From NCBI RefSeq assembly GCF_000585375.1, contig NZ_KK073874.1, positions 8,343,913 to 8,407,912 on the forward strand: a DNA stretch of 64,000 nt. The letters are read 5' to 3'. Source of the stretch: Cryptosporangium arvum DSM 44712. Its GTDB lineage: Bacteria; Actinomycetota; Actinomycetes; Mycobacteriales; Cryptosporangiaceae. Under the pieces are notes generated by a model. That model was not told the DNA's origin. It made no database searches and was given only the letters and a program-made list of their open reading frames with translations. Made by a program: the position numbers and the translations under genes. This document shows, in pieces, positions 1 to 64,000 of the stretch; the first letter of the stretch is position 1; every line of letters begins with the position of its first letter.

Positions 1-985
1 CGAAGTACGCCGTGCTCTCGACGTGCGACGCCGGCCGTCCCGGCAGCGACGTGTGCACGGTGACCGGCACCGCGCCGCGGTCGGCCAGCTCGCGGACGGC
101 GTCGGGCAGCCCGAGATCGGTGAGCAGCTGGGGGCGGATGCCGTGGATGAGCTCACGGACCTCCACCATCAGGTTCTTGGCCTGCTGGTGGGCGTCGGCG
201 ACGGCCTCCGACGCGGGCGAGCCGTCGTCGAGCAGCAGCCTGGCCACGCCGAGTTGCAGCGAGAGGCTGACCAGCCGCTGCTGGGTGCCGTCGTGCAGGT
301 CACGTTCGATCCGCGTCCGCTCGGCCTCGAACGCGTCGACGAGCCGGGCCCGCGACCGCGTCACCTCGATCAGCTCCTCGGACTCGCCGACCAGCGCCCG
401 CGCGGCGGCGGCGTGCGCCCAGGCCGCGACCCCGAGCAGGTACGGCAGCGCGGGCAGGAAGGTCAGGCCCACGACCGTGTACGGCAGCGCCTCGGAGACC
501 GTGGACGCCGTCCCCACCCCGAGCGCCACCGGCCCGTCCCCCACGGCCAGCGGGGCGAACAGCCAGCTCACGGTCAGCACCAGCACGAGGCACAGGGCAC
601 CGTAGAGCACCGGACCCGCGGTCAGGAGCAGCACGGCGTAGGCGACCTCACGCCAGGTGGCGGCCTCGGTGTAGCGCGTGCGGAGCCAGCGTTCGGCCCG
701 GACCGGCCGGTGCCCGGAGCGGACGGCCCGGTACCCCAGCAACCGCAGCCGCGCCCGCTCGACGTCGGCCAGCGGCATCGCCACCAACGGGCCGAGGCCG
801 ACGAGCAGCGCCAGCCCGGGCAGGATCCAGATCGGCTGGAGCCGGGAGTAGGCCAGCAGCAGCGGCAGGCCGAGCAGACCGAACGGGACCGCGGCCGCCA
901 CCCCGACCGGCACCGTCGACGCCAGGTACCCGATCGCGCGCCACGGCCCGACGGTGAGCAGGTATCGACGGTCGAGAACGTTCAC
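1..985 (-). CDS. Sensor histidine kinase, partial (3' end beyond window)
   Basis: Membrane sensor kinase of the NarL/DesK class, expected to phosphorylate a response regulator that is not in view. Read from a probable GTG at 985 the frame is open to base 1, giving 328 residues. Roughly residues 1-200 hold several hydrophobic segments, as in the actinobacterial 'putative sensor' domain. The dimerisation/phosphoacceptor box ERDLHDGTQQRL follows, with His at about residue 231. The window ends at VESTAYF, the usual entry to the HATPase domain, so the N, G1 and G2 boxes are off the edge. The start is uncertain because no clear ribosome site precedes it. It is divergent from the lipoprotein/ABC operon, a common pairing of a sensor with the exporter it controls; that link is inferred. 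Confidence 0.85.
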   Translation of the reverse strand, partial: MNVLDRRYLLTVGPWRAIGYLASTVPVGVAAAVPFGLLGLPLLLAYSRLQPIWILPGLALLVGLGPLVAMPLADVERARLRLLGYRAVRSGHRPVRAERWLRTRYTEAATWREVAYAVLLLTAGPVLYGALCLVLVLTVSWLFAPLAVGDGPVALGVGTASTVSEALPYTVVGLTFLPALPYLLGVAAWAHAAAARALVGESEELIEVTRSRARLVDAFEAERTRIERDLHDGTQQRLVSLSLQLGVARLLLDDGSPASEAVADAHQQAKNLMVEVRELIHGIRPQLLTDLGLPDAVRELADRGAVPVTVHTSLPGRPASHVESTAYF

Positions 986-1037
986 CGGCGCCAGTGAACC
1001 GCCTGCCCGGCGCGTTGTCGGTAGAGCCAGGTCTACC
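980..1037. promoter_or_regulatory. Two short inverted repeats in divergent promoter
   Basis: GTTCAC at 980-985 is repeated inverted as GTGAAC at 994-999, and GGTAGA at 1020-1025 is repeated inverted as TCTACC at 1032-1037. Both are perfect 6-bp arms and lie between the kinase start and the lipoprotein start, so they are candidate operators for the missing response regulator. Function is inferred from position only. Confidence 0.35.
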
Positions 1038-1095
1038 GGGATGCGATGGCTACGGTCCGTGTGGCGGCCCCGGCCCCGCTGGTGTGCTCGGTCGC

Positions 1096-1800
1096 ATGAG
1101 ATTTCGCCTGGCACCGATCCTGGCGGCGGTCGTCCTCAGCGCCGCCTGCACCGACGTGAGCTCGATCAACGAGACCAGCCGGGACCAGCGTTCGTTCCCG
1201 CTGTCCGGTACGGCGCTCGTCGTCGACGCGACGGGCACCAGCGTCCGGCTCGTCGCCGGTGACGACGACGAGGTCGGCGTCGACCGCGAGCTCACCGGCA
1301 AAGCCACCGCCGACGGGCAGGCGTCCTGGTCGATGAGCGGCAACCGGCTGACGCTGCGCGTCACCTGCAGCGGTTTCGTGCCGGACTGCAGCGGCCTGCA
1401 CGTCGTGCAGGTCCCGGCCGGCGCCGCGGTGACGATCACGAGCGACTCGCCGGTCCGCGCCGTCGCCCCGGCCGGCCCGCTGACCGCCACGGTCACCGGC
1501 AGCTGGCTGCGTGTCGAGGACCCCTCCGGGGTGTTGCGCCTGCGGGCCGAGGAGTCGGTGACCGTCACCGGCGCCACGGCGGGCGACGTCACGGCCGCGT
1601 CCGGGACCCGGGTCGAGCTCGGTTTCCGCGCGGCTCCGGAGCGCGTCGACGTCCAGGCGACCGACCGGGCCACGGTCGCGCTCCCGAAGGGCCGGGAGAC
1701 CTACCGGGTCGACTGCGCCTGCACCGCGCCGAACGACCCCACGAGCGAACGCACGATCACCGTCCGGGCGCGTACCACCCAGATCCGGAAGGCCGCGTGA
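1096..1800 (+). CDS. Putative lipoprotein, DUF4097/adhesin-like beta fold
   Basis: Secreted 234-residue protein with a lipoprotein signal: MRFR, a hydrophobic stretch, then the lipobox LSAAC with Cys at about residue 16. The mature part is rich in Val and Thr in short alternating strands (VRLVAGDDDEVGVDRELTG, RLRAEESVTVTG), like the DUF4097 beta-solenoid proteins that often sit beside sensor kinases and ABC exporters. The ATG at 1096 is chosen because the signal peptide begins there; a longer in-frame extension to 994 would bury it. Its stop overlaps the start of the next ATPase gene, so the two are probably co-translated. No enzymatic motif is visible. Confidence 0.7.
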   Translation: MRFRLAPILAAVVLSAACTDVSSINETSRDQRSFPLSGTALVVDATGTSVRLVAGDDDEVGVDRELTGKATADGQASWSMSGNRLTLRVTCSGFVPDCSGLHVVQVPAGAAVTITSDSPVRAVAPAGPLTATVTGSWLRVEDPSGVLRLRAEESVTVTGATAGDVTAASGTRVELGFRAAPERVDVQATDRATVALPKGRETYRVDCACTAPNDPTSERTITVRARTTQIRKAA

Positions 1801-2657
1801 TGCTGGAACTCGTCGAACTCGCCAAGGACTACCGCACCAAACCACGCGCGGTCGACGACGTCACGCTGCGCCTCGACGCCGGTGTGCTCGGCCTGCTCGG
1901 CCCGAACGGCGCCGGCAAGTCGTCGCTGATGCGGATCGCCGCGACCGTGACCAGGCCGACCCGGGGCCACGTGCTGTTCGACGGCGTCGACGTGGTGAAA
2001 CGGCCGGACGCGCTGCGTCGCACGCTCGGCTACCTGCCGCAGGACTTCGGCGTGCACCCGCACCTGACCGCGGTCGAGTTCCTGTCCTATCTCGCCGCGG
2101 TCAAGGGCCTGTCGAAGCGCTCGGCGCGCCGGCGGATCCCGGAGCTGCTCGAGCTGGTGAACCTGAGCGCGGCGGCCAAGCGCCCGCTGGGCGGCTACTC
2201 CGGCGGCATGCTGCGCCGTGTCGGCATCGCCCAGGCGCTGCTCGCCGACCCGCGGGTGATCGTCGTCGACGAGCCGACCGCCGGTCTCGACCCGCAGGAA
2301 CGGGTCCGTTTCCGCACGCTGCTCAGCGATCTGGCGTCCGACCGGGTGGTGGTGTTGTCGACGCACATCGTATCGGACCTGGAGACCGTCACCGACGACA
2401 TCGCGGTGCTCGCCGGCGGCCGCCTGGTGCACCGCGGGAGCCTCGACCGGCTGCTCGGCACGGTGGCCGGGCAGGTGTGGGAGATGACCGTCGCCCCGGC
2501 CGACGTGCCCGCGGTGCAGGCGGGGCACGTGGTCACGAGGCTGATCCGCACACCGTCCGGGGTACGGGTGCGGGTGCTCGCACCGTCCCCGCCGGGCGCC
2601 GACGCCGAGCCGGCCACCCCCGACATCGAGGACGCCTACCTGGGCCTGGTCCGATGA
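1800..2657 (+). CDS. ABC transporter ATP-binding protein
   Basis: Cytoplasmic ATPase of a two-gene ABC-2 type exporter, 285 residues. Walker A GPNGAGKSS, signature YSGGM, Walker B VIVVDEPT and the switch His in LSTHI are all present, so it should be catalytically competent. The start is the ATG at 1800, which shares bases with the preceding TGA and has GGAAGG upstream; a GTG one codon earlier is possible. Its own stop overlaps the permease start (ATGA at 2654). Substrate unknown; exporters of this layout next to a sensor kinase often handle peptides or antibiotics, which is inference here. Confidence 0.9.
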   Translation: MLELVELAKDYRTKPRAVDDVTLRLDAGVLGLLGPNGAGKSSLMRIAATVTRPTRGHVLFDGVDVVKRPDALRRTLGYLPQDFGVHPHLTAVEFLSYLAAVKGLSKRSARRRIPELLELVNLSAAAKRPLGGYSGGMLRRVGIAQALLADPRVIVVDEPTAGLDPQERVRFRTLLSDLASDRVVVLSTHIVSDLETVTDDIAVLAGGRLVHRGSLDRLLGTVAGQVWEMTVAPADVPAVQAGHVVTRLIRTPSGVRVRVLAPSPPGADAEPATPDIEDAYLGLVR

Positions 2658-4144
2658 TCCTCGCCGTGGCCAGAGCCGGGTTCCGCGAACGTCGCCGCCG
2701 CCCCGCCTACGCGGTCGTCCTGATCGCCGCGGTCGGCCTGGGCTACCTGGCGATCCCGGCGCCCGATTCACACTGGACGATCGTCAGCCTCGGTGGTTAC
2801 CGCGGCGTCTACAACAGCGCGTACACCGGCACGGTCGCCGCGCTGGCCGGCGCGCTCTGGCTGTGCGTCGGCGGCTTCTTCGTGGTGCGGACCGCGCTCG
2901 CGCAGGACCGGGCCACCGGCGTACGCGAACTGCTCGTCGCCTCCCGCATACGCAGCGCGTCGTACCTGGTGGGCACGTTCCTCGGCAACTTCCTCGTGCT
3001 GGCGTCGATGGCCGGGGCGCTCGCGCTCACCGCGGTGATCATGCAGCTGGCGCGGGGCGAGTCGGCCGCGCTGTCCCCGGTCGCGTTGCTCGCGCCGTTC
3101 GTGCTGTTCACGCTGCCGGTGCTCGCGGTCACCGCGGCGCTCGCGGTGCTCTGGGAGACCGTTCCCGGGCTGCGCGGAGGCTTCGGCAACGTCGTCTGGT
3201 TCGGCGTCGCGCTGGTCGGGATGATCGCCGCGCAGTCGCCGACCGCCCCGCTCGGCGGCCTCGGCACCGGCCTGCTCACCGACTCGCTGCGTACCGCGAT
3301 GACGGCCCAGGGCCTGCGTCCGGAGGAGGGTGCGATCGGCTTCATGTACCTCGACACCCCGCCGACCACGTTCGTCTGGACCGGGCTGCCGGTCACCGCG
3401 GAGTTCGTCGGCCAGCGTGCGCTGCTCGTGCTCGCCGCGGTGGTGGTGGCCGTGGTGCCCGCGCTCTGGTTCGCGCGCCTGAGCCCGCTCCGGTCGTCCG
3501 GTGGCCCGCCGCGGACGGTTCCCGCTCACCCCTACAACGCTGATCACGCCGCTCCGGTCGCCTACGCGCGCGGTGCCGAGGCGGCTCCTTCGACCCTCGC
3601 CCGGCTGGTCGTCGGAGAGGCCAGGGTGCTGCTGTCCGGTGTCTCACGGTGGTGGTGGGCGGTGGCCGCGGTGCTGTTCGTGGCGGCGATCTTCGTGCCG
3701 TCGCGGGCGTTGCTGCTGGCGTCGTGGGGCTGGCCGGTACTGGTGTGGTCACGCCTCGGCCTGCAGGGCCGCGACGTCGGCGTCGACGCCCTGCTGGCCG
3801 CCGCCCCGCGGCCGGTGGCCCGGCTGCTGGCCGAGTGGGTGGCCGGCGTGGCGTTCACGGCCGCGGTCGGCGGCGCGGCGATCGTGCGCAGCGCCCCGGA
3901 GGCGTGGTCCGGCGCGCTGTTCGTGCCGTCGCTGGCACTGCTGCTGGGGTTGGTCAGCGGCGTCCCCCGGCTGTTCCAGGCGCTCTACCTGACCCTCTGG
4001 TGGTGCGTGGTCAACGAGTTCGCCTTCCTCGACTACCTGAGCGCGGTCCCCGGCGGCCCGAGCCCGCTGGCCGTCACCGCGGTCTCGGCCGCTCTCCTCG
4101 CCCTGGCCGTCGCGGTGACCACCGCCAGAGTCCGCCTCCGCTGA
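2654..4144 (+). CDS. ABC-2 type transporter permease
   Basis: Integral membrane partner of the preceding ATPase, 496 residues. It has an N-terminal segment at about 20-40, a large loop, then two blocks of hydrophobic helices (about 60-330 and 380-490) separated by a hydrophilic stretch around 335-370, suggesting two fused half-permeases or a permease with a long cytoplasmic loop. No nucleotide-binding motif is present. The ATG at 2654 overlaps the ATPase stop by four bases, implying translational coupling and a fixed ratio of subunits. Confidence 0.8.
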   Translation: MILAVARAGFRERRRRPAYAVVLIAAVGLGYLAIPAPDSHWTIVSLGGYRGVYNSAYTGTVAALAGALWLCVGGFFVVRTALAQDRATGVRELLVASRIRSASYLVGTFLGNFLVLASMAGALALTAVIMQLARGESAALSPVALLAPFVLFTLPVLAVTAALAVLWETVPGLRGGFGNVVWFGVALVGMIAAQSPTAPLGGLGTGLLTDSLRTAMTAQGLRPEEGAIGFMYLDTPPTTFVWTGLPVTAEFVGQRALLVLAAVVVAVVPALWFARLSPLRSSGGPPRTVPAHPYNADHAAPVAYARGAEAAPSTLARLVVGEARVLLSGVSRWWWAVAAVLFVAAIFVPSRALLLASWGWPVLVWSRLGLQGRDVGVDALLAAAPRPVARLLAEWVAGVAFTAAVGGAAIVRSAPEAWSGALFVPSLALLLGLVSGVPRLFQALYLTLWWCVVNEFAFLDYLSAVPGGPSPLAVTAVSAALLALAVAVTTARVRLR

Positions 4145-4279
4145 CCGTGGGCGGTTCCGCGGCCGGCGGCCGACCGCGCGGTCGTGGAACCGCCGTGGAA
4201 CGCGACGGAACCACGGCGGAACCGCGACGGAGCCACGGTCCCCGATCGTCATCGGCAAGCCCATGACGGAGGAGGAACC
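4145..4279. repeat. GGAAC-rich spacer with a 9-bp inverted repeat
   Basis: The gap between the two exporter operons repeats GGAAC or its complement several times. It contains the inverted pair CCGCCGTGG (4190-4198) and CCACGGCGG (4211-4219) around a 12-base loop. There is no T tract. It could terminate the first operon, or carry an operator or ECF-type promoter (-35 motif GGAAC) for the second. AGGAG bases near 4270 form the ribosome site for the gene at 4280. Confidence 0.4.
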
Positions 4280-5227
4280 GTGACCAGTCCCCAGCCGGCG
4301 ATCGCAGTCGCCGGGCTGCGCAAGTCGTTCGGCGAGCAGGTCGTGCTCGACGGCATCGACTTCGAGGTAGCCGCCGGAACGACGTTCGCACTGCTCGGCC
4401 CGAACGGCGCCGGCAAGACCACGACGGTGCACATCCTGTCGACGCTGCACTCGCCGGACGCCGGGGACGTGCGTGTCGCCGGGGCCGACCCGACGAAGAA
4501 CCCCGACGCCGTGCGCAAGGTGATCGGCGTGACCGGCCAGTTCTCCGCGGTGGACGGCCTGCTCACCGGCGCCGAGAACCTGATGCTCATGGCCCGGCTG
4601 CACCACCTCGGACGTGCCGACGGCCGGCGTCGCACCCAGGAACTGCTGGAGCGGTTCGACCTGGCCGACGCCGCGAACAAGCAGGCCTCCGCGTACTCGG
4701 GAGGCATGCGGCGTCGCCTGGACCTGGCGATGACGCTCGTCGGTGATCCCCGGATCATCTTCCTCGACGAGCCGACGACCGGCCTCGACCCGCGCAGCCG
4801 GCAGACGATGTGGGAGGTCATCCGGCGGCTCGTGGCCGACGGCGTGACGATCTTCCTCACCACCCAGTACCTGGAGGAGGCCGACCAGCTCGCCGACCGC
4901 GTCGCGGTACTCGACCACGGCAAACTGGTCGCCCTGGGCACGCCGGACGAGCTGAAGCGTCAGGTCTCCGGCGGTCACGTCCGCCTGGTGTTCGCCGACC
5001 TCACCGCGCTGGAGGCCGCCGCCGCCGTCCTCCCCGACGCCGAGCGGGACGGCTTGGCGCTGACCGTGCCCGGCAACGGCAACGTCCGCGCACTGCAGGC
5101 GCTGCTCGACCGCCTGTCCGCCGCCTCGATCGAGGTCGAGGAACTGTCGCTGCACACGCCGGACCTCGACGACGTGTTCTTCGCCCTCACCGGCGCCCCC
5201 ACCGCGAAGAAGGAGACGGTTCGATGA
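4280..5227 (+). CDS. DrrA-like ABC exporter ATPase
   Basis: ATPase of the daunorubicin-resistance (DrrA) subfamily, 315 residues, powering efflux with the permease that follows. Walker A GPNGAGKTT, signature YSGGM, Walker B IIFLDEPTTGLDPRSR and the TQYLEEADQLADRV segment typical of DrrA are visible. The C-terminal ~90 residues form the accessory domain of this group. The GTG at 4280 is preferred over an upstream ATG because GGAGGA lies just before it. It overlaps the permease gene by four bases. Substrate unknown; self-resistance to a natural product or lipid export are the usual roles. Confidence 0.9.
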   Translation: MTSPQPAIAVAGLRKSFGEQVVLDGIDFEVAAGTTFALLGPNGAGKTTTVHILSTLHSPDAGDVRVAGADPTKNPDAVRKVIGVTGQFSAVDGLLTGAENLMLMARLHHLGRADGRRRTQELLERFDLADAANKQASAYSGGMRRRLDLAMTLVGDPRIIFLDEPTTGLDPRSRQTMWEVIRRLVADGVTIFLTTQYLEEADQLADRVAVLDHGKLVALGTPDELKRQVSGGHVRLVFADLTALEAAAAVLPDAERDGLALTVPGNGNVRALQALLDRLSAASIEVEELSLHTPDLDDVFFALTGAPTAKKETVR

Positions 5228-5991
5228 CGTACGCCCTGAGCGACTCCGCCACGATGTTCCAGCGGAACATCAAGCACCTGCTCCGGAATCCGACCGCGAT
5301 CATGGTCTCGGTGCTCATCCCGGTGTTCCTGTTGCTGCTGTTCGTCGGCGTGTTCCGCGCCCTCGGGCAGGCCGCGGCGGGCGACGGCGAGTACATCGAC
5401 TACCTCGTCCCGGGCATCCTGCTGATGACGATCGCCTACGGCGTGCAGTCGACGACGCTGGCGGTGAACCAGGACATGACCGAGGGCGTGATCCAGCGGT
5501 TCCGCACGATGGCGATCGCGCCGTCGTCGGTGCTGACCGGTCACGTGCTGGCCGCGCTGGTCCGGACGCTCGTCAGCATCGCGCTGGTGCTCGGCGTCTC
5601 GCTGGCTCTGGGGTTCCGGCCCGACGCCGGGCCGCTGGACTGGCTGGCCGTGCTCGGGTTGGTGACGCTGATGTCGCTGGCGCTGGCGTGGCTCTCGGTC
5701 GCCGTCGGACTCGCCGCGCCGACCGTCGACTCGACCGGCGGCTTCCTGATCATCATCCAGCTGCTGCCGTTCATCAGCAGCGCGTTCGTCCCCACCGACA
5801 CGATGTCCGGCGCGATCCGCTGGTTCGCCGAGAATCAGCCGTTCACGGTGCTCATCGATGCGATCCGGGCGCTGTTCTCCGGTGCGGCGGTCGGTTCCGA
5901 CGGGTGGGTCGCGGTCGCCTGGTGCGTCGCGCTCACGCTCGTCGGCTACGGATGGTCGCGGGCGGCGTTCCGGAAGATCCGCGTCCGCTGA
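5224..5991 (+). CDS. DrrB-like ABC-2 exporter permease
   Basis: Six-helix membrane subunit of the DrrAB-type exporter, 255 residues, the usual family length. The conserved ABC-2 segments DYLVPGILLMTIAYG and MTEGVIQRFRTMAIAPSSVL are visible, and the final helix is followed by a basic tail (FRKIRVR). The ATG at 5224 overlaps the ATPase stop. The last 59 bases overlap head-on with the 3' end of the regulator gene read from the other strand, so the two transcripts are antisense to one another there. Confidence 0.9.
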   Translation: MTYALSDSATMFQRNIKHLLRNPTAIMVSVLIPVFLLLLFVGVFRALGQAAAGDGEYIDYLVPGILLMTIAYGVQSTTLAVNQDMTEGVIQRFRTMAIAPSSVLTGHVLAALVRTLVSIALVLGVSLALGFRPDAGPLDWLAVLGLVTLMSLALAWLSVAVGLAAPTVDSTGGFLIIIQLLPFISSAFVPTDTMSGAIRWFAENQPFTVLIDAIRALFSGAAVGSDGWVAVAWCVALTLVGYGWSRAAFRKIRVR

Positions 5992-8900
5992 GCGCGGCGT
6001 CGGCGGCCAGCACGTCCTGGGCGACGGTCGGGAGCTCGTCCCGCGTGAGCGTGGCGTACTTCTCGACCGCCGCCCGGTAGGCGTCGGTGTCGGCGACCCG
6101 GTCGCGGACGCGGGCGATACCGGAGACCGACGACGGGAAGCCGCCCACGGCGCCGCACCGCTCGGCCAGGGCGACCAGCTCGGCATCCGCCCGCACGGCC
6201 GCGAGCGCCGAGAGCACCGCGGCGCAGGCGGACAGCGTCGGCGCCGGGTTGCCGGCCAGGAGCGTCGCGGGGTCGATCGCGGCGACCAGGTCGAGCCGGT
6301 CGGCCCCCGCGTGGGCCAGCACCGCGGCGGCCTGGGCCTCCGCCGCCCAGGACAGCCCCGACGACGTCGCGTCGTCGGAGACCTTGGCGATGTCGACGAC
6401 CGACCGCCACATCGTCAGGCCGGTCTCGGCGTCGCCCCGCTGGAGCGCGAGCTCGGCCCGGAGCGCGAGGTCGAACCCGTACATCGTGGTGCGCTCGTCC
6501 GGGTCGTGGCGCATGCACTCGGCCAGCCACTGCTCGGCCTCGTCGATCCGGCCCGCGCACAGGTTCGCGAAGACGAGCGCCCACCGGATCCGGGTCGCGG
6601 TCGCCCAGGCCCCCAGCTCGTTGAAGACCTCGAGCACGACGCCGAAGTGCATCCGCGCCTCCTCGGTGCGGTCGATGTCGAGCAGCTCGCCGACGCGGGA
6701 GTGCGCGGCCGCGCGGATCCACCGGTTACCGGCGTCGCCCAGCACGTGCAGCGCCCGCTCCGCCGCGGCCAGCGCCGCCACCCGATCGCCTGCGCCCTCG
6801 GCGGTGTAGCTCAGCACGCTGTTGGCCACCGCGGCCAGCATCGGCTCCGGCCGCTCGGCCAGCGCCCGCACCTCGTCCGGGCCGTCGCAGCGCAGCACGG
6901 TGTCGGCCGCGCTGATCAGCGTCGTCGGGGCGGTCGGCGGGAGTCGGCGCGCGGTGACGATCGACCGGCCCGCCCGCTCCGGTTGGAGCAGCCCGGCGCT
7001 GATCGCGATGAGCACCATCGCGGCCCGCGCCACCTCGACGCTCCCCGGTTCGGGGCGGTAGTGCGACAGCGCCCAGGCCGGCTCGTCGACGAGCGGCAAC
7101 AGCTTGCCGAGGTTCGACTCCACCATCCACAGTCCACCGAGCGCGGCGACGGTCGCGGCCACGCTCGGGCCGTCGGACCGCTCGACCGCGATCCGCAGGG
7201 CGAGTGCGAGGTTGTCCTGCTCGGCGCGGATCCGCCGGACCGTGGTGATGAAGTCCGGCCCGAACAGACCCTCGTGGTTGGCGACGCTGACGTCACGGGC
7301 CCAGGACAGGAAGCGGTCGTCGACGGCTTCGGCCTCCCCGGACTCGGCCCGGCGCAGCGCGCTGAACTCACGCACCGTCTCCAGCATGCGGAAACGCAGT
7401 TCGGAACCGGTTTCGACGACGGTGAGCAGCGACTGGTCGACGAGGTGCTCGAGCGTGTCGCTCTCGAAGCCGAAGCTCTCGGCGGCCGCCCCGGTGAAGC
7501 CGCCGGGGAACACCGACAGCGCACGCATCGCGGCCTGGCTCGACGGGGTCAGCAGATGCCAGCTCCAGTCGATGACCGCGGAGAGCGTCCGGTGCCGTTC
7601 CGGGGCGTCCCGGGAGCCGCCGCGCAGCAGCGTGAACCGCTTGTTCAGCCGGTCGGCGATGTCGCGCACGGAGAGCGCGCGGATCCGGGCCGCGGCCAGT
7701 TCGACGGCGAGCGGCAGGCCGTCGAGGTGACCGCAGACCTCGCGGACGATGTCGTCGGGCAGGTCGGCGCCGGGGCGCACCGCCCGGGCCCGCTGGCGGA
7801 ACAGCTCCTCGCTGTTCTCGGGGCTCAGCTCGGGCAGAAGATGGACCGCCTCCGACGAGAGGCCGAGCGGGGTGCGGCTGGTGGTGAGCACACGCAGCTG
7901 CCGGCTCCGCGCCACCAGGCGGTGGACCAGCTCGGCCGCGCCGCGGATCACGTGCTCGCAGTTGTCGAGCACGAGCAGCGCCGGGCCCAGCGCCTCGGTG
8001 AGGCTGTCGACGGCGTCGCCGGGGCCGGCCACGACCCCGAGCGCCGTCATCACCTCACCGAGGACGTCGTCGTCGGTGACCACGCCGGCCAGCGGGACGA
8101 AGTGGACGGTGGTGCGGTCGGACGCCCGGGCCACCGCCTGCGCGAGCCGGGTCTTGCCCAGCCCGCCGATGCCGATGATCGACGTGACCCGGGACGTGCG
8201 GACGAGCGCGGCGACCGCGGCCAGGTCGCCGTCGCGGCCCAGCAGCGGGTTGGGGTCGAACGGAATGCCGTGGTGCTCGGTGCGGGCCTTCGGCCGGAGC
8301 AGCTCGGCGTGCGTGGCCTGCAGCTCCGGGCCCGGGTCGGCGCCGAGCTCGTCGCGCAGGGCGCGGCGGTAGGTGTCGTAGCGGGCCAGCGCGGCGGCCG
8401 GACCCTGCGTCGCGGCCTCGGCCCGGAGCAACTGGGCCAGCAGTTCCTCGTCGCGCGGTGCCTCGGCGGCGAGCTCGGTGAGCGGGCCGATCGCGTCGGC
8501 CCACCGCTCGAGACGCGCCAGCGCGAGCGCACGGGCCCGGGTGAGCACCGCGCGGGTGACGGCCCGGTGCGCGCGTAGTTCCCCGAGCGGATCGGTGGCC
8601 GCGGGCGGGGTGCCTGGACCGAAGAGGGCGAGGCCGGCCTCGGCGGCCTCCAGCGCGGCCGGGTGCGCGCCCCGCCGGGCCGCCGCGGTCGCTTCCGACG
8701 CTCGGAGCAGCACCGCCGACGCGTCGACGTCCTCCTCGGTCAGCGCGAGCCGGTAACCCCTCGGCGTGCTCACGATCAGATCAGGGCCGAGCGCCGCCCG
8801 GGCCCGGAACACCAGCGCCTGCAGCGCCTTGGTCGGGTGCTCCGGCCGCTCGTCCGGCCAGAGCTCGTCGATCAGCCGGTCGGAGCTCGGCCCGGCCCGG

Positions 8901-9001
8901 AGCTCCCCGGCCAGCAGGGCGAGGAGACGCTGCACCCGGGGGCCGACCACGTCCACGCCGCGGTGAGCCACCCGGGCCAACAGAACAAGCTGGACCGTCA
9001 C
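5933..9001 (-). CDS. SARP/AfsR-family regulator with P-loop ATPase
   Basis: Large cytoplasmic regulator of 1022 residues. Residues about 1-85 resemble the OmpR-like winged helix of SARP proteins (RLIDELWPDE, VSTPRGYRLAL), about 95-240 the bacterial transcriptional activation domain, and about 255-560 an NB-ARC/STAND ATPase with Walker A IGGLGKTR (Lys about 283) and LLVLDNCEHV as Walker B. The remaining ~450 residues are Ala/Leu-rich helices, probably TPR-like. It likely activates a transport or natural-product locus. Its start overlaps the stop of the MFS gene upstream (8998-9001), so exporter and regulator are co-expressed. The 3' end runs 59 bases into the convergent DrrB-like gene. Confidence 0.88.
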   Translation of the reverse strand: MTVQLVLLARVAHRGVDVVGPRVQRLLALLAGELRAGPSSDRLIDELWPDERPEHPTKALQALVFRARAALGPDLIVSTPRGYRLALTEEDVDASAVLLRASEATAAARRGAHPAALEAAEAGLALFGPGTPPAATDPLGELRAHRAVTRAVLTRARALALARLERWADAIGPLTELAAEAPRDEELLAQLLRAEAATQGPAAALARYDTYRRALRDELGADPGPELQATHAELLRPKARTEHHGIPFDPNPLLGRDGDLAAVAALVRTSRVTSIIGIGGLGKTRLAQAVARASDRTTVHFVPLAGVVTDDDVLGEVMTALGVVAGPGDAVDSLTEALGPALLVLDNCEHVIRGAAELVHRLVARSRQLRVLTTSRTPLGLSSEAVHLLPELSPENSEELFRQRARAVRPGADLPDDIVREVCGHLDGLPLAVELAAARIRALSVRDIADRLNKRFTLLRGGSRDAPERHRTLSAVIDWSWHLLTPSSQAAMRALSVFPGGFTGAAAESFGFESDTLEHLVDQSLLTVVETGSELRFRMLETVREFSALRRAESGEAEAVDDRFLSWARDVSVANHEGLFGPDFITTVRRIRAEQDNLALALRIAVERSDGPSVAATVAALGGLWMVESNLGKLLPLVDEPAWALSHYRPEPGSVEVARAAMVLIAISAGLLQPERAGRSIVTARRLPPTAPTTLISAADTVLRCDGPDEVRALAERPEPMLAAVANSVLSYTAEGAGDRVAALAAAERALHVLGDAGNRWIRAAAHSRVGELLDIDRTEEARMHFGVVLEVFNELGAWATATRIRWALVFANLCAGRIDEAEQWLAECMRHDPDERTTMYGFDLALRAELALQRGDAETGLTMWRSVVDIAKVSDDATSSGLSWAAEAQAAAVLAHAGADRLDLVAAIDPATLLAGNPAPTLSACAAVLSALAAVRADAELVALAERCGAVGGFPSSVSGIARVRDRVADTDAYRAAVEKYATLTRDELPTVAQDVLAADAALSGRGSSGTPPATIRSRRA

Positions 9002-10380
9002 ACGTTCAGGCTAGTGACCTCCGCCGGGGCCTCGTGGCGTTGCCGGAGCAATGCGAACGCGAGGACGAACGCGGCGACGAGCAGCGCGGTGCCGGCCGCG
9101 AACGCCGCGTGGTACCCGCCGGTCAGTGCCGCGGCCCGGCCGTCGTCGAGCAGCGACTCGGTGCGTGCCGCGGCGAGTGTGGAGAGCACCGCGATCCCCG
9201 TCGCCATCCCGATCTGCTGCGTGGTGTTGAACAGCCCGGACGCGAGCCCGGCGTCGTCGGCCTTCGCTCCCGACATCCCGAGCGACGTCAGCGCGGGGAG
9301 CGCCAGCCCGAAGCCGGCCGCGAGCACCATCAGCGGCAACAGGTCGGTGACGTAGTCGGCACGCACCGGGACGCGGGTGAGCAGCGCGAGCATCAGGATC
9401 AGCAGGCCGATGCCGGCGAGCAGAACCCTCCGCTCCCCGAACCGGGCGTTGAGCCGCGCCGCGGCGCCGAGCGAGACCGCCCCGATCGTCAGCGCGGCCG
9501 GCAGCATGGCCAGCCCGGTCTCGGTGGCGTCGTAGCCCTGCACGTTCTGCAGGTACAGCGCGAACAGGATCTGGAAGCTGAACAGCACCGCGACCATCAG
9601 CACCTGGACGCCGTTGGCCACCGCGACGCTCCGGGTCCGGAAGATCCGTAGCGGCATGAGCGGGGTCGCCGCGGTGGCCTGCCGGGCCACGAACCCGGCC
9701 AGCAGCGCGAGCCCGCCGACGCCGACGAGCGGGGACCGGGTCACCACCGCGTAGATGCTCGTCATCAGGCCGGACGTCACCAGCACCGCGCCCAGGACGT
9801 CGGCGCCGGCTTTCAGTCCGATACCGCGGTCGTCCGGCAGCGCCGGAAGTGCCAGCGCGATCGCGGCGACGCCGATCGGCGCGTTGATGAGGAAGATCCA
9901 GTGCCAGCTCAGCGCGTCGGTGAGAACACCGCCCACCACCTGGCCGATCGAGGCACCGGCCGCCCCGGTGAAGCTGAACACCGCGATCGCGACCGACCGT
10001 TCCTTCGCCTCGGTGAACAGCGTGACGAGGATGCCGAGGCTGACCGCTGCGCTCATCGCGCTGCCGACGCCCTGCAGGAAGCGGGCCGCGATCAGGGCGG
10101 CCGGGCTGGTCGCCGCCCCGGCGAGCACCGAGGCGAGCGTGAACACGATCGAGCCGGCCAGGAACATGCGTTTGCGGCCGATCAGGTCTCCGAGGCGGCC
10201 GGCGAGCAGCAGCAGGCTGCCGAACGCGATCAGGTAGGCGTTGACCACCCAGCTCAGGCCGGCGGTCGAGAGCGCCAGGTCGGCTTGGATGGCCGGCATC
10301 GCCACCGTGACGATGCTGCCGTCGAGCACGCTCATCAACAGGCCGGTGGCGATCACACCGAGAGCGATCCAGCGGGACAT
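8998..10380 (-). CDS. MFS drug exporter, DHA2 (EmrB/QacA-like)
   Basis: Proton-coupled multidrug exporter of 460 residues with about 14 hydrophobic segments. Family motifs include LDGSIVTVAMPAI in helix 1, GRLGDLIGRKRMF in the first cytoplasmic loop and RFLQGVGSA in helix 4. The ATG at 10380 follows AGGAGG. It is flanked by a MarR gene upstream and the SARP regulator downstream on the same strand. Substrate unknown; MarR-controlled DHA2 pumps usually export aromatic drugs or phenolic compounds. Confidence 0.9.
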   Translation of the reverse strand: MSRWIALGVIATGLLMSVLDGSIVTVAMPAIQADLALSTAGLSWVVNAYLIAFGSLLLLAGRLGDLIGRKRMFLAGSIVFTLASVLAGAATSPAALIAARFLQGVGSAMSAAVSLGILVTLFTEAKERSVAIAVFSFTGAAGASIGQVVGGVLTDALSWHWIFLINAPIGVAAIALALPALPDDRGIGLKAGADVLGAVLVTSGLMTSIYAVVTRSPLVGVGGLALLAGFVARQATAATPLMPLRIFRTRSVAVANGVQVLMVAVLFSFQILFALYLQNVQGYDATETGLAMLPAALTIGAVSLGAAARLNARFGERRVLLAGIGLLILMLALLTRVPVRADYVTDLLPLMVLAAGFGLALPALTSLGMSGAKADDAGLASGLFNTTQQIGMATGIAVLSTLAAARTESLLDDGRAAALTGGYHAAFAAGTALLVAAFVLAFALLRQRHEAPAEVTSLNV

Positions 10381-10389
10381 GACGGTCCT

Positions 10390-10442
10390 CCTGTATTGGC
10401 TACAGGTAGGACCTTAGTAGATAGTTTTGTTGCAGACAATCT
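10390..10442. promoter_or_regulatory. AT-rich MFS promoter with two inverted repeats
   Basis: The 63-base gap before the exporter gene is the most AT-rich spot nearby. It contains a perfect repeat CCTGTA (10390-10395) / TACAGG (10401-10406) next to the ribosome site, and an imperfect palindrome 10419-10442 with arms AGATAGT and ACAATCT. These fit MarR-type operators bound by the product of the adjacent gene, allowing repression of exporter and SARP gene. Binding is inferred. Confidence 0.5.
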
Positions 10443-10443
10443 C

Positions 10444-10923
10444 TCACGAACGTTGTCTGGCGCGGCGGGCCTGGCCCTCCGCGGGCTGGGCGAGGTGGCC
10501 GGTGGCCAGGGCGGTCAAGGCCGCGAGCAGCGCGTCCCGGTCCTCGACCGCCAGCGATCCGAGGGCTTCGGCGTGCACGCGGTCGACGATCTCCTGGCTC
10601 TGCCGCGCCACCTCGACGCCCTTCTCGGTGACAGCGATGATGCGAGCCCGGCGATCGGTGCCGGACGGTCGACGCTCGGCGAGGCCGGCCTCGTCCAGAG
10701 CGTCGACCGTGACGACCATCGTGGTCTTGTCCATGTCGCCGATCTCGGCGAGCTGGGCCTGGGTCCGCTCCTCCTCGATCGCGTGGACGAGGACGCAGTG
10801 CATCCGGGCCGTGAGCCCGATCTCCGCCAGCGCGGCCGCCATCCGGGTCCGCAGCACGTGGCTCGTGTGGTCGAGCAGGTACGAGAGGTCCGGGCTCGTG
10901 CGGTTGGGCGCCATCGCAGTCAT
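10444..10923 (-). CDS. MarR-family transcriptional regulator
   Basis: Winged-helix regulator of 159 residues, standard family length, expected to bind as a dimer to short palindromes and release them on ligand binding. The region QLAEIGDMDKTTMVVTVDAL is the recognition helix area, followed by the wing RRPSGTDRRARIIAVTEKG. The ATG at 10923 has GGAGG at a good distance. The gene lies directly upstream of the DHA2 exporter with a 63-base gap that carries candidate operators, so control of exporter and SARP gene is likely. Confidence 0.9.
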   Translation of the reverse strand: MTAMAPNRTSPDLSYLLDHTSHVLRTRMAAALAEIGLTARMHCVLVHAIEEERTQAQLAEIGDMDKTTMVVTVDALDEAGLAERRPSGTDRRARIIAVTEKGVEVARQSQEIVDRVHAEALGSLAVEDRDALLAALTALATGHLAQPAEGQARRARQRS

Positions 10924-10975
10924 GCCTCCAGCGTACGACTGGTTCCGTTACGGATCATCCGCGTCCGAACCGGGG

Positions 10976-11869
10976 TCACACGTGAACCGGTTCGGCCGGG
11001 CGCTCCCTCTCCTCGGTGGTGTCCAGACCGAGGCGGCCACGGGTGGCGACGATGAGCACGAGCGCGCCGATCGTCGTCACGATGAGCAGGCCGTGGAGCG
11101 TGTCCTTGGCGTGGTCGAGCCGCGGGAAGATCTCCGGCCACACCAGCGAGTAGGTGCTGTTGATCAGCGCGTGCAGCAGCATGACCAGCGGCAGACTCTG
11201 CCCGGACCGGTTGAACACCCAGGTCATCACCAGGCTGAGCGGGATGCAGGAGGCGACGAACTCGACCGGCTGCACCCAGCTGACGTCCGGGTAGCCGCCC
11301 CACTCGGTGAGGAACAGCGGCAGGTGCCAGCAACCCCAGAGCAGGCCGAGCACGCAGGTGCCGAGCACCGGCCCGAACCGCCGCTGCAGCCGGGGCAGCG
11401 CGAAGTCACGCCAGCCCGGCTCCTCCGCCGTGGCCGTGGTGACGAACTGCACGATCACCATCGGCACGAACGCGATCGCGATCATCACCGACGGCACGCG
11501 GATCTCTTCCCAGGCGGCCGGCAGCGCGGCGGTCCCCAGCAGGATCGCGGCCGGGACACCGAACAGCACGCCGAGGAACCAGCCCCACCCGACCCGCCAG
11601 CGGAAGAGCCGCGCCTTCCAGTGCCGGAGCCCTTCCCGGCCCTCGCTGACCGTGGTCACGATGAACGCGGCCGTCAACGGCCCGAGGTACGCGCCGGGAA
11701 GTAACCCGACGAGCTGGCCGCTGCCGCCGATGTCGGGGATGTGGATGTCCGGCTCCACGTTCGTGCCGTGGTCGCCCAGCACGTACGGCATCCACATCAT
11801 CCAGCTGAGGCCGAAGGCCAACAGGAAGAAGCTCGTCAGGGGATAGCGTCGGATCGCGTTTTTCAGCAT
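10976..11869 (-). CDS. CPBP-family intramembrane protease
   Basis: Membrane protein of 297 residues from the CAAX-processing/bacteriocin-processing (Abi, CPBP) family of glutamic intramembrane endopeptidases. The three conserved motifs are present: EEPGWRDF (EExxxR), WHLPLF (HxxxF) and HALINS (HxxxN). About eight hydrophobic segments are visible. Substrate unknown. Upstream, at 11926-11943, lies a degenerate copy of the palindrome found in the promoter of the adjacent two-component kinase, so the response regulator at 11942 may control it. Confidence 0.85.
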   Translation of the reverse strand: MLKNAIRRYPLTSFFLLAFGLSWMMWMPYVLGDHGTNVEPDIHIPDIGGSGQLVGLLPGAYLGPLTAAFIVTTVSEGREGLRHWKARLFRWRVGWGWFLGVLFGVPAAILLGTAALPAAWEEIRVPSVMIAIAFVPMVIVQFVTTATAEEPGWRDFALPRLQRRFGPVLGTCVLGLLWGCWHLPLFLTEWGGYPDVSWVQPVEFVASCIPLSLVMTWVFNRSGQSLPLVMLLHALINSTYSLVWPEIFPRLDHAKDTLHGLLIVTTIGALVLIVATRGRLGLDTTEERERPAEPVHV

Positions 11870-11925
11870 GGACAGAGTTCATCGGTCCGGGGCCGTCCGA
11901 ACACTCCCGCACGATGCCGTCCCGC

Positions 11926-11943
11926 GGTAGCGCCTGCTGTACT
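11926..11943. promoter_or_regulatory. Degenerate copy of the two-component palindrome
   Basis: This 18-bp stretch matches 15 of 18 positions of the palindrome at 13887-13904, with the 11-base half CCTGCTGTACT identical. It lies about 57-74 bases upstream of the CPBP gene start and overlaps the stop codon of the response-regulator gene. Likely a second binding site of that regulator; inferred from sequence match and position. Confidence 0.5.
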
Positions 11944-12601
11944 ACTGCTTGCGCCGCACGTCCTCGAGGTAGCGCAGCACCGCGGTGACCCGGCGGTCGT
12001 TCTCGTCGTCGGGCGGCAGGTCGAGCTTCGCGAAGATGCTGCGGATGTGCTTGTGCACCGCCCCGTCGGTGACGACGAGCCGCTCCGCGATCGCCGCGTT
12101 GCCCAGGCCCTCGGCCATCAGCGCGAGCACGTCCCGCTCGCGCGGGCTCAGCCGCTCCAGCCGCGGGTCCGTGCGCGTGCGCGAGAGCAGCTGCGTGACG
12201 ACGTCCGGGTCGATCGCGGTGCCCCCGTCGGCGACCCGGTGCAGCGCCTCGAGGAACTGCTCCACGCGTCCGACGCGCTCCTTGAGCAGGTAGCCGAGCC
12301 CGCTGCTGCCGCCGGCCAGCAACTCGGTGGCGAACGCCTGCTCGACGTACGCGGACAGCACGAGGATCGCCAGCTTCGGATGGCGCCGGCGGGCCTCGAC
12401 CGCGGCCTTGATGCCCTCGTCGGTGTGCGTCGGGGGCATCCGGACGTCGACGAGCGCGACGTCGGGGCGATGGGTGTCGATCGCCGCCAGCAACTCGGCC
12501 GCGTCACCGGCCGTCGCCACCACGTCGAGCGCTTCGGCTCTCAGCAGGAGAGCGAGCCCTTCACGCAGCAGCGCGTCGTCCTCACCGATCACGATCCGCA
12601 C
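11942..12601 (-). CDS. NarL/LuxR-type response regulator
   Basis: Two-component response regulator of 219 residues. The receiver domain (about 1-120) has the acidic pair EDD at 7-9, phospho-acceptor Asp at about 52 (VALVDVRMPP) and Lys in YLLKERV. The C-terminal LuxR helix-turn-helix reads LSPRERDVLALMAEGLGNAA then VHKHIRSIFAKLDL. The GTG at 12601 starts inside the 3' end of the kinase gene (13-base overlap), so it is translated with its cognate kinase. Confidence 0.92.
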   Translation of the reverse strand: MRIVIGEDDALLREGLALLLRAEALDVVATAGDAAELLAAIDTHRPDVALVDVRMPPTHTDEGIKAAVEARRRHPKLAILVLSAYVEQAFATELLAGGSSGLGYLLKERVGRVEQFLEALHRVADGGTAIDPDVVTQLLSRTRTDPRLERLSPRERDVLALMAEGLGNAAIAERLVVTDGAVHKHIRSIFAKLDLPPDDENDRRVTAVLRYLEDVRRKQ

Positions 12602-13851
12602 GGCAGCTCCACGGCGAGGATCGTAGGCCCTCCCTTCGGGCTGTCGAGACGCAGTACTCCGTCGTAGGCCTCGATCCGGCGCCGGATGCCGTCCAGTCCG
12701 GATCCGTGCTGCGAGTCGGCGCCGCCGTGCCCGTCGTCGGTGATCTCGACGTACAGCGTTCCGCCGCGCAGCGCGGCGGACAGTTTCGCGGTCCGCGCGC
12801 CGCTGTGTTTCGCCACGTTCGTCAACGCCTCGGCGGCGACGAAGTACGCGGTGGCCTCCACCGAGGCCGCGCATCGCCCGGCCACGTCCACGTCGGCCTC
12901 ACAGGGCACGGCCGACGCGCTCGCCAGACCGGTGAGGGCCCCGGCCAGACCGCGGTCGGCGAGCACCGGCGGCAGGATGCTGCGCGCCACCGCACGCAGG
13001 TCGGCCAGCGCGGTCTCGGCGGCGTCCTGCGCGCGGGCCAGGATCGCCTCGACCTCGTCGGGGTTGCGCGCCAGCGCCCGGCGAGCGGCGCCGAGCAGCA
13101 CGTTCACCGCGACGAGCCGGTTCTGGCTCCCGTCGTGCAGCGCCCGTTCGATCCGCCGGAGCTCGACGGCGTGTGCGTCGAGCGCGGCGGCGCGGGTGGA
13201 GGTGAGCTCCGCGACACGCATCGACAGGTCGACGCTGGGGTCCGGGACGAGAAGTGTGCGGGCCGGCCACGACTGCAGCCGGGCCATGTTCGGGACGACC
13301 CCGACGATGACCGCGACCCAGCCGACGCCCAGTAGCGAGACCCAGAGCGCGCCGAGCGTGCTGTGCACCGTGCCGACGCCGATCGAGGTGGCGGTCGGAT
13401 CGTCGGGCAGCAGCCGCCAGTAGAGGAAGAACGTCAGGTCGCGCACCGCCAGCAGCGGCAGCAGCGCACCGAGGAAGCCGAGCCCGAACCCGAGCGTCCC
13501 GTGACCGGCCGCCCAGCCGACCTCGCGACGCAGCGACCGGTCGGCCAGCGCGCCGCGGACACCCGGCGCCGGCGGGGGGAGGTCGGGCAGGTCGATGCCG
13601 TACCGGGCCAGCCGGTGGCGTTCCCGGTTCGCCAGCGCCCGCACCAGGCGCGCCGCGGCCGGAACGGCGAGCAGGCCGACGCCCACCACCGACGTGACCG
13701 CGGTGACGAGGACGATCGCCACGACCGCGAACGCCGCGGCCGCGGTGCCGAACCCGCCGACCAGCTGCTCGATGCCGATCCAACCCCGGCGGACCGCACG
13801 GCCGATCGCCGGGCGGAGGCTGCTCCGCGGTCGTACCGGGTCAGTGCTCAT
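12589..13851 (-). CDS. Sensor histidine kinase, cognate of 11942-12601 regulator
   Basis: Membrane histidine kinase of about 420 residues. The N-terminal half has four or more hydrophobic segments with a 'sensor' domain layout. The HisKA_3 box RIERALHDGSQN places the phospho-acceptor His near residue 239. The ATPase domain shows the N box EALTNVAKHSG, G1 ITDDGHGG and G2 GSGLDGIRRR. The ATG at 13851 (MSTDPVRP) is chosen; an ATG at 13881 in the same frame would overlap the promoter palindrome region. The gene overlaps the response-regulator gene downstream. Confidence 0.88.
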   Translation of the reverse strand: MSTDPVRPRSSLRPAIGRAVRRGWIGIEQLVGGFGTAAAAFAVVAIVLVTAVTSVVGVGLLAVPAAARLVRALANRERHRLARYGIDLPDLPPPAPGVRGALADRSLRREVGWAAGHGTLGFGLGFLGALLPLLAVRDLTFFLYWRLLPDDPTATSIGVGTVHSTLGALWVSLLGVGWVAVIVGVVPNMARLQSWPARTLLVPDPSVDLSMRVAELTSTRAAALDAHAVELRRIERALHDGSQNRLVAVNVLLGAARRALARNPDEVEAILARAQDAAETALADLRAVARSILPPVLADRGLAGALTGLASASAVPCEADVDVAGRCAASVEATAYFVAAEALTNVAKHSGARTAKLSAALRGGTLYVEITDDGHGGADSQHGSGLDGIRRRIEAYDGVLRLDSPKGGPTILAVELPCGS

Positions 13852-13886
13852 GATCGACGACCCTAGGCCGCCGCCGGTCACCGGGC

Positions 13887-13904
13887 AGTACAGCAGGCTG
13901 TACT
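13887..13904. promoter_or_regulatory. Perfect 18-bp operator-like palindrome
   Basis: AGTACAGC, a two-base spacer AG, then GCTGTACT: perfect 8-bp arms. It lies between the kinase gene (leftward) and the 62-residue membrane-protein gene (rightward), about 36 bases from the kinase ATG. NarL-type regulators bind such repeats, so autoregulation by the adjacent response regulator is likely. A degenerate copy stands before the CPBP gene. Confidence 0.6.
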
Positions 13905-13989
13905 CCGGCTGGGCAGGTGAGGGGCTCGGCGTCGCCGCTCGGAATTCGTAGCGTCGTTGTCATCACCAGTCACCGACGAGGGAGCACCG

Positions 13990-14178
13990 ATGTCCGACCA
14001 CTCCACTTCCACTCCGCAGGTTCTGCGCCCGCTGCTCTGGGTGCTGCTGACGATCGGCATGGTCGGCAACCTGGCCAGCTCGCTGCTCGGCGGCCCGGTG
14101 GCCGTCCACACCGCGTTCGGGGCGCTCACCGTCGTCAGCGGCATCGCGCTGGCGGTGAACTACCTGCGGAAGCGTTGA
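13990..14178 (+). CDS. Small two-helix membrane protein, unknown
   Basis: A 62-residue protein with two hydrophobic segments (about 13-35 and 40-57) and a basic end YLRKR. The ATG at 13990 has GAGGGAG upstream. It is divergent from the two-component kinase and shares its promoter palindrome, so it may belong to the same regulon, perhaps as a target or as a membrane accessory of the sensor; that is inference. I recognise no family. Its last 19 bases overlap the 3' end of the convergent nucleotidyltransferase gene. Confidence 0.6.
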   Translation: MSDHSTSTPQVLRPLLWVLLTIGMVGNLASSLLGGPVAVHTAFGALTVVSGIALAVNYLRKR

Positions 14179-14996
14179 CCGCAGCTCGCCGAGGTGGCCG
14201 CGATGAGTCGGCCCGCGGTGTGCCGGGCGGCGCGGAGGTCGATCTCCGATCGGCCCAGGCCGGCCAGCACCCCGTGGGCCGCTTCGGCGAAGTCCAGCGG
14301 CGCGCCCGGCAGCGCGGCCGCGGCGTCGACCGCGCCTTTTTCGTTGATCAGCCACGCGCCCGCGTGCGCGTGGAGCGCGTGGGCGCAGAGCCCGACGACG
14401 CGGAACAGACAGCCGGCGACGTAGGCCGTGTCCCGCCGGCCGACGCCTTTCCGCGCGATCGTCAGCGCGAACTCGGCCTCGCTCAGCGCGGTGGTGACGA
14501 CCCGGCGGCGGAGCTCGGGCGGGTAGTCCTGCGCCTGCGCCCGCAGCGCGGTGAGGACACCGGACGGATCGGCCAGGACCCGGCCGAGCGCCACCTCGCC
14601 GACGTACGAGAAGTCGGGCACGCCCAGCGGGTGACCGACCTGGAAATGGAAGCGGAACCGGCCGTCGCGGGCGTCGCGCCAAGCGGTGTCCACGCGGTCG
14701 AGCTCGCGGTAGATCCAGTCGACCGGGGTGCCGGCGACGTCGAGCCAGCCGCCGCCGTCGACCCACGGGCCCCACGCGCCCCGGGCGCTGACCTCCGCGT
14801 CGGGCCCGGCGAGTTCACGGGCCAGCACACCGAGCGCGTCGACGTCGAGCGGCGGCCGGTAGTACAGGCCGAGGTCGACGTCGGAGGAGTCGATCGGGGC
14901 GTCGCGGGCGCGGCTGCCGCCCAGCATCACGCCGACGATCCCTGGTACGTCGATCAGCCGCTGCGCCATCTCGTGCAGTTGGTGGTCGCTCAGCAC
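14160..14996 (-). CDS. Nucleotidyltransferase-domain protein
   Basis: Protein of 278 residues with an N-terminal polymerase-beta-like nucleotidyltransferase fold: GGSRARDAPIDSSDVDLGLY has the GS motif and the DxD metal-binding pair. Such stand-alone proteins transfer a nucleotide to small molecules such as aminoglycosides, or to proteins; substrate unknown. The C-terminal half is helical, resembling the DUF4037/KNTase-C arrangement. The GTG at 14996 is the first plausible start after the stop of the upstream frame; an in-frame extension upstream is the shadow of the NlpC/P60 gene. Confidence 0.75.
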   Translation of the reverse strand: MLSDHQLHEMAQRLIDVPGIVGVMLGGSRARDAPIDSSDVDLGLYYRPPLDVDALGVLARELAGPDAEVSARGAWGPWVDGGGWLDVAGTPVDWIYRELDRVDTAWRDARDGRFRFHFQVGHPLGVPDFSYVGEVALGRVLADPSGVLTALRAQAQDYPPELRRRVVTTALSEAEFALTIARKGVGRRDTAYVAGCLFRVVGLCAHALHAHAGAWLINEKGAVDAAAALPGAPLDFAEAAHGVLAGLGRSEIDLRAARHTAGRLIAATSASCGQRFRR

Positions 14997-15007
14997 CCCA
15001 GCATGAT

Positions 15008-16621
15008 CTAACAGGCGGGCTCGGACGGGCTGGGACTCGGCGTCGGCGTCGGCGCGCCGGAGGGCGTCGGGGTGGTGGTGGGGGTGGGGCTCGCGCCGCA
15101 GGTTTCGTCGCTGCTCGCGGAGGAGCTGGATTTGCTCGGGGAGGGTTCGCCCGGGGTTGCAGCTGTGGAGGGGGACGGAGAGCCGGAGCCGCTCGGGGAC
15201 GCGGAGCCGGTCGGGCTCGCGGAGCCGGTCGGGCTCGGGGAGCCGGTGGGGCTCGGGGAGCCGGTGGGGGTCGGGCTCGGGGTGCCGGAGGTGCTCGGGC
15301 TCGGGGAGCCGGTCGGGCTCTGGCTCGGTGATGGGGGGCCGATCGGGGACGGGGTGCCGGACGGTGACGCGGACCCTGACGGCGACGGCGAGCCCGACGG
15401 GGAGCTTGACGGCTTCGTGGACGGCGGCGTCTCCGGGGACGGCGCCGGTGCCGGAACCGGGCGCGGCTTCACGCTTCCCGGCGCGACCCGCGTCGCGGCG
15501 TAGAACTCCTCCCACCACACCGGCGCGATCCGCACGACGTCGCCGGTCGTCGGCGCGTGCAGCATCTTCCCGCCGCCGAGATAGATCGCCACGTGGTGGA
15601 TCGAGTCCCAGTTGGACTTGTCGGTCGCGAAGAACAGCAGGTCGCCGGGGAGCAGCTCGCTCGTCGCGACCAGCTGCGTCGACCGGTACTGCGGACGAGC
15701 CGTGCGCGGCAACGAGATCCCGGCGTACGCGAACGCGGTCTGCACGAGCCCCGAGCAGTCGTAGGTGTCCGGCCCTTCCGCGCCCCACACGTACGGCTTC
15801 CCCCGCTGGGCCAACGCGAACTCGATCGCGCTCAGCACCGCCGGTGCGGCCACGCCCTTCGCGTCCCGGATCCACTCCGACGACCGCGCCGCGTCCACCG
15901 CTTCCTGGCCGGCCTGCGCGGCGTCGATCACGTGCTCGCGGCCCGACCGCAGCTTCTTGATCTCCGTCGCCCGGCGCGACAGGTCCGCCCCGAGCTTCTC
16001 GACCCGCTCCGCCGCGGCGTCGGCCAGCGCGGTGGTCACGTTGACGTCGCTGATCGCCGTACGTTCCGCGACCTCGGCTCCGGCGACGCGCGCCTCCGCC
16101 GAGTCGGTCCCGGGGTCGGGGTGGCCGAACATCCGGCGGCGCGGATCGCCGGGTAACACCGACGGCTGGTCGGCCGACTCGATGTAGGTCCTGCGCGCCC
16201 ACTCGTCGAACGCCGACCGCGCGGCCGCCACCTCGGCGGTGGCGCCGGAGCGGCGGTCCTCGGCCCGCTCCTGGTCGCCGCGTGCGGTGGACAGCTCGCC
16301 CTTGGCCTCTTCCAGCCGCTCCGCGACCGCTTCGGCCGCGATCTGCTTCTTCTTCACCTGCTGCGCGAGGGTGAGGTTCTCCGGGGTCCGCGTCTTCTCC
16401 GGAGTATTCGTCTTCGCGGGGGTCTGCGTCCTCGGGGTGGCCGGGGTGGCCGTTTCACCGGCCGGTGCCGGTACCGGCGGCTCGGCCCGCACCACCTCCG
16501 CCGTGCCCGCCAGCAGCCCGGCCGCGAGCACCGCGGCGAGCGCCATCGAGGTCCCGCGTCGCCCGATCATCGCGTCGCCAAGTACCCGGGCCGCCACCGG
16601 CCCAGTCCTGACCACCCGCAT
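15008..16621 (-). CDS. Secreted NlpC/P60 peptidoglycan hydrolase with Ser/Pro tail
   Basis: Exported wall hydrolase of about 537 residues that should cut peptide stems (gamma-D-Glu-diaminopimelate). A signal peptide (MALAAVLAAGLLAGTAEVVRA) is followed by a coiled-coil region rich in Glu/Arg/Ala (about 75-260). The NlpC/P60 domain has catalytic Cys about 289 in YDCSGLVQTAF and His in HHVAIYLGG. The last ~140 residues are a low-complexity SPSPTG-type tail, which could span or bind the wall. Starts at 16570 or 16641 are alternatives; 16621 gives a normal basic N-region. Confidence 0.85.
   Translation of the reverse strand: MRVVRTGPVAARVLGDAMIGRRGTSMALAAVLAAGLLAGTAEVVRAEPPVPAPAGETATPATPRTQTPAKTNTPEKTRTPENLTLAQQVKKKQIAAEAVAERLEEAKGELSTARGDQERAEDRRSGATAEVAAARSAFDEWARRTYIESADQPSVLPGDPRRRMFGHPDPGTDSAEARVAGAEVAERTAISDVNVTTALADAAAERVEKLGADLSRRATEIKKLRSGREHVIDAAQAGQEAVDAARSSEWIRDAKGVAAPAVLSAIEFALAQRGKPYVWGAEGPDTYDCSGLVQTAFAYAGISLPRTARPQYRSTQLVATSELLPGDLLFFATDKSNWDSIHHVAIYLGGGKMLHAPTTGDVVRIAPVWWEEFYAATRVAPGSVKPRPVPAPAPSPETPPSTKPSSSPSGSPSPSGSASPSGTPSPIGPPSPSQSPTGSPSPSTSGTPSPTPTGSPSPTGSPSPTGSASPTGSASPSGSGSPSPSTAATPGEPSPSKSSSSASSDETCGASPTPTTTPTPSGAPTPTPSPSPSEPAC
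15011..15440 (-). repeat. Low-complexity SPSPTG-encoding repeats
   Basis: Short imperfect repeats built on the bases GGGAGCCGGT encode the Ser/Pro/Thr/Gly tail of the NlpC/P60 protein. Periods of 12-18 bases are visible. Such tracts vary in copy number and are prone to assembly error. Confidence 0.7.
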
Positions 16622-16936
16622 TGATCGACGCAAAAGCACATCCTCACCAGAGCTATGCCCGACGCGACCTACGTTTCCATCGTTGCCCCAATTGACGGCT
16701 GACGCATCTTCAAACGGCAGAAAACCTGAAGATGCACGGCTTCGCGAACCATCCACCTTCCGTCGTCGTGTACCTACCGCTGGTCACGAACACGCACGGG
16801 AAGGATGGGCCCAGTGATGCAACACGGCTGAATCTCAGGGTGGGCTCCCAGGGCTCTCCCCGATGTGACCGACTGTCCGATGACGAGAGTCTGCAGGCGC
16901 CCGGCCGACGGAGCCGGTCACGCCGGAGGTCACCCC
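16622..16936. other. Divergent intergenic region with a 9-bp inverted repeat
   Basis: A 315-base gap between the wall hydrolase (leftward) and the DedA-PAP2 gene (rightward). It carries the perfect repeat GCATCTTCA (16704-16712) / TGAAGATGC (16727-16735) with a 14-base loop, in the leader of the hydrolase gene. I compared the leader with the c-di-AMP (ydaO) riboswitch that often precedes actinobacterial wall hydrolases and did not find its conserved segments. The hairpin could be an operator or a leader structure. GGAGG at 16925 serves the DedA gene. Confidence 0.45.
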
Positions 16937-18409
16937 ATGCAGGCCGTGCTGGACAGCCTCCTCGGTCTCCCGGCGCCCGTCGTCGTCGTACTCGCGTTTC
17001 TGATCTTGGCCGGTGAGCCGGCCCTTCTCCCCGGCATCCTGCTGCCGAGCGTCTCGACCGCACTCGGGTTGGGCTTCCTCGTCGACGGCGGCACGATCAA
17101 CCTCCCCACCGCCCTGGTCACCGCCGTCGTGGCGGTGGTCGCCGGTGACGTCTGCGCCTACGTGGTCGGCCGTCGGGGCACGGGCGGGCGGCGGCGCAGC
17201 GGCCTCGTCCAACGGCGCCTCGACGGTGCGGTGAACCGGGCGTCCGCGCTGATCGCCCGGCACGGCGGCCGGTCGGTGTTCTTCGCCCGCTGGGTGGTCG
17301 GCGCCCGGACGCTCGTTCCCCGCCTGGCCGGCGCGGGCCGGATGCCCCCGGGCACGTTCCTGCGTCACAGCGTCCCGGCCGGGGTGTTGTGGTCGGTGTG
17401 CTGGGTGGGCGCCGGGCAACTCGCCGGGAGTTCCTACCGCCAGGTCTCGGCGGTCGCGGGGCAGGCGACCCTCGGGTTCGTGGTGGCCGTGGTCGCGGTG
17501 GTCGCCGGTGTCGTCGCCGGGCGGCGGCTCGGGCGGCTGGCCGGCACGTCCACCGTGCGGCTCGTCGCGGCGCTCGCCGCGATCGGCGGTGCGCTGACCG
17601 CGCTGGTGGTCGTGGCGGTGCGGGCCGGTGGCCTGCCGCGGGTCGACGAACCGGTCGCGGCGGCGCTGGACTCACTCTCCTGGGGTGGCCTCGATCTCGC
17701 CGTCCGGGTCGTGCTGACCTCGACGCCCTCGTACACGGTGATCGCGATCGCCGCCGTCGTCGTACTGCTGCGCCCGGTGCGCTCACCCCGCCGACGCGGC
17801 GCGCTGGGGCTGCTCGCGTCCGGCGGGGCGGTGGTGCCGCTGATGATGCTCGTCGTCGTGCTCAACGTCGCCGAGACGGTGGCGCACAGCGAGCGGCTGT
17901 TCGCCATCCAGCACGCGACCTCGACCACCGCGATCGTGCTCGCGGCCTGGACGGTGGCACGCAAGCAGCACACGCGGCTCGGCCAGGGTTCGGCGTGGAC
18001 GCTCGGAGCGGCGGCGGTCGTCGTGCTGGCCGCGGGGCGGATCTATCTGGGGTGGGGGTCGGTGAGCAGTACCGTCGCGGCCCTGCTCATCGGTGTGGCC
18101 TGGGCGGGGGTGTTCGCCGCAGCATGGGCGGCGACCCCGGGCACCCAGGCCACGGTGAGGGACCGGAAAGGATCAGGCCGCCAGACCGCCGGTTCGCCCG
18201 AACATGCGGCGGCGGAGCACGGCTACCGGGCTTCCCCGGTGAACCAAGCTGTTGTGCAGCTCGAGAAGGGCCTGGACCTCGGCCCGGTTGTTGCTCGACG
18301 CTCCTGGCTGGGCGCAGGTTCCACAGTGAAGTTCGAACATGACGGTTACCTCCTGGCCCTACCGGCGCCGACCGCTCCGGACGGTCGGTTCGCGATCCCC
18401 ACCGGATAA
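16937..18409 (+). CDS. DedA-family protein fused to degenerate PAP2-like domain
   Basis: Multi-helix membrane protein of 490 residues. The N-terminal ~200 residues resemble DedA/SNARE-associated proteins (GDVCAYVVGRRG, ARWVVGARTLVPRLAGAGRM). The rest resembles a PAP2 phosphatase, but its motifs are damaged: IQHATSTTA replaces PSGHATSTTA, and GRIYLGWGSVSSTVAA has lost the catalytic His and Asp of SRxxxxxHxxxD. It may act in lipid transport rather than hydrolysis. The ATG at 16937 follows GGAGG. The last ~80 residues are hydrophilic and lie antisense to a small gene at 18173-18340, so the true C-terminus is uncertain. Confidence 0.75.
   Translation: MQAVLDSLLGLPAPVVVVLAFLILAGEPALLPGILLPSVSTALGLGFLVDGGTINLPTALVTAVVAVVAGDVCAYVVGRRGTGGRRRSGLVQRRLDGAVNRASALIARHGGRSVFFARWVVGARTLVPRLAGAGRMPPGTFLRHSVPAGVLWSVCWVGAGQLAGSSYRQVSAVAGQATLGFVVAVVAVVAGVVAGRRLGRLAGTSTVRLVAALAAIGGALTALVVVAVRAGGLPRVDEPVAAALDSLSWGGLDLAVRVVLTSTPSYTVIAIAAVVVLLRPVRSPRRRGALGLLASGGAVVPLMMLVVVLNVAETVAHSERLFAIQHATSTTAIVLAAWTVARKQHTRLGQGSAWTLGAAAVVVLAAGRIYLGWGSVSSTVAALLIGVAWAGVFAAAWAATPGTQATVRDRKGSGRQTAGSPEHAAAEHGYRASPVNQAVVQLEKGLDLGPVVARRSWLGAGSTVKFEHDGYLLALPAPTAPDGRFAIPTG
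18173..18340 (-). CDS. 55-residue CxxC small protein, probably overlooked gene
   Basis: Short frame, MFELHCGTCAQP at the start and GRTGGLAA at the end, preceded by a strong ribosome site AGGAGG eight bases before the ATG at 18340. It contains one CxxC pair (CGTC) and a helical, Leu/Glu-rich middle. It follows the response-regulator gene on the same strand with a 138-base gap, and lies entirely antisense to the 3' part of the DedA-PAP2 gene. I recognise no family; the CxxC could bind metal or undergo thiol exchange. Existence is supported by the ribosome site and context, not by homology. Confidence 0.55.
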   Translation of the reverse strand: MFELHCGTCAQPGASSNNRAEVQALLELHNSLVHRGSPVAVLRRRMFGRTGGLAA

Positions 18410-18420
18410 ATCCGGTCTTT
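18368..18420. promoter_or_regulatory. Two hairpins ahead of the small CxxC gene
   Basis: CCGACCG (18368-18374) pairs with CGGTCGG (18382-18388), and ACCGGAT (18401-18407) pairs with ATCCGGT (18410-18416), the latter followed by CTTT on the plus strand. The second overlaps the stop codon of the DedA-PAP2 gene and may be a weak terminator for it. On the minus strand both lie in the leader of the 55-residue gene. Confidence 0.35.
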
Positions 18421-18478
18421 GGGTAGTCCCCCGTGGATTCAGGTTAGAAACCCGTTCACGCAACCTCACGCTGTGCAA

Positions 18479-19126
18479 TCAGCGCACGATCCCGGCGTCC
18501 CGGGCAAGTAGCGCAGCCTGGACGCGATCGCTCACGTTCAGCTTGTTGAACACTGCGGACATCTGATTACGAATCGTCTTCTCGCTGACGTTGAGGTTGC
18601 GGGCGATCTGCGCGTTGGTGTCGCCCATCGCGAGCCGGTTGACGATCTCCAACTCGCGCGTCGTGAGCTGGTCGAACGGCGGGGGCAGCACGGCCGGGGC
18701 GCGGCGCAGCGCGGTGAGCACCGTCGGACCCACCCGCGGCCCGAGCACGACGCCCCCGCTGGCCACCGTCCGCAGAGCGTCGATCACCATGTCGGGGTCG
18801 GTGTCCTTGAGCAGGAACCCACGGGCACCCGCGTTCAACGCCTTGGCGACGATGTCGTCGTCGTCGGCCATCGTGAGCATCAGCACGGCGGTGTCCGGGC
18901 AGGCCTCGAGAATGCGTCGGGTCGCGTCGACACCGTCCCCGTCGGGGAGCACGACGTCCATCGCGATGACGTCGGACTGGCACGTGATGGCCTCGCGCAC
19001 GGCCTCCTCGACGCTGGCGGCCTCGGCGACCGCGCTGACCCACGGTTCGTCCTCGAGCATCACCTTGAGTCCACGCCGGACCACGGGATGATCGTCGACG
19101 ATGAGGACCCGCTTCGGCTCGTCCAC
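18479..19126 (-). CDS. NarL/DevR-type response regulator, partner of fusion kinase
   Basis: Response regulator of 215 residues. The receiver has the acidic pair DDH at 11-13, phospho-acceptor Asp at about 57 (VIAMDVVLPD) and Lys in FLLKDTD. The LuxR-type helix-turn-helix reads LTTRELEIVNRLAMGDTNAQ then KTIRNQMSAVFNKLNV. The GTG at 19126 has GGGAGG seven bases upstream. It follows the kinase-astacin gene by 41 bases on the same strand and is its evident partner. Targets are unknown; palindromes upstream of the 23138 and 24324 genes are candidates. Confidence 0.92.
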   Translation of the reverse strand: MDEPKRVLIVDDHPVVRRGLKVMLEDEPWVSAVAEAASVEEAVREAITCQSDVIAMDVVLPDGDGVDATRRILEACPDTAVLMLTMADDDDIVAKALNAGARGFLLKDTDPDMVIDALRTVASGGVVLGPRVGPTVLTALRRAPAVLPPPFDQLTTRELEIVNRLAMGDTNAQIARNLNVSEKTIRNQMSAVFNKLNVSDRVQAALLARDAGIVR

Positions 19127-19167
19127 CGGTGTGCCTCCCTGGAACGACCACGCGCCGCTCACCGGAA

Positions 19168-22100
19168 TCACACCACGCTCGTCATCGGGACGGCGACCGT
19201 GGTCGGAGCACCGCCGGTGAGAACAGGGCACGCGGCGGCGGTGACGAGGTCGCCGGTGGCGATCGCTCCGTCGCCGGACACGTCCACGTGGGCTTCCACC
19301 GTGTAGACCGCGTCCGGGTCGACGCCGGTGACCGGCACCCGGAACGGGATTCCGGCGCCGCCGCCGAGCAGGACGTTCGACATCGTCACCTCGCCGACCG
19401 GGCTCATCGGTCCGCCCGTCGTCGTGGTGTCGCGCACGCTGACCACGACCGTGGCGGCCCGGCCGCCGGGCCCGTCGTCCGGGAGGCGCAGCACTCCGGT
19501 GACCGCTTCGACGTCGGCGCCGACCGGCGCGGGGGCGGGCGCGGGCGCGGGCGCGGGTGCGGGGGCGGGTGCGGCACCGGGCGCGGGCGCGGGGGCGGGC
19601 GCGGGCGCGGCGCCGGGGGCGGGAGTCGGTTCGGGGGTGTCCCGGTACATCTGCTCGATCACCCGGCAGTCGCCGTCGGAGAGTTGGCGACGCTGGCCGA
19701 GCGGGAGACCTGCCGGTGGGGTGTGGACGGTGTCGAGCGTGCGCTCGCCGTTGGTCGAGAAGGCCACCCGGGGGTAGTGCATGATCGACTCGTAGTCGTA
19801 GGGGCCGACCTCCGGGCCGACGGCCTGGATGAGGAAGTTCGGCCGGGCCTCGGTGGTGATGTTCTGCCAGTGGATCGTGACGTAGTCGTCGCGGTCGGTG
19901 CGGCAGTGTTCGTGCCAGCGACCGAGCGTGTGCACCATCTCGTGCAGCACGCGCCCCATCTCGCCGCCGGCGAGGATCTCGATGTGCTGCTCACCGCCGA
20001 TGCGGCCGACGCGCGAGGCGAAGGAGTCGCCGAGCACGAAGCGGACGTAGTCGGAGTGGGTGTCGGTCCGCGGGACGAAGCGGATGCGGGTGCGTGTCTC
20101 CAGGTGCTCGATCGCCTCCGCGACGTGCTCCTCCGGCCCGACGTCAGCCGCGACCTCGAACGGCACCACTCCCCCTTCCCACAACCGCACCACCGTCCCC
20201 ACCCCCTCCGCCACCACGTCCGGGAGGAGAGATGGCGTCCCAGGCGCGGGCGCCACGGGTGCTGCGGTCCCGGACGCCGCGATCCCGGGCGCCGCAGAAG
20301 CTGACGCGGACGCAGGCGCAGCAGGCGCTGGCGCGGAAGCAGGCGCCGCAGACGCAGACGCGGGTGCGGGTGCCGCAGACGCGGGTGCGGGCGCGGGCGC
20401 GGGTGCGGGAGCTGGCGCTACGGGAACGGGTGCCGCAGGTGACGCAGGCGCTGGCGCGGGGGCTGCGGGCGCTGGCGTAGCAGGCGCTGGCGCGGGGGCT
20501 GCGGGCGCTGGCGTAGCCGGCGCTGGCGGCGCGGACGCGCCGCCCGGGAGCGCGGGCTGGGCGGCGGGCGTCAGGGCTGGGGCGTCGGCCGCTCGTGGGA
20601 TGGGGAGCGCGGGCGATCGGCGCGCGGGTGTGCCGTTGACGACGGCCGGGGTGGGGGCGGGCGGCTCGACCAGCATCAGCGATGCGGCCGGGAAGTGAAC
20701 CCGCACCGTTGTGCCCGTCGGCTGCGCCGGGACGATCTCGCACTCGCCACCCAGCTCCCCCGCGCGATCGCGCATCGAAGCCAACCCCACCCCGGCCCGC
20801 ACCGGGCCGGTGATGCCGACCCCGTCGTCGGTGACCTCGATCGTCAGATCGCGCCCCCGCCGCACGGTGACCAGGCAGTTGCGCGCCCCGGCGTGCCGGG
20901 TGACGTTGTTCAGCGCTTCGGCCACGACCCGGTACGCCGCCACCTCCACCGCGGCGGGCAGGCGGTCGAGGTCGTCGCGCACGTCGAGCTGCACCGACAA
21001 CGCCGAGCTGTCGAAGCGGCGGCACTCGTCGCGCAGGGCGACCGCGAGCCCGCGGTCGAGCGCGGGCGGGCGCAGCTCGTCGACCAGCCGCCGCACCTCG
21101 GCGGTGCACGCCGCCAGGTCACCGGCGAGCGCGTCGAGGATGTCACGCACCCGCCCGGGCCCTGCGAGCTTCCGCGCGGCACGCACCTGCATGGACATCC
21201 CGGTCAGGCTCGGGCCCAGCCCGTCGTGCAGGTCACGGCGCAGCCGGCGCCGCTCCTCCTCCTGCGCCCGCACCAGCCGTTCCCGCGACTCCTGCAGGTC
21301 CCGGGTGAGACGGCTGGCCTCGACCGCCACCCCGGCGTGCAGCGCGATGTCGGCCAGCAGCTGCGTCTCCCGCGGCGTGAAGTGCCCGCCGTCGGTGCGC
21401 GGCGACACCAGCAACCGTCCGATGTGCTCACCGCGGGAGAGCATGTCGAACGCCTGCACGGTCGGCCCGACCTGCCCGTACCAGGCCAGCAGCCGGGAGC
21501 CGTGCTGCTCGGCCACCTCCACCGCCACGTACGGAACCTGCAGCGAGCTGGCGATCGTGCCGGTGAGCAGCGGCAGCACCGCGTTCGGTTCGGCGGTCTG
21601 ACCCAGCACGTCGCCCATTTCGGCGATCACCTTGTACGGGTCGTGCCGGTCGCCGTAGAGCAACTGGTTGACGCCCTGCTGCACCCGGCGATGCAGCGGC
21701 GCGTACGCGATCGCGATCACCCCGGTGGTGACGAGCGAGATCGAGTCGCCCGAGGTGTTGCGCATGATCACCTCGCGCAACACCGTGACGATCGCGACGA
21801 AGCCGACCACGACGAGCGCGGTCATGACCAGCCAGACCAGCGTGCGGTTGAGCACCCGGTCGAGGTCGTACAGCCCGTAGCGGACGATCGCGACGGTCAT
21901 CCCGAGCGGCACCGCGACGGCGGCGAGCACGTACCCGCCGTCGAGGTTGAAGAACGTGAGCCCCCAGCCGAGCAGCAGCAGCACGACCGCGGGCAGCAGA
22001 CACGCGAGCTGCTGCCGGGTGTCGCTGTCGGCGCGACGCCAGCGTGACCACAGCGCGGCGAGCACGCACAGCCCGGCCGCCACCGTGAGGAACACCCCCA

Positions 22101-22629
22101 CGGCGAAGATCCGGAGCACGAGCTTCGTCGTGGGCGACGGCTCGACCGCGACGTTGCTGAGCAGCGTCCGGGGTTCGTCGGCCGCGACCGCGGCCAGCGC
22201 CACCGTGCTGAGCAGGGTGAGCGCCGCGAGCGCGAGTGCGAGCCACCGCCAGCCCCGGCCCGGTAATCGCCCGTCGGGGAAGAACAGGAGCGCCAGGAAG
22301 AGCAAGCCGTAAGCCGGCCACCAGGTCCACTGGCTGAGCCAGGCGACCGGCTCCCACCGACTCCAGCTGACGGCCACCGCGCTCACCGCGGCACTGGCGC
22401 CGGCCGCCAGGAGCAGCCGGCCGACCAGATGTTTCGGCACGGCGACCAGGATGAGGAGACCCATCGCCGTGCCGGAGATCGCCAGCGCGATGCTGATGCC
22501 CACCGGTCCCGTGTCCGCGTCGGTGCCGCCGTCGAGCTGCCCCACCAGGATCGCCGCGACGACCAGCCCGACGACGAACAACCCCGCGACGGTGCGGGGG
22601 GTGAACCAGGACAGTGAGGGTGAGCGCAT
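19168..22629 (-). CDS. Sensor histidine kinase fused to astacin metalloprotease and YbaY-like domain
   Basis: One uninterrupted 1153-residue frame. About 1-270: seven or eight membrane helices. About 335-445: a GAF-like region. About 455-646: HisKA_3 with phospho-acceptor His 468 (RDLHDGLGPSL), then ATPase boxes EALNNVTRHAG, VTDDGVGI and GVGLASMRDRAG. About 650-810: an Ala/Pro linker. About 812-985: an astacin (M12A) domain with the full zinc motif HEMVHTLGRWHE (His 896, Glu 897, His 900, His 906) and Met-turn SIMHY (950-952). About 990-1038: a second Ala/Pro linker. About 1039-1153: a beta domain like YbaY/YscW (TGVLRLPDDGPGG). Astacins are normally secreted, whereas this one follows a cytoplasmic kinase core. 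The ribosome site is weak. The upstream gene ends 14 bases before. Confidence 0.85.
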   Translation of the reverse strand: MRSPSLSWFTPRTVAGLFVVGLVVAAILVGQLDGGTDADTGPVGISIALAISGTAMGLLILVAVPKHLVGRLLLAAGASAAVSAVAVSWSRWEPVAWLSQWTWWPAYGLLFLALLFFPDGRLPGRGWRWLALALAALTLLSTVALAAVAADEPRTLLSNVAVEPSPTTKLVLRIFAVGVFLTVAAGLCVLAALWSRWRRADSDTRQQLACLLPAVVLLLLGWGLTFFNLDGGYVLAAVAVPLGMTVAIVRYGLYDLDRVLNRTLVWLVMTALVVVGFVAIVTVLREVIMRNTSGDSISLVTTGVIAIAYAPLHRRVQQGVNQLLYGDRHDPYKVIAEMGDVLGQTAEPNAVLPLLTGTIASSLQVPYVAVEVAEQHGSRLLAWYGQVGPTVQAFDMLSRGEHIGRLLVSPRTDGGHFTPRETQLLADIALHAGVAVEASRLTRDLQESRERLVRAQEEERRRLRRDLHDGLGPSLTGMSMQVRAARKLAGPGRVRDILDALAGDLAACTAEVRRLVDELRPPALDRGLAVALRDECRRFDSSALSVQLDVRDDLDRLPAAVEVAAYRVVAEALNNVTRHAGARNCLVTVRRGRDLTIEVTDDGVGITGPVRAGVGLASMRDRAGELGGECEIVPAQPTGTTVRVHFPAASLMLVEPPAPTPAVVNGTPARRSPALPIPRAADAPALTPAAQPALPGGASAPPAPATPAPAAPAPAPATPAPAAPAPAPASPAAPVPVAPAPAPAPAPAPASAAPAPASASAAPASAPAPAAPASASASAAPGIAASGTAAPVAPAPGTPSLLPDVVAEGVGTVVRLWEGGVVPFEVAADVGPEEHVAEAIEHLETRTRIRFVPRTDTHSDYVRFVLGDSFASRVGRIGGEQHIEILAGGEMGRVLHEMVHTLGRWHEHCRTDRDDYVTIHWQNITTEARPNFLIQAVGPEVGPYDYESIMHYPRVAFSTNGERTLDTVHTPPAGLPLGQRRQLSDGDCRVIEQMYRDTPEPTPAPGAAPAPAPAPAPGAAPAPAPAPAPAPAPAPVGADVEAVTGVLRLPDDGPGGRAATVVVSVRDTTTTGGPMSPVGEVTMSNVLLGGGAGIPFRVPVTGVDPDAVYTVEAHVDVSGDGAIATGDLVTAAACPVLTGGAPTTVAVPMTSVV
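19528..19640 (-). repeat. Ala/Pro linker-encoding repeat 2
   Basis: GCGGGC/GCGGGT hexamer-like tandem units encode the Pro-Ala linker between the astacin and YbaY-like domains. Extreme GC and short period make copy number unstable and assembly-sensitive. Confidence 0.7.
20230..20560 (-). repeat. Ala/Pro/Ser linker-encoding repeat 1
   Basis: Short GC-rich repeats, including two near-identical copies of a unit reading GGGGCTGCGGGCGCTGGCGT around 20458-20516, encode the linker between the kinase core and the astacin domain. The frame is kept through the whole tract, which argues that the fusion is real. Confidence 0.7.
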
Positions 22630-22643
22630 CGGGTGCCGTTCGT

Positions 22644-23138
22644 TCAGCTGATCTTGTGCATGAGGTTGTGGAACCAGTTGCCGGGGTCCTGCTGCCCGGC
22701 GTCAGCCGCGGTCGCGGCGTGGGTGACGCCGCTCAACGCCGCGACGCTGTCGAGCAGCGACTTGCCCGTCAACGCCGGGAGCTCGCCGAGCGCCTCGTCG
22801 ACGCTCAGGCCGTAGTCCTCGGAGATCTCGTCCGGGTGCGACGAGGTGTACTCGGCCAGGTACGCGAACACCGCGGCGATCCGCGTCTGCACGGCCGCGG
22901 GGTCGGGCTTCTCGTTGGTCTTCACCAGGCCGCGCAGCGTCCACGTCTCGTCGAACACCGGGGCCAGGCGCTGACCGTCCTGGTCGAAGAAGTCGAGCCC
23001 GCGCGGCGGCTGGAGGTGCACGCCCTCGTGCGTGGCCAGTAAGTCGCTGACGTTGCCGAACAGGTGCGCGAAGCGGTCGTTGACGTCGATGACGAAGACG
23101 GTCTCCGTCGGGGCGGTCTCGTGGTCCGAGATGGTCAC
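22644..23138 (-). CDS. Hypothetical protein of protease/kinase cluster
   Basis: A 164-residue soluble acidic protein with no signal peptide or membrane helix. The N-terminal half is mixed (TVFVIDVNDRFAHLFGNV, LQPPRGLDFFDQDGQRL) and the C-terminal half helical, ending GNWFHNLMHKIS. The GTG at 23138 has GAAGGA seven bases upstream. It ends 14 bases before the fusion kinase, so the two are very likely one transcript, and it may modulate the kinase or its protease domain. I recognise no family. Confidence 0.7.
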   Translation of the reverse strand: MTISDHETAPTETVFVIDVNDRFAHLFGNVSDLLATHEGVHLQPPRGLDFFDQDGQRLAPVFDETWTLRGLVKTNEKPDPAAVQTRIAAVFAYLAEYTSSHPDEISEDYGLSVDEALGELPALTGKSLLDSVAALSGVTHAATAADAGQQDPGNWFHNLMHKIS

Positions 23139-23325
23139 CGGATGTCCTTCACACTGTGGATGGAGCGGGTGCTCCGTCGATAGGTCAATGGTGGGGTATG
23201 CGGGACGGTCGGCGCGCACGAGTGAGGGCCGAGATCCCCCTCGGATCCCGGCGCCCACCCGAGGACGTCGTCCTCACCCGGCCCCCCAGCTCTCACGTCC
23301 GCCGGCCCGCGGAAGTTCGCGCCGC
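23139..23325. promoter_or_regulatory. Gap with candidate promoter and palindrome
   Basis: Between the Nal1-like gene and the 164-residue gene. It contains GAGGACG-T-CGTCCTC (23261-23275), a perfect palindrome around one base, and a TTGACC hexamer on the minus strand near 23190 that could be a -35 element for the downstream kinase operon. Both are inferred from sequence only. Confidence 0.35.
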
Positions 23326-24324
23326 TCAACCGTCGGTGACGCGAACCGCCAGCAGGGACTGGACGGCGACGATGTTGTTCAACACGCTGACCCGGCCGGA
23401 ACCGGCGAACAGCAGGCCCACGGCGCCCTCGTCCGGGTCGGTGACGAGGCTGCCCGAATCGCCGCCGGCCGACATGTTCGTCGTGACGATCTGCTGGCCG
23501 AACCGCGCGATCCGCCCCCGGTCGTAGTGCACGTCGACGGTCACGTTGACGTTGAGCACGTAGCCGGTCGTGAAGTTGGTGGTGCGGCCCCACTTCTGCA
23601 GGGTGTCGTTGATGTTCGGCTTCGGGTTGAGCGTCGTCACCTCGCCGGCCCAGTAGACGCGGCGATCCGTGCCGTGCACGCCCTCGGCGATCGCGGCGTC
23701 CACGAAGTTCACCGGCTTGCGCCGGCCGTCGTGGAAGTGGATCGGAACGAAGCGCACCAGCCGACCGATCACGTCGGCCGGGTAGCGACCCCCGTCGACC
23801 AGGGCCGGCTGCAGCACCGGATCACCCGAGCGGCCGGCGTTGCAGTCGGCGAGCGCGTAGTTGGTGCTGAGGATGTAGTAGCGGCCGGCGTTCGGCTCCA
23901 CGTCGAAGCACCCGGCACCGAACGTACCGGCGTTGCCGCGGAAGTGGCCGACGCTGACCCCGGCGAACGCGGGCCGCACCCGCTGGCCGAGCTGGAACGG
24001 CCCGACGCCGAGCGACGCGGTGGCGCTGCCCCGGTCGGCCCAGGGCTGCGGGCCGCCGCCGGCGCGGATGAGCCCGACTTCCTGCACGTCGGTCGGGATG
24101 CCGTCGAGCTCCGCCGGGACGAGCGCGGTCGGAGCGAGGTAGCGGGCGTCGACTTTCCGGTGGACCAGGACGGTGATCGCTCGTTCGCCGGTGTTGATGC
24201 CACCGCTGTACCGGTGGCCGAGACCCACTCCGACGACGTTCGGGCGGCCCAGCAGGGCGTCCTGGTACTTGGTCTGGGTCTCGACCAGAGGAAGGAACTC
24301 TGTCCGGACGACCTGGGGAAGCAT
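23326..24324 (-). CDS. Trypsin/Nal1-like protein, catalytic His replaced by Tyr
   Basis: A 332-residue protein without an obvious signal peptide. About 10-80 resembles the N-terminal domain of Nal1-type proteins (VVGVGLGHRYSGG, IPTDVQEVG). The rest is a trypsin-like fold with the nucleophile motif GGDSGS (Ser 290) and the Asp of NFVDAAIAEG (Asp 209). At the place where relatives have LSNNHVLA it reads LSTNYALA, with Tyr 156 instead of the catalytic His. It is therefore probably a pseudo-protease or uses another base. The ATG at 24324 has GAAGGGA upstream. It heads the leftward cluster containing the kinase-astacin fusion. Confidence 0.75.
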   Translation of the reverse strand: MLPQVVRTEFLPLVETQTKYQDALLGRPNVVGVGLGHRYSGGINTGERAITVLVHRKVDARYLAPTALVPAELDGIPTDVQEVGLIRAGGGPQPWADRGSATASLGVGPFQLGQRVRPAFAGVSVGHFRGNAGTFGAGCFDVEPNAGRYYILSTNYALADCNAGRSGDPVLQPALVDGGRYPADVIGRLVRFVPIHFHDGRRKPVNFVDAAIAEGVHGTDRRVYWAGEVTTLNPKPNINDTLQKWGRTTNFTTGYVLNVNVTVDVHYDRGRIARFGQQIVTTNMSAGGDSGSLVTDPDEGAVGLLFAGSGRVSVLNNIVAVQSLLAVRVTDG

Positions 24325-24409
24325 TGCGGTCCCTTCGGGGGAGAACCGAATGGCGACTACGTTGCTCTCCACCTTGGTGGGTCCGCTGACCCGGTCGACA
24401 GAGACGCCA

Positions 24410-24448
24410 GTCCCGAGTACTCGGGCACCCTGCCCGGACACTCGGGAC
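24410..24448. promoter_or_regulatory. Nested inverted repeats before the Nal1-like gene
   Basis: CCCGAGTACTCGGG at 24412-24425 is a perfect 14-bp palindrome. Its left part, GTCCCGAGT (24410-24418), is also repeated inverted as ACTCGGGAC (24440-24448). Three copies of the half-site CTCGGG thus lie about 90-125 bases upstream of the ATG at 24324. Candidate operator; the binder is unknown but could be the NarL-type regulator of the cluster. Confidence 0.45.
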
Positions 24449-24471
24449 CGCGCTCGGTCGTCGGAGAAAAC

Positions 24472-25335
24472 CTAACCCGCGAACGGGAACGGCGTCAGCC
24501 CGCGGACGCCGGGCCGGACGTGGAACAGCGCGCCCGCCTGCGGCTCGGCGCCCTCGGCGAGGTTCTCCCTCGTCGTCGTGACGAACAGGTCGCGGTCGAC
24601 GAACGCGCAGGACGTCGGCTGGCTGACCGGCAGTTCGACGACGAGGTCGAGCCGTCCCGACGAGTCGTAGCGGTGCACGGCGCCGGCCCCGTAGAGCGCC
24701 ACCCAGACCCCGCCGTCCGCGTCGATCGTGAGTCCGTCCGGCGTGCCCTGGTCGATCGCGACGAACTCGCGCCGGTCGTGCAGGTCCCCCGAGGAAGGAT
24801 CGACGTCGAACACGTCGACCCGCTTGGTCGGCGAGTCGACGAAGTACGCGCGGGTGCCGTCCGGCGTCCAGGACAGGCCGTTGGAGACCGCGAGGTCGGT
24901 GAGCACCACGTGGACGCTCCGATCCGGGTCGAGCCGGTAGAGCGTGCCCCGGCCGGGCTCCTGGTCGTAGGACATCGTGCCGCAGTAGAAGCGGCCGCGC
25001 GGGTCGGCTCCGCCGTCGTTCATCCGGATACCGGGCTCGGTGAACGCTTCGATCCACACCGGCTCGGCCTCGTCGGGCGCGTCCAGATCACCGGGGTCGA
25101 GCAGCGCGAATCCCCGCTCGGTGGCCAGCACCCAGCCGCCGTCCCGGCGGGGGCGCAGCGCCGCGGCGACGTCGGACACCGCACGCCGGGTGACTCTGCT
25201 GGTGAACGGGTCGTACGTGAGCACGGCCCCCTTCATCAGGTCGACGAAACGGAGAGTGCCCTCGGCCGTGTCCCAGACCGGGCCCTCACCGTGCTCCGCA
25301 CACGCGTCGGTCACCTGCTCCGCTTGCACATCCAC
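24472..25335 (-). CDS. SMP-30/gluconolactonase-family lactonase
   Basis: Soluble six-bladed beta-propeller enzyme of 287 residues that hydrolyses sugar lactones or related esters with a bound divalent metal. Metal-site motifs are visible: Glu in GEGPVWD (about residue 17), Asn in RMNDGGADPRGRFY, Asn in SNGLSWTPDG and Asp in PDGLTIDADGGVW. The ATG at 25335 has AGGAGG directly upstream. It lies 39 bases downstream of an MFS gene on the same strand, so it may join that transcript. Exact substrate unknown. Confidence 0.9.
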   Translation of the reverse strand: MDVQAEQVTDACAEHGEGPVWDTAEGTLRFVDLMKGAVLTYDPFTSRVTRRAVSDVAAALRPRRDGGWVLATERGFALLDPGDLDAPDEAEPVWIEAFTEPGIRMNDGGADPRGRFYCGTMSYDQEPGRGTLYRLDPDRSVHVVLTDLAVSNGLSWTPDGTRAYFVDSPTKRVDVFDVDPSSGDLHDRREFVAIDQGTPDGLTIDADGGVWVALYGAGAVHRYDSSGRLDLVVELPVSQPTSCAFVDRDLFVTTTRENLAEGAEPQAGALFHVRPGVRGLTPFPFAG

Positions 25336-25374
25336 CTCCTGTCGACGGGCTACCAGTACCCCGCACTACCGCCC

Positions 25375-26607
25375 TTAAGCGGAGCGCGTCATCACGCGGC
25401 GCAGCGCGTTGCGCGGTACGCCCGCGGCGATCGCACCGGCGGCGGTGGTGAGCGCGGCCAACGCGAACGCGATCGCGACGCCGGATTCCCGCTCGACCAG
25501 CACACCGGCCACCGCCGCGCCCGCCGCCGAAGCAGCGAACACCACGGTCGCGACCCAGGTGTAGGCCTCGTTCACCATGCCGGCCGGCGCGATGCGCGAG
25601 ACCAGCGTGTTCTCCACGGTCAGCGCCGGGGCCAGGGTCAGCCCGGCGACCACCAGGACCACGGCCATGAAGCCCGCCGTCGGCACGAGCGCCATCGTGG
25701 CCAGCCCGGCCGCGACCGCACCGAGCGCGACCGCCCACTGCGTCGGCAGCGACCGCCGGAACTGACGGGTGCCGTACCAGAGCCCGCCGGTGACGCTACC
25801 CACGCCCCACAGCCCGAGCAGCAGACCGGCCAGCCCATCGGCGTCCGCACCGGACCGCTCGGCGGCGAACGCCGGAATCGCGACGCCGACGACACCGAAC
25901 GCGAACGCCAGACCGGACGAGACCGCGAGCAGCAGCGGCATGCCGAGCGCCACCGCCGGGCCGAGACCACGGGCGGGAGCCCGGCCGGGCTCCGGACGCC
26001 AAGCGCGCGTCGCGCGGCCGGCGGCCACCGCGAGCGTGCCCACGACCGCCAGCACCGCCGCGACGATCAGCGAGACCGAGGGCTCGGTGACGATCGCCAG
26101 CGCGCCGACGACCATCGGGCCGAGCACGAACACCAGCTCGAACGCGGTCGTCTCCAGGGCCAGCGCGGCCTCGCGCAGATGGTTCGCTCCGGGCGCGGAC
26201 GTGAGCTCGGCCCAGACGCTGCGCACGGTCGCGGTGAGCGGGGGCAGGCTGGCGCCGAGCAGCGCGGAGACCGCCCACAGCACCGGAACCGCCACCCCGG
26301 AACCGGCGGCGAGCAGCACCGCCGCGGTCGCGAGCGGCCAGGCGATCGCCGTGCCCACCAGCACCGGAGCGGGCCGGACCCGATCGGCCAGCCGGCCCAG
26401 GACCGGTCCGACGACCGCGGTCGCCACCGCGTACGCAGCGCTGGCGACGCCGGCCGCCGCGTACGAACCAGTGGACTTCTCGACCAGCAGCACCAACAGC
26501 AGCGGCGCCATCCCGACCGGGAGCCGGCCCAGGATGCTGCCGACGAGCAGCGTGCGGGCTCCGGGCAGCCGCCACACTTCCCGGTAGCGGGCCAAACCGG
26601 CACTCAC
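25375..26607 (-). CDS. MFS transporter (tandem paralogue B)
   Basis: Twelve-helix major facilitator of 410 residues. The loop motif GRLADRVRPAPVLVG after helix 2 is recognisable. It is clearly related to the next MFS upstream: both begin near EVWRLPGART / ELWRLPSAP, share GRLPVGMAPL / GRLPAGIAPL and have the same spacing of loops. The start overlaps the stop of that paralogue by four bases, so the pair is co-translated. Substrate unknown. Confidence 0.85.
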   Translation of the reverse strand: MSAGLARYREVWRLPGARTLLVGSILGRLPVGMAPLLLVLLVEKSTGSYAAAGVASAAYAVATAVVGPVLGRLADRVRPAPVLVGTAIAWPLATAAVLLAAGSGVAVPVLWAVSALLGASLPPLTATVRSVWAELTSAPGANHLREAALALETTAFELVFVLGPMVVGALAIVTEPSVSLIVAAVLAVVGTLAVAAGRATRAWRPEPGRAPARGLGPAVALGMPLLLAVSSGLAFAFGVVGVAIPAFAAERSGADADGLAGLLLGLWGVGSVTGGLWYGTRQFRRSLPTQWAVALGAVAAGLATMALVPTAGFMAVVLVVAGLTLAPALTVENTLVSRIAPAGMVNEAYTWVATVVFAASAAGAAVAGVLVERESGVAIAFALAALTTAAGAIAAGVPRNALRRVMTRSA

Positions 26608-27815
26608 GACGACACCTTCCTAGGGGTAAGTCCGATACCCGGGGCGGCGGCTACCGCCCAGGCGATCGCCGCGGCCAGCGCGGCGAGGAGCAGCGCCGCG
26701 GTCACGCCGCCGGGCCGGTCGACGAGCAGGCCGCCGATCGCGGTCCCGGCCGCCACCGCGGCGTACGTGATCGTGGACAGCCAGGTGAACGACTCGGTGA
26801 GCGAGCCGCGCGGCGCGAGTTCGGCCACCAGCGAGTTCTGCACGGTGATGGCCGGGGCGAACGCGGTGCCGCCGAGGAAGAGCACGAGGCCGATCAGCCA
26901 GGCGTTGCCGAGGAACGCCAGCGGGGCGAAGCCCACCGCGCACGCCGCGAGCGTCCACCGGTACTGCCGGACGATCGGCACCGCGAAGCGCTGGGCGCCG
27001 AACCACAGGCCACCGATCGCGCTCCCGACGCTCCAGACCGCGAGCAGCACGCCGGACAGCGCCGGGGTGCCGTGCGCGTCGGCGAAGCCGGCGACCGCGG
27101 CCTCGATCGCGCCGGTGCCGAACAGCAGCGCGAACGCGACGACGAGCGCCGGAACCATGCCGCGGGCACGCAGCGGCGTGCGCCGGACGGTGCCCGGCTC
27201 GGTCGGCCGGGGCCGCCACCGACGGCTCGGACGGCTCGCGGCGACGGCCAGCGACCCGATCAGCGCGGCCGTTCCGGCGCCGGTGAGCGCGATCACCGGC
27301 CCCCAGGTCCCCGACGTCAGCGCGACGAACGTGGCGACGAGCACCGGCCCGATCATCCAGACCAGCTCGAGCGCGATGGCGTCGAGCGCGAACGCCGTCT
27401 GCCGGGTCGCGTCGCTGCCCGACAGGTCGGTCCAGATCGCGCGGAGCGTCGAGTTCAGCAGCGGAACCACGGTTCCGGCGAGCCCGGCGGCCAGGTAGAC
27501 GGCGATCAGCGGGGCGTCGGAGAGCGCGGTGAGCACGAGGACGGCGACCGCGAGCGGGTAGCCGACGCCGGTACCGATCAGGACGGCGGTGAAGCCGCGC
27601 CGGTCGGCGAACCGGCCCAGCAGCGGGGCGACGGCCGCCGTGGCCAGACCGTACACACCGACCGCGATCCCGCCTACCCCGTACGAGCCGGTGCGGTCGG
27701 CCAGGAACAGCAGGATCGCCAGCGGGGCGATGCCTGCGGGTAACCGGCCGACGATTCCGGCGACGATCAGCAGCGGGGCCGACGGAAGGCGCCAGAGTTC
27801 TGCATATTGGCGCAT
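26604..27815 (-). CDS. MFS transporter (tandem paralogue A)
   Basis: Major facilitator of about 403 residues, first of two paralogous exporters in one operon. The helix 2-3 loop reads GRFADRRGFTAVLIG. The ATG at 27815 (MRQYAELWRLP) is favoured over a GTG at 27839 because it matches the start of the paralogue. It diverges from the CGNR-family regulator gene at 27918 across a short AT-richer gap, the usual arrangement of a transporter with its repressor. Confidence 0.85.
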   Translation of the reverse strand: MRQYAELWRLPSAPLLIVAGIVGRLPAGIAPLAILLFLADRTGSYGVGGIAVGVYGLATAAVAPLLGRFADRRGFTAVLIGTGVGYPLAVAVLVLTALSDAPLIAVYLAAGLAGTVVPLLNSTLRAIWTDLSGSDATRQTAFALDAIALELVWMIGPVLVATFVALTSGTWGPVIALTGAGTAALIGSLAVAASRPSRRWRPRPTEPGTVRRTPLRARGMVPALVVAFALLFGTGAIEAAVAGFADAHGTPALSGVLLAVWSVGSAIGGLWFGAQRFAVPIVRQYRWTLAACAVGFAPLAFLGNAWLIGLVLFLGGTAFAPAITVQNSLVAELAPRGSLTESFTWLSTITYAAVAAGTAIGGLLVDRPGGVTAALLLAALAAAIAWAVAAAPGIGLTPRKVSS

Positions 27816-27851
27816 GACGCGTCGAACCTGCCTTCTCACTCAGACTGTTAT

Positions 27852-27871
27852 GGGCATTAAGGCTTTAGCCC
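27852..27871. promoter_or_regulatory. Imperfect palindrome between MFS pair and CGNR gene
   Basis: GGGC and GCCC arms flank ATTAAGGCTTTA in the 102-base divergent gap. It is the natural place for an operator shared by both directions. Inferred only. Confidence 0.35.
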
Positions 27872-27917
27872 CCTACACTTGTTCCCGACACTACCTCTGG
27901 ACGCGGTAGGTGGCCAA

Positions 27918-28508
27918 ATGGAATACGACACTTACAACGCTGACGCGGTGCAGCTCGCGGTGGACCTCGCCAACCTCGCTTCGGCGGATGACGTCGCGGT
28001 GGCCGATCTCTCTCCGGGCAGCGAAGAACTGCGGGCGGCGGTCGAAACCTTCGTCGCGGCACACGTCGACTGGTTCACCGAACTCGCGGTCGTGCCGCTG
28101 ACCGGCGGCGACGTCGACGAGATCGCCGAACTCTCGCACGGCCTGCGCGACGTCGCCGGGGCCGACACCGATCAGGAGTCGGTCGATCGGCTCAACGCGC
28201 TGCTGCACCAGTGCCGACCGGTGCCGCGCGCCACCGACCACGACGGGCGGATGCACCTCCACTACTCCGACGACGACGCCCCGCTGACCGAGCAGCTCGG
28301 CGCCACCGTGTCGATGGCGTTCGCCAACGTCATCGTCCGGCAGGGGCGGAATCGGATCGGAATGTGCGCCGCGACCGACTGCGCCAAGGTGTTCGTCGAC
28401 ACGTCACGCAACCGGTCGCGCCGCTACTGCTCCGAGACCTGCGCGAGCCGCACCACCGTGTCGGCCTACCGCAAGCGCCAGAAGGCCGGCGCGGCCAAGA
28501 GCGAATAA
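27918..28508 (+). CDS. CGNR zinc-finger (ABATE-domain) regulator
   Basis: A 196-residue protein with an N-terminal ABATE-like helical domain (about 1-145) and a C-terminal zinc finger: GMCAATDCAKVF, then RRYCSETCASR, four Cys ligands, followed by a basic helix AYRKRQK. These proteins are presumed transcription regulators in actinobacteria, often beside transporters. The ATG at 27918 has GGTAGG upstream. It is divergent from the two MFS genes and is their likely regulator; the inducer is unknown. Confidence 0.85.
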   Translation: MEYDTYNADAVQLAVDLANLASADDVAVADLSPGSEELRAAVETFVAAHVDWFTELAVVPLTGGDVDEIAELSHGLRDVAGADTDQESVDRLNALLHQCRPVPRATDHDGRMHLHYSDDDAPLTEQLGATVSMAFANVIVRQGRNRIGMCAATDCAKVFVDTSRNRSRRYCSETCASRTTVSAYRKRQKAGAAKSE

Positions 28509-28561
28509 CCGAGGCTCCCGGGGGCCTACCGCCGCTCCCGTAAGCCCGGGAACACGCGGGC

Positions 28562-28600
28562 GCCCACCCGGAATCTCCAGGCGGGCGCCGACGGGTGGGC
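28562..28600. terminator. GC-rich inverted repeat between convergent genes
   Basis: GCCCACCCG (28562-28570) pairs with CGGGTGGGC (28592-28600), a 9-bp stem ending immediately before the htpX stop codon. No T run follows. It lies between the convergent CGNR and htpX genes and may terminate either. Confidence 0.4.
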
Positions 28601-29494
28601 TTACCGGCGGTAGTCGGTCGGGGCGCCCGGGGACGGCAGGTACTTGGCCATGTCCTCCAGGCGGGCGACGCGCTGCTCCATCGGGGGGTGGGTGCTGAAC
28701 AGGTTCGCCACCCCGGACTTGCGGAACGGGTTGTCGATCATCAGGTGGCTGGACGAGAGCAGCCGCGACTCCTGCGGCAACGGCAGCGTCTGCGTGCCCA
28801 TGTGGATCTTGCGCAGCGCGCCGGCCAGGGCCAGCGGGTCACTCGTCAGCTTCGCGCCGTCGGCGTCGGCCTGGAACTCGCGGCTCCGGCTGATCGCCAG
28901 CTGAACCAGCGACGCCGCGATCGGCCCCACGATCAGCGTCAGCAGGAACACGGCCGGGTTCGGGGCGTCGTCGTCGTCGCCCCCGCCGATCGGGATGAAG
29001 AACGCCAGGTTCGCGATCATCGTGATCATCGTGGCCAGCGCACCGGCCACCGACGAGATCAGGATGTCCCGGTTGTAGACGTGGGACAGCTCGTGCCCGA
29101 TCACCGCTCGCAGCTCACGCGGGGTGAGGATCTGCATGATCCCCTCGGTGACCGCGACCGCGGCGTTACGCGGGTTGCGTCCGGTCGCGAACGCGTTGGG
29201 TTGGTTGGTCGGGCTGACGTAGAGCCGCGGCATCGGCTGGCCGGCGACGGTCGCGAGCTCGCGGACCATCGCGTACAGCGCGGGCTGGTCGACCTCGCTC
29301 ACCGGGTAGGCGCGCATCGACCGGAGAGCCAGCTTGTCGGAGTAGAAGTAGCTGAACCCGTTCATGCCGATGGCGATGACCGCGGCGATCAGCACGCCGG
29401 TCGACCCGCCGAACAGGTATCCGACGGCCAGGATGAGGCCGCTGAGCACGCCGAGCAGTAGCGCAGTCTTCAGCCCGTTGAAGTGGTGGTGCAC
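28601..29494 (-). CDS. htpX: Zinc metalloprotease HtpX homologue
   Basis: Membrane-bound M48 metalloprotease that degrades damaged membrane proteins, 297 residues, normal for the family. The zinc motif HELSH is at residues 134-138, with a third ligand Glu in [10 protein letters not shown]. Membrane segments flank the motif. The GTG at 29494 (reading [10 protein letters not shown]) is chosen because GGAGG precedes it and HtpX proteins start there; a longer frame to 29539 lacks support. It sits just downstream of nuoN but has a 113-base gap and probably its own promoter. Confidence 0.93.
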
Positions 29495-29607
29495 CCTTCC
29501 TCCAGGCGGTTGAGCTCGGAGCCGGAAAAGGCTCCGCAATCGGTAGAACGCGAGCCACGGCTACGACGTTCCCGTCGTTAACCCAGCTCACACCCGACTA
29601 CGGCGGG

Positions 29608-31110
29608 TCACAGCAGAGCGTTCGCCACGCTCGCGGCGGCGTCGAACACCCACTGCGGCCACGCTCCGAGCACCACTCCCGCCGTCGCCGTCACCGCCAC
29701 CGTCGCGCCCACCACCACCGGTGCCGACGTCGGGCGCGCCCCGTCGGCGGGCGCGAAACAGGCGGTGGCGACGCGGGCGTAGTAGGCGAGGCCGATCACG
29801 GCGTTGAGCGCGATGACGACCGCGAGCCAGCCCGCCGAGCCGTCGAGCGTGGCCTTGATCACGACGACCTTCGCGAACAGCCCGGCCAGCCCCGGCGGCA
29901 GACCGGCGAGCCCGGCCAGGCCCAGCACGAGCGCCGCCGTGGCCCGGGGAGCCCGGCGCGCGGCCCCCGCGAGGTCGTCGAGCGTCCCGCCTTCCGCGGC
30001 GCCGCGCAGCGCCACGACCGCGGCGAACACCCCGACGCCGGCCACGAGGTACAGCGCGGTGAACCCGGCCACCCCCGCGACGGCGTCCCGGAGGCCGTCG
30101 CCGCGCGCCACCGCCAGCGGCGCCAGCAGGTAACCGGTCTGGGCCACCGACGACCAGGCCAGCAGCCGCAGCACCCGGCGCTGACGCAGCGCGACCAGGT
30201 TGCCGACCGTCATCGTGCCCACCGCCACGACCGCGAGCACCGGCCCGACGACGTCGAGCATCGGCCGCAGCGCGATCCCGACCGTCACCACGACCGCGAC
30301 CGCTCCACCGAGCTTCGAGGCGGTGCCCAGCCAGGCCGCGACCGGCAGCGGCGCCCCGTCGTAGGTGGCCGGCGCCCAGGCGTGGAACGGCGTGGCGGCC
30401 AGCTTGAACAGCAGCCCGGCGAGCACGAGCAGCGCCGCCGCACCCACGAGCGGCAGGTCGCGGGCGTCGGGCCGGGCCGCGAGCGCGGCGGCGACCCGGT
30501 CCAGGTGCACGGCGCCGACGACGCCGTAGAGCAGCCCGATGCCGAGCAGCGTGAACGTCGTCGCGACCACCGAGGTCACGAAGAACGTCACCGCCGCCTC
30601 CGCCGACGCCGGGCGGCGCACCAGCCCGACCAGGACGTACACCGGAAGCGTCAGCGTCTCCACGGCGACGAGCAGGGTCAGCAGGTCACGGGCCGAGGCG
30701 AGGACGACGAGCCCGGTCAGCGAGCACAGCAGCAGGAACACGTACTCCCCGGGCGGCACGACCGCTTCGCGCACGACCGGCACCGAGAGCCCGAGCACCA
30801 CGAGCGCGAGTGCGCACCCGAGAACGGTGACGGCGACCGACGCCGAATCCACTGCGAACGAGCACGACGGCCCGACGGTCACCCCTCCTGGCAGCTCACC
30901 ACCGGGCGTGCAGAACGTCCCCCGGTGCCCGGTTCCCACGGCGAGCGCGGCCACGATCGCGGCGACCGGCCCGAGCGCCCCGACCCCGAGCAACAGCAGC
31001 CGCGGCTTGCCGGGGGCGAGCGCCAGATCGACGAGCAGGGCCAGCACCGCCGCCGCCACCACCGCGTACACCGGGGCGAGCGCCGCATGGTCGACACTTT
31101 GGACGGTCAT
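29608..31110 (-). CDS. nuoN: NADH-quinone oxidoreductase subunit N
   Basis: Antiporter-like membrane subunit of complex I, 500 residues with about 14 helices. It contributes to proton pumping. Typical segments include the Lys-bearing helix KLAATPFHAWAPATYDGAP and LAWSSVAQTGYLLAPLA. The ATG at 31110 overlaps the nuoM stop by four bases. It is the last gene of the leftward nuo series. Confidence 0.93.
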   Translation of the reverse strand: MTVQSVDHAALAPVYAVVAAAVLALLVDLALAPGKPRLLLLGVGALGPVAAIVAALAVGTGHRGTFCTPGGELPGGVTVGPSCSFAVDSASVAVTVLGCALALVVLGLSVPVVREAVVPPGEYVFLLLCSLTGLVVLASARDLLTLLVAVETLTLPVYVLVGLVRRPASAEAAVTFFVTSVVATTFTLLGIGLLYGVVGAVHLDRVAAALAARPDARDLPLVGAAALLVLAGLLFKLAATPFHAWAPATYDGAPLPVAAWLGTASKLGGAVAVVVTVGIALRPMLDVVGPVLAVVAVGTMTVGNLVALRQRRVLRLLAWSSVAQTGYLLAPLAVARGDGLRDAVAGVAGFTALYLVAGVGVFAAVVALRGAAEGGTLDDLAGAARRAPRATAALVLGLAGLAGLPPGLAGLFAKVVVIKATLDGSAGWLAVVIALNAVIGLAYYARVATACFAPADGARPTSAPVVVGATVAVTATAGVVLGAWPQWVFDAAASVANALL

Positions 31111-32582
31111 CGCCCGACCACCGCAACGAGTGCCTCGACCGGCGCCGCGGTGAGCGAGAGCAACAGGTCCGGCGCCAACCCGAACGCCAGCGCGAGCACG
31201 ATCAGCGGAGTCCAGGCGACCGCCTCGGCGGCGTCCACGCCCCGGGCGTCGGCCACCACGGCCGACCCCGGCGGGCCCACCGTCGTGCGCCGGAGCAGGC
31301 GGAGGAAGTACGCGGCGGCCAGTGCGGCACCCAGCGCGGCCACGACGCCGAGCGCGGTGAAGAAGCCACCCCGATCCACGGCGGCGACGACCGCGAACGC
31401 CTCACCCCAGAAGCCGGCGAGCCCCGGCAGGCCGAGGCTGCCGACGGCCGCGAACCCGAGCAGGCCGGCGAGTAGCGGCGAGACGGTCGCGATGCCGCCC
31501 AGCCGGTCGAGGTCACCGGTTCCGTACCGGTCCTTCACCGCCCCGACCAGGAAGAACAACAAGCCGGTGAGGACGCCGTGCGCGACGTTGCCGAACAGCG
31601 CGGCCTGGATGCCCGGGACGCTCAACGTGGCGATCCCGAGCAGCACGAACCCCATGTGCCCCACCGACGAGTACGCGATCAGGCGCTTGAGCTCCACCGA
31701 CGCGAGGCAGACGAGCCCGGCGACGACGATCGCCGCCACCGCGAGCGCACCCAGCACCGGGGCGAGCGCCCGCGCACCCTCCGGCGCGGCCGGCAACGCG
31801 ACCCGGATCAGGCCGTACGTGCCCATCTTGAGCAGGACGGCAGCCAGGACCACCGAGCCGACCGTGGGTGCCTCGGTGTGGGCGTCGGGCAGCCAGCTGT
31901 GCAGCGGCCAGAGCGGGCTCTTCACCGCGAACGCGATCAGCAGGACGACGAACACCGCGATCTGACCGCGCTCGGACCACTCGGCCGGGGCCGCGGCCCA
32001 CTCGAGCAGGTCGGCCGACCCCCGGCTGATCGTCGCCGCGATGACGCCGACCAGCAGCAGGACCGAGCCGAACAGTGTGTACAGCAGGAATTGACGCGCG
32101 GCGGCCCGCCGACCCGCCCCACCCCAGACCGCGATCACCGCGAACATGGGCAACAGCGTGACCTCGAAGAATACGAAGAATACGACTGCATCCAGCGCCA
32201 TGAATACGCCGAATACACCGCATTCCAGGATGCTGAGCAGGGCCAGAAGTTTGCGCGGATTTCCCGGCTCTGGGGTGTGCCGGAGTGAATACAGAGCGCA
32301 CAGCAGGAAAGTCAGGCCGGTCAGCGCGATCAGCGGCCAGGAAATGCCGTCCGCACCCAGGTGCAGGCGTACATCCAGGCTCGGTATCCAGGCGACGTCC
32401 ACCACGTGCCACGGCCCGTCGGCCCGTCGGCCGCTCAGCAGCACCAGCGTCAGCGTGAACACGACCCCGCTGAGCGCCACCGCGAACCAGCACGCGGCCC
32501 GCTCGGCCCGCGCCGGCCAGAGCGCCAGCGCCACCGCGCCCAGCGCGGGCAGCACGAGTACCGCGATCAGCACGGCGTTCAC
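31107..32582 (-). CDS. nuoM: NADH-quinone oxidoreductase subunit M
   Basis: Antiporter-like subunit of 491 residues. Conserved proton-channel residues are visible in FFEVTLLPMF (Glu), AVKSPLWPLHSWLPDAHTEA (Lys) and LIAYSSVGHMGFV. The GTG at 32582 overlaps the nuoL stop as GTGA, and the stop overlaps nuoN as ATGA, so L, M and N are translationally coupled. A long frame extending further upstream is only the nuoL gene seen in another frame. Confidence 0.94.
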   Translation of the reverse strand: MNAVLIAVLVLPALGAVALALWPARAERAACWFAVALSGVVFTLTLVLLSGRRADGPWHVVDVAWIPSLDVRLHLGADGISWPLIALTGLTFLLCALYSLRHTPEPGNPRKLLALLSILECGVFGVFMALDAVVFFVFFEVTLLPMFAVIAVWGGAGRRAAARQFLLYTLFGSVLLLVGVIAATISRGSADLLEWAAAPAEWSERGQIAVFVVLLIAFAVKSPLWPLHSWLPDAHTEAPTVGSVVLAAVLLKMGTYGLIRVALPAAPEGARALAPVLGALAVAAIVVAGLVCLASVELKRLIAYSSVGHMGFVLLGIATLSVPGIQAALFGNVAHGVLTGLLFFLVGAVKDRYGTGDLDRLGGIATVSPLLAGLLGFAAVGSLGLPGLAGFWGEAFAVVAAVDRGGFFTALGVVAALGAALAAAYFLRLLRRTTVGPPGSAVVADARGVDAAEAVAWTPLIVLALAFGLAPDLLLSLTAAPVEALVAVVGR

Positions 32583-34507
32583 CAGCGGCTCCCCAGCACC
32601 GCGAGTACCGCCAGCACCACTCCCCCGGCGAGCGTGGTGGTGACGTAGCCACCCAGGCCGCGGGCGTGCCCGCCGGCCAGCACCCGCCCGAGCACGAGCG
32701 CGCCCCGGCCGGTGCCCAGCACCGCGCCGCCGATCGCGCGGGCGTCGAATGCGCGCACCACGCCGGCCAGCACCGTCACCGGTCGCACCACGAGCGCCCG
32801 CTGGACGGCGTCCAGACCGAAGCCGGTCGCGTACAGATCGGCCCCGGGCATTGCCGGGTCTTTGCGACGCCACCGCCACCACGTCACGGCCGCGCCGAAC
32901 AGTGTGAGAGCGGTGGCCCCGAGCGCCAGGACCGGGTGGAGCGTGAACCGGCCCGGCGACTCGAACTGGGCCAACTGGTCGCTGCTGACGTAACCGAACC
33001 AGCCCGCCCCCTCCTGGGGCACCGTCCAGAGCACGATCACCCCGCCCAGCGCCGCCGGCACCGCGAGCAGCACGACGGGCCAGCGCATCAGCGGAGGTGG
33101 GTCGTGCGGCGGAGCGCTGCCCTGGTACAGGCCGAAGAACGTGCGCAGCCACAGGCGCATCGCGTACGCGCCGGTCAGCGCGGTGGTGAGGAGACCGGCC
33201 ACGAGCACGACACCACCCACCCAGGGCTCGACCCCGCCGTGCCCCGACGCGGCCTCCTCCGCCGCGCCGAGCACGCCCTCCTTCGTCCAGAAGCCGGAGA
33301 ACGGCGGGACGCCGGTCAGCGCGGCCAACCCGACCGTCATCGACCAGAACGTGACCGGCATCGAGCGACGCAGGCCGCCCATCGAGCCCATCGAGTTCGA
33401 CACCACCGCGTGGATCACCGCTCCGGCCGCCAGGAACAGCAGCGCCTTGAACGCCGCGTGCGTGAGCAGGTGGTGCAGCGCCGCGCCGGAGCTCCCGACG
33501 GCCAGCGCGCCCGTCATGTACGCGAGCTGGCTCACCGTCGACCAGGCCAGCACCCGCTTGAGGTCGTCCTGGGCCAGCGCGGCGAACGCGGCGAGCACCA
33601 TCGTCACCGCCGCGACCACGCCCAGCACCGCGAGCGCGGCCGGTGCCGCCGTATACAGCGGGTACAGCCGGAACACGACGTAGACGCCGGCCGCGACCAT
33701 CGTCGCCGCGTGGATCAGCGCGCTGATCGGCGTCGGGCCGGCCATCGCGTCGGGCAGCCAGGTGTGCAGCGGGAACTGGGCCGACTTGCCGGCCACCCCC
33801 GCCAGCAGGAGCAGGCACGCGGCGAGCAGCGGCCCGTGCCCGATGTCGTCCGCGCCGGCCAGCACGTCGACGATGCGGAACGACCCGACGTTCACGCCGA
33901 GGACGACGATGCCGAGCAGGAAGCCGACGTCACCGACCCGGGTGACCAGGAACGCCTTGACCGCGGCGCCGGGCGCTTCGGGCAGGCTCCGGTCGTGCCC
34001 GATCAGCAGGTACGAACACAGGCCCATCACCTCCCAGCCGACCAGCAGAAGGAACAGGTCGCCGCTGACCACCACGAGCAGCATCGCGGCGGTGAACAGC
34101 GACACCTGGGCGGCGTAGGGCCCGTACCGGTCGTCGTCGTGGAGGTAGGCGATCGAGTACACCTGCACCGCGAGCGCGACCAGGCAGACCATCACCGCGA
34201 CCACCGCCGCCGCGATGTCGACCCGGACCGCGAGCTGCACCTGCAGCGGGCCGAAGTCGGCCAGCCGGGTGGCGGCGTCGACCGGCTGGCCCTGGTCGGG
34301 CAGGTAGTCGGCGTAGCGGCGCGGCATCGCGTCGTCGGCGGCCAGGCGCCACCAGAGGGCCAGCGCGGCGAGCAGGACGGCGCCGGCGGTGGTGACGCCG
34401 AGGGCGGCGGCCCAGCGGCGATCGGCCGGACGCAGCAGCAGGCCACCCAGCCCGGCGACGCCGGACAGCGCCGGCAGCGCCGCCGCGAGCACCACGTTCA
34501 CGCTCAC
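32579..34507 (-). CDS. nuoL: NADH-quinone oxidoreductase subunit L
   Basis: Largest antiporter-like subunit, 642 residues, with the lateral amphipathic helix region near the C-terminus. Motifs include LVGWEVMGLCSYLLIG (Glu), AGKSAQFPLHTWLPDAMAGP (Lys) and LAWSTVSQLAYM. The GTG at 34507 overlaps the nuoK stop as GTGA. Length and motif order match functional NuoL. Confidence 0.94.
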   Translation of the reverse strand: MSVNVVLAAALPALSGVAGLGGLLLRPADRRWAAALGVTTAGAVLLAALALWWRLAADDAMPRRYADYLPDQGQPVDAATRLADFGPLQVQLAVRVDIAAAVVAVMVCLVALAVQVYSIAYLHDDDRYGPYAAQVSLFTAAMLLVVVSGDLFLLLVGWEVMGLCSYLLIGHDRSLPEAPGAAVKAFLVTRVGDVGFLLGIVVLGVNVGSFRIVDVLAGADDIGHGPLLAACLLLLAGVAGKSAQFPLHTWLPDAMAGPTPISALIHAATMVAAGVYVVFRLYPLYTAAPAALAVLGVVAAVTMVLAAFAALAQDDLKRVLAWSTVSQLAYMTGALAVGSSGAALHHLLTHAAFKALLFLAAGAVIHAVVSNSMGSMGGLRRSMPVTFWSMTVGLAALTGVPPFSGFWTKEGVLGAAEEAASGHGGVEPWVGGVVLVAGLLTTALTGAYAMRLWLRTFFGLYQGSAPPHDPPPLMRWPVVLLAVPAALGGVIVLWTVPQEGAGWFGYVSSDQLAQFESPGRFTLHPVLALGATALTLFGAAVTWWRWRRKDPAMPGADLYATGFGLDAVQRALVVRPVTVLAGVVRAFDARAIGGAVLGTGRGALVLGRVLAGGHARGLGGYVTTTLAGGVVLAVLAVLGSRW

Positions 34508-34818
34508 TCGCCGTCCTCCACCGGAGTGTCGACCCGATCGACCGCGACCGTCCGGCGCAGCCGGTAGAGCTGCAGGATCAACGCCAGGCCGACGCCGACC
34601 TCGGCGGCCGCGAGCACGATGACGAACAGCGCGAACACGGCACCGGAGCGCGGCACCCCGACCGTGGACACGTCGGCCGTGACCAGGACCAGGTTCACGG
34701 CGTTGAGCAGCAGCTCGACCGCCATCAGCAGCAGGATCAGGTTGCGCCGGACCAGCACCCCGTAGAGGCCGATGCCGAACAGGAGCGCCGCCAGCACGTA
34801 CGGAACGACCGGATGCAT
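34504..34818 (-). CDS. nuoK: NADH-quinone oxidoreductase subunit K
   Basis: Three-helix membrane subunit of 104 residues. The conserved Glu residues on helices 2 and 3 are present (LLLMAVELLLNAVNL and VLAAAEVGVGLAL). The C-terminus is a little extended and hydrophilic (VDRVDTPVEDGE). The ATG at 34818 shares a base with the nuoJ stop (TGATG). Confidence 0.93.
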   Translation of the reverse strand: MHPVVPYVLAALLFGIGLYGVLVRRNLILLLMAVELLLNAVNLVLVTADVSTVGVPRSGAVFALFVIVLAAAEVGVGLALILQLYRLRRTVAVDRVDTPVEDGE

Positions 34819-35330
34819 CAGGCCCCCCTCGACGTCCGGACACGTGCCGACACCACGATCGCGCCGACCAGGGCGGCCAGCAGCAACACCGAGAGCAGCT
34901 CGAACGGCAACACCCACTGCCGGAAGATCTCGGCGCCCACCTGCTCGGCGGTGCCGGCCGGGACGTCGTCCAGCTCGATTGTGGACCAGCGGTAGGCGTG
35001 GACCAGCAGGATGGCCAGCGCGGCGGCGGAGCCGCCGCCGACCAGGAGCGCGGGCCAGCGGGCCCGGTCCAGGTCGGGGCTCGCCCCGATCGGCGCGCGG
35101 GTGAGCATCACCGCGAACAGCAGCAGCACGACGACCGCACCCACGTAGACGAGCATCTGCACCCACGCGACGAGCTCCGCGGTGAGCACCAGGTAGACGC
35201 CGGCCAGCCCGCCGAGCGCGACCACCAGCCACAGCCCGGCGCGAACCACGTGCGCGGTGGTGACCACCGCCAACGCGGCGCCGACCACGACGACGCCGAG
35301 CGCGGCAACGAGCCAGTCGGTCAAGGTCAC
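34818..35330 (-). CDS. nuoJ: NADH-quinone oxidoreductase subunit J
   Basis: Five-helix membrane subunit of 170 residues. The segment ELVAWVQMLVYVGAVVVLLL is the conserved helix 3 with its pi-bulge region. The GTG at 35330 is the only sensible start; the frame to 35462 runs into nuoI. A 49-base gap separates it from nuoI, with no hairpin seen. Confidence 0.92.
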   Translation of the reverse strand: MTLTDWLVAALGVVVVGAALAVVTTAHVVRAGLWLVVALGGLAGVYLVLTAELVAWVQMLVYVGAVVVLLLFAVMLTRAPIGASPDLDRARWPALLVGGGSAAALAILLVHAYRWSTIELDDVPAGTAEQVGAEIFRQWVLPFELLSVLLLAALVGAIVVSARVRTSRGA

Positions 35331-35379
35331 GCGGGCATCCTGCCAGCCCCCACCGACAGGCGGGCGGTTAAAACTCCGG

Positions 35380-35949
35380 TCACTGCTCCTCGCGCAGTTC
35401 GGTGGCCTCGTCGCGGGCGGCGTCGGCGGCCCGCTGGGCGGCCAGCGCACGGTCGGCGGCAACGACCTCTTTGGCCGGTTCGCCGAGCGGGTCGTGCGCG
35501 GGGGGCGGCGGCACCGTCCACATCCACTCGCGGAGGCGATCGGACTCGTGCAGCAGGTCCTTGATGTCGTACTCGGAGAACTCGAACTCCGGGGACCAGT
35601 ACAGCGCGTCGAACGGGCAGACCTCGATGCAGATCCCGCACCACATGCAGAGCGAGAAGTCGATCGCGAACCGGTCGAGCATGTTGCGCTGCCGGGACCG
35701 CGCCGCGCCGGGCGTCTCGACGGTCTCCTTGTGGCTGTCGATGTAGATGCACCAGTCGGGGCACTCCCGGGCGCAGAGCATGCACACCGTGCAGTTCTCC
35801 TCCAGCAGCGCGATCACACCGCGGCTGCGTGGCGGCAGGTCCGGTTTCACGTCGGGGTACTGATGGGTGTGCGCGCGCCGGGACAGCGTCCGCAGCGTCA
35901 CCGCCAGCCCCTTGACCAATCCCGCACCCGGAACGCCCATGCGAGGCAT
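35380..35949 (-). CDS. nuoI: NADH-quinone oxidoreductase subunit I
   Basis: Peripheral-arm ferredoxin-like subunit of 189 residues carrying two 4Fe-4S clusters, N6a and N6b. Both motifs are complete: [12 protein letters not shown] and [13 protein letters not shown] hydrophilic Ala/Glu/Arg tail of about 45 residues follows. The ATG at 35949 begins one base after the stop of the unknown gene upstream; an internal ATG at 35940 is possible. Confidence 0.93.
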
Positions 35950-35950
35950 G

Positions 35951-36424
35951 TTAGAGGTACGCCCCGGCTCCCCAGATACGCCACGGATCTTGATCGTCGT
36001 CGCGCACGAGCAGATAGAACGTCGAGGTCGGCTGCTGCGGGTCGTCGAGCCCCGGCCAGAAGCGGACGTGGAAGTTCAGCAGCAGGCGCACGGCGTGGTG
36101 ATACGCGTTCAGCGCCGCGCCGTCCCACGGCCCCGCCCGGTAGGTCTCCTGCCGGACCACCCGCACGCCGGTGACGGCGGCCACGTCGTCGCTGTCGAGG
36201 CTCGGGAGCTGTCCGGGCGCCCACAGCGCGCGTTGGGCGGCGTGGTCGTTCGCTGCCACCGCCGCGAAGTATACGGTCACGACCTCGGCCGGCGGGGCAC
36301 CGTCCGGCGGTAGCGCCACCGCGCCGCGCCTGACCGGGACGCCGACGTCCAGGTACAGCACCCCCAGGCCGAGGAGCACGATTGGGACCACGACGAGCGC
36401 CGCTACCCACCGCCATGCCTTCAC
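35951..36424 (-). CDS. Membrane-anchored protein of unknown function inside nuo cluster
   Basis: A 157-residue protein with one N-terminal membrane segment ([15 protein letters not shown]) and an external domain beginning [20 protein letters not shown], which looks like the helical start of a SnoaL/DUF4878-type fold, and ending [12 protein letters not shown]. It is placed between nuoH and nuoI, with its TAA one base before the nuoI ATG, so it is expressed with the complex I genes. It is not a known subunit. A role in assembly or stability is possible but unproven. The GTG start at 36424 is tentative. Confidence 0.7.
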
Positions 36425-36447
36425 CACGCCACGGTGGCACAGTCGGG

Positions 36448-37410
36448 CTAGGTCGCGACCCGGACCACCGCAGTGAGGACGAGCTGGGCCAGAGCCAGGG
36501 GCACCAGGACGAGCCAGCAGAAGCGCTGGAGCTGGTCCTCGCGCAGGCGTGGGAACGACACCCGCACCCAGATGACGACGAACGCGACCGCGAACACCTT
36601 GAGCAGCGTCCAGAGCCAGCCGAAGTGCGCGTCGTCGAACGGGCCGCGCCAGCCGCCGAGGAACAGCACGGTCGTCAGCCCGGAGATCACCACGATGCCC
36701 GCGTATTCGGCGAGCAGGAAGAACGCGAACCGCAGCCCGGTGTACTCGGTGAAGTAGCCGGCCACGAGCTCGGACTCGGCGATCGGCATGTCGAACGGCG
36801 GCCGGCGGATCTCGGCCAGACCGGCGACGAAGAACACGAACGCGGCCGGCGCCTGCCAGAGCAGCCACCAAGGGTTCCACGCGTCGACGATGCCCGGCAG
36901 GCTCAGCGTGCCCGCGGCCATCGCGACGCTCGCGGCCGACAGCACGAACGGCAGCTCGTAGCCGAGCAGCTGGGCGGCGCCGCGCACGCCGCCGAGCAGC
37001 GCGTATTTGTTCGCCGAGGCCCAGGCCGCCATCAGCACCCCGACCACACCGACGCCGACGATCGCGAGCACCAGGAACAGCCCGATCTCCAGCGGCTGCG
37101 CGACCAGCCCGTCGGGGCCGAGCGGCAGCACGAGGAAGACGAACAGGTACGGGAGCAGGCTGACGGCCGGCGCGAGCCGGAAGACCGGGCGATCGGCGTT
37201 CGCCGGCACGATCTCTTCTTTCTGGACGAACTTCACGCCGTCCGCGACGAGCTGCGCCCAGCCGTGGAAAGCACCGGCGTACATCGGGCCGAGCCGGCCC
37301 TGCATGTGGGCCATCGCCTTGTGCTCGAGCTGCCCGACGAGCAGCGGCAGCGTCAGGAACGCGGCGAGCGCTGCGACGACACGCAACAGCACTTCCAGCC
37401 AGGCCGGCAT
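36448..37410 (-). CDS. nuoH: NADH-quinone oxidoreductase subunit H
   Basis: Eight-helix membrane subunit of 320 residues that joins the arms and forms part of the quinone cavity. Conserved segments include HKAMAHMQGRLGPMYAG, FVQKEEIVPANADRPVF, AEIRRPPFDMPIAESELVAGY and the C-terminal RVSFPRLREDQL. The ATG at 37410 shares a base with the nuoC stop. Normal length. Confidence 0.94.
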   Translation of the reverse strand: MPAWLEVLLRVVAALAAFLTLPLLVGQLEHKAMAHMQGRLGPMYAGAFHGWAQLVADGVKFVQKEEIVPANADRPVFRLAPAVSLLPYLFVFLVLPLGPDGLVAQPLEIGLFLVLAIVGVGVVGVLMAAWASANKYALLGGVRGAAQLLGYELPFVLSAASVAMAAGTLSLPGIVDAWNPWWLLWQAPAAFVFFVAGLAEIRRPPFDMPIAESELVAGYFTEYTGLRFAFFLLAEYAGIVVISGLTTVLFLGGWRGPFDDAHFGWLWTLLKVFAVAFVVIWVRVSFPRLREDQLQRFCWLVLVPLALAQLVLTAVVRVAT

Positions 37411-38081
37411 CACTCGCCCCCGCTCTCGGGCGTCGCGTCCGGCCTCGGACGGGCCGCCCGGGCGGCCCGGGCGGGACGTTCGCGGCGGGCCGGTTCGGGC
37501 GGCAGCTGGCCTTTCTCGGGGCCCCACTCGTTCGGGTCGGGGACACCGGGCGGCCGGGCGCGGCGACGGCTGGGCGCGCCGCTGTCGCTCTCCCCCGGCT
37601 CCTTCGCCCCGGGCCACGCCTTGGCCACCCGAGCCGCGAGCACGAAGTCCTTACGCAGCGGATGGCCCTCGAACTCGTCGGGGAGCAGCAGCTTTCCCGG
37701 GTTCGGATGACCGGTGAACGTGATGCCGAACATCTCCGCGGTCTCCCGCTCCGGCCACGAGGCCCCGGGGAACACGCCGGTGAGCGTGTCGAGCGTCGGC
37801 GCGTCCCGAGGCACGACCGTGCGCAGCAGGACGCCGTACCGCCCGCTCAGCGACCACAGGTGCACGGCGACCGCGAAGCCCGCATCACCCTCGTCGACGC
37901 CGCTCAGCCAGTCGAAGTACCGCAGGTCCAGCGAATCACGCGCGGTCCGCACCGACTCCACCCACGACGCCACCGGCACCGTGGCGCACGCCCGCGCGAA
38001 CGCTCCCCCCGCCGACGGCGACACCTCGGCCGCCGCACCGAGCGCCTCGGCCAGCCTCGCCCCGACCTCCTCGACCGTCAC
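37410..38081 (-). CDS. nuoC: NADH-quinone oxidoreductase subunit C
   Basis: Peripheral-arm 30-kDa subunit, 223 residues. The signature ERETAEMFGITFTGHPNP and the end LLLPDEFEGHPLRKDF are intact. A ~65-residue Arg/Pro/Glu-rich tail follows and is probably disordered. There is no NuoD domain fused to it, and the next gene downstream is nuoH, so nuoD is missing from its usual place. The GTG at 38081 lies 75 bases from the divergent TetR gene, so this sub-operon must have a promoter in that gap. Confidence 0.9.
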   Translation of the reverse strand: MTVEEVGARLAEALGAAAEVSPSAGGAFARACATVPVASWVESVRTARDSLDLRYFDWLSGVDEGDAGFAVAVHLWSLSGRYGVLLRTVVPRDAPTLDTLTGVFPGASWPERETAEMFGITFTGHPNPGKLLLPDEFEGHPLRKDFVLAARVAKAWPGAKEPGESDSGAPSRRRARPPGVPDPNEWGPEKGQLPPEPARRERPARAARAARPRPDATPESGGE

Positions 38082-38120
38082 GACGGCAGATCTTACGGCG
38101 ACCTCCGTCCGGAAATGTTT

Positions 38121-38136
38121 TGGACCGACCGTTCCA
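38121..38136. promoter_or_regulatory. TetR operator candidate
   Basis: TGGACCGACCGTTCCA is an imperfect palindrome (TGGAnCGnnCGnTCCA) 21 bases before the TetR ATG. TetR proteins commonly repress their own gene and the adjacent exporter through such a site. Because it lies between divergent genes it could also affect nuoC. Confidence 0.55.
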
Positions 38137-38156
38137 GTTTGGTCTACGGTGGAGGC

Positions 38157-38732
38157 ATGCCACGCCCGAAGGGCTTCGACCCCGCCGAGGCGCTCGACGC
38201 CGCGATGCAGGCGTTCTGCACCCGCGGTTACGAGGGGACCTCCGCCCAGGACCTGTGCGATTCCACCGGCCTGGGCCGCTCGAGCCTCTACAACACGTTC
38301 GACAGCAAGGACGCGCTCTACTCCCGGTGCCTCGACCGGTTCGCCGAGCTCCAGACCCTGGGCCAGACCGAGATCCTCGACGGCCCGGGCTCCGGCTACC
38401 AGCGCATCCGCACGCTCCTGCTGGCCACGGTGGACGACGAGGACCGCCCGGACGCCACCGGGTGCCTGATCACCCGCACCGCCGTGGAACGCGACGACGC
38501 GGTCGTCACCGAAACCGTCAGACGCCTGATGGACACGTTCGTCGCGCGGATCACCGGCACGATCGCCGAGGGCCAGGCCGACGGTTCGATCACCACCCGG
38601 CAGAGCGCCACGGCGCTGGCCCGGTTCGTCCACGGCGCGATCAGCGGTCTGCGTGTCCAGGGCCGGGCCGCCGCCCCGCGCGACCTGCTCACCGACGTCG
38701 TCGAGGTCACCTGCACCGCACTGCGCGCCTGA
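38157..38732 (+). CDS. TetR-family transcriptional regulator
   Basis: Regulator of 191 residues. The N-terminal helix-turn-helix reads TSAQDLCDSTGLGRSSLYNT, followed by FDSKDALYSRCLDRF, then a helical ligand-binding domain (TetR_C type, about 80-190). The ATG at 38157 has GGAGG upstream and a palindrome at 38121-38136. The MFS gene follows after 9 bases and is the evident target. The pair sits on the opposite strand between nuoC and nuoB. Confidence 0.92.
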   Translation: MPRPKGFDPAEALDAAMQAFCTRGYEGTSAQDLCDSTGLGRSSLYNTFDSKDALYSRCLDRFAELQTLGQTEILDGPGSGYQRIRTLLLATVDDEDRPDATGCLITRTAVERDDAVVTETVRRLMDTFVARITGTIAEGQADGSITTRQSATALARFVHGAISGLRVQGRAAAPRDLLTDVVEVTCTALRA

Positions 38733-38741
38733 GGAGCATCC

Positions 38742-39926
38742 GTGCCCGTCGTCGTCTACGTACTGGGCCTGAGCATTTTCGGCCTCGGCACGACCGAGTT
38801 CATGATCGCCGGTCTGCTGCCGCTGATCGCCGACGATCTCGACGTGAGCGTCCCCGCCGTCGGCGGTCTGATCTCCGCGTTCGCGATCGGCATGGTGATC
38901 GGGGCGCCGGTGCTCACCGCCGCCAGCCTCCGCCTGCCCCGCAAGACGACGCTCGTCGCCGCGCTCAGCCTGTTCATCGCCGGGCAGGTGCTGGGTGCGC
39001 TGGCGCCGACCTACGCGCTGCTGATGGTCGCGCGGGTCGTCACGGCGCTCGCGACCGGCGCGTTCTGGGGCGTGGCCGCGGTGACGGCCGTCCGGGCGGC
39101 GGGCCCGGACCGCACCGCCCGCGCGCTCTCGGTCCTCCTCGGAGGGTTGACGGTGGCCAACGTGGTCGGCGTACCGGCCGGCACCTGGATCGGCCAGTGG
39201 CTGGGCTGGCGGGCCACGTTCTGGGCGGTGGCCGTGGTCGCGGTGGTGTCGCTGGCCGGGGTGGTGGCCGCCGTACCGCGCGACGCGCGAGAAACGAGCG
39301 TGCCGCGCCTGCGCGACGAGCTCCGGACGTTCCGCAGCGGCCGGCTCTGGGTCGCGCTGACGACGATCGTGCTCTACGGCGGGGCGATCTTCGGCATCTT
39401 CAGCTACGCGGCCCCGCTGATCACCGACGTCGCGGGGGCACGGGAGTCGCTGGTCCCGGCGATCCTGTTCCTGTTCGGACTGGGCGCGTTCGTCGGCAAC
39501 GTCGTCGGCGGCCGGGTCGCCGACCGGGGAATCCTGCTCAACCAGCACATCTCGTTCACCGCGCTGCTGGTCACGATGATCGCGCTCGGCCTCGCCGCCG
39601 GGTCGGCGATCGCCGTCGTCGCGCTGCTGTTCACGATGGGTGTCACCGGCTACTCGGCGGCGGCCGCGCTCAACGGCCGGGTGTTCCGGCTGGCCGAAGA
39701 AGCGCCCACGCTGGCCAGCGCGGTGAACACGTCGGCGTTCAACGTGGGGAACACGATCGGGCCGTGGCTCGGTGGCGCCGCGATCAGCGCCGGTCTGGGT
39801 TTCCGGGCCCCGATCTGGGTCGGCGTGGCGCTCCTGCTCGGCGCGCTCACGCTCACGTTCGTCTCCCGCGCGATGGACGCCAGGCTCGTGGCGTCCGCCC
39901 GGAAAGAGCAGTTGCAGGCGGCTTAG
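38742..39926 (+). CDS. MFS exporter, DHA1 (AraJ/Cml-like)
   Basis: Twelve-helix exporter of 394 residues. The start [19 protein letters not shown] and the helix 2-3 loop region are typical of the DHA1 group of sugar, arabinose or chloramphenicol exporters, which are often controlled by adjacent TetR genes. The GTG at 38742 follows GAGGAG. Its stop overlaps the nuoB stop on the opposite strand by three bases. Substrate unknown. Confidence 0.9.
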
Positions 39927-40492
39927 GGGCGCACGAGCGGGGCGGTCAGCTCGCCCGCGCCCGGGCGGGCGCCGCCGCGCAGGGAGACGGTCTCGTCGGC
40001 GATCTTCTGCTGGAGCCGCAGGATCCCCTGCAGGAGCGCCTCCGGCCGCGGCGGGCAACCGGGCACGTAGACGTCGACCGGAATGATCTGGTCGACGCCC
40101 TTGGTGACGCTGTAGGAGTCCCAGTACGGCCCGCCGCAGTTCGCGCACGACCCGAACGAGATCACGTACTTCGGCTCCGGCATCTGGTCGTAGAGCCGCC
40201 GCACGGCCGGCGCCATCTTGTCGGTGACGGTGCCCGACACCACCATCAGGTCGGCCTGGCGCGGCCCGTTCGCGAACGGGATGACGCCGAACCGGATGAA
40301 GTCGTGGCGGGCCATCGACGTGGCGATGAACTCGATCGCGCAGCAGGCGAGCCCGAAGTTGAACACCCAGAGCGAGTACTTCCGACCCCAGTTCAGGACG
40401 AACTTGATCGGATCGGGCAGCGTTGGCCCCGCGCTCCGGTCCCGGTGGGCAGGCGTCGGCAGGTCGATGGCCACCCGCCGAGAGTACGACAC
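39923..40492 (-). CDS. nuoB: NADH-quinone oxidoreductase subunit B
   Basis: Peripheral-arm subunit of 189 residues holding the terminal 4Fe-4S cluster N2. Ligand motifs are complete: ACCAIEF (two adjacent Cys), [13 protein letters not shown] and [12 protein letters not shown]. The usual 'SxASRHD' region reads [12 protein letters not shown]. The GTG at 40492 gives MSYSRR; a GTG at 40474 is an alternative. It is separated from nuoC by the TetR/MFS pair and from nuoA by the TauABC and aldo-keto reductase genes. Confidence 0.92.
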
Positions 40493-40537
40493 GACCCGGC
40501 GGAGCCTTCGCTCGAACGTCCACTCCGTCGACGGCGT

Positions 40538-40566
40538 GCGCCCGGAGGCGGACGGCCTCCGGGCGC
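40538..40566 (-). terminator. Strong hairpin after aldo-keto reductase gene
   Basis: GCGCCCGGAGGC (40538-40549) pairs perfectly with GCCTCCGGGCGC (40555-40566) around a 5-base loop. It lies 24 bases past the stop of the leftward aldo-keto reductase gene and before nuoB. No T tract. It likely insulates nuoB from that transcript. Confidence 0.6.
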
Positions 40567-40589
40567 TGACGCGAGCTAGCGCGCCGTCC

Positions 40590-41579
40590 TCACCAGCGGT
40601 CGTGCACGTGCGGGCGGACGAGACGGTCGTAGACCTCGGCCACGGCGGTGTGCGCCTCGGCCGGGAGCGCCGGCAGTTCGCCCACCGCGGCGTTGCCGCG
40701 CGCCTGCTCGGGGTTCCGCGCGCCCGGGATCACGGTGCTGACCTGCGGCTGGTCGATGATCCACCGCAGCGCCAACTGGGCGGTGGTCCACCCCGAAGGG
40801 GCCACGCCGCGCAGTTCACGCACCGCGTCCAGCCCCACCTCGTAGGGGACGCCGGAGAACGTCTCGCCGACGTCGAACGCCGCGCCCTGCCGGTTGTAGT
40901 TGCGGTGGTCGTCGGCGCCGAACGTGGTGTGCTCGTCGTACTTGCCCGACAGCAGCCCGCTGGCCAGCGGCACCCGCGCGATGATGCCGACGCCCGCTTC
41001 GGCCGCCGCCGGAAGCACACGCTCCAGCGGCTTGAGCCGGAACGCGTTCAGGATGATCTGGACCGAGGCCACCCCCGGCCGCGCGATCGAGGTGAGGGCC
41101 TCGTCCACGGTCTCCACGCTGACGCCGTACGCGGCGATCGCCTTCTCGGCGACGAGCGTGTCGAGCACGTCGAACACCCGGTCGTCGGAGTAGACCGGCG
41201 TCGGCGGGCAGTGCAGCTGCACCAGGTCGAGCGTGTCGACGCCCAGGTTCTGCCGGGACCGGTCGATCCAGGCCCGCAGGTTCGCCTCGGTGTACTGCTC
41301 GGGCACGAACGGGTCGGCCCGGCGGCCGGCCTTCGTCGCCACCGTGATGCCCGGCACCGCGGCGCCGCTCTCGAGGTACGAGCGGATCAACCGCTCGCTG
41401 CGCCCGTCGCCGTAGACGTCGGCGGTGTCGAAGAACGTGACCCCCGCGTCGGCCGCGGCGGCGAGGACGCCTATCGCGTCCTGCTCGTCGACCTCACCCC
41501 AGTCGGCGCCCAGCTGCCAGCAGCCCAACCCGATCACGCTGACGTTCCGCCCGGTACGTCCCAGCTTTCGACTCTCCAT
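40590..41579 (-). CDS. Aldo/keto reductase
   Basis: NADPH-dependent oxidoreductase of 329 residues with a TIM barrel. Catalytic tetrad elements are visible: Asp and Tyr in [14 protein letters not shown], Lys in [12 protein letters not shown] and His in LVQLHCPP. The NADP site lies in [16 protein letters not shown]. The ATG at 41579 ([14 protein letters not shown]) is the family start; an ATG at 41597 is possible. It diverges from the TauC-like gene at 41672. Substrate unknown. Confidence 0.9.
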
Positions 41580-41671
41580 ACCAGTGAGCCTAGTCATGCC
41601 CCTAGCGCGCAACCGTCCAGGTAATGCACCATGCCTATCGATCAACTCGGCAATACCGGAATGGAGGGCAC

Positions 41672-42487
41672 GTGGCGTTACTGGAGAGAGCGGCCCCGGC
41701 CGTCCGCTGGCGTCGCCCGACCTCCGTCGTGCTGTCGATCGTCGTGCTGCTCGCCGTGTGGTGGGCGCTGGCCGCCGCCGAGATCTGGGACCCGATCTTC
41801 CTGCCGTCACCAGGGCGCGTCGCCGACGCGTTCGTGTACTCGGTGAACTCGCACAACGGAACGCCCGGCTACCAGGGCTACTACCTGTGGGAACACCTCT
41901 GGGCCAGCCTCTGGCGCATCCTGCGCGGGCTGTTCTGGGCGATCGTGTTCGGCGTTCCGCTCGGCGTGGTGCTGGCGACCGTCGCGCCGATCCGCGCCGT
42001 GATCGAGCCGTACGTCGACTTCCTCCGGGCGCTGCCGCCGCTGGCGTACTTCAGCCTGCTCATCATCTGGTTCGGCATCGAGGACAGCTCGAAGGTCTGG
42101 CTGCTGTTCATCGCGTCGTTCCCGCCGATCACGCTCGCGACGCTGGCCGGGGTGCGCCGCATCCCCGGCGAGTACCTGGAGTCGGCGCGCTCGCTCGGTG
42201 CCGGCCGCCTGCAGCTGGTGCTGCACACCGTGTTGCCCTCCGCGGTCCCCGACGTGCTGACCGGCATCCGGATCGCGATGGGCTTCGCCTGGACGACGAT
42301 CGTCGCCGCCGAGACGTCGAACGGCATCCCCGGCATCGGCGGCCTGGCCTGGGCCACGAAGAAAGAACTGCTCACCGACGTCGCGATCGTGTGCGTCATC
42401 ACGATCGGCCTCACCGCCCTCGCTCTGGACGCGGTCCTCCGCCTCGTCGAGCGCGTTCTCGTGCCGTGGTCCGGCCGTCAGCCCTGA
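41672..42487 (+). CDS. TauC/SsuC-like ABC permease
   Basis: Membrane subunit of an aliphatic sulfonate, taurine or nitrate type importer, 271 residues with about six helices. The ABC coupling motif LESARSLGAGRLQLVLHTVLP is present, as is FLRALPPLAYFSLLIIWFGI of this family. The GTG at 41672 has GGAGGG upstream. It is first in a three-gene operon: permease, binding protein, ATPase. Confidence 0.9.
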   Translation: MALLERAAPAVRWRRPTSVVLSIVVLLAVWWALAAAEIWDPIFLPSPGRVADAFVYSVNSHNGTPGYQGYYLWEHLWASLWRILRGLFWAIVFGVPLGVVLATVAPIRAVIEPYVDFLRALPPLAYFSLLIIWFGIEDSSKVWLLFIASFPPITLATLAGVRRIPGEYLESARSLGAGRLQLVLHTVLPSAVPDVLTGIRIAMGFAWTTIVAAETSNGIPGIGGLAWATKKELLTDVAIVCVITIGLTALALDAVLRLVERVLVPWSGRQP

Positions 42488-42499
42488 GAGGACACCCCG

Positions 42500-43501
42500 A
42501 TGTTCAGACGCGTACTCGCCGCTGCGGCGGCCACCGCCCTGGTGCTCACCGCCGCCGCGTGCGGTGGGGACGACGACACCGCCGCCGCCGGAGGGAAGCC
42601 GGGCAAGATCGTCATCGGCTACCAGCAGATCCCGAACGGCGACTTGATCGTCAAGCACAACAAATGGCTCGAGCAGGCCTTCGGCGACGCCACCACGATC
42701 GAGTGGAAGCTCTTCGACTCCGGCGGCTCGGTCAACGAGGCCATCCAGGCCGGTTCGGTCGACCTGGGGCTCGTCGGCTCGAGCCCGGCGTCGCGCGGGA
42801 TCTCGTCCGGTATCAAGTACCGGGTGCCGTGGATCTTCGACGTGATCGGCGAAGCCGAGGCGCTCGCCGTCAAGGGCGGCATCAGCGACGTCACCCAGCT
42901 CAAAGGCAAGACGATCGCGACACCGTTCGCGTCGACCGCGCACTACAGCCTGCTCGCCGCCCTCCAGAAGGCCGGCCTCGACGCCAAGTCGGTGAAGGTC
43001 ATCGACTCCGAGCCGGACGCGATCCTGGCCGCGTGGAAGCGCGGGGACATCGACGGCGCCTACGTCTGGAACCCGGTGCTCGCCAAGCTGCTCGCCGACG
43101 GCGGCACCACGCTCGTGACCAGCGCGGAACTCGCCAAGGACGGCAAGACCACCTACGACCTCGCGGTCGTCACCGACGAGTTCGCCGAGAAGTACCCGGA
43201 CGCGGTGAAGACCTGGGTCGCGCAGCAGGACAAGGCCGTCAAGCAGATCAAGGCCAGTCCCGACGATGCCGCCGCGGCCATCGCCGCCGAGCTCTCGATC
43301 ACGCCGGCCGAGGCGAAGGCCCAGATGGACGACCTGATCTTCGTCGACGCCGCCGCTCAGGCCGGTGACGAATACCTGGGCCAGGGCCTGCCCGACAACC
43401 TCTTCGCCACCGCGAAGTTCAACCGGGACGTCGGCCAGATCACGACCGTCCGGGACGAGAAGACCTACGCCGACGCCGTGGACAGTTCCTTTGTCGAGTG
43501 A
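42500..43501 (+). CDS. TauA-like substrate-binding lipoprotein
   Basis: Extracytoplasmic binding protein of 333 residues. Lipoprotein signal with lipobox LTAAAC, then an NMT1/TauA fold: IVIGYQQIPNGDLIVKHN, then SVDLGLVGSSPAS and WKRGDIDGAYVWNPVL. The ligand is probably a small sulfonate such as taurine; the family also binds other organosulfur compounds. ATG at 42500 is 12 bases after the permease stop. The ATPase start overlaps its end. Confidence 0.9.
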   Translation: MFRRVLAAAAATALVLTAAACGGDDDTAAAGGKPGKIVIGYQQIPNGDLIVKHNKWLEQAFGDATTIEWKLFDSGGSVNEAIQAGSVDLGLVGSSPASRGISSGIKYRVPWIFDVIGEAEALAVKGGISDVTQLKGKTIATPFASTAHYSLLAALQKAGLDAKSVKVIDSEPDAILAAWKRGDIDGAYVWNPVLAKLLADGGTTLVTSAELAKDGKTTYDLAVVTDEFAEKYPDAVKTWVAQQDKAVKQIKASPDDAAAAIAAELSITPAEAKAQMDDLIFVDAAAQAGDEYLGQGLPDNLFATAKFNRDVGQITTVRDEKTYADAVDSSFVE

Positions 43502-44246
43502 CCCCCGGATCCGCCTGAGCGGCGTCGAGCACACCTTCGAGGGCCGCAGCGGCCCGGTCCGGGCGCTCGACCGCATCGACCTGACGATCCAGCCCGGCGA
43601 GTTCGTGTCGGTCGTCGGCGCGTCCGGGTGCGGCAAGACGACGCTGCTGCGGCTGATCGCCGGGTTCGTACGCCCGTCCACCGGCACCGTCGAGGTGGAC
43701 GGGGAGTGCGGGGTGGTGTTCCAGCGGCCGAGCCTCTACCCCTGGCTCTCGGTCGCCGGGAACGTCGAGTTCGGCCTGAAGATGCGCCGGGTGCCGCGCA
43801 AGGAACGCCGGGAAACCGCCCGGCGTTACCTCGACCTGGTCGGGCTGGGCGAATTCGCCGACGCCGCTCCGTACGAGCTGTCCGGCGGCATGCAGCAGCG
43901 CTGTCAGATCGCCAGGGTGCTGGCCACCGAGCCGTCGACCGTGCTGATGGACGAACCGTTCGGCGCGCTCGACGCGCTCACCCGGGAGATGCTCCAGGCC
44001 GAGCTGCGCCGGATCGCGAAGGAACGCACGGTCCTGTTCGTCACGCACAGCGTCGAGGAAGCCGTGCTGCTCTCGACGCGCGTGCTCGTGCTGAGCCCGC
44101 GTCCGGGGAAGGTCGTGCTCGACCTGCCGGTCCGGACCGACCCGGACCAGGAGCTCGACGCGCTGCGCACCTCACCCGCGGTGCTGGCCGCGACCGAGGA
44201 GGTGCGCGGTCACGTCCAGCGCAGAACGCCCTTGCGCCAGGCGTAG
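43491..44246 (+). CDS. TauB/SsuB-like ABC ATPase
   Basis: Importer ATPase of 251 residues. Walker A GASGCGKTT, signature LSGGMQQR, Walker B VLMDEPFGALD and VTHSVEEAV are intact. The best start is TTG at 43491, overlapping the binding-protein gene by 11 bases; the frame upstream of that lies inside the binding-protein gene. Its last 37 bases overlap the 3' end of nuoA on the other strand. Confidence 0.88.
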   Translation: MSSDPRIRLSGVEHTFEGRSGPVRALDRIDLTIQPGEFVSVVGASGCGKTTLLRLIAGFVRPSTGTVEVDGECGVVFQRPSLYPWLSVAGNVEFGLKMRRVPRKERRETARRYLDLVGLGEFADAAPYELSGGMQQRCQIARVLATEPSTVLMDEPFGALDALTREMLQAELRRIAKERTVLFVTHSVEEAVLLSTRVLVLSPRPGKVVLDLPVRTDPDQELDALRTSPAVLAATEEVRGHVQRRTPLRQA

Positions 44247-44581
44247 AGCAGGCCGAGCGCCAGCAGCCCCACAAAAATGCCCATCTCGACGAGCGTCACG
44301 ACGCCGAACCCTGGGCGGTCGAACACGACCGCCCAGGGGAAGAGAAACACGCTCTCCACCGCGAACAGCACGTACAGGTACGCGTAGACGTAGTACCGGA
44401 TCTGAGCCTGGGCCCAGTCGCCGCCGACCGGGTCGACGCCGCACTCGTACGTGCTCAGCTTGGCGGCGCTGGGCCGTCGCGGCGCCAGCACCCGGTTCGC
44501 GCCGAACGAGACCGCGACGAACCCGATGCCGACGATCAGCAGCAGCCCGAGGCTGGCGTACTGGCCCAGGTACCCGTCCAT
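44210..44581 (-). CDS. nuoA: NADH-quinone oxidoreductase subunit A
   Basis: Three-helix membrane subunit of 123 residues. The conserved segments YECGVDPVGGDWAQAQIRYY and VESVFLFPWAVVF are present. The gene is 3.7 kb upstream of nuoB, an unusual distance; a TauABC operon and an aldo-keto reductase lie between. The 3' end overlaps the convergent ATPase gene by 37 bases. It follows a DUF350 gene by 4 bases and may be co-transcribed with the YjfL/C/M trio. Confidence 0.92.
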   Translation of the reverse strand: MDGYLGQYASLGLLLIVGIGFVAVSFGANRVLAPRRPSAAKLSTYECGVDPVGGDWAQAQIRYYVYAYLYVLFAVESVFLFPWAVVFDRPGFGVVTLVEMGIFVGLLALGLLYAWRKGVLRWT

Positions 44582-44585
44582 CGGC

Positions 44586-45047
44586 TCAGATCACGGCCAT
44601 CGCGGTGACCAGACCGATCGCGATGTTCGTGACGCCGAGCAGGACCGCGGCCGGCGAGACCGTCGGCTCGTGCACCAGCCGGCGCACGTCGATGCGCGCC
44701 AGGATGTTGAACACGAACGCGGCGACGACCTGCGAGACGATGCCGATCAGGCCGAACACCGCGGTCGAGATCAGACCTTCGACGAGCCGCCCGCCCGACG
44801 ACCAGATCGCCGCGACGATGATCAGCGCGACGCTGAACACGCCGCACGCCGCGAGCACCGTCGCGTTGATGTTCCGCTCGTCCCGGATGATCACCGAGAG
44901 CCGGCCGGGCGTCGCCAGGTCGATCGCGTAGTAGCCGATGAGCAGCAGCACGAGCCCGAGAGCCGCGTACGCCACGATCGAGCCGGCTCCTCGACCGACC
45001 GCGTTCCAGTACGTGCTGTCGATCGCCATAACTACGTCGGTGGTCAT
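44586..45047 (-). CDS. DUF350 (YjfL-like) membrane protein
   Basis: Membrane protein of 153 residues with about four helices, of the DUF350/YjfL family. Conserved-looking segments: LLIGYYAIDLATPGRL and VSQVVAAFVFNILARIDV. The ATG at 45047 has AGAGG upstream; a GTG at 45059 overlapping the previous stop is possible. It follows the glutathionylspermidine-synthase-like gene, as yjfL sits with yjfC and yjfM in enterobacteria. Function unknown. Confidence 0.85.
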   Translation of the reverse strand: MTTDVVMAIDSTYWNAVGRGAGSIVAYAALGLVLLLIGYYAIDLATPGRLSVIIRDERNINATVLAACGVFSVALIIVAAIWSSGGRLVEGLISTAVFGLIGIVSQVVAAFVFNILARIDVRRLVHEPTVSPAAVLLGVTNIAIGLVTAMAVI

Positions 45048-45055
45048 GCTGCCTC

Positions 45056-46216
45056 TCACTTGATGATCCGGTGGGGAACGTACGAGGACGTGTCGTCGGT
45101 GATCAGGCCGGTCGTCTCGCGGATGCCCAGCCCCGCGGCCTCGTCCTCGACCACCCAGGCGCCCAGCACCGGGCGCTGGTCGTCGAACTCCGGCAACGGC
45201 CAGAACTCCTGGTAGACGAAGCCCTCGGCACCGTACTGCCCGTGGGTGGCCTGCGTGCCGGACGGCGTGACGATCTGCATGCTCGCGCCCTCACGCCCGA
45301 GCAGGGGCTTCTGAATGTAGTTGAGCAGCGGGCCCGGGGTGCGCAGATACGCGGGCAGCAGGTTGGGGTGGTTGGGGTACATCTCCCAGAGCACGGCCAG
45401 CAGCGCCTTGTTGGAGAGCAGCATCTTCCAGATCGGCTCGACCCAGGTCATCGTCGGCAGTGCGTCGACGACGTTCTTGCCGAACAGGTCGTCGACCGCC
45501 CACTCCCAGGGGTAGAGCTTGCAGATCGTGTTGATCTCCCGCTCTTCCAGGTCGACGAAACGCTTGCGCCCGTAGTGCCAGCCGATGTCCTCCACCGCGA
45601 TCGAGATGCCGTCCAGGCCGGCCTGCTGCGCGGTCTCCTGGAGGTACGCGATCGTCATGACCTCTTCGCCGGACTCGTCCTCGTTGGTCCAGGTGAAGTG
45701 CACCGGGCCGGACGGCGCGCGGGCCGCGACCTTCCGCCAGCCCTCGACGAGGCTCTCGTGCAGCGAGTTCCACTGGTCGTCGTCGGGGTAGACGTCTTCT
45801 TTCCAGTACCACTGGATGATCGACGTCTCGACCAGGCTGGTGGGGGTGTCGGCGTTGTACTCCAGCATCTTCGCCGGGCCGGTGCCGTCGTAACGCAGGT
45901 CGAACCGGCCGAACAGGTGCGGGTCGCGGCGCTGCCAGGACGCCTCGATCGAGGGCACGACCCAGCCGGGGATGCCGAAGTCCGAGTACCGCTTGGTGCC
46001 GATCACGTGCTCGACGGCTTCCAGGCACATCTGGTGCAGCGTCTCGACGTCGGCCTCGATCGAGAGCACCTCGTCCATGGTGAACGTGTAGTGCACCGAT
46101 TCGTCCCAGTAGGGACGCGTGAGGTGCTCCGGGTGGCTCGTGCGGTGGAACGCGAGGCCCTGCGTCTCGATCGTGTGCTCCCACCCCGGGCGCGGGGTGG
46201 ACTTCTCTCGGCGCAC
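45056..46216 (-). CDS. Glutathionylspermidine synthase-like ATP-grasp protein (YjfC/YgiC)
   Basis: Cytoplasmic ATP-grasp ligase of 386 residues related to the synthetase domain of Gsp, without the amidase domain. Typical segments: RFDLRYDGTGPAKMLEYNAD, TPTSLVETSIIQWYW, KPLLGREGASM. YjfC/YgiC proteins form an amide bond to an unknown peptide or amine. The GTG at 46216 has GGAAG 8 bases upstream. It lies with a DUF1190-like lipoprotein and DUF350, the same three families as in E. coli. Confidence 0.9.
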   Translation of the reverse strand: MRREKSTPRPGWEHTIETQGLAFHRTSHPEHLTRPYWDESVHYTFTMDEVLSIEADVETLHQMCLEAVEHVIGTKRYSDFGIPGWVVPSIEASWQRRDPHLFGRFDLRYDGTGPAKMLEYNADTPTSLVETSIIQWYWKEDVYPDDDQWNSLHESLVEGWRKVAARAPSGPVHFTWTNEDESGEEVMTIAYLQETAQQAGLDGISIAVEDIGWHYGRKRFVDLEEREINTICKLYPWEWAVDDLFGKNVVDALPTMTWVEPIWKMLLSNKALLAVLWEMYPNHPNLLPAYLRTPGPLLNYIQKPLLGREGASMQIVTPSGTQATHGQYGAEGFVYQEFWPLPEFDDQRPVLGAWVVEDEAAGLGIRETTGLITDDTSSYVPHRIIK

Positions 46217-46220
46217 GGCG

Positions 46221-46553
46221 TCAGCTTCCGCTGGAGGAGCGGCTACCGAACCCGCCGCGCTGGATCGTCTTGCCTTTGGTGGTGGTGATGTGGGCGTCCT
46301 TCGGCTTGACCGTGGTGCCCTTGTAGATGCGCGAGCCCCGGTGGGAGCCCCCGTAGTACCAGAAGTAGCCGCCGTGGCTGCCGTGGTAGCCGTCGTCGTC
46401 GCAGTAGTCGTCGTCGATGACCCGGTACGAGCCGTCGTTCTGGTAGCTGTTCCGGTCGACGCAGTACGCGGTGACGTCGTCGCTGCTGCCGCACGCGGCG
46501 ACCGTCAGCGAGAGCGCACCGATCATGCCGATGCGGACCTTCGTCGACCTCAT
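46221..46553 (-). CDS. YjfM/YgiB-like (DUF1190) lipoprotein
   Basis: Small lipoprotein of 110 residues. Signal peptide with lipobox TVAAC, then an Asp/Tyr/Gly-rich region and the ending IQRGGFGSRSSSGS, which is the hallmark end of DUF1190 proteins. Several Cys residues (CVDRN, DDYCDDD) may form a disulphide. Four bases separate it from the ATP-grasp gene, matching the YgiB-YgiC pairing. The start at 46553 is chosen from the signal peptide. Function unknown; may be the substrate of the ligase. Confidence 0.75.
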   Translation of the reverse strand: MRSTKVRIGMIGALSLTVAACGSSDDVTAYCVDRNSYQNDGSYRVIDDDYCDDDGYHGSHGGYFWYYGGSHRGSRIYKGTTVKPKDAHITTTKGKTIQRGGFGSRSSSGS

Positions 46554-46827
46554 CCGGCGACCGGGGGGTTTCCGGGTCACGGTCGGGACCGGCCGGCTGG
46601 TGGGGATCTCGCGCGTGTCGTCTCGCTCGGTCGGGCCCGTGCCCACTGTCGGAACTCCATCCGTTTCACACGACCTGATCGGCGACCGAGTGTAAGCGCA
46701 TGTAGCCAGTTCACACCCGTCTTGCGTCAACATCCGGACCCCGCGCCGCCGAGGTACTTCCGTCGGTACGGCTTCCACTGCACGGGGTTACTAAACTGAC
46801 CCCCATTCCACCGGTCCGGAGGCCCCC
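46554..46827. other. Divergent promoter region
   Basis: 274 bases between the YjfM-like gene (leftward) and the TIR-ATPase gene (rightward). Contains TAAACT near 46791 as a possible -10 for the latter, and GGAGG at 46818 as its ribosome site. No convincing palindrome or coding frame seen. Confidence 0.35.
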
Positions 46828-49173
46828 TTGCCGGTCACCTTCCTCCTCAGCGCCGCCCCCGAGGACTCCGCCTGGGTCAGCCTGATCACCGACGTCCTCG
46901 ACGAGCTCGGATACCGCTCGCAGCGCGTCACGAGCGTGGGCGAGCTGGCGCTGAACCCGGGCCTGGACGGAATCGGAGCCGCCGCCCCCGCGATTCTGGT
47001 ACCGGTGCTCTCACCCGCGTTCTTCGCGGATCCACACACCCGGGACAGCTGGCCGGTGGCCGACGCGATGGCCGGTCGCGGCCGTCTCCGCCTGCTTCCG
47101 ATGATGGTCACCCGGACGACGTTGCCGCCGCCGCTCCGTGACTACAAGTACGTCGACCTGACGATGCTCACTCCGTCGACGGCGCTCGAACCGCTGCGCG
47201 CGGCGCTGAGAGGGCTGGGTGACGACACGGCCGAGCCCGCGCGCCGAACCGGTCCCGTGCGGGTGGGGATCGTGCACGGCCGGATGGCGAATCGTCTCCG
47301 GTCGGCGATCCGCACCCTGCCCGAAGACCTGGTGCAGGTCGCGAGCGGGCATCCCGCGGGAGAGGTCGTGGTCGTGCCGCTCAGCCGCGACCTGGTCGCG
47401 TCCGGGTACCCGGGCTCCGCCGCGTTCGGCCGGGCCGCGGCGCGGCAGGCAGCGGGACTGACGATGATCGTCCCGGTCCTCTGCGAGCCGGTGGAGTGGG
47501 AGCACCTTCCGTTCACGCACGCGCCGGCGCTTCCGCGGGGCGGCAAGCCGTTGAGCCACTGGGACAGCCTCGACGACGGAATCCGGAGTGTCGTCGAGGG
47601 ACTGCGGCTGATCTGTGAGGGGCTCCAGCGGAACCGGCAGTCGCTCCGGGCGTTCGACGGGCTTCTGGAGCAGGAGCGTGGGCCGGTCGAGTCGGCGGCG
47701 CCCGCCGGGCGGTACGGGTTGGACGAGGTGTTCAAGCGGAACGGCACCCCCACGTTGACGTTCGTGGAGCCGCCGGACTTCGCGCGGTTCGTCTCCGCGC
47801 TCCGGGCGCCCGGGCGGGGCATCGTGCTGGAGGGACCGTCCGGGATCGGCAAGACCACGCTCCTCCAGCGCGCGATCGAGAACCTGGACGCGAAGCGGCG
47901 TCCGCTCGTGCTCTCCGGCCGCCGCCGCGCCGACCGGCCGCGGATCGAGGAGCTCGCCGACGGCCACCACGGCACCGTCGCCGTGGACGACGTCCACCGC
48001 CTACCGGCGTCGCTGCGCGCCGACCTGGTCGACTACCTCAAGCTCCTCGCCGACGAGGAGTCCGAGCACAAGCTCGTGCTGATCGGCATCCCCGGCACCG
48101 GCGAGAGCCTGATCGAACTCGCCCACGACGTCGCCACCCGCGTCGACGTCTTCCGCCTCCCCGCCGTCCGCGACGCGACGATCGACGAGATGATCCGCAA
48201 GGGCGAGCAGGCGCTCAACGTCGAGTTCGCCCATCGCGCGCAGATCGCGCTCGCCGCCGCCGGGAGCCTGCTCACCGCGCAGATGCTGTGCTGGGAACTG
48301 GTCGCCGGCTACCGGATCGAACGCACGCGCGCGGTCCGCACGCCGATCGGCACCGACGTGGGGGCCGCCCTCACCGAGGTCCTGAGGGCCTGCGAGCTGA
48401 AGTACGGGCCGGCACTGCGGCGGTTCGCCGCGTTCGACGGGTCCACCGGCACCGGCTGCACGGAGCTGCTCGCCGCGCTCGGCGGCCGCGGACGGACCGG
48501 GGCGGACGGCGTCGTGCGGGTGGAGCGGAGCGACCGTTCGCTCTGGCCGGGCTTCGCCACGCTCGCCGACCGCTTCCCGCACGGCTTCGCCGACGACGAA
48601 CCGGACGTCGCCAACCATCTGCACTACGAGCCGAACCCCGGCTACCTGACCGCCGAGGACCCCCAGCTGCTGTTCTACCTGCGGCGGCTGTCGGTCGAAC
48701 GGCTCTACGAGACCGTGGGCAAGCGACGGCCGCGAGTGCGCGACCAGGTGTTCATCAGTTACAGCCACGCCGATCAGCCCTGGCTCGAACGGCTCGAGCG
48801 CCACCTCCGCCCGTTCGTCCGCGATCGCACGATCGACGTCTGGTCGGACCGGCGGATCGCGGCCGGGGACCGGTGGCGCGACGAGATCTCGACCGCGCTG
48901 GACCACGCCACGGTGGCGATCCTTCTGGTCAGCAGCTCGTTCCTCGCGTCCGAGTTCATCGCCGGGACCGAACTTCCGGCGCTGCTGAACTCGGCCGAAG
49001 CGGGTGGCTGCCGGATCATTCCGGTCATCGTCAACCCGTGCATGTACGAGTACGTCCCGGAACTGGCCGAATTCCAGGCGGTGAACACCGACGGGCGGCC
49101 ACTCACCGGGATGAGCGAGCACGAGCAGGACGAGGTCCTCGTGCGTGTCGCGAAGCAACTGAAGGGTGCGTGA
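46828..49173 (+). CDS. TIR-domain protein with central P-loop ATPase
   Basis: Cytoplasmic multidomain protein of 781 residues. The C-terminal TIR domain begins FISYSHADQPWLERL at 642 and keeps the catalytic-type Glu (about 715, in FIAGTELPALL), so NAD hydrolysis is possible. The centre (about 310-560) is an AAA/STAND-like ATPase with Walker A GPSGIGKTT (Lys 342) and VAVDDVH as Walker B. Residues about 3-110 and 143-270 look like degenerate TIR folds (TFLLSAAPEDSAWVSLI; VRVGIVHGRMANRLRS), without an obvious catalytic Glu. The TTG at 46828 has GGAGG six bases upstream. Bacterial TIR-STAND proteins often act in phage defence. Its target is unknown. Confidence 0.8.
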   Translation: MPVTFLLSAAPEDSAWVSLITDVLDELGYRSQRVTSVGELALNPGLDGIGAAAPAILVPVLSPAFFADPHTRDSWPVADAMAGRGRLRLLPMMVTRTTLPPPLRDYKYVDLTMLTPSTALEPLRAALRGLGDDTAEPARRTGPVRVGIVHGRMANRLRSAIRTLPEDLVQVASGHPAGEVVVVPLSRDLVASGYPGSAAFGRAAARQAAGLTMIVPVLCEPVEWEHLPFTHAPALPRGGKPLSHWDSLDDGIRSVVEGLRLICEGLQRNRQSLRAFDGLLEQERGPVESAAPAGRYGLDEVFKRNGTPTLTFVEPPDFARFVSALRAPGRGIVLEGPSGIGKTTLLQRAIENLDAKRRPLVLSGRRRADRPRIEELADGHHGTVAVDDVHRLPASLRADLVDYLKLLADEESEHKLVLIGIPGTGESLIELAHDVATRVDVFRLPAVRDATIDEMIRKGEQALNVEFAHRAQIALAAAGSLLTAQMLCWELVAGYRIERTRAVRTPIGTDVGAALTEVLRACELKYGPALRRFAAFDGSTGTGCTELLAALGGRGRTGADGVVRVERSDRSLWPGFATLADRFPHGFADDEPDVANHLHYEPNPGYLTAEDPQLLFYLRRLSVERLYETVGKRRPRVRDQVFISYSHADQPWLERLERHLRPFVRDRTIDVWSDRRIAAGDRWRDEISTALDHATVAILLVSSSFLASEFIAGTELPALLNSAEAGGCRIIPVIVNPCMYEYVPELAEFQAVNTDGRPLTGMSEHEQDEVLVRVAKQLKGA

Positions 49174-49282
49174 GCTGGCTCATCACGGTTTCGCGGCAAC
49201 CGGGCGCCGCATGCGGACCCGGCTCGGCCGACGACGTACGCTTACGCCGCGTCAATCCCTACCGTTCGAGTCGGAGATCCGA

Positions 49283-50152
49283 ATGACCCGCGCCTCTCGG
49301 GCACTTGCCCTGGTTCTTCTCGCCGCACTGGCCGCGGCCGGCTGCGCGCCGGCCGACGAGGACACGGAGACCACCGCGAGCGCCTCGACGTCGTCGGACG
49401 CCTGCGCCAAGGGCGCGCTGCCCACGCTCGCCTCGGGCACGCTGACGATCGGCACCGACAAGCCCGCCTACGAGCCCTGGTTCTCCGGCGACGACCCGAC
49501 GAACGGCAAGGGCTACGAGTCCGCGACCGCCTACGCGGTGGCCGAGCAGCTCGGTTACCCGAAGGACAAGGTCAAGTGGGTGACGGTCCCGTTCAACAAC
49601 GCGATCGCCCCGGGTAAGAAGACGTTCGACTTCGACGTGAACCAGGTGAGCATCTCCGACGAGCGGAAGAACGCCGTCGACTTCTCGTCCGGCTACTACG
49701 ACGTCCGCCAGGCGATCATCGCGCTGAAGAGCTCGCCGGCGGCGAAGGCGACGTCGATCGCCGACCTCAAGAGCTACAAGATCGGCGCCCAGGTCGGCAC
49801 CACCTCGCTCGACGTGATCCAGGACGTCATCAAGCCGACCGCCAAGCCGTCGATCTACCAGAAGAACGACCTGGCCAAGACCGCGCTGAAGAACGGCCAG
49901 GTCGACGCGATCGTCGTCGACCTGCCGACCGCGTTCTACATCACCGGGGCCGAGGTGACCGACGCGGCCGTCGTCGGCCAGTTCGAGAACACCGTCGGGA
50001 CTCCGGAGCAGTTCGGTCTCGTGCTCGACAAGGGCTCGAAGCTGACGACCTGCGTCAGCGGCGCCGTCGACGTGCTCAAGAAGGACGGCAAGCTCGCGAG
50101 TATCGAGCAGGAGTGGCTCTCCAAGGCCACGAACGCGCCCGTACTTAAGTGA
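49283..50152 (+). CDS. Polar amino-acid ABC transporter binding lipoprotein
   Basis: Lipoprotein of 289 residues with lipobox AAAGC. The fold is SBP_bac_3: GTLTIGTDKPAYEPWFSGDD, then VNQVSISDERKNAVDFSSGYY and KNGQVDAIVVDLPTAFY. Binds an amino acid, probably polar, and delivers it to the permease encoded next. The ATG at 49283 has GGAG upstream. Its stop overlaps the permease start as GTGA. Confidence 0.92.
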   Translation: MTRASRALALVLLAALAAAGCAPADEDTETTASASTSSDACAKGALPTLASGTLTIGTDKPAYEPWFSGDDPTNGKGYESATAYAVAEQLGYPKDKVKWVTVPFNNAIAPGKKTFDFDVNQVSISDERKNAVDFSSGYYDVRQAIIALKSSPAAKATSIADLKSYKIGAQVGTTSLDVIQDVIKPTAKPSIYQKNDLAKTALKNGQVDAIVVDLPTAFYITGAEVTDAAVVGQFENTVGTPEQFGLVLDKGSKLTTCVSGAVDVLKKDGKLASIEQEWLSKATNAPVLK

Positions 50153-51000
50153 CGTCCTACGTCAAGAGCGAGCGGCAACTCGCCCGGGAGCGCTACCGGC
50201 GGTCCCGGGCGTTCCGTTCGGCCGGTATCGCCGGGGCCAGCTCGCTGGTGGTCGTCGTCGCGCTCGTCGTCGGCATCGTCAGCTCACCCGGCTGGCAGCG
50301 CGTCCAGGACACGTTCTTCAGCTGGAAGGACGCCAAGGCCGCGTTCCCCGACGTGCTCGAGGGGCTGTGGCTCAACGTCCGCCTGCTGCTGTTCTGCGGC
50401 GTCGTCATCCTCGCGTTCGGGCTGCTCCTCGCCCTGCTGCGGACGCTGCGCGGGCCGGTGTTCTTCCCGCTGCGGGCGCTGGCGGGCGTCTACACCGACC
50501 TGTTCCGCGGCATGCCGGTCATCATCACGTTGCTGTTGATGATCTACGGCGTTCCGGCGCTGCGGCTGACCGGCGTCACGAACGATCCGATCTACCTCGG
50601 CGGCGCGGCGCTGGTGCTGACGTACTCGGCCTACGTCGCCGAGGTGTTCCGGGCCGGCATCGAGTCCGTGCATCCCTCGCAGCGGGCCGCGGCCCGGTCG
50701 CTCGGGCTGAACTGGCGGCAGACGATGCGGTTCGTCGTGTTGCCGCAGGCCGTGCGGCGGGTGGTTCCGCCGCTGCTCAACGACATGGTCTCACTGCAGA
50801 AGGACACCGGGCTGGTGTCGATCGCCGGCGCGGTGGACGCGGTGTACGCCGCGCAGATCTACACCGGCCAGACGTTCAACTACACCTCGTACGTGGTGGC
50901 CGGGTTGTTGTTCGTGGCGCTGACGATCCCGATGACGCGGTTCACCGACTGGGTGACCGCCCGGATGAACCGGCGCCAGTCGCAGGGAGGGACCGTATGA
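50149..51000 (+). CDS. Polar amino-acid ABC transporter permease
   Basis: HisM/GlnP-type permease of 283 residues with an N-terminal helix followed by five membrane segments. The family signature TDLFRGMPVIITLLL and the coupling loop PSQRAAARSLGLNWRQTMRF are visible, then LPQAVRRVVPPLLND. The GTG start overlaps the binding-protein stop, and its stop overlaps the ATPase start as ATGA, so the three genes are a coupled operon. Confidence 0.92.
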   Translation: MTSYVKSERQLARERYRRSRAFRSAGIAGASSLVVVVALVVGIVSSPGWQRVQDTFFSWKDAKAAFPDVLEGLWLNVRLLLFCGVVILAFGLLLALLRTLRGPVFFPLRALAGVYTDLFRGMPVIITLLLMIYGVPALRLTGVTNDPIYLGGAALVLTYSAYVAEVFRAGIESVHPSQRAAARSLGLNWRQTMRFVVLPQAVRRVVPPLLNDMVSLQKDTGLVSIAGAVDAVYAAQIYTGQTFNYTSYVVAGLLFVALTIPMTRFTDWVTARMNRRQSQGGTV

Positions 51001-51743
51001 CCTCGGTTCTGCGTGCCGAGAGCGTCCGGAAGGTGTTCGGGTCGCACGTCGTGCTCGACGACGTCGATCTGGACGTGCCCCAGCACACGGTGACGGTGCT
51101 GATCGGGGCGTCCGGATCGGGGAAGTCGACGCTGCTGCGCTGCGCCAACCTGCTGGAGACGATCGACGACGGAGCGATCTACCTGGACGACCGGGACATC
51201 ACCGACCCGCGGGTCAACGCCGACCAGGTGCGGCAGCAGATCGGCGTGGTGTTCCAGGCCTACAACTTGTTCCCCCACCTGTCGGTGCTGGAGAACATCA
51301 CGTTGGCGCCGCGCCGGGTGCACGGGGTGTCCCGGGCCGCCGCCGAGGACCGCGCGCGTGAGCTGCTCGATCGGCTCGGGTTGCTGGCCAAGGCCGACGA
51401 CTACCCCGACCGGCTCTCCGGTGGGCAGCAGCAGCGGGTGGCGATCGTGCGCGCGCTGGCCACCGACCCGAAGCTCCTGCTACTCGACGAGATCACCGCG
51501 GCGCTCGACCCGGAACTGGTCGGCGAGGTGCTCGAGGTCGTGCGGTCGTTGAAGGACGACGGGATGACGATGGTGATCGCGACGCACGAGATGGGTTTCG
51601 CCCGCGAGGTCGCCGATCAGGTCTGCTTCCTCGCCGACGGCAAGGTCCACGAGCGCGGCACGTCCGCGGACATCTTCGGCTCACCGCGGGAGGAGCGCAC
51701 CCAGCAGTTCCTCCGCCGGATCACCGAGGCGCACCGGCTCTGA
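50997..51743 (+). CDS. Polar amino-acid ABC transporter ATPase
   Basis: GlnQ-type ATPase of 248 residues. Walker A GASGSGKST, Q-loop VVFQAYNLFPH, signature LSGGQQQR, Walker B LLLLDEITAALDPEL and IATHEMGFA. Note Ile in place of Pro in the Walker B 'DEPT' motif (DEIT), seen in some family members. It closes the importer operon and is convergent with the vapBC remnant. Confidence 0.93.
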   Translation: MTSVLRAESVRKVFGSHVVLDDVDLDVPQHTVTVLIGASGSGKSTLLRCANLLETIDDGAIYLDDRDITDPRVNADQVRQQIGVVFQAYNLFPHLSVLENITLAPRRVHGVSRAAAEDRARELLDRLGLLAKADDYPDRLSGGQQQRVAIVRALATDPKLLLLDEITAALDPELVGEVLEVVRSLKDDGMTMVIATHEMGFAREVADQVCFLADGKVHERGTSADIFGSPREERTQQFLRRITEAHRL

Positions 51744-51747
51744 CCGA

Positions 51748-51897
51748 TCAATCGCCGGTGATTCGCTCCTGCTTCAGCTGCGGCACCATCCGCGCGACGG
51801 TCTCGTAGTTCTTCGCGTCCGCAATGGTGAGCCAACTCTCGTCGACTTGACGACTGATGATGCGAACAAGCGCGCTCGTGTCGACGAGATAGTTCAT
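51748..51897 (-). pseudogene. vapC toxin remnant, internally deleted
   Basis: Frame of 49 residues that begins like a PIN-domain toxin (MNYLVDTSALVRII, first acidic residue Asp 6) and then jumps to what looks like the C-terminal strand (NYETVARMVPQL). About 85-90 residues of a normal ~135-residue VapC, with the other catalytic acids, are missing. It cannot be an active RNase. ATG overlaps the stop of the vapB remnant as ATGA, the usual order. Confidence 0.75.
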
Positions 51898-52079
51898 CGG
51901 TCGAGCTCGCCGAGCCGATCGAAGTCGAACCCACCTTCATCGGCCACCTGCTGCAAGTCCGCCAAGGCGCGTTCGCGTCGCACCCGAGACTCTTCGACCG
52001 CGAGCCGCAGCGCGCTGTTCACCGTGTCTTTCTTGGTGGCGGTACCCAGCGCGGTCGTGGCCTCCGCGAGCAACTCTAA
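51894..52079 (-). pseudogene. vapB antitoxin remnant, 5' truncated
   Basis: Open frame reading LELLAEATTALGTATKKDTV and ending FDFDRLGELDR, which matches the helices and tail of a ribbon-helix-helix VapB. The N-terminal beta strand and start codon are lost: the frame is preceded, nine bases upstream, by the TGA of the adjacent MFS gene in the same frame. Expression could only occur from an internal TTG or by readthrough. Together with vapC it is a deletion scar. Confidence 0.7.
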
Positions 52080-52088
52080 GCTGCCAGG

Positions 52089-53357
52089 TCAGCGCACGGA
52101 CTTGATCGGCTGGACGGTCAGGGCCGCGATCAGCGCGGTCACCAGCGACAGCGCGTACAGCACCGGGTAGCCGAGGTCGTCGCGGCCGAAGAGCGAGAGG
52201 GCCGCCCCGCCCAGGGCGCCGGCGAAGACGTAGGGCAGGTTGTTCGCGATGTTGATCACGCCGAGGTCCTTGCCGCGGTCCTCGGCGCGCGGCAGCACCT
52301 GCGTGATCAGCGCCTGGTCGACGGCGGCGTAACAGCCGAACCCGATCCCGAGCAGCAGCGACCCGACGATCGCCGCCCACGTCGTCGGCGAGGCCAGGTA
52401 GAAGATCGCGGCGATCCCCTGCAGCACCGACGACACCACGACGAGCATCTTCCGGCGCCCGGTGCGGTCGGACCACCGCCCGCCCAGGATCGCCGCCACC
52501 ACCGCACCCGCGGTGTAGAGCACCACCAGGTACAGCGTCCACTCGTCGGGGTCGACGCCGATCCGGTCACGCAGGTAGAACCACAGGTAGACCTGCGCCA
52601 GCGCGTTCGACAGCTGGATGAAGAACCGCCCGGTCCAGGCCCAGGCGAAGTCCGCGTGACGCAGCGGCGTCAGCGTTCCCGCGAGGATCGCCCGGAACGA
52701 GGTCGTGGGCCGCTCCGACACCTGAAGCGGCACCCCGCGGGTGAACAACGCGAACGGCAACACCATGAAGACGGTGAACACCGCGAGCGCGAGGTACGCC
52801 GAGACCACGCCGGCGAAGACCGTGCTGACCAGCGCGATCCCGATCAGCGGCCCGGCCGCCGACGCGATGCCCCACAGCGACGACGCCCGGGCCCGCTCGG
52901 TCACCGGTACCTCGTCGGGCAGCGCCGCCGTCAGCGCCGCGCTTATCGACGACAGCCCGACCTGCACCAGCGCCCAGATCACCACCATCCCGGCGACGGT
53001 GTGCTGGTAGCCCTGCGCGACCAACCCCACGATCGTCACGACGGCGCCGAGCAGCACCCAGATCTGCCGTCGCCCGCGGGCCGCCAGCGTGCGATCGGAG
53101 TATGCCCCGACCAGCACGTTCACCACGATCGTGACCAGCGCGGCCACCAGCGTGACGACGCTGACCACGGTCTCTTTGTGGTCGGGCGAGATCGACTCGG
53201 CCTGGCGCGGCAGCACCACCTGCGCCGCCGCGAACATCACCATGAAGAACGCGAAATGGCCGAGCGTCCAGGACGTCAGCCAGCGACCGCCGGGCGACCG
53301 GGTCGGCTCGTCCAGCGCCGAGGGACGAGCGACCTGATCAGGGGAGCCAACGGCCAT
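52089..53357 (-). CDS. MFS transporter (sugar/polyol-type)
   Basis: Twelve-helix transporter of 422 residues. It carries a cytoplasmic loop GGRWSDRTGRRKMLVV between helices 8 and 9 and AYSDRTLAARGRRQIW between helices 2 and 3, as in the glycoside-pentoside-hexuronide/SLC45-like group. It follows the polyol catabolic genes on the same strand but has its own promoter at 53399-53427. Probably a second sugar or polyol transporter. The 3' end abuts the vapB remnant. Confidence 0.85.
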   Translation of the reverse strand: MAVGSPDQVARPSALDEPTRSPGGRWLTSWTLGHFAFFMVMFAAAQVVLPRQAESISPDHKETVVSVVTLVAALVTIVVNVLVGAYSDRTLAARGRRQIWVLLGAVVTIVGLVAQGYQHTVAGMVVIWALVQVGLSSISAALTAALPDEVPVTERARASSLWGIASAAGPLIGIALVSTVFAGVVSAYLALAVFTVFMVLPFALFTRGVPLQVSERPTTSFRAILAGTLTPLRHADFAWAWTGRFFIQLSNALAQVYLWFYLRDRIGVDPDEWTLYLVVLYTAGAVVAAILGGRWSDRTGRRKMLVVVSSVLQGIAAIFYLASPTTWAAIVGSLLLGIGFGCYAAVDQALITQVLPRAEDRGKDLGVINIANNLPYVFAGALGGAALSLFGRDDLGYPVLYALSLVTALIAALTVQPIKSVR

Positions 53358-53398
53358 TGACCGTCCTCATTCAGCCGGGCGGAACGCGAGTGCGACTC

Positions 53399-53427
53399 AT
53401 ATTCGGAGCACCGATCGGTCGTGTCAG
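53399..53427 (-). promoter_or_regulatory. Promoter with palindrome in its spacer, for the MFS gene
   Basis: On the minus strand CTGACA (53422-53427) and GAATAT (53399-53404) are 17 bases apart, a plausible -35/-10 pair. The spacer contains the perfect palindrome ACCGATCGGT (53410-53419), a natural repressor site. Start codon is 42 bases downstream. Confidence 0.5.
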
Positions 53428-53445
53428 CCGAATCCCAGAATTGAC

Positions 53446-54903
53446 CTACTGAAACACCGCCAGCGCCTCGGACACCGCAACGTACCGCTCATAGCGTTCG
53501 TCCAGGTTTCGCCCGGGTTCGTGTCGCCGCACGACTCGCACGCACGCGTCCACGGCCTCCCCCAGATCGGCGTAGACGCCGACGCCGACACCGGCGAGCA
53601 TCGCCGCGCCGCGCGCACCGGCCTCGGTCGCGTCGGTGACCTCCACCGGCAGCCCCAGCGCGTCCGCGAGCAGTTGCGACCACTCCGTGCTCCGCGCGCC
53701 GCCCCCGCACAACCGCGCCGCTCCCACCAGCGGGAACGACGATCCCAGCGCGGAGACGTGCCACCGGTGGTTGAGCACGACACCCTCGAGAACGGCGCGG
53801 AACACGTCGGCGCGGGAGTGCCAGCCCCGCAGCCCGACCAGCCCGGCCCCGGACGACGGCACCGGCGCCCCGTACAGGAACGGCAGGTAGAACGGGTCGT
53901 CGGCCTGCGGCACCAGCGCACCGCCGTCCCGGGCCGAGGCCTCCGCGATCGCCTCCCCGTACGTGGTCGAGAACTGCCGGACCGCCCACTCCAGGTTCGA
54001 CGCCCCGCTCGGCGACGTCGACATGTGCAGCCACCGCGGTGACCCGCGATCGGGGAAGAACGTGCGTGCCTGCCAGCGGGCGTCGGCCACCGGGGCGTTG
54101 CCGACGACCTGGTTGATGCTGAACGTGCCGAGCACCAGGCTCAGCGCGCCGGTACCGACCGCGCCGATGCCGAGCGCGTTGGCGTCGACGTCGTGGCAGC
54201 CGGTCACCACCGGCGTGCCGATCCGCAGCCCGGTACGGGCCGAAGCCTCCGCCGTCACCCCTCCGACGACGGCGGAGGAGGCACGCATCGGCGGCAACAG
54301 TCGAGCGAACTCGTCCAGCCCGTACAACTCCAGTGCGGCGGTGGACCACTCCTGCGTCCACAGGTCGGTCGCGAACGCGCTCCCGTCGGTCGGGTCGGTG
54401 GCGATCTCGCCCACCAGCCGCAGCCGCAGCCAGTCCTTGCAGTACAGCAGCGCGTCCGCCGCTTCGAGCGACGCCGGTTCGTGTTCGCGTAGCCAGGCGA
54501 GCAGCCCGGCCGGGTTCCAGGGCCACGGCACCTGGCCGGTCAGCTCCAGCGCGTCGTCGCCGGCGGCCGCACGCAGCTGCGTGGCCTCGGCGACCGCGCG
54601 CGAATCCGTCGCGAGGATCGCCGGGCGCACCGGCCTCCCGGCGGCGTCGACGAGGTGCGCGCCGTCGTTGTGTCCGGCCAGTCCCACCGCGAGCACCGCG
54701 GTCGGGTCGACGTCGGCGGCCTGCAACGCCCGGTGCACCGCGTCGGCGGCCACGTCCCAGGCCGCGTCCATGTCCCGCTCCTGCCAGTGCGGGTGCGGCG
54801 AGGAGATCGCGGTGGCGCCCTGCGCGACCGCGATCTCCTTTCCCGAGAGGTCGAACAGCGCCGCCTTGATGACGGTCTGCCCGGCGTCGATTCCGAGGAG
54901 CAC
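53446..54903 (-). CDS. FGGY-family carbohydrate kinase
   Basis: ATP-dependent sugar kinase of 485 residues, probably acting on a ketose such as xylulose or a related sugar. Two ribonuclease-H-like halves: LLGIDAGQTVIKAALFD at the start, and GCHDVDANALGIGAVGTGA and CGGGARSTEWSQLLAD in the second half. The GTG at 54903 shares a base with the dehydrogenase stop (TAGTG). The neighbouring polyol dehydrogenase suggests it phosphorylates the ketose that enzyme makes. Confidence 0.9.
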   Translation of the reverse strand: MLLGIDAGQTVIKAALFDLSGKEIAVAQGATAISSPHPHWQERDMDAAWDVAADAVHRALQAADVDPTAVLAVGLAGHNDGAHLVDAAGRPVRPAILATDSRAVAEATQLRAAAGDDALELTGQVPWPWNPAGLLAWLREHEPASLEAADALLYCKDWLRLRLVGEIATDPTDGSAFATDLWTQEWSTAALELYGLDEFARLLPPMRASSAVVGGVTAEASARTGLRIGTPVVTGCHDVDANALGIGAVGTGALSLVLGTFSINQVVGNAPVADARWQARTFFPDRGSPRWLHMSTSPSGASNLEWAVRQFSTTYGEAIAEASARDGGALVPQADDPFYLPFLYGAPVPSSGAGLVGLRGWHSRADVFRAVLEGVVLNHRWHVSALGSSFPLVGAARLCGGGARSTEWSQLLADALGLPVEVTDATEAGARGAAMLAGVGVGVYADLGEAVDACVRVVRRHEPGRNLDERYERYVAVSEALAVFQ

Positions 54904-55892
54904 TACGGGATTACCTCGATCTTGCGGCCCTTTCCGGCCGCGAACTGATCCAGGGCGGCCGCGTAGGAGTCCAGCGGCAGGCGGTCGGAGATGAAGACGT
55001 CCGGGTCGAGCACTCCGGAGGCGAACAGCTCGGCGGCGCGCTCGAAGCTGTGCAGCACGGCCATCGAACCGGTGATCGTGATCTCCTGGTTGTAGATCTT
55101 GTACGGCTCGATCGTCGCGCGGGCGGCGTAGTCGGACACCCCGAACTGCAGGAACGTCCCGCCCTTGCCCACTCGGCCGAGGCCGTCCTGGATCGCCTTG
55201 GCGTTGCCGGTCGCGTCGATGACCAGCTCCCAGCCGCGCGGGCGGTCGAACTCGTCCGGGGTCGCGGCCGTTCCGGTGACGCCGAGCAGCGTCGCGGTCT
55301 TGAGCCGCTCCGGGTTGAGGTCGACGATCTCGACGCTGGCCGCGCCGACCCGCTTCGCCAGCTGCAGCATCATCAGGCCCATCGTGCCCGACCCGTAAAT
55401 CAGGATGTGGGCGCCGAGCTGCGACTTCAGCACGTCGTACCCGCGGACCGCGCAGGACAGCGGCTCGATCAGCGCCGCGTCCTCGGTGCGGATGTGATCG
55501 GGCAGCTTCACGCAGTTGGCCACCGGCGCCACCGCGTACTCGGCCGCGCCGCCGGCCGTGGTGACGCCGATCGCCGCCCACCGCTCGCACATGTTGTTCT
55601 TGCCGAGCCGGCAGTAGTGGCACTCGTGGCAGTACAGCGACGGGTCCACCGCGACCCGGTCACCCACGGCCAGCTCGGTGACTTCCGAGCCGATCTCGAC
55701 GATCACCCCCGCGAACTCGTGCCCGGGAACGACCGGCAGCGTCGGCGCGAACTCACCCTGCAGGATGTGCAGATCGGTCCCGCACAGACCACAGGCGGCG
55801 ACGTCGACGACGACCTCACGTGGGCCGGGTGTCGGGTCGTCGACGGTCGTCACCTCGACTGCACCGACTCCGGTGATGACGGCGGCTTTCAT
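54903..55892 (-). CDS. Zinc-dependent polyol dehydrogenase
   Basis: Medium-chain dehydrogenase of 329 residues, related to sorbitol/arabinitol dehydrogenases. Catalytic zinc ligands in CGLCGTDLH and PGHEFAGV; structural zinc Cys cluster CHECHYCRLGKNNMC; NAD-binding site LIYGSGTMGLM. It should oxidise a polyol to a ketose. It lies between the permease and kinase genes of the operon. Substrate not determined. Confidence 0.92.
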   Translation of the reverse strand: MKAAVITGVGAVEVTTVDDPTPGPREVVVDVAACGLCGTDLHILQGEFAPTLPVVPGHEFAGVIVEIGSEVTELAVGDRVAVDPSLYCHECHYCRLGKNNMCERWAAIGVTTAGGAAEYAVAPVANCVKLPDHIRTEDAALIEPLSCAVRGYDVLKSQLGAHILIYGSGTMGLMMLQLAKRVGAASVEIVDLNPERLKTATLLGVTGTAATPDEFDRPRGWELVIDATGNAKAIQDGLGRVGKGGTFLQFGVSDYAARATIEPYKIYNQEITITGSMAVLHSFERAAELFASGVLDPDVFISDRLPLDSYAAALDQFAAGKGRKIEVIP

Positions 55893-55911
55893 GGAGCATC
55901 TCCCCGAAGAG

Positions 55912-56763
55912 TTATTTGACGGCGCCGAGCGAAAGACCCTGGACCAGCTTGTCCTGGGCGGCGAACCCGGCGGCCAGCACCGGCAGCGAGATCACGGTCG
56001 CGGCCGCGCAGACCTTGGCCAGGAACAGGCCCTGGCTGGTGACGAAGCTGGTCAGGAACACCGGAGCGGTCTGAGCCACGACGCCGGTGAGGACACGGGC
56101 GAACAGCATCTCGTTCCAGCTGAAGATGAAGCAGATCAGCGCGGTGGCGGCGATTCCCGGCATGGCGACCGGCACGATCACCCGCCGGAGCACGGTGATG
56201 AGCCCGGCGCCGTCGATCGCGGCGGCTTCCAGGATCTCGATCGGAACCTCGGCCAGGAACGAACGCATCATCCATACCGCGATCGGTAAATTCATCGAGG
56301 TGTAAAGGATGACGAGCGTCCAGACGTTGTCGAGCATCCCGGCCTGCTGCGCGATCAGGTAGATCGGGAGCAGACCGGCGACGGCCGGCAGCATCTTCGT
56401 CGACAGGAAGAAGAACAGAACGTCGGTCCACTTCCGCACCGGCCGGATCGCCAGCGCGTAGGCCGCCGGGATCGAGAGCGCCAGCACGATGAGCGTCGAG
56501 AGGATCGACGCGGTCGCCGAGTTGATGAGCGGCGGCCACGGGGACGCGCCGCTGGTGGCGCCGAAGAACTCCCGGAAGCCCTGGAGCGTCAGTTCGGCGG
56601 CGATCGACGGCGGGTTCGTGGCGGCGTCGGACTCGCTGTGGAACGCGGTGAGCACCATCCAGGCCACCGGCAGGAAGAACGTGATCCCGATGATCCAGGC
56701 CAGCAGCCCCAGCAGCGGAGCAGCCTTGCTGCGGCGCGGTCCCGCTTTGGTCGCCGTGCTCAT
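55912..56763 (-). CDS. ABC sugar/polyol permease (MalG-like)
   Basis: Six-helix permease of 283 residues. The EAA coupling loop reads EILEAAAIDGAGLITVLRRV. The ATG at 56763 overlaps the stop of the MalF-like gene as ATGA. Partners with that permease and the binding protein. No MalK-type ATPase gene is present in the operon, so a shared ATPase elsewhere (as MsiK in streptomycetes) is expected. Confidence 0.92.
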   Translation of the reverse strand: MSTATKAGPRRSKAAPLLGLLAWIIGITFFLPVAWMVLTAFHSESDAATNPPSIAAELTLQGFREFFGATSGASPWPPLINSATASILSTLIVLALSIPAAYALAIRPVRKWTDVLFFFLSTKMLPAVAGLLPIYLIAQQAGMLDNVWTLVILYTSMNLPIAVWMMRSFLAEVPIEILEAAAIDGAGLITVLRRVIVPVAMPGIAATALICFIFSWNEMLFARVLTGVVAQTAPVFLTSFVTSQGLFLAKVCAAATVISLPVLAAGFAAQDKLVQGLSLGAVK

Positions 56764-57710
56764 GACCGGCCCTCCTCTTCCTTGAACAGGGACGACACGA
56801 CGCGCAGCGCGAAGGTGGCGATCGCGATCGTTCCGATGACCACGACCACGCCCGCCGCGGACGCTCGTCCGTAGTCGTGGGCCTGGTAGAAGGTCTGGTA
56901 GATCGTGTACGGCAGGTTCGCCGTGCCCAGGCCGCCCGAGGTCAGCGTGAACACCGCGTCGAAGTTCTGGACGATGTAGATCGAGCCGAGCAGCGCGCCC
57001 AGCTCCAGATACCGGCGCATGTGCGGCAGCGTCAGGTGGGTGAACGTCTGCCACGCGGTGGCGCCGTCGACCTTGGCGGCCTCGAGCGCGTCCAGCGGCT
57101 GGCTCTGCAGGCCGGCCAGGAGGATCAGCATCATGAACGGCGTCCACTGCCACACCAGGGAGGCGATGACCGCCCAGAGCGGTGCCTCGGTGATCCAGTC
57201 CGGCTGCGGCGCGTCGTCGCCGAACAGCCAGGTGAGGACGCCGTTGAACAGGCCGTACTCCGGGTTGAACAGGGCGTGCTTCCAGAGAAGCGCGGCGGCG
57301 ACCGGCACCACCAGGAACGGCGCGATCATCAGCGTCCGCACCGCGCCGCGGCCGCGGAACGACCGGTTGAGCAGCAGCGCGATGCACAGCCCGAGCACGA
57401 GGCTGATCAGCACGACCGCGACGGTCAGGAGGATCGTCGTGACGACCGAGTCGCGCAGGGTCGCGTCGGTGAAGACGTCGACGTAGTTGCCGACGCCGGC
57501 GAACCCGCGCTGGTCGGGGTAGAGCGAGTTCCAGTCCATGAACGAGATCACCAGCGTGGCCACGAACGGCAGCTGGGTGACGATGATCAGGAAGACCAGC
57601 GCGGGCAGGAGCGGCGCCCGGCGCGCCCAGTCCCCGGTGCGACGGATCGCGGTGGGCGTGCGCTCGGACCCGGCCGGAGCCGGCTTCTCTTCAGTAGCGA
57701 TGGCGGTCAT
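56760..57710 (-). CDS. ABC sugar/polyol permease (MalF-like)
   Basis: Permease of 316 residues with six helices after a hydrophilic N-terminus. EAA loop: LDALEAAKVDGATAWQTFTH. The ATG at 57710 has GAAGGGGG upstream; a TTG one codon earlier is possible. It follows a strong hairpin downstream of the binding-protein gene. Confidence 0.92.
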   Translation of the reverse strand: MTAIATEEKPAPAGSERTPTAIRRTGDWARRAPLLPALVFLIIVTQLPFVATLVISFMDWNSLYPDQRGFAGVGNYVDVFTDATLRDSVVTTILLTVAVVLISLVLGLCIALLLNRSFRGRGAVRTLMIAPFLVVPVAAALLWKHALFNPEYGLFNGVLTWLFGDDAPQPDWITEAPLWAVIASLVWQWTPFMMLILLAGLQSQPLDALEAAKVDGATAWQTFTHLTLPHMRRYLELGALLGSIYIVQNFDAVFTLTSGGLGTANLPYTIYQTFYQAHDYGRASAAGVVVVIGTIAIATFALRVVSSLFKEEEGRS

Positions 57711-57743
57711 CAAGTAACCCCCTTCAGGGCGCCATCTTCGAGA

Positions 57744-57772
57744 GCCGGGCGCGCGATGACCGCGCGCCCGGC
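57744..57772 (-). terminator. Intercistronic hairpin after binding-protein gene
   Basis: GCCGGGCGCGCG (57744-57755) pairs perfectly with CGCGCGCCCGGC (57761-57772) around ATGAC. It lies between the binding-protein gene and the permease genes. Such a stem usually protects or partly terminates transcripts so that the binding protein is made in excess. Confidence 0.7.
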
Positions 57773-57780
57773 CGGGGGGC

Positions 57781-59148
57781 TTACTTGTACTTGTCGGCGA
57801 CCTTCTGGGCCAGGTCCTGGCCCTTGTCGAGGGCCTCCTTGACCGTCTGCCTACCGGCGATCGCGGCGCTCACTTCCTGCGAGACCTGCGTTCCGAGGTC
57901 GGTGAACTCCGGGATCCCGACGAACTGGATGCCGGGCGCCGGCCGCGGCTGCAGACCGGGGTTCTCCGGGTCGGCATTGGTGATCGCCTGGTCCGTGACC
58001 TTGTAGAACGAGGCCGCGGCCTGCTGGTACTTCGGGTTGTCGTAGAGCGACTGACGCTTGCCCGAGGGCACCTTCGCCCAGCCGAGCTTGGTACCGACCA
58101 GCTCCTCGTACTTCTGGCTGGACGCCCAGGAGATGAACTTCCAGGCGTTGTCCTGGCGCTTGCTGGCCTTCTGGATCGCCCAGGCCCAGGTGTAGAGCCA
58201 GCCGGAGCTCTTGGTCTTGACGACCGGAGCCTCGACGTAGGCCAGCTTGCCCTTGACCGGCGAGTCGTCGGCCTCGAGCGAGCCGGCGGCCGAGGTGGCG
58301 TCGTACCACATCGCGGTCTTGCTCTGCTGCATGTTGTTCAGGCACTCGGTGAAGCCGGCCTGCGGGGCACCGGACTCGCCGTGCGACTTCACCAGGTTCA
58401 CGTAGAACTCGGTGGCCTGCTGGAACTCCGGCGCGTTGACCTTCGGCGTCCAGTCCTTCTCGAACCAGGTGCCGCCGAACGTGTTCACGACGGTGGTCAG
58501 CGGGGCGAACACCTCACCCCAGCCGGGCAGACCGCGCAGGCAGATGCCGCGCATGCCGGGCTGGGCGTTGTCGACCTTCGCGGCCAGGTCGGCGACCTGC
58601 TGCCAGGTCGGCTTCTCCGGCATCTTCAGGCCCTTGGCCTCGAAGACGTCCTTGCGGTACATCAGGAACGACGACTCACCGTAGAACGGCTCGGCGTAGA
58701 GCTTGCCGTCCTCCGCGGTCAGCGACTTCGTCATCGAGCCGAGGACGTCGTCCTGCTTGAACGCGGTGTCCTTGGAGACGTAGTCGTCGAGCGGGGCGAG
58801 CCACTGGTTCTTCGCGTACGACGGCACCTCGAAGTTCGAGATCGTCGCGACGTCGTACTGACCGGCCTGGCTGGAGAACTCCTGGCTGATCTTGTCCCGG
58901 ACGTCGTTCTCCGGCAGCACCGTGTAGTTGACCTTGATGCCGGTCTCTTTGGTGAAGTTGTCCGCGGTCAGCTTCTGGATGTCGAGCATCTGCGGGTTGT
59001 TGACCATCAGGACGTTGACCGTGTTGCTGTCACTCGACGTGCCACCGCCGCCGGCGCCGCTACAGGCGGACAGCGCCATCGACGCGAGGACAACAGCCGA
59101 TACCGAAGCAACTACTCTGCGTAATGGCAATGCGCCTACGCGAGTCAC
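57781..59148 (-). CDS. Sugar/polyol ABC transporter binding lipoprotein
   Basis: Extracellular solute-binding protein (SBP_bac_1, SmoE-like) of 455 residues. Lipobox MALSAC; then NVLMVNNPQMLDIQKLTADN, QYDVATISNFEVPSYA and WAWAIQKASKRQDNAW. The polyol dehydrogenase in the operon points to sorbitol, mannitol or another polyol as ligand. The GTG at 59148 begins MTRVGALPLRRV. Confidence 0.92.
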   Translation of the reverse strand: MTRVGALPLRRVVASVSAVVLASMALSACSGAGGGGTSSDSNTVNVLMVNNPQMLDIQKLTADNFTKETGIKVNYTVLPENDVRDKISQEFSSQAGQYDVATISNFEVPSYAKNQWLAPLDDYVSKDTAFKQDDVLGSMTKSLTAEDGKLYAEPFYGESSFLMYRKDVFEAKGLKMPEKPTWQQVADLAAKVDNAQPGMRGICLRGLPGWGEVFAPLTTVVNTFGGTWFEKDWTPKVNAPEFQQATEFYVNLVKSHGESGAPQAGFTECLNNMQQSKTAMWYDATSAAGSLEADDSPVKGKLAYVEAPVVKTKSSGWLYTWAWAIQKASKRQDNAWKFISWASSQKYEELVGTKLGWAKVPSGKRQSLYDNPKYQQAAASFYKVTDQAITNADPENPGLQPRPAPGIQFVGIPEFTDLGTQVSQEVSAAIAGRQTVKEALDKGQDLAQKVADKYK

Positions 59149-59203
59149 GAGCGCCTCCGCTGGTGCAATAGGGGGTTGAGTACTACCTGGGAATTACAGG
59201 GAG

Positions 59204-60148
59204 TCAGGGCCCGGTTGCGGGAACCCCGAGATCGTGGATCTGTACCCGCTGCGGGTCCGCCGTCGCCGCGACGTCACCCGCCGTGGACGCCAGGAGGCAC
59301 GCGGCGGTGCCCCACGCGACCGCGGTCCGGAGTCTCAGCGCCGGATCGGGTCCGCCGGCGAGCCAGCCCGCCAGGAGCGCGTCGCCGGCACCGGCCGTGT
59401 TCACCGGGGTCACCGGTGGGGCCGCGCCGTGCAGTGCGTTCTCGGCGTCCACCCAGACCGCGCCGTCCGGCCCGAGGCTGACCAGTACGCCACCGCCGAT
59501 GTCGGCGGCCAGCGAGTGGGCGGCGTCGAGCGCGGCCCGGACGAGCGGCCGCCCGCCGGGCGGGAACGCGCGGCCGGTGAGCTCGGCGAGCTCCTCGACG
59601 TTCGGCGCGAGCAGGTCGGGCCCCTCCTCGGCCGCGGCGACCAGGGCCGCGCCGGACGCGTCCACCGCGGTCTGCGCCCCGGACCGGCGGCCCGCTTCGA
59701 CGATGCGGCCGATCAGCTCCGCCGGGGTTCCCGGGGGGAGCGAGCCGCAGCAGACGACCCAGTCGGCGCCGAGCGCGAGGTTCTCGACGGCGGCGACGAG
59801 CGCGTCGGCGTCCGCGGGGGTGAGCGGATGGCCGGGCGCGTTGACCTTCGTGGTGCGGCCCGGTTCGAGCAGCGTCACGTTGGTGCGGACCGGGGTTCCG
59901 GTCGGGACGATCCGGTGGGTGAGCCCCTCGGCGTCGAGCAGCGTGTCGAGCTGCGCGCCTTCCGGCCCACCAGCTGGAAGCACGACGCCCGTGCGGACGC
60001 CGGCCGCCAACAGCGTCCGGGCGACGTTGACGCCCTTGCCGCTGGCTTCGAGCGTGTCGGTGTCGGCGCGGTTGAGTTCGCCGAACCGGATACCCGCCAG
60101 CGCGTAGGTGCGATCCAGGCTGGGGTTGGGCGTGACCGTGAGGATCAT
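59204..60148 (-). CDS. PfkB-family ketose-phosphate kinase (1-phosphofructokinase-like)
   Basis: Ribokinase-superfamily enzyme of 314 residues. Signatures: ASGKGVNVARTLLAAG, and the catalytic NTAGAGDALLAGWLAG with Asp as general base. The layout TVTPNPSLDRTY is that of FruK/LacC. It may convert a ketose-1-phosphate to the 1,6-bisphosphate, which fits with the FGGY kinase and dehydrogenase. Its ATG at 60148 overlaps the DeoR stop. Confidence 0.9.
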   Translation of the reverse strand: MILTVTPNPSLDRTYALAGIRFGELNRADTDTLEASGKGVNVARTLLAAGVRTGVVLPAGGPEGAQLDTLLDAEGLTHRIVPTGTPVRTNVTLLEPGRTTKVNAPGHPLTPADADALVAAVENLALGADWVVCCGSLPPGTPAELIGRIVEAGRRSGAQTAVDASGAALVAAAEEGPDLLAPNVEELAELTGRAFPPGGRPLVRAALDAAHSLAADIGGGVLVSLGPDGAVWVDAENALHGAAPPVTPVNTAGAGDALLAGWLAGGPDPALRLRTAVAWGTAACLLASTAGDVAATADPQRVQIHDLGVPATGP

Positions 60149-60906
60149 GCGCGGATCACCTGCGGCCCCAGCACGGAGTAGCGCTGCGCCTCCACCGCCG
60201 ACAGCCCAGTGTCGGTGACGATCGTCTCGAAGTCCGCGACCGAGGCGAAGCGGCTGAAGCTGTTCACACCGAACTTCGTGTGGACGCCGGCGAAGACGCG
60301 GCGCCGGGACGCCCGGACGACCTGGGCCTTGACGTTCGCGACCGCGGGGTCGGGGGTGGTGAGGCCGTACCGGCGCGAGATGCCGTTGGCCCCGAGGTAC
60401 GCCAGGTCGATGACGAACCCGGAGAGCATCTGGGTGGCCCAGTGGTCGACGGTCGCCAGCGTGCGGCCGCGAACCCGGCCGCCGAGCAGGTAGACGGTCG
60501 TCTCCGGCTTCGTCGCGAGGTGGCTGGCGACCGGGATGCTGGCCGTGATGACGGTGAGCGGACGCCCCGGCGGTAACGCCTCCGCGACCAGTTGCGGGCC
60601 GAAGCCCTCGTCGATGAACACGGTCTCGGCGTCGCCGAGGAGTTCGACGGCCGCCGCGGCGATCCGCCGCTTCTCGGGCACCCGCAGCGTCGCGCGGTTG
60701 GCGAGGTTGGTCTCGAAGCCCGCGCTCTCCACCGGGTAGGCGCCGCCGTGGGTGCGGCGGACGAGGCCGTGCTGCTCCAGCAGGCGCAGGTCGCGACGGA
60801 CCGTCTCGGGCGCGACCGCCAGATCCGCGGCGATGTCGCTGACGTCGACCCGGCCGTCGCTCCGGGCACGGGCGAGGATGCGGTGTTGGCGTTCCTCAGC
60901 ACGCAT
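60145..60906 (-). CDS. DeoR-family transcriptional repressor
   Basis: Repressor of 253 residues with an N-terminal DeoR helix-turn-helix (VDVSDIAADLAVAPETVRRD, LEQHGLVRRTHGGAYP) and a C-terminal sugar-phosphate sensing domain (DEGFGPQLVAEALPPGRP, DLAYLGANGIS). It should repress the operon until a phosphorylated sugar binds. The ATG at 60906 has GGAGGAGG upstream. It heads the leftward polyol operon. Confidence 0.93.
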   Translation of the reverse strand: MRAEERQHRILARARSDGRVDVSDIAADLAVAPETVRRDLRLLEQHGLVRRTHGGAYPVESAGFETNLANRATLRVPEKRRIAAAAVELLGDAETVFIDEGFGPQLVAEALPPGRPLTVITASIPVASHLATKPETTVYLLGGRVRGRTLATVDHWATQMLSGFVIDLAYLGANGISRRYGLTTPDPAVANVKAQVVRASRRRVFAGVHTKFGVNSFSRFASVADFETIVTDTGLSAVEAQRYSVLGPQVIRA

Positions 60907-61429
60907 CCTCGGCCTCCTCCGGCACCGCCTGAGTCGCCGTCGACTCTGGCCTGTGACCTGTTTAACACCTCCATTTAATGGCTCCAACAGGTTGTGTGGG
61001 CGGAATGCCGCCCGTTCCTGCCCGGATAACAGGATGGTCTCTGTGCTGGCCGGACCGCGAGCAAGCGCTCTCAGGCGCGGGAGCGCTTGCCCGAGTCGTA
61101 CGTTTGTGATGCCCGTATGACGCCCGTCCGACTAAAACGGGCACCAGGTCGCCCGGGCACGATCACTCCGCGGTGATCGTTCCGCTCGCCGGTCGCACCG
61201 TCGACGTGGGAGCCATTCCGACACCGGGTGACATTTCTCCGGGACCCTCCGCGAGTCCTTGCCGTAAGGTTTTCGGCAAGCACGTCAGGACGGTCGGTGT
61301 GATGGCGGTAACAAGGCTCTCGGCGCCGAACCGGAAGCCGAGAAGACTGACATACCGACGTAGCATCGGGAACAAAGTCCGGCAACAAGCCGCGCCGCTC
61401 CCCGAGGTGTGGCAGAGGAGGACAGCCGA
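60907..61429. other. Intergenic region between polyol operon and korAB
   Basis: 523 bases without a credible gene. Apart from the DeoR site it holds GCAAGCGCTC (61061-61070) / GAGCGCTTGC (61081-61090), and CTTGCCG (61258-61264) / CGGCAAG (61274-61280). The first pair contains two AGCGCT cores 18 bp apart, like LacI-type sites. AGAGGAGGA at about 61415 is the korA ribosome site. Probably divergent promoters. Confidence 0.5.
60956..60992. promoter_or_regulatory. Nested inverted repeats before deoR-type gene
   Basis: ACCTGTT (60956-60962) is repeated inverted as AACAGGT (60986-60992), and between them is the perfect palindrome CCATTTAATGG (60971-60981). This is the only AT-rich spot in the leader and is 50-86 bases before the repressor ATG. 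Likely the operator/promoter of the polyol operon. Confidence 0.6.
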
Positions 61430-63319
61430 GTGAGCAAGCAGGTCCAGCGGTTGGACCGTGTGGTGATCCGGTTTGCCGGTGATTCCGGTGATGGGATGCA
61501 GTTGACCGGTGATCGGTTCACGTCGGAGACCGCGTCGTTCGGGAATGATTTGTCGACGTTGCCGAATTTCCCGGCGGAGATCCGGGCGCCGCAGGGCACG
61601 TTGCCGGGGGTTTCGTCGTTCCAGGTGCATTTCGCCGATCACGACATCATGACGCCGGGGGATCGCCCGGATGTGCTGGTGGCGATGAACCCGGCGGCGT
61701 TGAAGGCGAACCTGGCGGATCTGCCGCGGGGCGCGACGGTCATCGTGGACACCCATGACTTCACCAAGCGGGCGTTGGCGAAGGTGGGGTACGGGGCGTC
61801 GCCGTTGGAGGACGGGTCGCTGGAGGCCTATCACGTGCATTCGCTCGGGTTGACCGAGTTGACGTTGCAGGCGGTGGACGGGCTCGGGCTCTCGCGTAAA
61901 GACGCCGGGCGGGCGAAGAACATGTTCGCGCTGGGGTTGGTGTCGTGGTTGTATTCGCGGCCGATCGAGGCGACGGTGGGGTTCCTGGAGAAGAAGTTCG
62001 CCACCAAGCCGCAGGTGGCGGCGGCGAACGTGGCGGCGTTGAAGGCGGGCTGGAACTACGGGGAGACCACGGAGGATTTCTCGGTCACCTATGAGGTGAA
62101 ACCGGCGCCGATGCCCTCGGGTACTTACCGCAACATTTCCGGGAACCTGGCGTTGGCCTACGGGCTGCTGGCCGCCGGGCAGCGCGCCGGTCTGCCGTTG
62201 TTCCTGGGCGCGTATCCGATCACGCCGGCCTCGGACGTGCTGCACGAGTTGTCGAAGCACAAACGGTTCGGGGTGCGGGCGTTCCAGGCCGAGGACGAGA
62301 TCGCCGCGATCGGCGCCGCCCTCGGCGCGTCCTTCGGCGGCGCGCTGGGCATCACGACCTCCTCGGGGCCGGGGATCGCGTTGAAGTCCGAGACCATCGG
62401 GTTGGCGGTGTCGCTGGAACTGCCGCTGGTGGTGGTCGACATTCAACGCGGTGGCCCGTCGACCGGGTTGCCGACCAAGACCGAGCAGTCGGATCTGTTG
62501 CAGGCCATGTTCGGGCGCAACGGCGAAGCCCCGGTACCGATCGTGGCGCCGCGCTCCCCGAACGATTGTTTCGACGCCGCGATCGAAGCGGCGCGCATCG
62601 CGGTCACCTACCGCACCCCGGTGTTCCTGCTCTCCGACGGGTATCTGGCCAACGGCTCCGAGCCGTGGCAGGTCCCGGCCGTGGACACCCTGCCGGATCT
62701 GCGGACCGAGTTCGCGTCGGAGAAAAACCATGGGGAGGAGTTCTGGCCGTATCTGCGGGACCCCGACACCCTGGCCCGGCCGTGGGCCATCCCCGGTACT
62801 CCCGGCCTGGAACACCGCATCGGCGGCATCGAGAAAGCCGACGGGTCGGGCAACATCTCCTACGACCCGGCCAACCACGACCTGATGGTGCGCACCCGCC
62901 AAGCCAAAATCGACGGCATCGCCCGGTCCATCCCCGCGTTGGAGGTCGACGACCCCTCCGGCGACGCCGACGTGCTGGTGCTGGGCTGGGGCTCCACCTA
63001 CGGCCCCATCGGCGCCGCCGCCCGCCGGGTGCGCCGCGCCGGAATGAAAATCGCCCAGGCGCACCTGCGGCACCTCAACCCGTTCCCGGACAACCTCGGC
63101 GAGGTCCTCCACCGCTACCAGCGTGTGGTCGTGCCCGAGATGAACCTCGGCCAACTCGCCCTGCTCCTCCGCGCGAAATACCTGGTCGACGTCGTCTCCT
63201 ACAACCAGGTCCGCGGCCTACCCTTCCGCGCCGAAGAACTCGAAGAAGTCCTCACCAACGTCATCACGCAGGCCGCCGGCACCACCGACACGGCCGATGA
63301 GATTGGGATCACCCGATGA
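61430..63319 (+). CDS. korA: 2-oxoacid:ferredoxin oxidoreductase, alpha subunit (gamma-alpha fusion)
   Basis: Fused gamma and alpha subunits of 629 residues. The N-terminal ~190 residues are the gamma domain ([36 protein letters not shown]). The alpha domain follows ([34 protein letters not shown]). With KorB it makes 2-oxoglutarate ferredoxin oxidoreductase, forming succinyl-CoA and reduced ferredoxin; no 4Fe-4S motif is visible. The GTG at 61430 has AGAGGAGGA upstream. The first ~1 kb uses TTG and GAT codons far more than the rest. Confidence 0.92.
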
Positions 63320-64000
63320 CCGAGCCGCAGCTTCCCTCCGAGCCGCAGCTTCCCTCCGAGCCGCAGCTTCCCTCCGAGCGGCAGCTTCCCTCCGAGCGGC
63401 AGCTTCCCTCCGAGCGGCAGGTGGACGAAGGCCGTGCCCCCGAGGCGCTGCAGCCCCCCGACCGCCGCAGCCCCGTCGCCGACTCCGCCGGCAGCCCCGC
63501 TGCTTCGAGCCCCGCCGCCGTGGGTGGCCCCGCTGCGCGGGGTGCCGCGGGCGGTGGCGCCGGGCGCGCCAAGGCCGGCACGGTGGCGCTGGACTTCCCG
63601 AGCATGCGGCTGGTGCCCAAGACCGACACCCCGCAGAAAGCCGGCGACTTCAAAACCGACCAAGAAGTCCGCTGGTGCCCCGGCTGCGGCGACTACGCCA
63701 TCCTCGCCGCCGTCCAATCCTTCATGCCCCAACTCGGACTCAAACGCGAAAACATCGTGTTCGTCTCCGGAATCGGCTGCTCCAGCCGCTTCCCCTACTA
63801 CATGAACACCTACGGGATGCACTCCATCCACGGACGCGCCCCCGCCATCGCCACCGGCCTGTCCACCAGCCGCCCCGACCTCTCCGTCTGGGTCGTCACC
63901 GGCGACGGCGACGCCCTCTCCATCGGCGGCAACCACCTCATCCACGCCCTGCGCCGCAACGTCAACCTCAAAATCCTGCTGTTCAACAACCGCATCTACG
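63316..64000 (+). CDS. korB: 2-oxoacid:ferredoxin oxidoreductase, beta subunit (partial)
   Basis: Thiamine-pyrophosphate-binding subunit, cut by the window edge after 228 residues. After a repetitive N-terminal extension of about 110 residues, the conserved core begins: [31 protein letters not shown], and the TPP motif [17 protein letters not shown] to LLFNNRIY. The cysteines CPGC contribute to the 4Fe-4S cluster. The ATG at 63316 overlaps the korA stop. The extension contains a hexapeptide [12 protein letters not shown] repeat and a Pro/Ala-rich stretch. Confidence 0.93.
63322..63420 (+). repeat. 18-bp tandem repeat in korB N-terminus
   Basis: Five complete copies and a half copy of an 18-base unit, GAGCCGCAGCTTCCCTCC, with the third codon-pair varying between CCG and CGG. 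It encodes EPQLPS or ERQLPS in frame. Copies 1-3 and 4-5 are each identical, showing recent expansion. Confidence 0.9.

Follow-up and report, generated by a model that had tools for sequence, protein, structure and literature searches.

We examined a minus-strand locus in the window, the whole stretch of 64,000 nucleotides analysed here from Cryptosporangium arvum DSM 44712. A single open reading frame at this locus encodes a NarL-type sensor kinase that continues into an astacin domain and then a small beta domain, and it is flanked by a partner gene (U204) and a response regulator gene. The features, given by their positions in the window, are:

22644 to 23138, minus strand: partner gene U204 (open reading frame 22644-23258, likely GTG start near 23138)
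19168 to 22629, minus strand: fusion frame of 1153 aa, ATG at 22629 and TGA at 19168-19170
21670 to 22629, minus strand: membrane sensor part, residues 1-320, with 8 clear hydrophobic segments and 2 shorter ones assigned by eye (8-10 TM)
21310 to 21639, minus strand: region between membrane part and kinase, residues 331-440, labelled GAF-like by eye only
21058 to 21255, minus strand: HisKA_3 dimerisation/phosphoacceptor domain, residues 459-524, with His468 (Pfam E 4.8e-15)
20683 to 20946, minus strand: HATPase_c, residues 562-649 (Pfam E 4.2e-11)
20191 to 20676, minus strand: Pro/Ala-rich linker, residues 652-813 (34 to 170 residues across four genomes)
19642 to 20190, minus strand: predicted astacin catalytic domain, residues 814-996, with HEMVHTLGRWHEHCRTDRD at 896 and the Met-turn SIMHY
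19522 to 19641, minus strand: second Pro/Ala linker, residues 997-1036
19171 to 19521, minus strand: YbaY/YscW (pilotin)-like beta domain, residues 1037-1153 (fold match, Pfam score below threshold)
18479 to 19162, minus strand: NarL/LuxR-type response regulator (Response_reg E 3.2e-25, GerE E 8.9e-17)

The HisKA_3 and HATPase_c domains both score above their Pfam cut-offs, as expected of a NarL-type kinase, and the motif RRDLHDGLGP around His468 as well as the N, G1 and G2 boxes are intact in all four fused proteins of the genus. Judged by these motifs, the kinase part is a complete HisKA_3 sensor histidine kinase, for which autophosphorylation and phosphotransfer are predicted. The region at residues 331-440 has no Pfam match and is 87-97% identical within the genus. 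Using Kyte-Doolittle windows and loop charge, we detected the same 8 hydrophobic peaks in the membrane part of all four proteins, with positive loop charge mostly on the inner side and an even number of membrane segments. A weak hydrophobic segment near 297-312, seen by eye, is N-terminal to the kinase, and past residue 283 no Kyte-Doolittle peak is common to the four proteins. From this topology we infer that the astacin part is cytoplasmic, in line with the preliminary description.

The fusion frame is open in 4/4 examined genomes of the genus, with identical gene order and full synteny around it; the same fusion, which the preliminary description had proposed to seek in related genomes, is thus present in each. 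One genome (G001) encodes a short form of 999 aa with a linker of 34 residues. Among the genus genomes, each of the three folded parts has a dN/dS far below 1 (about 0.07-0.10 in the kinase core, 0.20-0.42 in the astacin domain and 0.25-0.41 in the C-terminal domain), with the astacin and beta domains evolving faster than the kinase core. Since the frame recurs in all four genomes at low dN/dS, it is not a product of chance: the kinase-astacin fusion is real and kept in close relatives. The residue numbers first assigned to His468, to HExxHxxGxxHE (896-907) and to the Met-turn hold.

The adjacent regulator, whose position next to the kinase is conserved in the genus as in NarL-type systems, has a likely GTG start 5 nt past the fusion stop (ATG in G001) and is 93-96% identical across the genus. 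U204, which lies 14 nt upstream of the fusion in the window, is present in 4/4 genus genomes and gave no family match in profile searches.

Residues 817-995 match the Pfam Astacin family with E 5.2e-39 (134 bits, cut-off 22.5), and the best-matching solved structures are crayfish astacin and proastacin (proastacin 3lq0, Foldseek E 4.5e-17). The zinc motif HExxHxxGxxHExxRxDRD and the Met-turn, which sits within YDYESIMHYPR (944-954), occur in 4/4 fused proteins, and the glutamate that follows the last of the three zinc histidines is kept. The domain has the catalytic motifs of M12A enzymes and is predicted to be an active zinc-dependent endopeptidase. Parts of a review (PMC9848320), which also supply our prosegment definition, treat astacins as extracellular enzymes with a prosegment and describe how the mature N-terminus, freed by cleavage, binds that glutamate. 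The fusion has no signal peptide, its N-terminus being the multi-pass sensor. The fused proteins have neither the cysteine pair nor a prosegment switch motif of the FxGDI type (0/4 each), whereas each occurs in 24/30 standalone loci under loose scoring (16/30 for the strict prosegment motif [EQD]GD[IML]; these loci are not all independent, as L079 and L080 appear similar and L014 and L015 come from the same genus). Because 6/30 standalone loci lack the cysteine pair and 6/30 lack even the loose prosegment motif, a cytoplasmic role does not follow from either loss by itself; the two absences are as expected if the domain has adapted to the reducing cytoplasm.

The earlier statement that astacins are secreted goes too far where bacteria are concerned: judged by eye, four standalone astacins from actinobacteria (L001, L087, L090 and L091) start without an obvious signal peptide. 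The LegP profile NF045530 matches the fused astacin at 173.6 bits, below its cut-off of 300, and over positions 56-243 only, which places it outside LegP; the standalone paralogue in the same genome and L090 reach 296-297 bits, with the match of L090 extending over positions 7-243. In the AlphaFold model of L077 the prosegment has a pLDDT of about 55.

For the C-terminal domain, PF09619 (YscW/YbaY) gave 15.2 bits against a cut-off of 22.6 (E 0.028), and 20.2 bits, also below cut-off, in a search of its own genome. Foldseek matched it to two pilotins, 5wec from Vibrio cholerae (E 1.1e-4) and 2yjl of a T3SS (E 0.016), using a model with pLDDT about 60-77 in this domain and below 50 in the last 34 residues. 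The YbaY-like label given at the outset is therefore backed by fold, and the predicted structure supports a pilotin beta-sandwich. No lipoprotein signal is present, the domain being an internal, C-terminal part of the cytoplasmic tail. Elsewhere, astacin and YbaY-like domains are encoded by neighbouring genes (L090, L091 and L088), and in L090 and L091 a gene for an ATP-grasp peptide ligase separates the two. The separate genes adjoining the astacins in these last two loci are 30-35% identical to the fused beta domain. Since the two domains recur as neighbours, they are likely to be functional partners. A further YbaY search was partly circular, its query alignment including rows from G000-G003, G595 and G662.

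The kinase-astacin linker has a repetitive, GC-rich sequence. Its length differs five-fold among the four genomes and little of it is conserved, which speaks against mechanical coupling of kinase and protease through it. Neither coupling of the protease to the kinase state nor the mutual control suggested in the preliminary description is supported by the sequence. No shared cleavage site is visible before the astacin domain in the four genomes, and the residues there are not conserved. An internal start with a ribosome site for a free astacin is absent from the linker in 3/4 genomes; GGAGG near GTG codons just ahead of the astacin domain was found in G000 only.

Among the genomes searched, the fusion is carried by four genomes of one genus only. 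No further kinase-astacin fusion was found by a kinase-core search around 33 weak astacin matches, around strong standalone astacins (16 records, 10 genes) and at the 20 GTDB-scan loci, with flanks of 1.5 kb for most loci, so that a distant kinase would be missed and a fused one mostly not; in the control, 9/9 loci with kinases gave a match. For the 15 other genomes with the closest kinases in the order sample, no astacin match is listed (397 genomes, presumably the same set in both searches; the kinase count is a lower bound, three candidates being scored per genome). The bare-kinase relatives belong to other families of the order, and closer inspection of family f15 showed a bare-kinase operon, with U204 upstream of the kinase in 8/8 examined relatives and the regulator in 6/8 loci. 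As they come from other families and from genomes without an astacin match, these relatives do not represent a split pair, and relatives with two separate genes, the alternative raised at first, were not found. The lack of an astacin match in those genomes and the partner gene retained upstream of the kinase show that the astacin and beta domains were added to an old partner-kinase-regulator operon. The literature searched likewise showed no kinase-astacin fusion, consistent with the preliminary description: two eLife papers mention astacin only within a cited title, the graspetide survey mentions metallopeptidases and neither M12 nor YbaY, and SCO6992, which has an MMP/astacin-like domain, is not described as a kinase fusion in the available excerpt of its source.

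We tentatively favour, at a little short of an even chance, the reading of the protein as a membrane-bound sensor histidine kinase whose chain also carries a second output, proteolysis. The operon of U204, kinase and NarL-type regulator, which also exists without the fusion, gained an astacin and a pilotin-like domain at the kinase C-terminus in one genus, the added domains hanging on flexible-looking linkers. The protease would lie in the cytoplasm, held by its tether close to the membrane's inner face, and would either need no zymogen switch in cis or be checked by the kinase assembly, while the pilotin-like domain may dock a partner or a substrate peptide at the membrane. A signal could then be read out twice, through phosphorylation of the regulator and through local cutting of a cytoplasmic target, with U204, the regulator and the linker itself as candidate substrates. 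In favour of this dual-output reading are the syntenic fusion in 4/4 genomes, the intact kinase boxes, zinc site and Met-turn, the low dN/dS, the missing prosegment motif and cysteine pair, the membrane topology, the lack of an internal start in 3/4 genomes, the bare-kinase operon of family f15 and the pairing of astacin and YbaY-like genes elsewhere. The faster evolution of the astacin and beta domains, the confinement of the fusion to one genus, the poorly conserved linker and the standalone astacins that also lack the prosegment motif or the cysteines count against it.

A possible, if not a likely, alternative is that the targets of the protease lie within the two-component system to which it belongs. 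Cleavage of the linker, of U204 or of the regulator would then either stop signalling or set the enzyme free with the free N-terminus typical of mature astacins. The conserved glutamate, which binds a freed N-terminus in astacins (PMC9848320), would find none in the fused domain without cleavage; a long Pro/Ala-rich linker precedes that domain, and U204 travels with the kinase in 4/4 genus genomes and 8/8 outside loci examined. Against self-cutting stand the variable residues before the astacin, with no visible shared site, and the presence of U204 (8/8) and the regulator (6/8) beside kinases without astacin, which implies no general need for cutting.

It is unlikely that the kinase has replaced the astacin prosegment, in which case a stimulus or phosphorylation would free a latent intracellular astacin and yield transcriptional and irreversible proteolytic outputs. 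A kinase-gated intracellular astacin, if real, would to our knowledge be the first. The related version in which the kinase stands in for the lost prosegment, the astacin stays latent until stimulus or phosphorylation, and the protease is the main output appears quite unlikely. It accords with the absence of the prosegment motif from 4/4 fused proteins, as against its presence in 24/30 standalone loci (loose scoring), and with a LegP match that begins at position 56 rather than spanning 7-243 as in L090; however, a little-conserved linker of 34 to 170 residues implies no fixed kinase-astacin geometry.

That the added domains are passengers, tolerated and little used, is decidedly improbable: their faster evolution and the single genus fit, but the catalytic motifs are intact in 4/4 proteins, dN/dS is well below 1 and the frame is open in four species. 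An unusual topology with the C-terminal part outside the cell is highly improbable, for although other bacterial astacins can be extracellular (of ten bacterial astacin frames examined, five have extracellular-type partner domains and five nothing else), kinase and astacin lie on the same membrane side with no shared hydrophobic peak after residue 283, the kinase needs ATP and the cysteine pair is absent. The chance of an assembly or annotation artefact is negligible: despite the GC-rich, repetitive linker, a frameshift restoring a kinase stop, as considered earlier, is rejected by the same in-frame fusion in four separate genomes with linkers of different lengths.

If the dual-output reading is true, the fusion would show how a secreted protease came to serve as a signalling output inside the cell, and a single chain would connect two-component signalling with proteolysis. 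What the fusion suggests is a bacterial receptor equipped with an intracellular protease of its own.

With NarL-type kinases (of the NarX, UhpB, LiaS and DesK kind) the fusion locus shares the HisKA_3 and HATPase_c core, a multi-pass membrane part and an adjacent NarL/LuxR regulator, but in the fusion the chain continues past the ATPase domain into a protease and a pilotin-like domain; its best NCBIfam kinase score is 113, against a cut-off of 700 for MctS. The fused domain has the same catalytic motifs as astacin (M12A) metallopeptidases; unlike them, it lies behind a kinase and lacks the signal peptide, the FxGDI-type prosegment and the cysteine pair. Of the LegP-type standalone astacin profile, the catalytic part is matched and the N-terminal 55 positions are unmatched. 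The pilotin-like domain resembles the YbaY/YscW/ExsB/AspS group through its Foldseek matches (5wec and 2yjl); here it forms part of a cytoplasmic tail rather than a lipoprotein. The astacin-ATP-grasp-YbaY cassette of L090 and L091, which gave no kinase core match within the stretch examined, encodes the same two domains as the fusion, as separate genes in one run with an ATP-grasp peptide maturase (TIGR04187/MvdD-like) in between, and its astacin, unlike the fused one, keeps the EGDI motif.

The preliminary description had placed a sensor kinase and an astacin in one gene, and a single frame of 1153 codons with an ATG start (minus strand, 22629 to 19168) indeed carries both, with Pfam matching HisKA_3, HATPase_c and Astacin.

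Residues 459-524, minus strand, HisKA_3 (Pfam)
Residues 562-649, minus strand, HATPase_c (Pfam)
Residues 817-995, minus strand, Astacin (Pfam, E 5.2e-39)
Residues 1041-1147, minus strand, YscW/YbaY (Pfam, below cut-off, E 0.028)

In a sequence search of solved structures, crayfish astacin was the top match (E 7.8e-31) and DesK-type kinase cores ranked after the astacins (E 4.8e-11). The NCBIfam model LegP, whose cut-off is 300 bits, scored 173.6, its match beginning at profile position 56. Residues 812-1153 were modelled with AlphaFold (mean pLDDT 72, final 34 residues below 50), and the model matched proastacin 3lq0 (E 4.5e-17). The end domain, described earlier as YbaY-like, matches in the same model the pilotins 5wec (1.1e-4) and 2yjl (0.016).

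The kinase-astacin fusion is genuine and conserved. When it was sought in related genomes by a genus-restricted search, the astacin was found inside a long stop-free kinase frame in each of the four genus genomes covered (G000, the window genome, a single contig of 9.2 Mb, and G001 to G003), with frames of 1177, 1004, 1171 and 1098 codons and fused proteins of 1153, 999, 1140 and 1090 aa, respectively. Identity across the four proteins is 91-95% in the kinase core, 75-85% in the astacin and 63-77% in the end domain, and the Nei-Gojobori dN/dS within the genus is 0.066-0.100, 0.20-0.42 and 0.25-0.41 for these three parts. The H-box, N-box, G1, G2, zinc motif with R-x-D-R-D and Met-turn are intact in all four. 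The gene order MFS – MFS – SGL – NAL1-like protease – U204 – fusion – regulator (NarL/LuxR type), then VTT and NlpC/P60, is the same in G001, G002 and G003, the G002 stretch stopping within one MFS gene. A ribosome-site-like GGAGG near in-frame linker starts was detected in G000 only, at starts adjoining the astacin domain, and is absent in G001-G003. Besides the fusion, G002 encodes the membrane sensor part once more (C10:295847-296788), in a frame of 453 codons and with 63% identity across residues 17-337. Two upstream genes recur below.

22644-23258, minus strand, U204, a small conserved protein without family match
23326-24441, minus strand, NAL1-like gene, the second gene upstream of the fusion, conserved across the four genomes (Pfam 26.9 bits, just below the cut-off of 27; GDSGS by eye)

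Kinase relatives were searched in 397 genomes of the order with three candidates scored per genome, which makes the counts lower bounds. At least 19 genomes have a match at E 1e-110 or better: four of the genus, 12 of the family f15 (54-59% identity to the fusion kinase) and three of the family f14 (39-40%). Astacin matches occur in 17 of the 397 genomes and in none of the 15 non-genus genomes with the closest kinases. Eight of these 15 loci, all from f15, were examined, the other seven being judged by frame length and astacin search alone. U204 precedes the kinase in all eight, as it does in the four genus genomes, and the regulator follows in six, the two counted without it being L100, which ends early, and L103, which has none in its available stretch. 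Matches in the eight loci end by fusion residue 665, therefore no astacin lies behind those kinases; the longer G018 locus likewise has none, and the split gene pair considered in the preliminary description was not seen in these relatives. Since the f15 loci have U204, the kinase and mostly the regulator without an astacin, the gene order most likely reflects an older U204 – kinase – regulator operon to which the astacin and end domain were added.

In the class, 30 of 394 genomes have an astacin match, at full strength in four (G000, G576, G595 and G662), and of these four G000 alone has the fusion. A GTDB scan with the astacin part of the fusion, from which the genus's own records were possibly left out, yielded 20 loci. 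Searching with the kinase core gave no match in these, in 16 strong standalone astacin records or in 33 weak ones; the same search was positive in 9/9 control loci. Pfam annotation of ten GTDB-locus frames showed extracellular-type partner domains in five and astacin alone in five. The titles and abstract openings listed for astacin and histidine kinase in the open PMC literature contain no kinase-astacin fusion, in agreement with the earlier statement that none was known, and as far as searched the architecture is undescribed.

Astacin and YbaY-like domain are neighbours in some other genomes, which hints at a shared function, although the search is partly circular. G662 and G595 encode a one-strand run of standalone astacin, ATP-grasp peptide maturase and YbaY-like protein (L090:4445-6992 and L091:4680-7245). 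The best model for the ATP-grasp is TIGR04187 (MvdD/MvdC-like, below those models' cut-offs), and the L090 YbaY-like protein scores 24.2 bits (Pfam cut-off 22.6). G392 (L088) likewise has an astacin and a YbaY-like gene on one strand, with a small gene between them. Among the 10 strong standalone actinobacterial astacin genes, six (L014, L015, L087, L092, L019 and L020) have no YbaY-like match within the stretches searched. A YbaY-like alignment, of which G662 and G595 are themselves rows, was searched against 296 class genomes and matched in six: G000 (as part of the fusion), G662, G595, G512, G576 (weak, 1.3 kb from an astacin, opposite strand) and G515 (neither astacin nor ATP-grasp within the 3.3 kb searched). 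In G512 (L108) the YbaY-like gene adjoins a short ATP-grasp remnant and a gene that by eye resembles SGL; the locus looks like what is left of an astacin cassette. The L090/L091 astacin tails carry repeats T-x-K-E-x-x-K/R-D (five in L091, by eye), possibly a substrate of the ATP-grasp ligase; this astacin may be both protease and graspetide-like precursor. Graspetide plus astacin gave no match in the open PMC literature; the papers listed for graspetides more widely include the survey PMC8939145.

Judging from sequence, we propose that the fusion most likely works as a sensor with kinase output and a tethered protease. The sensor part would detect a signal and the kinase would phosphorylate the NarL-type regulator, while the astacin, kept at the membrane, would cut a cytoplasmic target, with the pilotin-like domain assisting as a module for docking. 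The linkers of the four proteins differ in length (162, 34, 170 and 117 residues) and are little conserved, so a flexible tether fits better than a rigid lever. Alternatively, the kinase might gate the protease, the protease might free itself, or it might act on U204 or the regulator. For the tethered protease, the NAL1-like gene is a possible candidate activating protease. At L087, a trypsin-like gene follows a standalone astacin.

The four fused proteins share eight clear hydrophobic segments (two weaker ones by eye), with the arginines of the sensor part mostly on inner loops, and no common hydrophobic segment after the sensor membrane part; two Ala/Val-rich stretches in the G002 linker score hydrophobic and are not seen in the other three. 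We scored 30 standalone loci (10 strong from the order and class scans and 20 from GTDB, weak matches left out). A loose prosegment motif, E/Q/D-x-D/C-hydrophobic at 105 to 145 residues ahead of HExxH, is present in 24 (C in four; L081, at 159, excluded), and the strict [EQD]GD[IML] in 16. The four with C for D (FEGCI, HDGCI, HEGCI; L065:5653-6543, L092, L019 and L020) are possibly cysteine-switch astacins; in myroilysin, latency depends on a cysteine (PMC9848320). The window genome's second astacin (L014:4177-5763, minus strand) is standalone, with FEGDI and no obvious signal peptide, and has a relative in G003 (L015). A cysteine pair ahead of the zinc site occurs in 24/30 (6/10 actinobacterial, 18/20 others) and in none of the four fused proteins, G003 having one unpaired cysteine there. 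Animal astacins are kept latent by a prosegment with FxGDI (PMC9848320), whereas the prosegment motif is missing from all four fused astacins. Each feature is also missing in six of the 30 standalone proteins, therefore this is an argument from pattern rather than proof; together with the topology, the loss of both fits a fused astacin adapted to the cytoplasm, where the preliminary description had expected it barring cleavage or an unusual topology.
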